Of a DNA stretch of 21,811 nt, positions 1-21,811 are shown in pieces (the first letter of the stretch is position 1; each line of letters starts with the position of its first letter). The translations under genes were made by a program, and so were the position numbers. The stretch is from a virus: positions 1 through 21,811 of IMG/VR virus record IMGVR_UViG_3300036766_000395; one strand, given 5' to 3'. The notes beneath the pieces were generated by a model. That model did not search any database. It had not been told where the DNA came from and worked only from the letters and a program-made list of their open reading frames with translations.

Positions 1-102
1 AAAACACGGCGGTTCGACTTCATCTATTATCAGCGCCTCCCTGCATTTCTCACAGCTCACATTCGGGAAGTCCAGCTTTGCGCGTATGTGAGCTGTCAGA
101 CG
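1..102 (-). CDS. -1 frame extension of the tail-assembly chaperone (partial)
   Basis: This is the reading frame entered if ribosomes slip back one base at the A AAA AAC heptamer at the end of the upstream chaperone gene. It gives 34 codons without a stop and runs off the window. Visible features are a CxxC pair (SCEKCREA) and acidic residues after it. The frame has no ATG near its beginning: it opens after a stop at 130-132, and its only conventional start in the overlap is a GTG at 60-58 without a Shine-Dalgarno. In tailed phages the short chaperone (lambda gpG type) and its frameshifted long form (gpGT type) guide tape-measure and tube assembly, and the position next to the tube gene fits. 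The alternative is an ordinary overlapping gene starting at that GTG. Confidence 0.7.
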
Positions 103-108
103 TTTTTT
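52..108 (-). promoter_or_regulatory. -1 programmed ribosomal frameshift signal
   Basis: On the minus strand the chaperone ends ACA AAA AAC GTC TGA. The heptamer A AAA AAC (108-102) is in the canonical X XXY YYZ phase. After a 5-nt spacer (101-97), positions 96-86 pair perfectly with 62-52 as an 11-bp stem with a 23-nt loop. The zero-frame stop lies at the base of the stem. Heptamer, spacer and stem all match the standard bacterial and viral -1 frameshift architecture. Frameshifting in tail-assembly genes is widely conserved in tailed phages, although Mu itself is reported to use a -2 shift. Confidence 0.82.
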
Positions 109-473
109 GTTTCTTCTCCGTCTATGAATTCATCTTCGTCAATACAAGTTTCATTGACAAATCTGGAAAATTTAATGCTCTTTCTCATTAGCATATCGAT
201 ATTTTCAGGAGTAAACGGCAGAGGCTGCCCGTTGACAATTAATCCCGGATGGCCATAATCGGTAATCTTCCGCCAACTTTTAACTACTGCCCGGCCCAAC
301 AGGCAGTCGGATATATCCCCCGCATTTTCTCCTGTTAGCTTGGCCCTCTTTGCGGCCTTCTGGTTTATTTTCCTTAGATCCGATTTTGTAGCCAGTTGCA
401 TCAGCACTTCCGTGTCATTATCAAACTGTATCCATTTCGATTGTTCCTCATCAAATATCCCAATTTTACCCAT
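96..473 (-). CDS. Tail assembly chaperone, short form
   Basis: The 125-residue cytoplasmic protein lies directly downstream of the tail-tube gene, where tailed phages encode the tail-assembly chaperone. It is mostly charged and helical and has no membrane segment. The ATG is preceded by AAAGGAGATGACAC, a strong Shine-Dalgarno at good spacing. The C-terminus is acidic (CIDEDEFIDGEE) and runs into the slippery site, so the gene probably makes this short form plus a frameshifted long form. The product would bind the tape measure and recruit tube subunits. The assignment rests on position, size and the frameshift signal; I do not recognise a diagnostic sequence motif. Confidence 0.72.
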   Translation of the reverse strand: MGKIGIFDEEQSKWIQFDNDTEVLMQLATKSDLRKINQKAAKRAKLTGENAGDISDCLLGRAVVKSWRKITDYGHPGLIVNGQPLPFTPENIDMLMRKSIKFSRFVNETCIDEDEFIDGEETKNV

Positions 474-498
474 GTGTCATCTCCTTTTATTTAAGTAA

Positions 499-547
499 CT
501 TCCCCTTCCCCCTCTTAATTGTAAGAGGGGGATAAGAGGGGGCGTTA
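499..547. repeat. Palindromic repeat, CCCCCTCTTA family
   Basis: Perfect 10-bp arms lie at 508-517 and 522-531 around a 4-base loop, followed by a second G-rich half (GATAAGAGGGGG). It fills the gap between the tube and chaperone genes. Related copies lie near 9790, 10132 and 16526. On the minus-strand transcript it forms a stable hairpin but has no U-run, so it is not a typical intrinsic terminator. Confidence 0.8.
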
Positions 548-1822
548 TTAGTTTCCGGCCTGCAGCGGATCGCCGCCAAAGGTGTTTGTTAATGCTAACC
601 TAAACGGCTTTGTGATCCCGGTCATGCCGGTCGGGGCCGCAGCGGCTGATAAACAGTTAAACTCAATCGGATTCTTAATAATGCCCCGGTCCTCAGGAGC
701 CTCTACGTTTGCATATTTGAGATTCGGCAATGATAGCACCATCTTTCTGTATGATGAGCCGCCGATCAATGCGCCGGTGAATGTCATGTCCATTTTTTTA
801 GCCGCGCCCGCCTCCCAATCCGTAAAAGGCGTTGCCGATGTATAACGCGGATATACCAGTTTTAATTTCACCTCAGGCATGCCGTCGTTAGTCGGCTCAT
901 CGATATTATCAAATGATCCGCCTGCGCCGTAGACGCCGGACATCTTACGCTCTGCGGTTAGTTCAAATTCACTCGGGTAGACCTTATCTCCGGCACCAAG
1001 GCCGGCGCCTCCCTGCGCATTCATCCGCATAACGCCCTGGCTATACAGTATACGGTTAGCCTGTTCACGGTATGTCACATTTAGAAATGTTGAGAGAGTA
1101 TTCACCGCTGAATCCCAGATAATGTTATACGCGAGCACTTTAAAACTGATCTCCAGTGGATTGCCAATCGATCCTTTAATTGTCATGCCCATGATCTTTG
1201 CGGATACGGCCTCCTCGATATTGATTTTTTTATTCATGACAATGGTCAAAAATAATCCGTCGAGGTTGTCTGCGAGGTCGTAATTGTGGTCTGCTATCCC
1301 TGCGGACATGCTTCCCTGTGTCGTTGAGCTTGTGGCCGCAGGCAGAGCTGCAGCAAAGGTCAATGTGTCAGCAGTGTTGCTTAGAATACGCCGGCATTTG
1401 TCAACATTCGTCGGCTGCCCGGAATCTGCCGTGCATTTCCAGAACTTTCCGGCATGCTCATTGACCGTCCAGCCCGCTCCCGTCTTGAGCAGCGTGGTTG
1501 TACTTCCAGCCCCCGTACCGTTGGTTGCAACGCCGCTCGTGTATGTCGGCACTCCTGCAGTCCCCATGAAATTAGCGATCAGAAGATCCAGCGAGTCATA
1601 TCTCAAATAACCCGGTCTATCGCCTTCAGCCTTGATCTCGCCCCGGTCGGAATCCGTGGGCCAGAAAAGACCCAGCGAATCATCAACCTTGTCTTCCCTC
1701 GATTTTTTTAATGAGCCTGGCAATATCAATATCCCGTCATACGCTCCGCAGGCCTCTGCCGTACCCCATGTTAGGCCCCTCTTTGCTGCCATTTTAAATT
1801 CTATTCCAGCTACACCTGACAT
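548..1822 (-). CDS. Major tail tube protein, siphophage type
   Basis: The 424-residue protein probably polymerises into the tail tube. It lies after the gp36/gp37 connector genes and before the chaperone, the usual place for the tube subunit. Residues about 1-90 and 175-424 look like the beta-rich tube core (basic start MAAKRGLTWG, then GYLRYDSLDLLIANFMG). Residues about 92-172 are a Gly/Ser/Thr-rich insertion that resembles an added surface domain. The start is clear: AAGGAGGATAAATT precedes the ATG. At 424 residues it is longer than Mu-type tubes of around 120, and no sheath gene precedes it, which points to a non-contractile tail. The family call is from general resemblance to phage tube proteins; alternatives such as another tail shaft protein are less likely. 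Confidence 0.7.
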   Translation of the reverse strand: MSGVAGIEFKMAAKRGLTWGTAEACGAYDGILILPGSLKKSREDKVDDSLGLFWPTDSDRGEIKAEGDRPGYLRYDSLDLLIANFMGTAGVPTYTSGVATNGTGAGSTTTLLKTGAGWTVNEHAGKFWKCTADSGQPTNVDKCRRILSNTADTLTFAAALPAATSSTTQGSMSAGIADHNYDLADNLDGLFLTIVMNKKINIEEAVSAKIMGMTIKGSIGNPLEISFKVLAYNIIWDSAVNTLSTFLNVTYREQANRILYSQGVMRMNAQGGAGLGAGDKVYPSEFELTAERKMSGVYGAGGSFDNIDEPTNDGMPEVKLKLVYPRYTSATPFTDWEAGAAKKMDMTFTGALIGGSSYRKMVLSLPNLKYANVEAPEDRGIIKNPIEFNCLSAAAAPTGMTGITKPFRLALTNTFGGDPLQAGN

Positions 1823-1837
1823 AATTTATCCTCCTTT

Positions 1838-2272
1838 TTACCAGTTAAATGTCGTGTCAAAATTTGTCTGAAAATCTACGCCGTAAATCGCTGCTGTTTT
1901 TGATATAAATACTAATGAGACCTTCACAGGCTTAAGCCTCTCCATTGAAAGCCCAAAGTTCTTATTTATTAATGCCTGTAAAATCAGGTTCACCATCTGG
2001 TACGCTCCGTTATCATCCTTTCTTACGGATTTCTGTCCTCTGAGGCTCTTTGCAGCTACAAGAATACTGAAGGTGCACGTTTCGTTATGATTGGGCCCGT
2101 CAATCCATTCATAGTCAGAGCCTCCGTAAACAACATATGCCGCAGGGAATTGAATTGGCAGCATATCAAGATCCTGCTCAAGCTGCCCTGCATAAGTCTC
2201 GATGGTTTTAAAGGATGTAATCTGCGTTTTGATCTCATTAATTATTTTATCTTCAATATCTTCAAAATTCAT
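1838..2272 (-). CDS. Mu gp37-like protein (DUF1834 family)
   Basis: This protein of about 144 residues lies between the gp36-like and tube genes, as gp37 does in Mu. It shows the family's pattern of an N-terminal helix (FEDIEDKIINEIK), a central beta segment (FPAAYVVYGGSDYEW) and a C-terminal strand ending in the stop region (AAIYGVDFQTNFDTTFNW). It probably acts at the head-tail junction as a terminator or joining protein. The frame also allows a TTG start at 2278 overlapping the upstream TGA. I chose the ATG two codons inside because it sits farther from the upstream stop and is a stronger start; no strong Shine-Dalgarno decides between them. Confidence 0.8.
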   Translation of the reverse strand: MNFEDIEDKIINEIKTQITSFKTIETYAGQLEQDLDMLPIQFPAAYVVYGGSDYEWIDGPNHNETCTFSILVAAKSLRGQKSVRKDDNGAYQMVNLILQALINKNFGLSMERLKPVKVSLVFISKTAAIYGVDFQTNFDTTFNW

Positions 2273-2274
2273 TT

Positions 2275-2706
2275 TCAATACCCGGATAAATTGTCTTTTG
2301 TGAAACTCCTGTCATCATTGGTTTTGTTCGTCTCTACTCCGCCCTGCGTTGGAGCAGCCGGGGCAGGATCCTCTCCGATGGAAATTAAGCCTTTAGATAT
2401 CCCTTCAAGTTGCCGGATCGCATTTTTATATCTATCCGCCCTGGTCTCAGGGATCACTTCGACCCGACGGGAATAAAGGTTATATATAGTTATATCAACG
2501 GAGATCTTCTTGACGATATCAGGGACGGTTGTAAACGGCACAGAATATTTTATGCCGCAATAACTGTCTATCTCTGCATCTGCCTGGGCGATGGCCTCGT
2601 TGACTCGTGAAGAATTAACCGTCTCTGTGTTTTCATCATCCGTTAATTGAATGAGCAATTCCTCGGGTAAAAGTTTTTTTATGTCTGTTACTGTGGAATA
2701 TGGCAT
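2275..2706 (-). CDS. Mu gp36-like head-tail connector (DUF1320 family)
   Basis: The 143-residue protein has the typical family start (YSTVTDIKKLLPEELLIQLT), a helical middle (RVNEAIAQADAEIDSYCG), and VKKISVDITIYNLYSRR followed by an RADRYKNAIRQLEGISKG helix. These features match the gp36/DUF1320 connectors of Mu-like phages, which sit under the portal as adaptor-like proteins. About 30 C-terminal residues are polar and probably disordered. The ATG overlaps the upstream gene's TAA by one base (TAATG), indicating translational coupling. Confidence 0.85.
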   Translation of the reverse strand: MPYSTVTDIKKLLPEELLIQLTDDENTETVNSSRVNEAIAQADAEIDSYCGIKYSVPFTTVPDIVKKISVDITIYNLYSRRVEVIPETRADRYKNAIRQLEGISKGLISIGEDPAPAAPTQGGVETNKTNDDRSFTKDNLSGY

Positions 2707-3038
2707 TACGTTGTCACCGCCTCCCGAATTCTGATGGTTATATAATCTGACTTGTCTATATTAGTGCCGCTAAAGGTGATCTTTAATTCGCCAATGAAGT
2801 TCCCGACATTGTCCGTGTTAGTAGTGGAGAGATTGACCTTTACAATCCCGCTCGATGCAAGTGTCTTGTCAAAGTCAGCATTAACCTTTAATATGATCGT
2901 TGTACCGGCATCGAGACTGTCCTTTACGGCAAACTCTACGGTCGTCGGGTTACTGACATCAATCACAACGCCATTGCTGTCTTTGATAGTAAAAGTCAGT
3001 GTTTTTGCTTCTTTTCTTTTCAGCTCAATGTCCGTCAT
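2706..3038 (-). CDS. Beta-sandwich virion protein of unknown role
   Basis: This 110-residue protein is rich in alternating hydrophobic and polar strands (LTFTIKDSNGVVIDVSN, VEFAVKD, IVKVNLSTTNT, FIGELKITF). The pattern resembles the short N-terminal beta-sandwich modules of phage baseplate upper proteins (BppU-like). It begins on an ATGA overlap with the upstream gene and ends one base into gp36, so it is made with the connector proteins. No signal peptide or membrane segment is visible. The BppU resemblance is by pattern only; a decoration or adhesion-related role is possible. Confidence 0.6.
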   Translation of the reverse strand: MTDIELKRKEAKTLTFTIKDSNGVVIDVSNPTTVEFAVKDSLDAGTTIILKVNADFDKTLASSGIVKVNLSTTNTDNVGNFIGELKITFSGTNIDKSDYITIRIREAVTT

Positions 3039-3757
3039 GAAATACTGACTCCAATGTTTGTATTTAAAGATGTGTTAATGTCCGTTTCATCGACTGTAAA
3101 ATCAACATTAACCTGATTGACTGTCGTGCTGATTTCCGGCGTATTGACCGATACATCAATACCCGGACGATCAAGCGACACCGCAAGACTGCCGGTCTGG
3201 ATGATCGGAGCATTGAGTGAATCAAAGATCAGGACAGGATCAGAAACATAAAGGCCGTCCGTATTATTCCGCCACTGTATATATCCGGTCATAACGGTAT
3301 TGATTTGTACAGCGACTCCGTATACGCCAGAGCCAAGCTCAATAAGTCCGGTATTATTCCAGGTGCGTTCTTCGGTGAGGTCATCTTTCAGTATTCTAAA
3401 ATCAACACTCTTGCCGGTCCTTGACTTGCCGTAATTGGCAATATAAGTTTGTTCAACTGTTTTATTGCCAAAAGAGCTTAAGATCGTATAGGGCTCTACA
3501 GTATAGAGAGTTTCAATGCTGTTAGTTATTCTCCAGCGTATAAACCCGCAGTACGTTGTACTGAAGGTTATAGCAACTCCATAAAGGCCGTTGCCTATCT
3601 CCTGCAGGTCCTGCGTTGTATATCCGCCTCCGACAGGGAATATTACATTGCCGGACTTATCCAGCAACTGATAAGACGCAGCCCAGCCGTTTGCAGTCGT
3701 CCGGTCCCGGCCAGCGTTCAGAAGGAATGATGTCTTTACGTTTTTCTGGATTAGCAT
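3035..3757 (-). CDS. Beta-rich virion protein with a duplicated domain
   Basis: I do not recognise this 240-residue protein. It contains an internal duplication: residues about 53-93 (IGNGLYGVAITF, GFIRWRI, LYTVEPYTIL) align with about 140-178 (LGSGVYGVAVQI, GYIQWRN, LYVSDPVLIF). The C-terminal 50 residues carry a repetitive Val/Asn/Thr pattern (DVSVNTPEIS, DINTSLNTNIGVSIS), like a fibrous or beta-helical tail. No signal peptide is visible. It lies between two exported proteins and the gp36 connector, so a virion decoration, adhesin or fibre role is the best inference. The ATG has no good Shine-Dalgarno, so expression may depend on read-through translation from the gene before it. Confidence 0.65.
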   Translation of the reverse strand: MLIQKNVKTSFLLNAGRDRTTANGWAASYQLLDKSGNVIFPVGGGYTTQDLQEIGNGLYGVAITFSTTYCGFIRWRITNSIETLYTVEPYTILSSFGNKTVEQTYIANYGKSRTGKSVDFRILKDDLTEERTWNNTGLIELGSGVYGVAVQINTVMTGYIQWRNNTDGLYVSDPVLIFDSLNAPIIQTGSLAVSLDRPGIDVSVNTPEISTTVNQVNVDFTVDETDINTSLNTNIGVSIS

Positions 3758-3759
3758 TT

Positions 3760-4128
3760 TTATTTAAATGGTATTTCTACAGGTGTAACTTCCACATCTT
3801 TTAGCATGATTTTGGAATCAAAATCTTTATTCATATCTCTTACTGCATTTACTTTCGCAATTGTTTCTTCGCCTTCTCTGAATGCCTCATATACAAATCT
3901 GCGGCTTCGCTCTCTGACCCATTCATCATCCGTATATCTCTTTTTCAGGCACTCCATCGTCGTCAGATCATATTTCACACATTCCGTGTTTTGATGCATG
4001 GTCAAAAAAGCAGTTTTTAGCCTATCCCATGTATCCGCATTAACTGTAATGCAGATATCCTCAGCAAACGATAATGCGCTCGTCATACTGAAAACCAGCA
4101 CGAATAAAACAAATATTATTTTTTTCAT
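3760..4128 (-). CDS. Exported helical protein of unknown function
   Basis: The 122-residue product begins with a clear Sec signal peptide: basic MKK, hydrophobic IIFVLFVLVFSM, and an AxA-like site ending ALSFA before residue 24. The mature part is charged and mostly helical, with two cysteines (NTECVKYDLTTMECLKK) that could form a disulphide in the periplasm. A strong Shine-Dalgarno (GAGGAGATAAAAAAT) precedes the ATG. An exported protein is unexpected among head and connector genes. It may act on the envelope during infection or lysogeny rather than in the virion. Confidence 0.7.
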   Translation of the reverse strand: MKKIIFVLFVLVFSMTSALSFAEDICITVNADTWDRLKTAFLTMHQNTECVKYDLTTMECLKKRYTDDEWVRERSRRFVYEAFREGEETIAKVNAVRDMNKDFDSKIMLKDVEVTPVEIPFK

Positions 4129-4142
4129 ATTTTTTATCTCCT

Positions 4143-4532
4143 CTATTCGATAATCACCGTCCCCGCGTTGATAACGAGGGCGTCTCTTGTTTGATCAAAA
4201 TATATATATTTAATTGTCGTGCCTACAAAATTTATTTGGGGATTATCGCCATCCCCATCACCCACTGATACATTGCCGGTAAACGTATAATTACCCGTTC
4301 CCACATCCCCTCCTGAATTTTTCAGATACTCATCCGCTATCGTTGCCGATGTATGGGTGTGATCATCAATCTTATTGAGACACATCTGTACATTCGTGTC
4401 AGTGACGGCACAAACACCGTTGAATGAAGATGTGTTGGTTGATATATCAACGGCAGTGTCCAGGAGTAGGTCCGCAGAAAAAGCCGCCCCTGTCAATAAG
4501 AAAATTAATATGAAAAAGAATTTTTTTATCAT
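4143..4532 (-). CDS. Exported fibre-like protein of unknown function
   Basis: The 129-residue product has an N-terminal signal peptide (MIKKFFFILIFLLTGAAFSA). The mature part is rich in Gly, Asn, Thr and Asp with short strand repeats (DVGTGNYTFTGNVSVGDGDG, then ALVINAGTVIIE). This style resembles shaft segments of phage tail fibres, but the signal peptide would send it to the periplasm or surface. It is next to another exported gene, so the two may work together. The start has a poor Shine-Dalgarno and lies just downstream of a perfect hairpin at 4542-4574. Confidence 0.65.
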   Translation of the reverse strand: MIKKFFFILIFLLTGAAFSADLLLDTAVDISTNTSSFNGVCAVTDTNVQMCLNKIDDHTHTSATIADEYLKNSGGDVGTGNYTFTGNVSVGDGDGDNPQINFVGTTIKYIYFDQTRDALVINAGTVIIE

Positions 4533-4541
4533 CTTTTTAAT

Positions 4542-4574
4542 TATGTAAGGGATAGCCCCGCTATCCCTTACATA
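4542..4574. repeat. Perfect 14-bp inverted repeat
   Basis: TATGTAAGGGATAG at 4542-4555 pairs exactly with 4561-4574 around the 5-base loop CCCCG. It lies between the 59-residue gene and the exported gene at 4143. It has the outline of the GTAGGG...CCCTAC repeats elsewhere in the window. No U-run follows on either strand, so it is more likely a repeat or processing site than a terminator. Confidence 0.8.
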
Positions 4575-4579
4575 TTGAT

Positions 4580-4759
4580 TTACTCCTTTTCCTTTTTCTG
4601 TTCTTTCTTTTTCTCCGGAGCAGGCTGCACATTTGGACCAATAGTCAAGGCCTCCTGCTCAGTAAGCTCTATCTCTTCGCCGGGAGCATAGAGAGCCGCC
4701 TCTTTATCTCCCTTGCCGCCATGCTTTATGTGAGTGTGCTGCACAATGTATTTAGGCAT
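4580..4759 (-). CDS. Small basic-tailed head-region protein
   Basis: This 59-residue protein begins MPKYIVQHTHIKHGGKG, carries the segment APGEEIELTEQEA, and ends in a Lys/Glu-rich tail (EKKKEQKKEKE). The ATG has a good Shine-Dalgarno (AAAGGAGAATAA). Small proteins of this kind are common next to the major capsid gene in tailed phages and are usually annotated as hypothetical. The YAPGEEIELTEQEA segment recalls short phage proteins that fold as a small beta module. A minor capsid or joining role is inference. Confidence 0.65.
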   Translation of the reverse strand: MPKYIVQHTHIKHGGKGDKEAALYAPGEEIELTEQEALTIGPNVQPAPEKKKEQKKEKE

Positions 4760-4778
4760 TTATTCTCCTTTCTATTTG

Positions 4779-4827
4779 GATTCCCGCCTTCGCGGGAATG
4801 ACGGGCGGGGACTCGCCCCGCCCCTAC
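4779..4827. repeat. Two adjacent palindromic repeats downstream of the capsid gene
   Basis: TTCCCGCCTTCGCGGGAA (4781-4798) is a near-perfect hairpin. It is followed by GGGCGGGGACTCGCCCCGCC ending in CCTAC (4803-4827). Both are of types widely dispersed in bacterial chromosomes. They fill the space between the capsid stop and the Shine-Dalgarno of the 59-residue gene, and could stabilise the 3' end of capsid mRNA. Confidence 0.8.
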
Positions 4828-4830
4828 AAA

Positions 4831-5766
4831 TTACGCTACTGCGTCCTGGATAAAATATCCGAGGTCGCTTGCGATGATCTTCTCGTCAGAGTTCCATCCG
4901 GTTTTAATGTAATGAGCGCCCTTGACGCCTTTCTTTGCGTCAAACGCCCGCTGCGTCATCCTCAACTGCTCTGAGAATGTTGCGCCGAAGGTTACTGACT
5001 TAATCCCCGGAGACTGCAAAACGTGCAATGCCGCGCAATGTTTACCCCAGAGACGGGCATATGTCGTGGGCTGCCCTTCCTTGGAGGTGATGTACCGGGA
5101 GCGTCCGACAATCACCCGTTCAACCTCAAAGAGCTGCGCAACTTCTGACGCGGAGGCCATCCCTCCCTTAAGGCTTGCGCCTGCAACGGCCTTTACAGCA
5201 TCAAGAATTTCCGGAAGCTGTCTGAATTTCAGCCATGCGTCAACGCCGAACACGAGGGTGTTCGCCCTCATAAAGCATGTCTCAATCGCCGTAAGAATAT
5301 CGTTGATCGGGGCGTCTGCGCTGCCTCCCCACTGTCCGGTGCCTGAAAGCTGCACCTTATTGCCTGTGGGATATGTAGCAGCAGCAAAGACAACTGCAGC
5401 GACTCGTTTTTCCTGATTAACATCAAGCACCATGTTGAGAAAATCGTTTGTGTCCACCTCGGGACTAATCGGGGTGTCCGCATTTTCAATCTCCTCAATA
5501 GGCACATAATCCGCCAGGGCATGGTCTTTCACGGAATAGTTGTCTGTGCTTACGCCCCAGTCAACTTCATTGGCGTCTGATTTCGGGCCGATGGCGTCGT
5601 TTACCTCACGGAAACTGTCCTCTTTGTTATACTTCGTGAATTTATCCGACCGTTTGTTTACCTTAATTACAGGCAGCACTTCCGGCCAGATCATGTCTGA
5701 GTTGCGATACTTGATCGATAGATTGCTGAGTATCGCATCAACGTGTAGATCTCTTGCTTCCGGCAT
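4831..5766 (-). CDS. Major capsid protein
   Basis: The 311-residue protein probably forms the capsid lattice and has an HK97-like fold. It follows the protease/scaffold and decoration genes, the expected position. Family-like features are the start PEARDLHVDAILSNLSIKYR, an E-loop region with KYNKEDSFREVND, a long spine helix around NDFLNMVLDVNQEKRVAA, and the P-domain stretch TLVFGVDAWLKFRQLPEILD. The C-terminus has the strand EKIIASDLGYFIQDAV. The start is fixed by AAAAGGAGATAATT before the ATG. Length and order agree with capsid proteins of Mu-like siphophages. Confidence 0.85.
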   Translation of the reverse strand: MPEARDLHVDAILSNLSIKYRNSDMIWPEVLPVIKVNKRSDKFTKYNKEDSFREVNDAIGPKSDANEVDWGVSTDNYSVKDHALADYVPIEEIENADTPISPEVDTNDFLNMVLDVNQEKRVAAVVFAAATYPTGNKVQLSGTGQWGGSADAPINDILTAIETCFMRANTLVFGVDAWLKFRQLPEILDAVKAVAGASLKGGMASASEVAQLFEVERVIVGRSRYITSKEGQPTTYARLWGKHCAALHVLQSPGIKSVTFGATFSEQLRMTQRAFDAKKGVKGAHYIKTGWNSDEKIIASDLGYFIQDAVA

Positions 5767-5802
5767 AATTATCTCCTTTTAAAGTTTAAGTTTTAAATCC
5801 GT

Positions 5803-6186
5803 TTAACCCTGTATCCTTCCCTGTGACAAAAGCACCGGGATAATATCTCCGTCAACTCCTGATGCAAGAGCTTGCCCGATAATATAGGCATTGACTCCGG
5901 CGGCCGGAGCTGCCGCAACGCCCTTGGCGTTTGCGTCTGAGGTGATGAGATTACCCCGTGTAACTGTGCCGCCGAGCTTTACCCTGCTGATGCCTGACAT
6001 CATTATACGCACTTCATCATTCGCCGCTGTTGTCGTATGCTGAAAAACTCCGACTAAAAGATCGGTTGAAGCTGCTGCAACGCTTAAGGTATCATCATCC
6101 GCCCCGAATTTGGCGATTGTAAATGCAGTCGCTATCGCAGCCGTGCCTTTTACTGATTTTTCAATTCCTGAAACCTGTCCTATCAT
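5803..6186 (-). CDS. Capsid decoration/cement protein (DUF2190-like)
   Basis: This 127-residue protein is rich in small residues and strands: AAIATAFTIAKFGADDDTL, STDLLVGVFQHTTTAANDEV, then RIMMSGISRVKLGGTVTRG and a final IIPVLLSQGRIQG. That arrangement is typical of DUF2190 head-stabilising proteins, which bind capsomer junctions and often sit between the scaffold and capsid genes, as here. AGGAGG lies 10 nt before the ATG, slightly far. A trimeric decoration role is established for relatives; here it is inferred from pattern and position. Confidence 0.78.
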   Translation of the reverse strand: MIGQVSGIEKSVKGTAAIATAFTIAKFGADDDTLSVAAASTDLLVGVFQHTTTAANDEVRIMMSGISRVKLGGTVTRGNLITSDANAKGVAAAPAAGVNAYIIGQALASGVDGDIIPVLLSQGRIQG

Positions 6187-6191
6187 GGTAT

Positions 6192-6845
6192 TTAATCCTC
6201 CTCTCTTTTGAATAGATCTGGATGTTCTTTTGCAACCATCTTTACAGCAGTTGTATAATTCGCATCCTTGTTGTTCTCCATAAAGTTACTGATCAGCTTT
6301 TCTCTCTTTTCAGCGGCTCCGCCGGCGCCCGGGTCCGTGCCTCTTCCTGCCACTTCGCCGAATTCAATCATCTTCGGCAATGCGCTCAGGAAGGACTGCA
6401 TGAATTCGAGCGGTGTCTGTTTAGCTTTCTTATCTCCCTCTCCGAATTCAATAGTTGTCTCGTTTGTGGCGATCTGGCTCATGAATTCAGTGATCCCCAT
6501 GCCCAGTTTCTCCATCGCGGGAATAAGCTTACCCTCTTTTTTCAGTCCCTCGCAGAAATCTGAGATCGCTTTTTTCTTCCTTGCTGTCTCCTCACTCTTA
6601 AGGGCATCCTCTCTCTTTTTAAGAGAGGCTTCTTTCTCGGAGAATTCTGTCTCCTTGGTCTTGGCCGCCTCGGCAAACTCCGCGTCTTTTTTCTTAAGCG
6701 CGGCTGATATGCCGTCATTGATCTTTTTCTGAATTTCCTGTTCAGTCATCTCGGTTATTCCTCCTTCCGTGGTTTGTTTTTCCGGCATCAGGCCCTTTAT
6801 CTGGGCCATCATCTCGGATAGTATTTTCTTGATTTCTTCAATCAT
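6192..6845 (-). CDS. Nested scaffold protein (Mu gpZ-like)
   Basis: Within the protease-scaffold gene an internal ATG (codon 139) is preceded by GAGGAAGGAGGATCC, one of the strongest Shine-Dalgarno sequences in the window. It would give a 217-residue scaffold lacking the protease. A second site, GGAAGGAGGAATAACCGAG, lies before ATG codon 171 at 6749 and would give 185 residues. In Mu the scaffold Z is made from an internal start in the same frame as I, so this is the expected arrangement. Which internal start dominates is not known. Confidence 0.68.
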   Translation of the reverse strand: MIEEIKKILSEMMAQIKGLMPEKQTTEGGITEMTEQEIQKKINDGISAALKKKDAEFAEAAKTKETEFSEKEASLKKREDALKSEETARKKKAISDFCEGLKKEGKLIPAMEKLGMGITEFMSQIATNETTIEFGEGDKKAKQTPLEFMQSFLSALPKMIEFGEVAGRGTDPGAGGAAEKREKLISNFMENNKDANYTTAVKMVAKEHPDLFKREED

Positions 6846-7259
6846 GGATCCTCCTTCCTCGTTAAATTCGATTATTGTTTGATCGCCCTCATTAAAGGCG
6901 ACATCTTCAAGCCCTTTAACAGCGGGCGGGGTTGCTCCGAGATATCCAATATGTCTAAGCGTGCCGTCCGGGTATAGGGAGATAGAACGCTTTTTAAAAA
7001 GCCCTTTACTCACCATATCCTTGAATTCAGGGATAAGGTCCTTAAATGTTGCAAGGAGAATATCACCCTCACGTTTTACGGCCTCAACCCATCCCCACGC
7101 AGGGGAATTGTCTTTGGGATGACCGATAACAACTGGCGCTTCATGGTGCGAGGGATTGTACGCGGCGATCTTATCCAGGTCTTCCGCTGTCCACAAGGCT
7201 TCATGGCCGCTTGCGTCTTTATGTATTCCCGCTTTAAATATTGGTATCCATTTTTTCAT
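6192..7259 (-). CDS. Prohead protease with fused scaffold (Mu gpI-like)
   Basis: The 355-residue protein matches Mu gpI: an N-terminal protease of about 130 residues and a long coiled-coil scaffold. The protease carries VVIGHPKDNSPAWGWV (candidate catalytic His47) and FKKRSISLYPDG (candidate Ser92), the pattern of phage prohead proteases. Residues about 140-245 are highly charged and helical (KKKDAEFAEAAKTKETEF), the scaffold core. The C-terminus ends in a helical segment likely to bind capsid subunits. The protein would be packed in the prohead and cleaved during maturation. The start overlaps the upstream gpG stop as ATGA. Two strong internal ribosome-binding sites mark a nested scaffold-only product. 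Confidence 0.88.
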   Translation of the reverse strand: MKKWIPIFKAGIHKDASGHEALWTAEDLDKIAAYNPSHHEAPVVIGHPKDNSPAWGWVEAVKREGDILLATFKDLIPEFKDMVSKGLFKKRSISLYPDGTLRHIGYLGATPPAVKGLEDVAFNEGDQTIIEFNEEGGSMIEEIKKILSEMMAQIKGLMPEKQTTEGGITEMTEQEIQKKINDGISAALKKKDAEFAEAAKTKETEFSEKEASLKKREDALKSEETARKKKAISDFCEGLKKEGKLIPAMEKLGMGITEFMSQIATNETTIEFGEGDKKAKQTPLEFMQSFLSALPKMIEFGEVAGRGTDPGAGGAAEKREKLISNFMENNKDANYTTAVKMVAKEHPDLFKREED

Positions 7260-7825
7260 TGCCGTACTCCTTTCATTAGATGCCGTGTCACAACTTCCCC
7301 GATAGTCGTCCAGTCACTGTCCTGAACCATCAGGTAAGGACGTGCCGGGATAGTGACCTTTCTGCCTCTGCCAGCCTTACCGCCCAATTGATGAATCGCT
7401 CCATAGACGACATTCGTCCCGATCTCGACCCTGTTTGAGTATTCTTTGTATGTAATGGACTTCATGAGCCTCGCCGTATCAATCAGCGTTTTTTTGTTCG
7501 CGCTGTATTTGTCGTATGCGCGGGTTTTTTCCCCGTCAAGCTTATATACCTTCTTCCCCTTCCGGATTCTCAGCCCGCTGCGCTGTTCATCCCCTTCTAT
7601 ATTCCTCCCTCCCATTGCAAAAGATATCCTGTTGGATATTGCCTTTGTCGGAGTCCACTTGTTCGGCCTGCCGCCTTCGCGGAAGTTCTGTATTACGGAG
7701 CTCCTGACTATCCCGCCGATAGTTTTCATGACCGGCTTGAGATCGCCGACATTCGCCTGAAGTCTGCTCAGCATAGCCTTAACTCCCATGTCATCGATCT
7801 TTACGTTAATGATTACGCCGCTCAT
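7256..7825 (-). CDS. Virion morphogenesis / tail completion protein (Mu gpG-like)
   Basis: The 189-residue protein resembles the phage virion morphogenesis family that includes Mu gpG and P2 gpS. It has MLSRLQANVGDLKPVMKTIG near the start, QNFREGGRPNKWTP in the first third, and the C-terminal HQLGGKAGRGRKVTIPARPY with LMVQDSDW. These proteins cap or complete the tail or head-tail junction. GGGGGCTGTAA precedes the ATG. The gene directly abuts a plus-strand insertion upstream, and its end overlaps the protease gene by ATGA. The assignment is confident from the conserved IPARPY region. Confidence 0.87.
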   Translation of the reverse strand: MSGVIINVKIDDMGVKAMLSRLQANVGDLKPVMKTIGGIVRSSVIQNFREGGRPNKWTPTKAISNRISFAMGGRNIEGDEQRSGLRIRKGKKVYKLDGEKTRAYDKYSANKKTLIDTARLMKSITYKEYSNRVEIGTNVVYGAIHQLGGKAGRGRKVTIPARPYLMVQDSDWTTIGEVVTRHLMKGVRQ

Positions 7826-7855
7826 TTACAGCCCCCGTTGTGATAATATATTTTC
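7825..7855 (+). promoter_or_regulatory. Candidate promoter for the plus-strand gene pair
   Basis: The 30 bp between the divergent starts contain GATAAT (7842-7847) and overlapping TATATT, with TTTACA at 7825-7830. No Shine-Dalgarno precedes the ATG at 7856. If GATAAT is the -10 box, transcription would begin at or within two bases of the ATG and give a leaderless mRNA. The -35 match at suitable spacing is poor, so this is tentative. Confidence 0.3.
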
Positions 7856-8392
7856 ATGGAATTTGATCATCAGGAATACAAAGCCTCCCTTTTGAAAATC
7901 CTTGACATTGCCCGTGAGTCGCACTGGTATGTTTTTGACCGTGTGGTGACAAGACAACTTGATGTTGCAAAAACATACTTATGGGCCTCGTCCGTAATCG
8001 GTGGAGTCTCGGCTTTCCTCGTGAAAGACCTCGGCGTCAGCATAACTTCCCTGTCCGGTAAGGCAATTATCCTGTCTATAACGCTTGCGGGCATCAGTTT
8101 TCTTTTGTCCATGCTTGTGTTCTGGGGTAGGATGTTCGGTAAAATCCATGCTGAAACGCCGTTGCTCTCCCCTTTGAGCCTGGCTAATTTTTCATACGAG
8201 CAGATGCTGCGATCAAATGCGGCGGGATCATCAGTGTACGCCGGGATCATAGCATCTGTAGACGAGGCTATCGTGATGCAAAGAGCCACCAATACGAAGC
8301 GAACAGCCATATTAAGAATAGCAGCTCCATTTTTACTCCTTTCTTTTATTATGTTGATAATCTCCATTGGCCTGAGTGTCTTTAATGTCTGA
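7856..8392 (+). CDS. Three-helix membrane protein on the opposite strand (moron candidate)
   Basis: This 178-residue membrane protein is encoded against the late operon. Hydrophobic segments lie at about 41-57 (YLWASSVIGGVSAFLV), 68-92 (AIILSITLAGISFLLSMLVF) and 151-176 (APFLLLSFIMLIISIGL). A soluble loop of about 55 residues separates helices 2 and 3. The segment RQLDVAKT before helix 1 loosely recalls small membrane effectors of the SLATT/Pycsar type, but I cannot assign it. A minus-strand frame of 218 residues covers the same stretch and is judged a shadow. Position, strand and independent expression fit a lysogenic-conversion gene. It overlaps the next gene by 8 bp. Confidence 0.75.
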   Translation: MEFDHQEYKASLLKILDIARESHWYVFDRVVTRQLDVAKTYLWASSVIGGVSAFLVKDLGVSITSLSGKAIILSITLAGISFLLSMLVFWGRMFGKIHAETPLLSPLSLANFSYEQMLRSNAAGSSVYAGIIASVDEAIVMQRATNTKRTAILRIAAPFLLLSFIMLIISIGLSVFNV

Positions 8393-8516
8393 CGATAAAG
8401 ATAAGCCAAAGCCTCAATTACCGCCGCCCTCAAAAACGCCGCGCCCTCCCATCTCAAAACCGTCAAACGATTACGGAGACGGGACACCTTCAGTTGTCGT
8501 TGAGAATAAAGATTAA
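8385..8516 (+). CDS. 43-residue proline-rich partner protein
   Basis: The ATG lies inside the last codons of the membrane-protein gene (8-bp overlap), so the two are translationally coupled. The product is very polar: MSDDKDKPKPQLPPPSKTPR, then PPISKPSNDYGDG and the end SVVVENKD. About one residue in four is proline, so it is almost certainly disordered and cytoplasmic. It has no cysteines or signal peptide. The coupling suggests that it regulates or complexes with the membrane protein, perhaps as an antidote or tether, but nothing in the sequence proves a role. The Shine-Dalgarno is weak. Confidence 0.55.
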   Translation: MSDDKDKPKPQLPPPSKTPRPPISKPSNDYGDGTPSVVVENKD

Positions 8517-8638
8517 TCAAATACACGTTTTATATGCGCTCCTTTTGTGGTAAAATAGAAATGGGCCAGGCTGTGGGCCATACCCCTATACAGCGCAACC
8601 CGGTCGCTTCAGTATGGTGAAGGTCCGGCCTCATTGTC
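8517..8638. other. Gap between the plus-strand pair and gp30
   Basis: These 122 bases contain no convincing gene. A direct repeat TGGGCCA (8554 region) occurs twice five bases apart. All three minus-strand frames stay partly open, including a 38-codon frame from an ATG overlapping the gp30 end, but none has a recognisable product. No terminator for the plus-strand genes is visible. It may be the junction left by insertion of the plus-strand pair. Confidence 0.4.
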
Positions 8639-9772
8639 TTATTCATAAAGCAGAACTCCCGATCTGATATTATCAAGCGTGCTATATCTCTCCACAGGAT
8701 AGAATGTATACCCCATCCATTGACCTTTGCACGCATCAGCTACGAATATTAACCTGCGGCCTTTTTCTACCTCAATAATATCTATATATCTCTTTCTCAA
8801 AACCACTTTCCCTGTCAGTTTTTCCTTCTCAGCCTGAAGCCATATCTCCTGCGGCTTCGTAACGATATCTTCAATCAACGGTAAATATTGCTCTCTGCCG
8901 TCAAGTTTTATGTGTTTAATGAGTTCTTCATTCATGATTAAAGGCTCTTTAACTGCGTCTTTAAACACCTTACCCATCATATTTACCTTGTACATTTCTA
9001 CAGCCTTATTGCCTCGCGGCCAAAGTTCAACGCCGGAGGATCTGTAATCTTTAAAGTCCCTGGCAGATTTCAGCCCGTAATTTTCAAAGCCCTTTTTAAT
9101 AAGCGGCGTCCACCTCTCAGGATCACTTTGCAGTTTTTTGAATTGCTCTGCCGGCAGCCGTTTCCCCATGACCTCTGCAGGATTCACATCCCAACCCTTC
9201 TCCGCTATCCCCGGGCCGTTTTCCCCGACTGTTAGCTTCTCCCTTTTGACCTGACCTTCAGTTAATGCCCTGACGGTACAGCGACAATTAAAACCATTCG
9301 GCGGGTATGAGGACTTCCAAAATGGATCATCGTATTTAAAAACTTTTCCGTTCATTGCCCTGTGCGCCGGGCGTGTCCGTGGATCCATAACCGCCACATA
9401 CTCCCAGTACGGCAGATCCTCGGCAGTTTCCATCTGCTGCTGATAATGCCCGGCTTGATATGCTGTCTGGATATTATTTCTGAATATCGTATCCAGCCTG
9501 TAGGGCGCCGCGCCTTCCCATCCTCTTTTTTCCATGATGCCCTTAACACCCTTTTTAAAATCTCCGAAGGATGTGCCTTCTGACAACCCTCTTTCAGTCT
9601 CGGTAAATAGGTCTTCAAGGACGTTCATCTTCGATACGCCGGAGACTGAAAACGCCTTTGACCTTGCCTCTGCGGTCAGGCTATTGTATTTGTCAGGAGT
9701 GAGGACAACCTTATCCCTGAAAAATGCAATCGCTTTCTCGAACGGTAAAGGTTTTACAATTATCTCAGGCAT
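8639..9772 (-). CDS. gp30 (gpF)-like head morphogenesis protein with C-terminal PBECR-type nuclease-like domain
   Basis: Residues about 1-195 are the SPP1 gp7/Mu gpF minor head domain: RLDTIFRNNIQTAYQAGHY, DPRTRPAHRAMNGKVF and the signature FNCRC at 161-165. Such proteins sit inside the capsid near the portal. Residues about 262-377 look like the phage PBECR2 module (Barnase-EndoU-ColicinE5/D-RelE-like): KHIKLDGREQYLPLI, EDIVTKPQEIWL, KRYIDIIEV, then FYPVERYSTLDNIRSG. These domains are known as C-terminal fusions to gpF in Mu-like phages and are predicted RNases or toxins delivered with the DNA. The Shine-Dalgarno AGGGGAGA is supplied by an adjacent palindromic repeat. Confidence 0.83.
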   Translation of the reverse strand: MPEIIVKPLPFEKAIAFFRDKVVLTPDKYNSLTAEARSKAFSVSGVSKMNVLEDLFTETERGLSEGTSFGDFKKGVKGIMEKRGWEGAAPYRLDTIFRNNIQTAYQAGHYQQQMETAEDLPYWEYVAVMDPRTRPAHRAMNGKVFKYDDPFWKSSYPPNGFNCRCTVRALTEGQVKREKLTVGENGPGIAEKGWDVNPAEVMGKRLPAEQFKKLQSDPERWTPLIKKGFENYGLKSARDFKDYRSSGVELWPRGNKAVEMYKVNMMGKVFKDAVKEPLIMNEELIKHIKLDGREQYLPLIEDIVTKPQEIWLQAEKEKLTGKVVLRKRYIDIIEVEKGRRLIFVADACKGQWMGYTFYPVERYSTLDNIRSGVLLYE

Positions 9773-9780
9773 TGAAAAAT

Positions 9781-9850
9781 CTCCCCTAACCCCTCTTTGT
9801 CAAAGAGGGGAATTTGTTTGCTGTTCACTGTCCACTGTTCACTATTCACT
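9781..9850. repeat. Hairpin repeat plus four 7-bp tandem repeats
   Basis: CCCCTCTTT (9790-9798) pairs with AAAGAGGGG (9802-9810). This is followed by four 7-mers at 9823-9850: GTTCACT, GTCCACT, GTTCACT, ATTCACT. The block fills the whole gap between portal and gp30, and its last unit overlaps the portal's stop codon. On the minus strand the hairpin's G-rich arm ends in the AGGGGAGA used as the gp30 ribosome-binding site. Confidence 0.8.
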
Positions 9851-11369
9851 GACTCAGCGCCCTTCCTTTCAGGTCAGCGATAAACACCGCCTGCGCTAAT
9901 ACCTCATTCATCTTTGTCATATCCATCCCCTGATAAAGCTCAGCTATCCGCTGCTGTAATTCTTCATACGAGTCTGCTTCATCGACTATCCTGTATAACT
10001 GCGACAGGTCCAATCCGGATTCCGCTAAAGAGTTGTCAACGAGAGAATCAATATTTTTCTGCGCATCAATAAGCGCAGGAATGGTCGATGCCTCCGAAAA
10101 TTCACCGGGCGCGGGCTGTCCCTGCTCCACTCCCCCTCTTAAGTTAAGAGGGGGCTGGGGGGCGTTAACCAACTCCTCCCCATCCCCCGGCTCCGGAATC
10201 CCATATGTGTCATAAAAATATTTCTTCGCAACCGGCAGGCCGATATTCTGCACGAGTATCTGATCGCGCTCTGCAAGCGGCTTTAAATCTTCCTCATCTT
10301 CCGTACGTATCCAGACCCTCGGATATCCGCGCCTGCCGACTTCCGGGAAGTTGTAGTCCACGATCCAGCGGATCAGGGAATTATTCTGGCATTCACAAAT
10401 CGCATCAGCATCGGCCTTGACATATTCCGCCCTCACATCGTTATGCGTCTGGCTTGCGGCATAGGAGCCTTTACTGCCGATCTCCGAGGTAAGAGTCTGT
10501 CCTAAAAGCACCTGAGCGATCGCGCTATTCATGAAATTGCAGAGCCGCTCATAGGTATCAACCGTACCTGCGCGCGCGGCCTCGAGCAGTTCAATAACCA
10601 TGGTGTCGGGAATCTTGATTGCGGATTCCTGCTGTATCGCCTCAAGGGCGGAGAGCAGATTGTCCTGTTCTACCTTCTGCGTTCCCTGCGGATATTTTCC
10701 TATAATAGTTGGAGAGCCGAACTTGTCCGCGAATATCATCCAGAACTTGATCGCGTTCTTTTTGAACCATACCGGCCAGTAAAGCATTCTGCCGAGGCCG
10801 TCGCCGTAGGGACTGCCGTTGTCGGAGATGTTGCGGAATATGACAAACTTGCGCTCTGGTAGTTCTTCCCCCTCGATCATGTTTGAGGTTGTGAGCATCC
10901 GCATCCGGGATTCCAGGTCAAACACAAAACGTCTTGACGACTTACCGATAATGTTCTTAATCCATATAGAGCCTTCGGAGTAATCCCACATTATCTCTGC
11001 CGGTTTATAGCCGAGGACAACGCCGGAGAGTAAAGCCCTCCGCGCGGCGTCATAGTTAAATGACAGCAAAATATCTTTTACAAAGTCCGCAACCTTCTGG
11101 TCCTGCCGCCTGTCAGAGGCCGGGATAATCTCCCATTCCCTGCCGACAACTGCGAGTTTACGAGTTTGTAATGTCGAGCCGACCTTGTCGTCTCTCAATA
11201 AATCCTCATAAAGCTCGATCCCTTTACCGCCGGATTCGGATTTTAAAACTTTATCGGGATTGAGCAGTGTCCTGCCGATATAATCCATGCAAAGCGGGTC
11301 CCGCTGGACAGTCGCGATTTCATTTAAAACCGGCTTTTCGCTGTCGTCTTGTGTTTTTGCGTTATCCAT
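9846..11369 (-). CDS. Portal protein (Mu gp29-like, DUF935)
   Basis: The 507-residue portal would form the dodecameric channel at the capsid vertex and dock the terminase. Family features are YEDLLRDDKVGSTLQTRKLA near residue 55, ILLSFNYDAARRALLSGVVL, the central GDGLGRMLYWPVWFKKNAIK with FADKFGSPTIIGKYPQG, LLGQTLTSEIGSKGSYAAS, and the C-terminal MNEVLAQAVFIADLKGRA. The order terminase-portal-gp30 is that of Mu. A palindromic repeat at 10132-10154 is translated in frame as NAPQPPLNLRGG in the poorly conserved linker before the C-terminal helical region. It keeps the frame and is probably tolerated. Confidence 0.9.
   Translation of the reverse strand: MDNAKTQDDSEKPVLNEIATVQRDPLCMDYIGRTLLNPDKVLKSESGGKGIELYEDLLRDDKVGSTLQTRKLAVVGREWEIIPASDRRQDQKVADFVKDILLSFNYDAARRALLSGVVLGYKPAEIMWDYSEGSIWIKNIIGKSSRRFVFDLESRMRMLTTSNMIEGEELPERKFVIFRNISDNGSPYGDGLGRMLYWPVWFKKNAIKFWMIFADKFGSPTIIGKYPQGTQKVEQDNLLSALEAIQQESAIKIPDTMVIELLEAARAGTVDTYERLCNFMNSAIAQVLLGQTLTSEIGSKGSYAASQTHNDVRAEYVKADADAICECQNNSLIRWIVDYNFPEVGRRGYPRVWIRTEDEEDLKPLAERDQILVQNIGLPVAKKYFYDTYGIPEPGDGEELVNAPQPPLNLRGGVEQGQPAPGEFSEASTIPALIDAQKNIDSLVDNSLAESGLDLSQLYRIVDEADSYEELQQRIAELYQGMDMTKMNEVLAQAVFIADLKGRALSQ
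10132..10154. repeat. Palindromic repeat inside the portal gene
   Basis: Arms of 11 bp (CCCCCTCTTAA and its complement) enclose a single base, with GGCTGGGGGGCG following. It belongs to the same family as the copies at 499 and 16526. It is translated on the minus strand as PQPPLNLRGG, a peptide typical of such repeats when they invade genes in frame. Confidence 0.85.
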
Positions 11370-11433
11370 CAGCCTCTAATCCCTCGTTTTACCTTTCTAA
11401 ACTCATCAATTTTCAAAAAACATCTTCCGGGTG

Positions 11434-11502
11434 CTACCTTATACCCCTGAAATCAACCTGGGGCATTTGTGTGGCTTTGGCGGCTATTTCTTTTTTATCC
11501 AA
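11434..11502 (-). CDS. Possible 22-residue mini-gene between terminase and portal
   Basis: A TTG start at 11502 has CGGAGG five bases upstream, inside the last codons of the terminase gene. It opens a 22-codon frame: LDKKEIAAKATQMPQVDF then RGIR and a stop. The composition is soluble and charged. It could be a tiny gene, a remnant of a longer one, or chance. The rest of the 125-base gap (11370-11494) shows nothing else. Confidence 0.25.
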   Translation of the reverse strand: MDKKEIAAKATQMPQVDFRGIR

Positions 11503-12997
11503 AAAAGCCTCCGATTTTCGTGAACTCACGTTTTGAGCCGGTTGATTGAAATTCGATGGGGCCTGCGTTTAAATTGTTCACCGCATAAACTCCCAACATT
11601 CCCGCGCAAGCTGAGTCACCATGTCTTTTTCCGCCCTCACTGCTCGACCGGCGGATATCGGAAATCATCGGCACACCATTTTCGAGCCTGACAACCCGGT
11701 GATCATCAAGTATTTCCGCATCCATTGGCAGCTCGATTGTTTTATCTTCAAACCGGACTTTGTATTTCGGCATATTGTCCTGGTAGAACTGCCGGGTGAG
11801 CATTACCTGTAAAATCCTCGAGGCCCCGTAACGCTGCATAGCCACTTCGGCAAGGTATTGCCCGTTGCCTCTGGCATCCAGAGCGCCTCCCCTAAAATTC
11901 GGCAGGCGGTCCACGATGTAAAATAGGATCTGTTCCTGCTGCCTGAAAGGTACATTTCTTAATTCGATTATGAACGGCGCCCTTAATGAAAGATTCTGCT
12001 GCCGCGCCAAAGGTATAATTACTGTCAAATCCAGATTACGAGCGAAGTCCTCGCCGAAATAATGCGCCTGCGTTATATCGAGGATCTTTAATATTGGTTC
12101 AAGGTTAAAATCTATCCAGTCCTGGCAATCCTTTGCCCTGATCTCATCAGATTGCTGTTCAAAGCCGTCCTTACATGTCCAGCGCAGGACCGGGATCTCC
12201 GGCTTCATGCAGGATTCAATGAGGGCAGAGGTAAAATATATCCCGCTGCCTTTTGACGGGATGCAGAATAATTCTTCATCAGCATGCTCACCGTATGATT
12301 TAATGAGATCGTCCCGCCATTGTTTCTCTGCTTCCAGAGTCCATTCCTTACCGAGCACGAGACAGATTCTTTTATAGAGTCCATCTTCCAGTGCGTCATC
12401 AAGGGTGATCCGGTGCAGGCTGTAGGGAAACTTGCCTTTACGGATATCATCGACAAGCTGATTAAAAGTATTGCTCTCGCCGAAGTGAGTGGAGATGATC
12501 CTGACCTTACCGCCCCACATCAAAAAAGCCATAGCCGCTTTTATCAATCCCTGTAGGTCATCATGAAAAGCCGCCTCATCAATTACCGCTATGCCTTGCT
12601 TACCTCTGAGGTTCGACGGCCTTGAGCTGAGGGCGAGGATCTTAAACCCGGAGGCGTAATCTATCCTGAAGGCGTGGATCTCCTTATCTTCGTTTTCTTC
12701 CTTGAAGATGAATTCCGAAACTTCGGAAGCGGCAAGTTTATAATGCCGTGACCAGAACGCGCAGGCATCTATAAATTCCCGCGACATATCCTTGTTATAA
12801 CCGATATAAAAAACGTCCATGCCGGTCTGACTGGCAGCGACCAGCACATCATCAGCCGCCTCACCCCATGTCAAACCTACCCGTCGGGATTTCTCGCAGA
12901 CCTTAACATCCGCCCGGTCAGCGATCCACTTGCGCTGATAATCCAGGAGTACGCCGTCTTTCGGCAGGTCGTCTATGTTTATAATGCCCATTGTCAT
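11495..12997 (-). CDS. Terminase large subunit (Mu gp28-like)
   Basis: This 500-residue ATPase-nuclease packages phage DNA into the prohead. The Walker A-like motif is KSRRVGLTWG at 36-45, with an arginine-rich variant loop as in gp28. Walker B is GIAVIDEAAF at 135-144 (Asp140, Glu141), followed by the coupling motif RIISTHFGESNTF. The C-terminal half should hold the RNase H-like nuclease; candidate acidic residues are in YFGEDFARNLDLT and FRGGALDARGNGQYLAE. The start overlaps the small-subunit stop by ATGA. Mu-like phages use this enzyme to package headful DNA with attached host sequence. Confidence 0.92.
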   Translation of the reverse strand: MTMGIINIDDLPKDGVLLDYQRKWIADRADVKVCEKSRRVGLTWGEAADDVLVAASQTGMDVFYIGYNKDMSREFIDACAFWSRHYKLAASEVSEFIFKEENEDKEIHAFRIDYASGFKILALSSRPSNLRGKQGIAVIDEAAFHDDLQGLIKAAMAFLMWGGKVRIISTHFGESNTFNQLVDDIRKGKFPYSLHRITLDDALEDGLYKRICLVLGKEWTLEAEKQWRDDLIKSYGEHADEELFCIPSKGSGIYFTSALIESCMKPEIPVLRWTCKDGFEQQSDEIRAKDCQDWIDFNLEPILKILDITQAHYFGEDFARNLDLTVIIPLARQQNLSLRAPFIIELRNVPFRQQEQILFYIVDRLPNFRGGALDARGNGQYLAEVAMQRYGASRILQVMLTRQFYQDNMPKYKVRFEDKTIELPMDAEILDDHRVVRLENGVPMISDIRRSSSEGGKRHGDSACAGMLGVYAVNNLNAGPIEFQSTGSKREFTKIGGFFG

Positions 12998-13506
12998 TTT
13001 GCGATTCCTAATATCTTCGCGCGGATATGTGCGGCAGCATCATCGGTCAAACCGCTCTTCTTTGCGATCTGTCCGACGGCATCGGCAGTCGATACAATTT
13101 TGTCCCTTACGTCTGTATGCCACTGCTCCCGGTGCATGCTTGATTTCTGTAATGTGGCAAATGCCTGTATGAGTTTCGCATTCTTCATAACATCAAATCT
13201 TTCTTCCTGCAGGGCGAGCGCCAGACGTTTTGTTATCATTGTCGCTGTAAGTTTTTCGAGAAGCATTGCCTTATCCGGATCCGATGTTATCAATGCGGCC
13301 TGATCACGCAGCATTTCCGTTTCCCGGACTTCATTGAAAAACCATTTCCCGTACCGTCCAATGGCAGACTTGGAAATATCAAAGCCGCGCTCTTTGAGAA
13401 ACTCCCCGACATCTTCATATGTGACGTTCGGCTCGATAAGCAGGGTGTTAACCTCTCGCCGGATTTCCTCCGGCAGGGTATGCAGCTTTCCGTGCCTGCG
13501 GTTCAT
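12994..13506 (-). CDS. Terminase small subunit-like protein (Mu gp27-like, DUF3486)
   Basis: The 170-residue protein has the DUF3486 pattern: HGKLHTLPEEIRREVNTLL, then VTYEDVGEFLKERGFDISKS with AIGRYGKWF, a helix-turn-helix region, and a helical C-terminus. In Mu-like phages it stands directly before gp28 and is regarded as the DNA-recognising small terminase. The arrangement here is the same, with ATGA overlaps at both ends. It would bind the phage DNA end and load the large subunit. Recognition is good, and its role is by family inference. Confidence 0.86.
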   Translation of the reverse strand: MNRRHGKLHTLPEEIRREVNTLLIEPNVTYEDVGEFLKERGFDISKSAIGRYGKWFFNEVRETEMLRDQAALITSDPDKAMLLEKLTATMITKRLALALQEERFDVMKNAKLIQAFATLQKSSMHREQWHTDVRDKIVSTADAVGQIAKKSGLTDDAAAHIRAKILGIAK

Positions 13507-13739
13507 TCAAACTCCTTTATTTTAGAGATGAGAGCTACACACTCGGCTTTTTTAGCTTTCAGTTGATTGAGATGAGACTGGAGGCTATCGACATTCATTT
13601 CCTCAACTGATCTGTCTTTCGCAAAGACAGCTTCATTGAGCAATGCCTGTAAAGCGGCTTTTCCGTCAAGCACTGCCTGCCTGAATGCCTGCTTCTTTTG
13701 AGTGAGCAACCCCTGTTTGATCACGTCTTCCATACTCAT
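13503..13739 (-). CDS. Small coiled-coil protein upstream of the terminase
   Basis: This 78-residue protein is almost entirely helical, with heptad-like leucines and alanines (GKAALQALLNEAVFAKD, then LQSHLNQLKAKKAECVALI). It has no membrane segment. It is coupled by ATGA overlaps to the genes on both sides, so it is made with the packaging proteins. Many Mu-like phages carry a short unnamed gene here (the gp26 region of Mu). No specific function can be read from the sequence; a packaging accessory is the neutral guess. Confidence 0.65.
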   Translation of the reverse strand: MSMEDVIKQGLLTQKKQAFRQAVLDGKAALQALLNEAVFAKDRSVEEMNVDSLQSHLNQLKAKKAECVALISKIKEFE

Positions 13740-14083
13740 GCATCAACCTCGCTTTGTTTTGATTTTTTCCTTACGAGCGGACAATATAGATTATGATCCG
13801 CTATGTCTTTTACCTGCGTCATAACAGTCGTGTTGTAAACAACAGTATCGTGTAAATCCTTGGCGATGCTTTCATATGCTTTAACCAGTTCCACGTTGTT
13901 TTCATACATTCGCTTCATCGCCTGGAATCTTTCTTCCCATTTTTTATTTTCTTCCCTTGATTTCTCTTCAACTTTTTTTCTTTCCTTTGCCCCGTCCCAC
14001 CATAAAAAGAAAATTATTCCTAACGGTCCCATCGCCTGGATGATAGCAAGGAAGTCTTTCATCGCAGAGACGATCTCGGTCAT
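13736..14083 (-). CDS. Membrane-anchored coiled-coil protein (inner-membrane spanin or holin-like candidate)
   Basis: The 115-residue protein has one hydrophobic segment at about residues 15-29 (IQAMGPLGIIFFLWW). A strongly charged helix follows (KKVEEKSREENKKWEERFQA), with further helix to the end. A single N-terminal anchor plus a long periplasmic coiled coil is the usual shape of an inner-membrane spanin, and single-anchor holins also exist. It lies in the segment with the endolysin and a small lipoprotein. Topology is not proven. It could alternatively be a tethering protein unrelated to lysis. Confidence 0.6.
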   Translation of the reverse strand: MTEIVSAMKDFLAIIQAMGPLGIIFFLWWDGAKERKKVEEKSREENKKWEERFQAMKRMYENNVELVKAYESIAKDLHDTVVYNTTVMTQVKDIADHNLYCPLVRKKSKQSEVDA

Positions 14084-14469
14084 TTACTTTTCCCAAACCT
14101 GTAGCCGATGCCGACAAGATAAAGATTCTCATGCACATTATCGGGGAATTCTTTCAGGATATATCCCGCCCGCATAGTGATATTTTTATAGACCTGTACG
14201 TATGTTCCGAAATTATATTCTCGTGTCAATACAGAGAAGCCGGTATGATCAAGGTACATATTTGCTTTTGCGTATGCGGTAACGATCCCGATGTCATGCC
14301 TTATTTCCCCCGACAGGCTGTAATACGGGTCACGCTCAACATCACTGTTTGCTCTATCGGTAAATACCTTATCCATAAATATCTCGCCTTCCAGAGCCTG
14401 TGTCGGTACCGGGAAAAATGGGATAAGACATACGATCAATAAAATAAATACTGCGAAAAGCTTTTTCAT
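14080..14469 (-). CDS. Exported outer-membrane-like protein
   Basis: The 129-residue product starts with a signal peptide (MKKLFAVFILLIVCLIPFF, cleavage near TQA-LEG). The mature chain has alternating aromatic strands: YYSLSGEIRHDIGIVTAYAK, YNFGTYVQVYKNITMRAGYI and NLYLVGIGYRFG. This pattern suggests a small beta-barrel of perhaps six to eight strands, although the extreme C-terminus is KSK rather than the usual aromatic residue. A phage-encoded outer-membrane protein beside the lysis genes could serve in lysis, superinfection exclusion or lysogen surface change. GAAGGAAGTC precedes the ATG. Confidence 0.68.
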   Translation of the reverse strand: MKKLFAVFILLIVCLIPFFPVPTQALEGEIFMDKVFTDRANSDVERDPYYSLSGEIRHDIGIVTAYAKANMYLDHTGFSVLTREYNFGTYVQVYKNITMRAGYILKEFPDNVHENLYLVGIGYRFGKSK

Positions 14470-14501
14470 GACTTCCTTCTTTTTATTTCAGGTATTTTCA
14501 T

Positions 14502-14729
14502 CTACGATTTTGTTGAATCAGGCACGTCTGCCACTTTAATATCATCGGCATGTAGACATTCCTTGAGATTTGGGCAAGGATCATTCCCCGATGTAATAGC
14601 TATTCTCCCGTTACAGAAATCGTTTCCCGCGGTAGCATCATAAAGGATTCCCGCAACTGGAGGGCCATATGAAGGAAACAGAACTACTTTGTCACCGTTT
14701 TTTGCTTCCCTTCCGTTTTTGTAATGCAT
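14502..14729 (-). CDS. Small conserved phage-type protein
   Basis: The 75-residue cytoplasmic protein begins MHYKNGREAKNGDKVVLFPS and contains GPPVAGILYDATAGNDFCNG and CLHADDIKVAD. The NGDKV...G..VAG..Y pattern implies a small SH3-like beta-barrel. Proteins of this outline are common as unannotated small genes in phage lysis or accessory regions. AAAGGAGAAAGTAAA precedes the ATG. No function is assigned. Confidence 0.6.
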   Translation of the reverse strand: MHYKNGREAKNGDKVVLFPSYGPPVAGILYDATAGNDFCNGRIAITSGNDPCPNLKECLHADDIKVADVPDSTKS

Positions 14730-14745
14730 TTTACTTTCTCCTTTT

Positions 14746-14772
14746 GAGGGCGACCCGCCGGATCACCCCTAC
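14746..14772. repeat. GGGCGAYCC palindromic repeat
   Basis: GGGCGACCCGCCGGATCACCC followed by CTAC is a member of the repeat family also seen near 4803, 19722, 20830, 20964, 21019, 21389 and 21642. It occupies most of the gap between the lipoprotein gene and the 75-residue gene. One base change (CACCC) weakens the stem. Confidence 0.8.
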
Positions 14773-14804
14773 ATTATTTAAAATTAGAACAGGTTGCTTT
14801 TATT

Positions 14805-14888
14805 TCATCTGCGTCTTCTACGGACAGACTGATATGTTGCGCAGCCGGATAAAAGAATGAATCCGATCAATGTGACAAGTTTATTCAT
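14805..14888 (-). CDS. 27-residue lipoprotein (outer-membrane spanin candidate)
   Basis: This very short gene starts on an ATGA overlap with the upstream gene, with a near-perfect ribosome-binding site (GTAGGAGGGACGGC). The product, MNKLVTLIGFILLSGC followed by ATYQSVRRRRR, is a lipoprotein signal with lipobox LSGC and the modified Cys at 16. It leaves a mature peptide of 12 residues with five terminal arginines. Small lipoproteins next to endolysins are usually outer-membrane spanins, but mature spanins are normally longer, so it may be minimal or truncated. The adjacent palindromic repeat just beyond its stop could have shortened it. Confidence 0.62.
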   Translation of the reverse strand: MNKLVTLIGFILLSGCATYQSVRRRRR

Positions 14889-15283
14889 GCCGTCCCTCCT
14901 ACGGGGACTAATCCCCATTCTTCTGGTTTATTTTTGTTGGCCCAGAATGCAGGGCCGCCACCGAGATCAACCGCCTCGTAATATTTATATGCAGATCGTC
15001 TCCTCAGCCAGCGCATGAACGTGTTTGCTGATCCATCGTCAATAAGCCTCAGCATGTTATTCAGAAAAACCCTATCAGCCTCGCGCTTGTCTTCAATGTT
15101 GACGCCGCGTTCGTACATTTTGTCGTGGATCTGGCAGGCAGGGGTCATGCTTAGTCCCCATATCTTTTCCGGGACCAGTTTTTCTTTCCATCCTGTGCCG
15201 GGGCCGCAGCGGCCTTTCTCACGTTCTGCTATTGGCAGCTTCCAGTACCATTCAGGTGCAAATAAAGCGACTTCTTTCTTCAT
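14885..15283 (-). CDS. Phospholipase A2-like protein in the lysis cassette
   Basis: The 132-residue protein carries the two hallmarks of small phospholipase A2 domains in order. A glycine-rich calcium-loop-like CGPGTG lies at 26-31, and the active-site helix CQIHDKMY at 50-57 has His53-Asp54 and Tyr57. The following helix has Asp70 (READRVFLNN), which could be the second catalytic Asp. Established PLA2s use the HD pair with calcium to hydrolyse the sn-2 ester of phospholipids. Placement between the endolysin and a lipoprotein, both by ATGA overlap, suggests membrane attack during lysis. No signal peptide is seen, so access would need a holin or release. The function is inference. Confidence 0.68.
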   Translation of the reverse strand: MKKEVALFAPEWYWKLPIAEREKGRCGPGTGWKEKLVPEKIWGLSMTPACQIHDKMYERGVNIEDKREADRVFLNNMLRLIDDGSANTFMRWLRRRSAYKYYEAVDLGGGPAFWANKNKPEEWGLVPVGGTA

Positions 15284-15861
15284 GCGCGTTTCTCTTTCGT
15301 GATCGTTATTCTTTTAGCCCAGCCTCGTATATATTTTTCCTGTTTAAGCGCCGCATAACGCGCTCCCTGAAAAATATTCATCCAGAGTAACAGCATCTCC
15401 GGCGTATCGGTTTTTAGAAAGGCAGTAAGCGCAAAAATCGTCTTTTCTCCAAGGGAACCATCTTCAACGAGATCCGGATATAGAGTCGCATTGCGATTCA
15501 ATAGACTGAGGGCTTGCTGCAGATATAGGATTGCGAAATGTTCTCCCTGATTAACTGCGGTATCGAATAACTCCGCTGCGATGTCATACGACAATGCAAC
15601 GATCCTGTCACCCCAGACATGATTCCAGAATTGCGCTTTGTAGAAATCCTGCACTAACTGTTCGATCAATGCGTTTTGCGCCAGTAAATCCGGAAAGCCC
15701 GGATGTCCTTTTTCCTCATCAATAAACGTCCAGCCGTGCCAGTCGGGATGTTTTATCCTTGCAATGCCTTTGTAGGTCTCACCGCCGAGATCATCGGGGT
15801 CATCGGAATATAATCCCTCAATACCTATTGTCTCGTTATATGCTTTTTCGTAGGGTGTCAT
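15280..15861 (-). CDS. Endolysin, glycoside hydrolase family 108
   Basis: The 193-residue peptidoglycan hydrolase degrades the cell wall at lysis. The N-terminal GH108 domain has IGIEGLYSDDPDDLGGETYK with candidate catalytic Glu15, then GIARIKHPDWHGW. The C-terminal half is the predicted peptidoglycan-binding domain that usually follows GH108, with LFDTAVNQGEHFAILYLQQA, then LVEDGSLGEKTIFALTAFL. There is no signal peptide, so a holin or pinholin is expected. It is the first gene after the Mor-like activator and the late control region, and leads the late operon. GAGGGCGGAAGTAA precedes the ATG. Confidence 0.9.
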   Translation of the reverse strand: MTPYEKAYNETIGIEGLYSDDPDDLGGETYKGIARIKHPDWHGWTFIDEEKGHPGFPDLLAQNALIEQLVQDFYKAQFWNHVWGDRIVALSYDIAAELFDTAVNQGEHFAILYLQQALSLLNRNATLYPDLVEDGSLGEKTIFALTAFLKTDTPEMLLLWMNIFQGARYAALKQEKYIRGWAKRITITKEKRA

Positions 15862-15934
15862 TTACTTCCGCCCTCAGAAAAAGGGGCGACTTCCCGAGTT
15901 GCCGTCCGGCAAGCTGCAATGTGGAGGTGAAAAC

Positions 15935-16012
15935 ATGAAACGTTGCTGCGCATGTGAATACAATAGAAAAGAAGTGGGAGTGAAGTCTTTTGAAGCGTTC
16001 AAGAAGTGTTAA
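15935..16012 (+). CDS. 25-residue cysteine-rich ORF opposite the late promoter
   Basis: On the plus strand GGAGGTGAAAAC, an excellent Shine-Dalgarno, precedes an ATG opening a 25-codon frame: MKRCCACEYNRKEVGVKSFE then AFKKC. Four cysteines, three of them in CCAC, suggest metal or redox chemistry if the peptide is made. It lies between Mor and the late operon on the opposite strand, across the candidate late promoter, so it could be an antisense regulatory transcript or a leader peptide. The reading frame is short enough to be chance. Confidence 0.33.
   Translation: MKRCCACEYNRKEVGVKSFEAFKKC
15960..16002 (-). promoter_or_regulatory. Candidate Mor-dependent late promoter
   Basis: The dyad TTGAA-CGC-TTCAA (16002-15990) is centred at 15996. 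The -10-like TATTGT (15965-15960) has its centre about 33.5 bp downstream. This spacing equals that of the Mor dyad (-43.5) and -10 box at the Mu middle promoter. There is no good -35 box, as expected for an activator-dependent promoter. The arms are only 5 bp, so chance is possible. Confidence 0.35.
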
Positions 16013-16066
16013 TGTGTTTTTAAACGAGGATTTTTAGAGAGTAGCAGAAGCGAAAAATAAAATCAA

Positions 16067-16384
16067 TTAAAACATTTCCGACTGTCTGTCATCTTTAACG
16101 TCTTTCAGTACTTCATATATCCATCTGGTAGAGTAGCCTGTCGCCTTTGCAAGTTCAGGGTGATTGTCGCCACAAAAATTATTTCGGATATATTCTTCTT
16201 TCTTTTTTGTAATCAACTTCTCGATGCTCTTAAAATAGAATCCGTCCTTACCAAAATGCTCGGCCAACTTAATAGTATTCTCAATGCCAACTATATTCGC
16301 CATCTCCCTGTATTTATCCGGCAGGTCTTCTGTTTTTAGATTATCAAGCCAGTTCACTATAGCTTTCTCCCGCACCTCGGACAA
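16067..16384 (-). CDS. Mor/C family transcription activator
   Basis: The protein of about 105 residues belongs to the Mor/C family, which bind dyads as dimers and recruit RNA polymerase. Its N-terminal half has LPDKYREMANIVGIENTIK with LAEHFGKDGFYFKS. The C-terminal helix-turn-helix has NNFCGDNHPELAKATGYS with TRWIYEVLKDV, very close to the family signature. Mor drives Mu middle transcription and C its late genes. This single member, placed just before the endolysin, probably activates the late operon. The start is uncertain: TTG at 16384 or GTG at 16375, both inside the previous gene, which it overlaps by 28 bp. Confidence 0.88.
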   Translation of the reverse strand: MSEVREKAIVNWLDNLKTEDLPDKYREMANIVGIENTIKLAEHFGKDGFYFKSIEKLITKKKEEYIRNNFCGDNHPELAKATGYSTRWIYEVLKDVKDDRQSEMF

Positions 16385-16611
16385 TATCTAACCGTCATCA
16401 CTACCACATCGCGCTCAGGCGTCTGGACAGCAAGGCTGGGCGATCCGCTTTTAATCATCTCATTAAATATACGGCAGCACCAATCGACGTCTGCCCGGCG
16501 GAAGGCGTCCCATATGGGATCAGATAACTCCCCCTTCCCCTTCTTATCTAAGAGGGGGATTTGAGGGGAAGTTATTTTATTCACCTTTTTAAAAAGCTTT
16601 TTAAAAAACAT
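16357..16611 (-). CDS. Small protein with C-terminal zinc-ribbon knuckle
   Basis: The 84-residue protein has a basic start (MFFKKLFKKVNKI), a helical middle (DAFRRADVDWCCRIFNEMIK) and a C-terminal CPRC knuckle (VRYCPRCGRKL). Residues about 15-31 are encoded by a CCCCTTCTTA-family palindromic repeat translated in frame (PQIPLLDKKGKGEL). TTAAGGGGTTATTAA precedes the ATG. It is translated immediately before Mor and overlaps it, so it may be linked to late control. With one CxxC visible plus Cys45-46 it could bind zinc alone or as a dimer. Confidence 0.62.
   Translation of the reverse strand: MFFKKLFKKVNKITSPQIPLLDKKGKGELSDPIWDAFRRADVDWCCRIFNEMIKSGSPSLAVQTPERDVVVMTVRYCPRCGRKL
16526..16575. repeat. 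CCCCTTCTTA palindromic repeat inside a zinc-ribbon gene
   Basis: CCCCTTCTTA at 16537-16546 pairs with TAAGAGGGGG at 16549-16558 with one mismatch, and GATTTGAGGGGAAG follows. It is the fourth copy of the family at 499, 9790 and 10132, and is read as part of the 84-residue protein. Confidence 0.75.
16586..16607. repeat. 22-bp perfect palindrome at a gene start
   Basis: Two 11-base halves, each TTTTTAAAAAG or its complement, meet at GC. The palindrome lies within codons 2-9 of the 84-residue gene and encodes FKKLFKK. It could be an operator or cruciform site, or simply A/T-rich Lys/Phe coding sequence. Confidence 0.5.
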
Positions 16612-16628
16612 TTAATAACCCCTTAAAA

Positions 16629-17183
16629 TTAATTTATCAATACATCAACAAACCAGATTTTCTCGACTCTGCGAATGTCTATAATGCCTATATGATTAAT
16701 TATGAACGTCTTTACCGCCTTATCCTTTAAATACCAGATATCATTTACTCTATTACTGCCTCTTTTTTCTGCTTTTAAAAATCCTCTGCCAATCCATTGA
16801 GTAACTATATGCAGATCAACGCCCAATCCTTCGGCCACCTGTGTCGCATTGTAGCCTTCCTGATTCGGCATTATACGTGCTCGCTTTTTCTTGAGAATGA
16901 TCGCTGGGATGCTCCGTTGGAAACCCTCTTTTTTGAGACACTTCTGTATCGTTTCTGGCGTTTTCCAGGCATTACGTTCGAGAAGCCCGACCTCTTCATC
17001 TGACCATGGCACATGATCTATCCTTGGCTGATATACTCCTAATCGCCTCGCCCGTTGATATACTGTCCTGCGAGGGATGCCCAGATATTTAGCAAGTTTC
17101 GTGATACGCCCGTCCCGCTTGCTCGTTGTGTTGTATATCCCGGTTATTAATTTGTCATTCTCCGGGGTGAAAGTATATTTCAT
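16629..17183 (-). CDS. Multi-HTH DNA-binding protein
   Basis: The 184-residue protein contains two Myb/SANT-like helical repeats and a third helix-turn-helix. Residues 4-50 (PENDKLITGIYNTT, then GRITKLAKYLGIPRRTVYQR) and 58-103 (VPWSDEEVGLLERNAWKTPE) resemble a repeated unit, each ending in a basic segment. Residues 111-140 (YNATQVAEGLGVDLHIVTQW, then IGRGFL) are MerR/excisionase-like. Similar chains occur in phage regulatory genes. The start shares a base with the upstream stop (TAATG). It may regulate the middle or late genes with Mor, but no target can be deduced. Confidence 0.72.
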   Translation of the reverse strand: MKYTFTPENDKLITGIYNTTSKRDGRITKLAKYLGIPRRTVYQRARRLGVYQPRIDHVPWSDEEVGLLERNAWKTPETIQKCLKKEGFQRSIPAIILKKKRARIMPNQEGYNATQVAEGLGVDLHIVTQWIGRGFLKAEKRGSNRVNDIWYLKDKAVKTFIINHIGIIDIRRVEKIWFVDVLIN

Positions 17184-17539
17184 TATATTGGGAACTCCAG
17201 TTTACCCTGCTGAAAAATATCCTCTAAGCTCTGTTTCTGCAGCCGGGCTGCCCGCATCAGAATCATGATCCCTCTATGCCGCAGGCTCTTTGTGGCCGCA
17301 TCAACTTCCTCTGCCGTAACCGGGACGTAATATCCTCTCGAGTACGAAGCGATCAGGCAGTGATGCTCGTTGACCAGGTGCGAGATCACCGCGCGGACTT
17401 CATCATATTTGATGCCGGTCAGCGAGGAGATCGTGGGGCCCAAGATTGCCGCCTCTTTCCCTTTGCAGTTTTGTAGCGTATTTATTATCATGTGTTCCTC
17501 ATTCGTCAGCTCAAAGTCTATGCCGAGTTGTTCGGGCAT
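17183..17539 (-). CDS. Winged-helix-like DNA-binding protein
   Basis: Using the ATG at 17539 the product is 118 residues (MPEQLGIDFELTNEEH). A longer frame begins at 17584 and would overlap the methyltransferase by 67 bp; the later start has AAGGCGCAAGA before it and a shorter overlap. Residues about 15-75 show a winged-helix pattern: MIINTLQNCKGKEAAILGPT, then LTGIKYDEVRAVISHLVNEH and the wing LIASYSRGYYVP. The C-terminal EEVDAATKSLRHRGIMILMR is a basic helix. It probably binds DNA and is made with the methyltransferase, but no operator was identified. Confidence 0.68.
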   Translation of the reverse strand: MPEQLGIDFELTNEEHMIINTLQNCKGKEAAILGPTISSLTGIKYDEVRAVISHLVNEHHCLIASYSRGYYVPVTAEEVDAATKSLRHRGIMILMRAARLQKQSLEDIFQQGKLEFPI

Positions 17540-18399
17540 TCTTGCGCCTTTTGTATTGCCGCCATTGCGCCCGGATTTCGCCATATGATTTCAAGTCGCT
17601 TGAAATCTTCTAATCCCCCGGCGCCTTTTCGATCAATAGATGTTCTACCGACTGCAAAACAGAATGTCGGGATCTCAGTTCGTATCCATCCTGCTTTTAA
17701 AAGTGGTTGATATATCGCATTATCGTATCCAGAGAGGACAACCATCCCAGAATAATCCAACAATAACTGCACTAATTCATAGTGATCAATTTCTGTCATT
17801 TCGAATAAATATCCGTGGCTTCCCCTTGTAGATTTCAAATAGGGAGGATCACAATAAGCCAGCGTCGATGGCGCATTATGCGATTTCAATATGCGTCTGA
17901 AATCTACATTTTCAATCTGGGCCATTCTCAGTCGTAAGTGAAATTCGAATAATCCATTTATACGGTTTAAATATTTACTGACACATTCAGCCATTTTGCC
18001 TTTAGAGGTAAGGGTTGCCTTTTTCCAGGAATAATGGTCCGTTGTCGCGGAAAAGGCCATTTCATTTGCAATGAACCATTTCACTGCTTTTTCGAATAAG
18101 TCATTCTCCCGGGGCCATTCATTGCGGCTGTCTTTATATTCGTCTCGTGCATAAGGAGTTAAATTTAATCTAAGCACCAGTTTCTCGAAGAGCTCCACAT
18201 CTCTTAATACTTTATAAAAATTCATCACGGCGCCGTCTACATCGTTCAAGGTTTCAATAAGTGCAGGTTTTTTGGCAAAAAAAACTGCGGCAGATCCCGC
18301 GAATGGTTCTACATATTCCCGATGTGGTGGTAGTAAAGGAATGATCTTATTTTTTATGAGTCCCTTGCCACCATAAAATGTAAAAGGTTTTTTAATCAT
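17518..18399 (-). CDS. dam: D12-class adenine-N6 DNA methyltransferase (Dam-like)
   Basis: The 293-residue enzyme transfers methyl from S-adenosylmethionine to adenine N6. It has the Dam family order: N-terminal FTFYGGKG (6-13), AdoMet motif EPFAGSAAVFF (31-41), DVDGAVMNFYKVLRD, and catalytic DPPY at 184-187 (TLAYCDPPYLKSTRG). The length is typical of Dam. GATC is the expected target, but specificity is not readable here. Solitary phage methylases often protect DNA from restriction or adjust timing. Mu Mom works differently, so this is not Mom. The ATG lacks a Shine-Dalgarno and lies just after a hairpin. The 3' end overlaps the next gene. Confidence 0.9.
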   Translation of the reverse strand: MIKKPFTFYGGKGLIKNKIIPLLPPHREYVEPFAGSAAVFFAKKPALIETLNDVDGAVMNFYKVLRDVELFEKLVLRLNLTPYARDEYKDSRNEWPRENDLFEKAVKWFIANEMAFSATTDHYSWKKATLTSKGKMAECVSKYLNRINGLFEFHLRLRMAQIENVDFRRILKSHNAPSTLAYCDPPYLKSTRGSHGYLFEMTEIDHYELVQLLLDYSGMVVLSGYDNAIYQPLLKAGWIRTEIPTFCFAVGRTSIDRKGAGGLEDFKRLEIIWRNPGAMAAIQKAQECPNNSA

Positions 18400-18405
18400 A
18401 AAACT

Positions 18406-18477
18406 ACAGGGATGCGGAGCATGCCGGCATTGTGCCGCACCCTCGTAAATCGTAGGCGGTCACTCCGCATCCCCTGT
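18406..18477 (-). promoter_or_regulatory. Large imperfect hairpin before the methyltransferase
   Basis: ACAGGGATGCGGAG (18406-18419) is complementary to CTCCGCATCCCCTGT (18463-18477) apart from one bulged G. Inside, TGCGG...GCATGCCGGCAT...CCGCA (18413-18439) can form a competing smaller stem. In the transcript the outer stem ends 6 bases before the methyltransferase ATG and includes the stop of the 50-residue gene. No U-run follows. A translational control role is inference. Confidence 0.5.
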
Positions 18478-18612
18478 TTTCTCCCTTTCGATCTTACGGT
18501 CCGGGCAATCTTCTTTATTGCAATTCCCGCATGAAAATATTATCTCGCCGTCCTTATGACAATGCGGCGGAAGATCCTGCCCGCATTTACAAACTGATTT
18601 ACAATCGCTCAT
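18460..18612 (-). CDS. 50-residue cysteine-rich zinc-binding protein
   Basis: The start overlaps the upstream stop as ATGA. The product, MSDCKSVCKCGQDLPPHCHK with FSCGNCNKEDCPDRK, has eight cysteines and two histidines in fifty residues. The CKCG...CHCH... CGNC...C arrangement suggests one or two zinc sites. Nothing more specific is recognised. The last codons and stop lie in the hairpin before the methyltransferase. It is one of several Cys-rich microproteins in this cassette. Confidence 0.62.
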   Translation of the reverse strand: MSDCKSVCKCGQDLPPHCHKDGEIIFSCGNCNKEDCPDRKIEREKTGDAE

Positions 18613-18839
18613 ATTAAATTCCCCTGTGTATTTTTACGCCATTTATATAGACAATCGTCGTACGTACATGGGCACAGTCTCCGCTCATCACATTCACCGT
18701 TCGTGATCCAGGCTTTGATCGGGCGGCCCTTCAGACAGTCAATCAGCTCCGCAACCCCGCGTTGATTGTGAATAGGGCAGGTACCTGAAATAATCGGTCC
18801 CTCAATACATCCGCATTCGTATTTCCTCCACATACTCAT
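18609..18839 (-). CDS. Cys/His microprotein, long paralogue
   Basis: The 76-residue protein starts MSMWRKYECGCIEGPIISGT and continues CPIHNQRGVAEL. Residues 1-31 are a close duplicate of the 42-residue protein at 19088-19216. The shared CGC-x9-CPxH motif (Cys9, Cys11, Cys21, His24) could bind zinc. A second cluster, ECDERRLCPCTYDDC, follows at 49-63 and is absent from the paralogue. AAAGGGGTCACGGG precedes the ATG, and the end is coupled by ATGA to the 50-residue protein. Function unknown. Confidence 0.68.
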   Translation of the reverse strand: MSMWRKYECGCIEGPIISGTCPIHNQRGVAELIDCLKGRPIKAWITNGECDERRLCPCTYDDCLYKWRKNTQGNLI

Positions 18840-18875
18840 CCCGTGACCCCTTTGTTGAGGAAGGACGGCGCAATA

Positions 18876-19091
18876 TTATTCCTCATAAACGCTTCCGCCC
18901 GTGATATTAACCCATCGTTTACCGTTAACGATCAGCGAAACCAGAGTATGTGAGATGTTAAATTCCCTCGCAATATCACGAACGCCTTCGCCATCTTTAA
19001 CGCGACGCCATATTTCGAGCACCTGCTCGTGCTCAAGTTTGAATTTTGCTATCTTATCCCCGTATTCCGTGTATCGCCTAAAATTTATCAT
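18876..19091 (-). CDS. Small helix-turn-helix protein
   Basis: The 71-residue protein has a helical N-terminus (EHEQVLEIWRRVKDGEGVRD) and a resolvase/HTH_23-type motif IAREFNISHTLVSLIVNGKR at about 41-60. Such HTH units are common in homing nucleases and phage regulators; here it stands alone. It may bind DNA as a dimer. It is coupled to the upstream microprotein gene by ATGA, and lies between the two duplicated Cys/His genes. Confidence 0.7.
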   Translation of the reverse strand: MINFRRYTEYGDKIAKFKLEHEQVLEIWRRVKDGEGVRDIAREFNISHTLVSLIVNGKRWVNITGGSVYEE

Positions 19092-19216
19092 CTTGCCCTC
19101 CTCATTCCAACTATCGCGTCCACATCTACTACCCCGCGCGTCTTATGCAGCGGACAGGTACTGGATACAATCGGCCCCTCGATGCATCCGCATTCGTATT
19201 TAATCCAGGGGCTCAT
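19088..19216 (-). CDS. Cys/His microprotein, short paralogue
   Basis: With the ATG at 19216, which overlaps the upstream TGA as ATGA, the product is 42 residues: MSPWIKYECGCIEGPIVSST then CPLHKTRGVVDVDAIVGM and a basic end RRAR. A longer frame opens from 19291, but the paralogue starts at the same point (MxxW.KYECGC), which favours the shorter start. It has the same CGC...CPxH zinc-type motif and lacks the second cluster of the long paralogue. DNA identity is visible between the two genes, so a recent duplication is likely. Confidence 0.65.
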   Translation of the reverse strand: MSPWIKYECGCIEGPIVSSTCPLHKTRGVVDVDAIVGMRRAR

Positions 19217-19446
19217 TTGCGTTTCAGCTTCGCGCTTAAAGGGACCAACTGTAGCGACACATTTATTTTCACAAACTTTAAATTCAAACATTTATTGAGC
19301 TTTCTCCAGTCCTTCGGAGTTTTATCAAAAAAGGCCGTAATTAATTTAATGCTCTGATATTTTATATATGCAATAGAGCATATCCAAATATTCTTACAAT
19401 CATCCATCAATGCCCAGCAGCCAACTTTTGAATTTCTAATATTCAT
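19213..19446 (-). CDS. Hypothetical 77-residue protein
   Basis: The protein begins MNIRNSKVGCWALMDDCKNI and has a hydrophobic-aromatic segment (WICSIAYIKYQSIKLITAFF), then a basic helix (DKTPKDWRKLNKCLNLKFVK). It contains four cysteines, without a clear CxxC. Both ends are ATGA overlaps with neighbours, the main evidence for its being real. Composition is A/T-rich compared with the head genes. I do not recognise it. Confidence 0.5.
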   Translation of the reverse strand: MNIRNSKVGCWALMDDCKNIWICSIAYIKYQSIKLITAFFDKTPKDWRKLNKCLNLKFVKINVSLQLVPLSAKLKRK

Positions 19447-19709
19447 CTTCCCTTTAAACTATCCTTAATTTTCCATAGCCAGTCTCTTTGATTTTTATTC
19501 ATGAGCGCCCAGGGCGTCTCGCCCCGTTTGTATGACTGCATAAAATTAAAAGCCTTGATATCATATGCACCCTTCGTGTATCCGCGTGCCTGATTCGGGA
19601 TATTAATAACCGTCGCGGCCTCAGCACGTTTTTTTAGTATCGCCATGTCGCTCGCAGTAAAGACCGGCGGGATCCCGTCTCCAGTCATGATGTTTTTAAT
19701 GTTTCCCAT
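19443..19709 (-). CDS. Hypothetical 88-residue protein
   Basis: The frame extends upstream to a GTG inside a palindromic repeat, but the ATG at 19709 (MGNIKNIMTGDGIPPVFTAS) is the likelier start; neither has a clear Shine-Dalgarno. The product has a helical segment DMAILKKRAEAATVINIPNQ and a Trp-containing end (KRGETPWALMNKNQRDWLWK). It is basic and soluble. The repeat at 19722 directly upstream may have replaced the original start region. No family recognised. Confidence 0.5.
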   Translation of the reverse strand: MGNIKNIMTGDGIPPVFTASDMAILKKRAEAATVINIPNQARGYTKGAYDIKAFNFMQSYKRGETPWALMNKNQRDWLWKIKDSLKGR

Positions 19710-19721
19710 AATTTTATTGCG

Positions 19722-19747
19722 AGGGCGATCCACCGGATCGCCCCTAC
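19722..19747. repeat. GGGCGATCC palindromic repeat
   Basis: GGGCGATCCACCGGATCGCC with CCTAC is a near-perfect palindrome filling the gap after the exported FN3-like gene. It is a member of the family listed at 14746. Confidence 0.85.
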
Positions 19748-19754
19748 GATAAAA

Positions 19755-20147
19755 CTATTTCGGCGCAGCCGGTGAGAGCCTGTCAATACGTTTTGTTACA
19801 ATATTTGAATCCTTACTTTCATTGCCGCCGGTATCTGTTGCCGTTGCCTTAAATTCCGCATTTACTTCCATGCCGGGCGTTACCGGCACAGTTATATTAT
19901 TTGTGATTTTTCCGCCGCCGGTTGCTGCTGTAGCCGGCACATCCACAGCCTTTACAAACCCGCTGCCGATATCGTAATAGATACTCGTATGATCAAGGTC
20001 CGTCAGTACGGAGCTATCCTCATTAATCACAGGCTCGGTATATGACAGTGTTACACTCGTGCCTGAGACCGTAGCCTCAATCGCATTTGCGATACTGCTA
20101 ACCAATAGAACTAATAAAACCAATAGAACTAATAAAATATTTTTCAT
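19755..20147 (-). CDS. Exported fibronectin-III-like protein
   Basis: The ATG at 20147 has a strong Shine-Dalgarno (GGAGGTGAATAAG), so I prefer it to a GTG three codons upstream. The 130-residue product has a signal peptide (MKNILLVLLVLLVLLVSSIA with NA cleavage). The mature beta chain has ATVSGTSVTLSYTEPVINED, SIYYDIGSGF, and VTPGMEVNAEFKATATDTGG before NESKDS, resembling an FN3 or Ig-like strand order. The hydrophobic core is coded by a tandem 18-bp repeat. An exported single domain in an early-type region might modify the host surface. It is coupled upstream to Gam by position only. Confidence 0.65.
   Translation of the reverse strand: MKNILLVLLVLLVLLVSSIANAIEATVSGTSVTLSYTEPVINEDSSVLTDLDHTSIYYDIGSGFVKAVDVPATAATGGGKITNNITVPVTPGMEVNAEFKATATDTGGNESKDSNIVTKRIDRLSPAAPK
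20101..20136. repeat. Two exact 18-bp tandem repeats in a signal-peptide core
   Basis: ACCAATAGAACTAATAAA occurs twice in direct succession. On the minus strand each unit encodes six hydrophobic codons of the LLVLLV type in the exported protein's signal peptide. Gain or loss of a unit would stay in frame and change the hydrophobic length by six residues. Confidence 0.9.
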
Positions 20148-20180
20148 CTTATTCACCTCCTTTCAGAAAAGTGCAATAGT

Positions 20181-20720
20181 TCACGCCGCCTCTTCCTTAT
20201 ACTCCTCGCTCAGCTCCTCGATCTGGATCTTAATAAGTGAGTTAAGTATCTTCTGTACAGTAGTATCAATCGACTCGATGACAATGCGATCGTCTTTATC
20301 AATTATCGCAACATTAATTTTCGCCATATCTTTCTCGGACAGTTTTTTTATCGTCGATTTAATAAGCTCGTAAGTGGTTTTAATGAGATATTCTTCCTGC
20401 TCAGGCAGATGTTTTCGGATGAGCTTGATCGTTAATTCTTCGTCCTCTATAAAGACCTTACCTTTTCCCTTCATTAAGCCGACCTTGATGCCCTCAAATA
20501 TCTGAGTGCGCGGCTTCTCGAAGAGATCGACATTGTCCGCTATTGATCTATATAGCGTCTCGTGTTTCTTTGCGATCTTACCCATGACCGCCTTAAGTTT
20601 CGGCATGAATTCCCGCTTAAGTGTTTCGGTCCTTTCGCTGATCTCCGCGACGAGTTCGTCGAGCTCGCGTTTTGCGGTACCGTAATCAGTCGTTTGTTTT
20701 TCGATCTCTGCTAATTGCAT
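20181..20720 (-). CDS. gam: Host-nuclease inhibitor (Mu Gam-like)
   Basis: The 179-residue protein is of the Mu Gam type, which binds DNA ends as a Ku-like dimer and blocks exonucleases. The N-terminal long helix (ISERTETLKREFMPKLKAVM, then KIAKKHETLYRSI), followed by FEKPRTQIFEGIKVGLMKGK and the later helical KHLPEQEEYLIKTTYELIK, fits the family. Its length is near Mu Gam (174). GGAGGATAACA precedes the ATG. In Mu, gam is early and upstream of gemA; here it follows the GemA and Zn genes. Confidence 0.87.
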   Translation of the reverse strand: MQLAEIEKQTTDYGTAKRELDELVAEISERTETLKREFMPKLKAVMGKIAKKHETLYRSIADNVDLFEKPRTQIFEGIKVGLMKGKGKVFIEDEELTIKLIRKHLPEQEEYLIKTTYELIKSTIKKLSEKDMAKINVAIIDKDDRIVIESIDTTVQKILNSLIKIQIEELSEEYKEEAA

Positions 20721-20722
20721 TG

Positions 20723-20815
20723 TTATCCTCCATTATTTTTTTTTGATGCAAAAATTGCCATGAGCAACATCCCAAAAAAACCGCCTACCATTAATCCTGC
20801 AAAAAACATTATCAT
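20723..20815 (-). CDS. 30-residue single-pass membrane peptide
   Basis: The ATG overlaps the upstream TGA as ATGA, and AAAGGGGGAACA lies before it. The product, MIMFFAGLMVGGFFGMLLMA then IFASKKNNGG, is almost entirely one transmembrane helix with a small-xxx-small-rich face (AGLMVGGFFG) and a basic end. The stop lies directly in the Gam ribosome-binding site. Such peptides are easily missed by gene finders. Function unknown. Confidence 0.6.
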   Translation of the reverse strand: MIMFFAGLMVGGFFGMLLMAIFASKKNNGG

Positions 20816-21006
20816 TGTTCCCCCTTTGTGGGCGTTTTGTGAATTGCCCCTACGGATAATTGTTTAATTTTTTTTTCTACAATTGTCCCGCCGCACACAA
20901 TCCCCAGCGCAAAAGCCACTACAACAATTAAACAGACAATCAGAAAACTAAAATCGTCCCAAAGGGCGATCCGCCGGATCGCCCATACATGTGCGCTGTT
21001 TCTCAT
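20812..21006 (-). CDS. 64-residue single-pass membrane protein
   Basis: The protein has one membrane segment at about 19-41 (FSFLIVCLIVVVAFALGIVC), then a basic polar tail. Its first 18 residues (MRNSAHVWAIRRIALWDD) are encoded by a GGGCGATCC palindromic repeat (20964-20987), and its last residues (SVGAIHKTPTKGEQ) by another of the same type. Start and stop are both ATGA overlaps. Either the repeats entered a pre-existing gene and were fitted in, or the gene's ends were rebuilt from them. Role unknown. Confidence 0.55.
   Translation of the reverse strand: MRNSAHVWAIRRIALWDDFSFLIVCLIVVVAFALGIVCGGTIVEKKIKQLSVGAIHKTPTKGEQ
20830..20853. repeat. Variant palindromic repeat
   Basis: GGGCGTTTTGTGAATTGCCC followed by CTAC shares the GGGC...GCCCCTAC frame of the family, with a different centre. 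It is translated as part of the 64-residue membrane protein. Confidence 0.65.
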
Positions 21007-21043
21007 GCCGCCTCCACTGGGCGATCCGCCGAATCGCCCCTAC
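20964..21043. repeat. Two GGGCGATCC palindromic repeats across a gene junction
   Basis: One copy is GGGCGATCCGCCGGATCGCC (20964-20983) and the second GGGCGATCCGCCGAATCGCC (21019-21038) with CCTAC. They stand on either side of the ATGA junction at 21003-21006, so the end of one protein and the beginning of the next are coded by repeats. Confidence 0.85.
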
Positions 21044-21203
21044 AATCCGCTGCCATTGTAGGGATCACTGTCGATAGCAACATCGTTGAATGAGATCCAC
21101 ACTCCGGGCATTGTGTTACATCGTTTAATCCGCAAATTAAACTACGCAATAGATCGTAAATTGATTCACAGTCAACACAGAGCCTTGCTGTTTTGAGCTT
21201 CAT
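21003..21203 (-). CDS. CxxC zinc-type protein, paralogue 2
   Basis: The ATG at 21203 has AAGGAGGTATGCAT before it and overlaps the upstream stop as ATGA; longer in-frame starts at 21209 and 21272 are less well placed. The 66-residue product begins MKLKTARLCVDCESIYDLLR and continues with CPECGSHSTMLLS, forming a CxxC-x18-CxxC zinc-ribbon-like pair. The last 15 residues (DCRGDSADRPVEAA) are coded by a palindromic repeat. The first 18 residues resemble those of the preceding gene, indicating a tandem duplication. Role unknown; DNA- or RNA-binding is possible. Confidence 0.66.
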   Translation of the reverse strand: MKLKTARLCVDCESIYDLLRSLICGLNDVTQCPECGSHSTMLLSTVIPTMAADCRGDSADRPVEAA

Positions 21204-21373
21204 ATGCATACCTCCTTTTCTGTCATGGTATTGATATATGCCTGCATCGTGACGCACATCTTTTCTTTGCACTGCGGGCAGTCACCCTTACCATATGAAT
21301 TCTCAATTTTGACATCATGTATTGTCCCGCAGTTGATGCAGATCCTTGCAGCGTTAAGTTCTATGTACAGCAC
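21200..21373 (-). CDS. CxxC zinc-type protein, paralogue 1
   Basis: The GTG start is preceded by AGGAGGAGAA. The 57-residue product is MLYIELNAARICINCGTIHD, then KGDCPQCKEKMCVTMQAYIN. CINC and CPQC are 16 residues apart, as in a short zinc ribbon, with an additional cysteine at 40. The pattern AAR-I-C-x2-C-x-x-I-x-D is shared with the next gene. It follows a palindromic repeat after GemA, and ends on ATGA. GTG is supported because the frame contains no upstream ATG with a better site. Confidence 0.66.
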   Translation of the reverse strand: MLYIELNAARICINCGTIHDVKIENSYGKGDCPQCKEKMCVTMQAYINTMTEKEVCI

Positions 21374-21388
21374 TTCTCCTCCTTTCCT

Positions 21389-21413
21389 GGGCGACCCGCC
21401 GGATCGCCCCTAC
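21389..21413. repeat. GGGCGACCC palindromic repeat overlapping the GemA stop
   Basis: GGGCGACCCGCCGGATCGCC with CCTAC fills the gap between GemA and the first CxxC gene. The conserved GTAGGGG end supplies the GemA TAG stop codon at 21410-21412. Confidence 0.85.
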
Positions 21414-21811
21414 GTACGTTTTTGCATTGCCATGCTCTTCATGGCATTCACTAACTTTGAAACATCTCTTTGCTCAACAAACTCCATAGCTGATTTACTG
21501 CAAAGGCGGAAGATGAATTTCCGCAGCGCAGCGGCCCGCTTCTCTGGATCGTGCGTGTAACTCACGGCCTTCCACATCGCCTCGATCATGCGGAGCTGAG
21601 GCGGTGATGCCATGCCGGGACGTTTACCGAGGTTGTCGTACCGTAGGGGCGATCCGATGGGGCGCCCGGAGTTTTTTTTCCATACGCCTCGCGTTACTGC
21701 TTCGGCTTCCATCTCTTTAATGAAGTCCCTCGCTTCGCTGTATGAGAGATCAAGACTCGATACTTCAAAACCCTCATGATGCTCCATTACCCGCTTGCGA
21801 TAATCTTCCTC
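21410..21811 (-). CDS. gemA: GemA-like regulatory protein (DUF1018), partial at the right edge
   Basis: The frame is open to the window edge. An ATG at 21787 is probably internal, because the upstream codons (EEDYRKR) continue the conserved GemA start, EEDYRKRVMEHHEGFEVSSL then DLSYSEARDFIKEMEAE. The C-terminal half has GMASPPQLRMIEAMWKAVSY, then KRAAALRKFIFRLCSKSAME, typical of the family. In Mu, GemA (gp16) alters host gene expression and DNA supercoiling and lies in the early/middle region before mor. A palindromic repeat (21642-21668) is translated in frame within the central linker (RPIGSPLRYDNL). About 134 codons are visible. Confidence 0.84.
   Translation of the reverse strand, partial: EEDYRKRVMEHHEGFEVSSLDLSYSEARDFIKEMEAEAVTRGVWKKNSGRPIGSPLRYDNLGKRPGMASPPQLRMIEAMWKAVSYTHDPEKRAAALRKFIFRLCSKSAMEFVEQRDVSKLVNAMKSMAMQKRT
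21642..21668. repeat. GTAGGGGCG palindromic repeat inside GemA
   Basis: CCGTAGGGGCGATCCGATGG and the following GGCGCCC form an imperfect hairpin, in the opposite orientation to most copies. It is translated within GemA between its two conserved halves, where a linker can accept added residues. Confidence 0.75.

Follow-up and report, generated by a model that had tools for sequence, protein, structure and literature searches.

At one edge of a viral contig, the minus strand carries the end of a gene for a tail assembly chaperone, and a second reading frame runs on past its stop codon and off the contig. The stretch of DNA analysed here (IMG/VR record IMGVR_UViG_3300036766_000395, 21,811 nt, in the following called the window) is the whole virus record and ends at this edge. 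The question raised by the locus is whether ribosomes are programmed to pass from the first frame into the second, as in the G/GT genes of phage lambda, where G attaches to the tape measure and tube subunits are brought in through the T portion of G-T (PMC5009743). A first-pass annotation had proposed a −1 programmed frameshift signal in the chaperone gene, and this proposal is borne out at the sequence level by the recurrence of heptamer, frame relation and stem in relatives. As judged from these comparisons, the site is almost certainly a −1 programmed ribosomal frameshift site of the lambda G/GT type.

Organization of the putative frameshift site

The features of the site and of the neighbouring tail genes are compiled in Table 1. 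The zero-frame ORF (473-96, minus strand; in the following G) ends with GGA GAA GAA ACA AAA AAC GTC TGA, and the last base of the stop codon is at the same time the first base of a perfect 11-bp stem. The heptamer in phase, the 5-nt spacer, the stem and the location of the stop at the stem base, as described in the first-pass annotation, were reproduced at exactly the same coordinates. The same applies to the −1 frame, which is visible in the window for 34 codons only, is open up to the contig edge and encodes LTAHIRAKLDFPNVSCEKCREALIIDEVEPPCF including a CxxC motif.

Table 1. Coordinates of the predicted frameshift signal and of adjacent tail genes in the window
Feature	Position	Strand	Basis
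Tail assembly chaperone (G) ORF, zero frame, 125 aa	96..473	-	PHROG_313, predicted fold
Shine-Dalgarno-like GGAGAAG 5′ of the heptamer, possible 5′ stimulator	113..119	-	Enrichment over loci; weak singly
Slippery heptamer A_AAA_AAC, zero-frame phase	102..108	-	Sequence and conservation
5-nt spacer GTCTG	97..101	-	Sequence; also 5 nt in relatives one codon shorter
Zero-frame stop TGA	96..98	-	Sequence
Stem, 5′ arm	86..96	-	Folding and covariation
Loop, 23 nt, without conserved pseudoknot pairing	63..85	-	Comparison of loci
Stem, 3′ arm	52..62	-	Folding and covariation
Start of T domain, −1 frame, 34 codons to contig end, CxxC of four-cysteine motif	1..102	-	
Major tail (tube) protein	548..1822	-	Pfam Phage_tube_2 PF18906, E 3.2e-12
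Tail terminator / Mu Gp37-like	1838..2278	-	Pfam PF08873, PF23840; directly precedes tube gene

Heptamers of the X_XXY_YYZ type in phase are not rare in the genes of the window (32 of 6,230 codon positions), so that finding one here is no proof by itself. For the 110-nt region, RNA folding gave z = −2.3 against dinucleotide shuffles, and folding of the 58 nt 3′ of the heptamer gave z = −4.4 against mononucleotide shuffles. The strong evidence for the predicted signal is comparative and lies in the repeated occurrence of the heptamer, the frame relation and the stem among relatives.

The kinship of the G ORF was established with PHROG_313, annotated as ‘Tail assembly chaperone’, which matched the window protein with an E-value of 2.9e-9 and 13 of 13 members with a best E-value of 8e-12. 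In a VIA structural search with the G model against 622 chains, the highest-scoring chain was YqbN (3klu) with Z 5.9, followed by 2ob9, the HK97 tail assembly chaperone, with Z 5.7; both values lie below 8, the level for a firm assignment of the fold. Among PDB sequences, a profile of the G domain retrieved nothing relevant. The T domain is characterized by four invariant cysteines (CxxC...C...C) in 15 sequences (positions 9756-10082 of the provirus record L006, and relatives), which possibly form a zinc-binding site. No Pfam family was found for the fused G-T proteins, no PDB match by Foldseek for the T-domain model, and no match in the Rfam search. Neither the chaperone and tube proteins of the window, searched by tblastn in 50,697 phage records, nor the T domains of the relatives, searched in the phage collection, gave a match.

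Since the window itself ends within the T domain, the sequence past the edge was taken from relatives. The nearest one, L004, has a chaperone with 93% amino acid identity and ends one base beyond the window edge. The two distinct virus contigs share an identical 125-base suffix (window 1-125, minus-strand end; L004 6350-6474), and their near-common end is probably a fork in the assembly graph and not a genome end. The continuation is available in L006, which is a Nitrospiraceae provirus record and has an identical contig, L010, in a Nitrospiraceae metagenome-assembled genome (MAG). Its junction reads ...GAC ACA AAA AAC GGC TAA with the same stem as in the window. The −1 ORF of L006 extends for 107 codons beyond the zero-frame stop and ends 8 bases inside the tape-measure gene (ATGGCTAA; Pfam TMP_3), the ATG of which is overlapped by the ORF end. 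How far the −1 frame runs to the left of the edge, a point that the first-pass annotation had set out to be checked, is indicated by the relatives, in which it runs about 80-115 codons beyond the zero-frame stop.

Frame relation and heptamer in relatives

Two sets of relatives were compared. The first set resulted from a tube-protein search of 396 Nitrospirota genomes, which yielded 16 further stretches. The held-out set was collected from viral contigs and more genomes with a protein profile of the T domain only, so that heptamer and stem did not enter directly into the selection. In the first set, the frame of T is −1 with respect to G in each locus for which both domains could be located, and A_AAA_AAC is present in phase in all loci but one, which has A_AAA_AAA within a run of nine A's. 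The −1 relation together with a slippery heptamer in phase was found in 22 of 22 distinct held-out loci (19 A_AAA_AAC, and one each of G_GGA_AAC in L089, A_AAA_AAG in L107 and A_AAA_AAA in L110). Over all 38 distinct loci, this amounts to 34 A_AAA_AAC, one G_GGA_AAC, one A_AAA_AAG and two A_AAA_AAA; the second domain is in the −1 frame in 38 of 38 and in the +1/−2 frame, the type known from Mu, in none. Apart from relatives already known, a scan of IMG/VR DNA for the pattern of heptamer and stem returned a single hit (L007), which lies in an unrelated gene and is a chance match.

Some loci deviate. In L044 (G365:C274) the A9 run replaces A_AAA_AAC, the stem is broken and the match to the tube homologue contains an in-frame TAG, so that the prophage may be decaying. 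In L041 (1258-1503, tube strand) the chaperone ORF contains an in-frame stop, with heptamer and T domain intact. In L046 a tube homologue is present and a chaperone match was not found.

The frame could also be changed by transcriptional slippage on the A run, without participation of the ribosome. The site is indeed a run of six A's, and longer runs are present in two relatives (L044, L110). However, in most loci the run is limited to six or seven A's, which is short for slippage of RNA polymerase, and the heptamer at the same place in L089, G_GGA_AAC, is not a homopolymer; this replacement points to tandem ribosomal slippage as opposed to both an amino acid constraint and polymerase slippage. 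A covarying stem-loop at a fixed spacing also fits ribosomal slippage, and transcriptional slippage is thus considered very improbable.

According to a second alternative, T is translated from its own start or by termination-reinitiation, and the heptamer is incidental. The overlap of the zero-frame stop with the −1 frame resembles the arrangement of coupled genes, but the only start common to most −1 ORFs is a GTG within the 3′ stem arm, which lacks an upstream Shine-Dalgarno sequence and lies amid conserved sequence. Moreover, the heptamer is conserved beyond what the protein and the codon usage of each locus account for (summed log10 P of about −45 over 38 loci, a rough value, as L110 was entered out of phase and the loci are related). 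A separate start for T, which the first-pass annotation had named, together with a loss of heptamer and stem, as an observation that would speak against its reading, was rejected because no plausible conserved start codon exists among the relatives, and the probability of this alternative is close to nil. The comparison of relatives proposed in the same annotation gave a heptamer that is kept throughout and a stem that is kept in the window's own lineage.

Stem-loop and further candidate stimulators

In an alignment of 17 rows, 80.5% of the cells of a 13-pair stem are paired, and six pairs are changed on both sides (16 such cells compared with 3.1 in shuffles). When one arm was slid by 1-3 columns as a control, pairing fell to 26-48%. 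RNAalifold recovered the same hairpin unprompted. Two length forms occur, which differ by one codon 3′ of the heptamer; the longer form has up to 3 extra base pairs at the stem base, so that the spacer is about 5 nt in both.

The stem could be a by-product of T-domain coding that takes no part in frameshifting, and its arms do encode conserved residues (AHI, VSC). Due to the fact that both arms are coding in the −1 frame, synonymous codons were shuffled within each T ORF (500 shuffles) as a control. The 16 Nitrospirota loci have a mean of 8.9 of 10 core pairs compared with 6.5 in these protein-keeping shuffles (sd 0.28, maximum 7.4), and eight held-out stem-bearing loci have a mean of 9.0 compared with 6.4. 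At least 8 of 10 core pairs were counted in 23 of these 24 loci, the exception being the seemingly degenerate L044. The other 13 held-out loci, in which the heptamer is kept, show no excess of pairs (5.2 compared with 5.1 in shuffles); the division of the held-out set into loci with and without stem was made after inspection of the stems. That this sister group keeps the heptamer and lacks the stem would fit a by-product and implies that the stem is not essential to the family. Against a by-product stand the excess of pairs over the synonymous shuffles and the compensatory changes, which far exceed both the slid and the shuffled controls, and a stem without function in frameshifting is accordingly rated as unlikely. 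In the sister set (L090, L095-L109), A_AAA_AAC is in place, and another possible hairpin was seen in several members (e.g. L102, L105).

The first-pass annotation had additionally considered a pseudoknot through the 23-nt loop. In the window, 70-65 of the loop (CUUCCC) are able to pair with 41-36 (GGGAGG), as an H-type pseudoknot would demand. This pairing, the sole loop-to-3′ pairing found, does not hold up in many relatives: 56% of its cells are paired, and 10-11 of 17 loci lack the outermost pairs. RNAalifold, which is blind to pseudoknots, backs a plain hairpin. That the stimulator is a pseudoknot is therefore also unlikely, and the simple stem-loop is the preferred reading.

On the 5′ side of the heptamer, pairing with the 3′ end of the 16S rRNA peaks at about −16 to −7 and is stronger there than at any other place of the ORF, with a mean of −6.2 compared with an ORF control with a mean of −2.6 and a minimum of −5.3. 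The mean anti-Shine-Dalgarno energy of 16 loci is −5.9 compared with −4.3 in synonymous shuffles (sd 0.48). The pairing is non-significant in single loci and also in those held-out loci that bear the stem. The coding region at this position is rich in Glu, Lys and Arg. The Shine-Dalgarno-like element is a suggestive candidate for a 5′ stimulator.

As to the decoding of the heptamer, the MAG bearing L006 contains a tRNA-Lys with the anticodon CUU and no tRNA-Lys(UUU) among its 37 tRNAs, which is why the MAG is probably incomplete. In E. coli, AAA and AAG are both read by one kind of Lys tRNA, and A_AAA_AAC is reported to be much less slippery than A_AAA_AAG (PMC5009743). A dedicated AAG-reading tRNA could lower the slipperiness of AAG and favour AAC.

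Phage type, known systems and implications

The gene order of the tail module is terminator, tube, chaperone and tape measure, the last of these being seen in L006. The genes for head, packaging and early functions resemble those of Mu (Portal_Mu, Mu_F, Gp36, Gp37, Gp27, GemA). No sheath gene was found in the tail module, and none lies between the terminator and tube genes. The tail is most likely siphoviral, since a sheath gene is lacking and the gene order resembles that of the annotated siphophage B3 (NC_006548). B3 is also one of the best isolate matches of the portal. For the D3112-like phages, which are Mu-like siphophages, a putative −1 site has already been proposed, and the −2 shift of Mu has been called exceptional (PMC4378225). 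The suggestion of the first-pass annotation that a −1 signal would be a departure from Mu was consequently rejected: only the head, packaging and early genes are Mu-like, the sheath gene is absent, −1 is the norm for siphoviral tails and the published siphophages provide a precedent.

Further observations were made in the window. The Mu F-like (gp30) head protein (8639-9772) carries a C-terminal PBECR2 nuclease-like domain. A palindromic repeat of the CCCCCTCTTAA/TTAAGAGGGGG type occurs three times (496-549, 10132-10154, 16524-16577); one copy lies inside the portal gene, where it reads PPLNLRGG, and LRGG-type stretches are also present in the Nitrospirota locus L046. It resembles a REP-like repeat of host origin that the phage carries. 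Other intergenic inverted repeats, of the GGGCGATCC type, were found at 19708-19758 and 20964-21039 of the window and in the tube-chaperone gap of L004 (5940-5975), while the corresponding gap of L006 has a different palindromic repeat, CCCGCGCAGGCGGG.

For the ribosomal slip, its frequency and the roles of both products we infer the following. The majority of ribosomes would terminate at TGA 98-96, and their product would be the short form of the chaperone, G. A smaller number would be halted for a time by the 11-bp stem-loop located 5 nt downstream, while Lys-tRNA occupies AAA and Asn-tRNA occupies AAC, and would move one base back on A_AAA_AAC into the −1 frame. Translation would then continue across some 100 residues, four conserved cysteines among them, and yield a G-T fusion. 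By analogy with lambda, G would coat the tape-measure protein, the T domain would recruit the tail-tube protein and the G:GT ratio would set up tail assembly.

With lambda G/GT (PMC5009743) the locus shares the location of the gene between major tail protein and tape measure (here via L006), a short zero-frame product and a −1 extended product (here predicted), and a slippery heptamer close to where the first gene ends; it differs in the heptamer A_AAA_AAC and in the T domain, which has four conserved cysteines and lacks a Pfam match. According to the main review, the shift apparently takes place without stimulators in certain tailed phages. The D3112-like and B3-like Pseudomonas siphophages likewise combine a Mu-like head module with a siphovirus tail, and the gene order of B3 is similar. 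For the chaperone gene of PaMx73 the −1 site T TTT TTC has been proposed (PMC4378225); the heptamer of the window is different, a conserved stem is present here, and the phage records contain no tblastn match to its chaperone and tube proteins. Phage Mu has gp41/gp42 with a −2 frameshift at the equivalent genome place and shares the head genes, whereas every locus here has the −1 relation and the tail module has no sheath gene.

The E. coli dnaX site (PMC7282821, PMC5009743) shares an A-rich heptamer, a 5-nt linker (AGUGA in dnaX; PMC7282821) and a stem-loop of about 10 bp. To the internal Shine-Dalgarno element of dnaX would correspond the candidate element here, which is only statistically enriched. 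The gene is unrelated, however, its heptamer is A_AAA_AAG, which is present here in one of 38 loci (L107), and the stem of about 10 bp after a 5-nt linker is found in one lineage only. It is conceivable, with the balance tilting slightly against it, that a stimulator in three parts like that of dnaX (an upstream Shine-Dalgarno-like element, A_AAA_AAC with a 5-nt spacer, and a covarying stem of 10-13 bp) arose at the chaperone gene in one lineage of siphophages of the Nitrospirota, giving a higher or tuned G:GT ratio in comparison with structure-free lambda-like sites. If this is true, the stem-lacking sister phages are a natural control for the stimulator.

Taken as a whole, the frameshift signal is of a known kind, usual for long-tailed phages, and no exception to the rule, although its hairpin is conserved to an unusual degree. 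Within the literature considered here, what may be modestly new is that a frameshift site of a tail chaperone is followed by a 3′ stem-loop with covariation. Tail-chaperone frameshifting is conserved in long-tailed phages, and several well-known cases have been described as a bare slippery site. The locus provides a clean example of a phage with a Mu-like head and a siphovirus-type tail in which the tail retains its own −1 recoding habit, and relatives with and without the stem, which have heptamer and proteins in common, make the effect of a stimulator on the G:GT ratio and on tail assembly directly testable.
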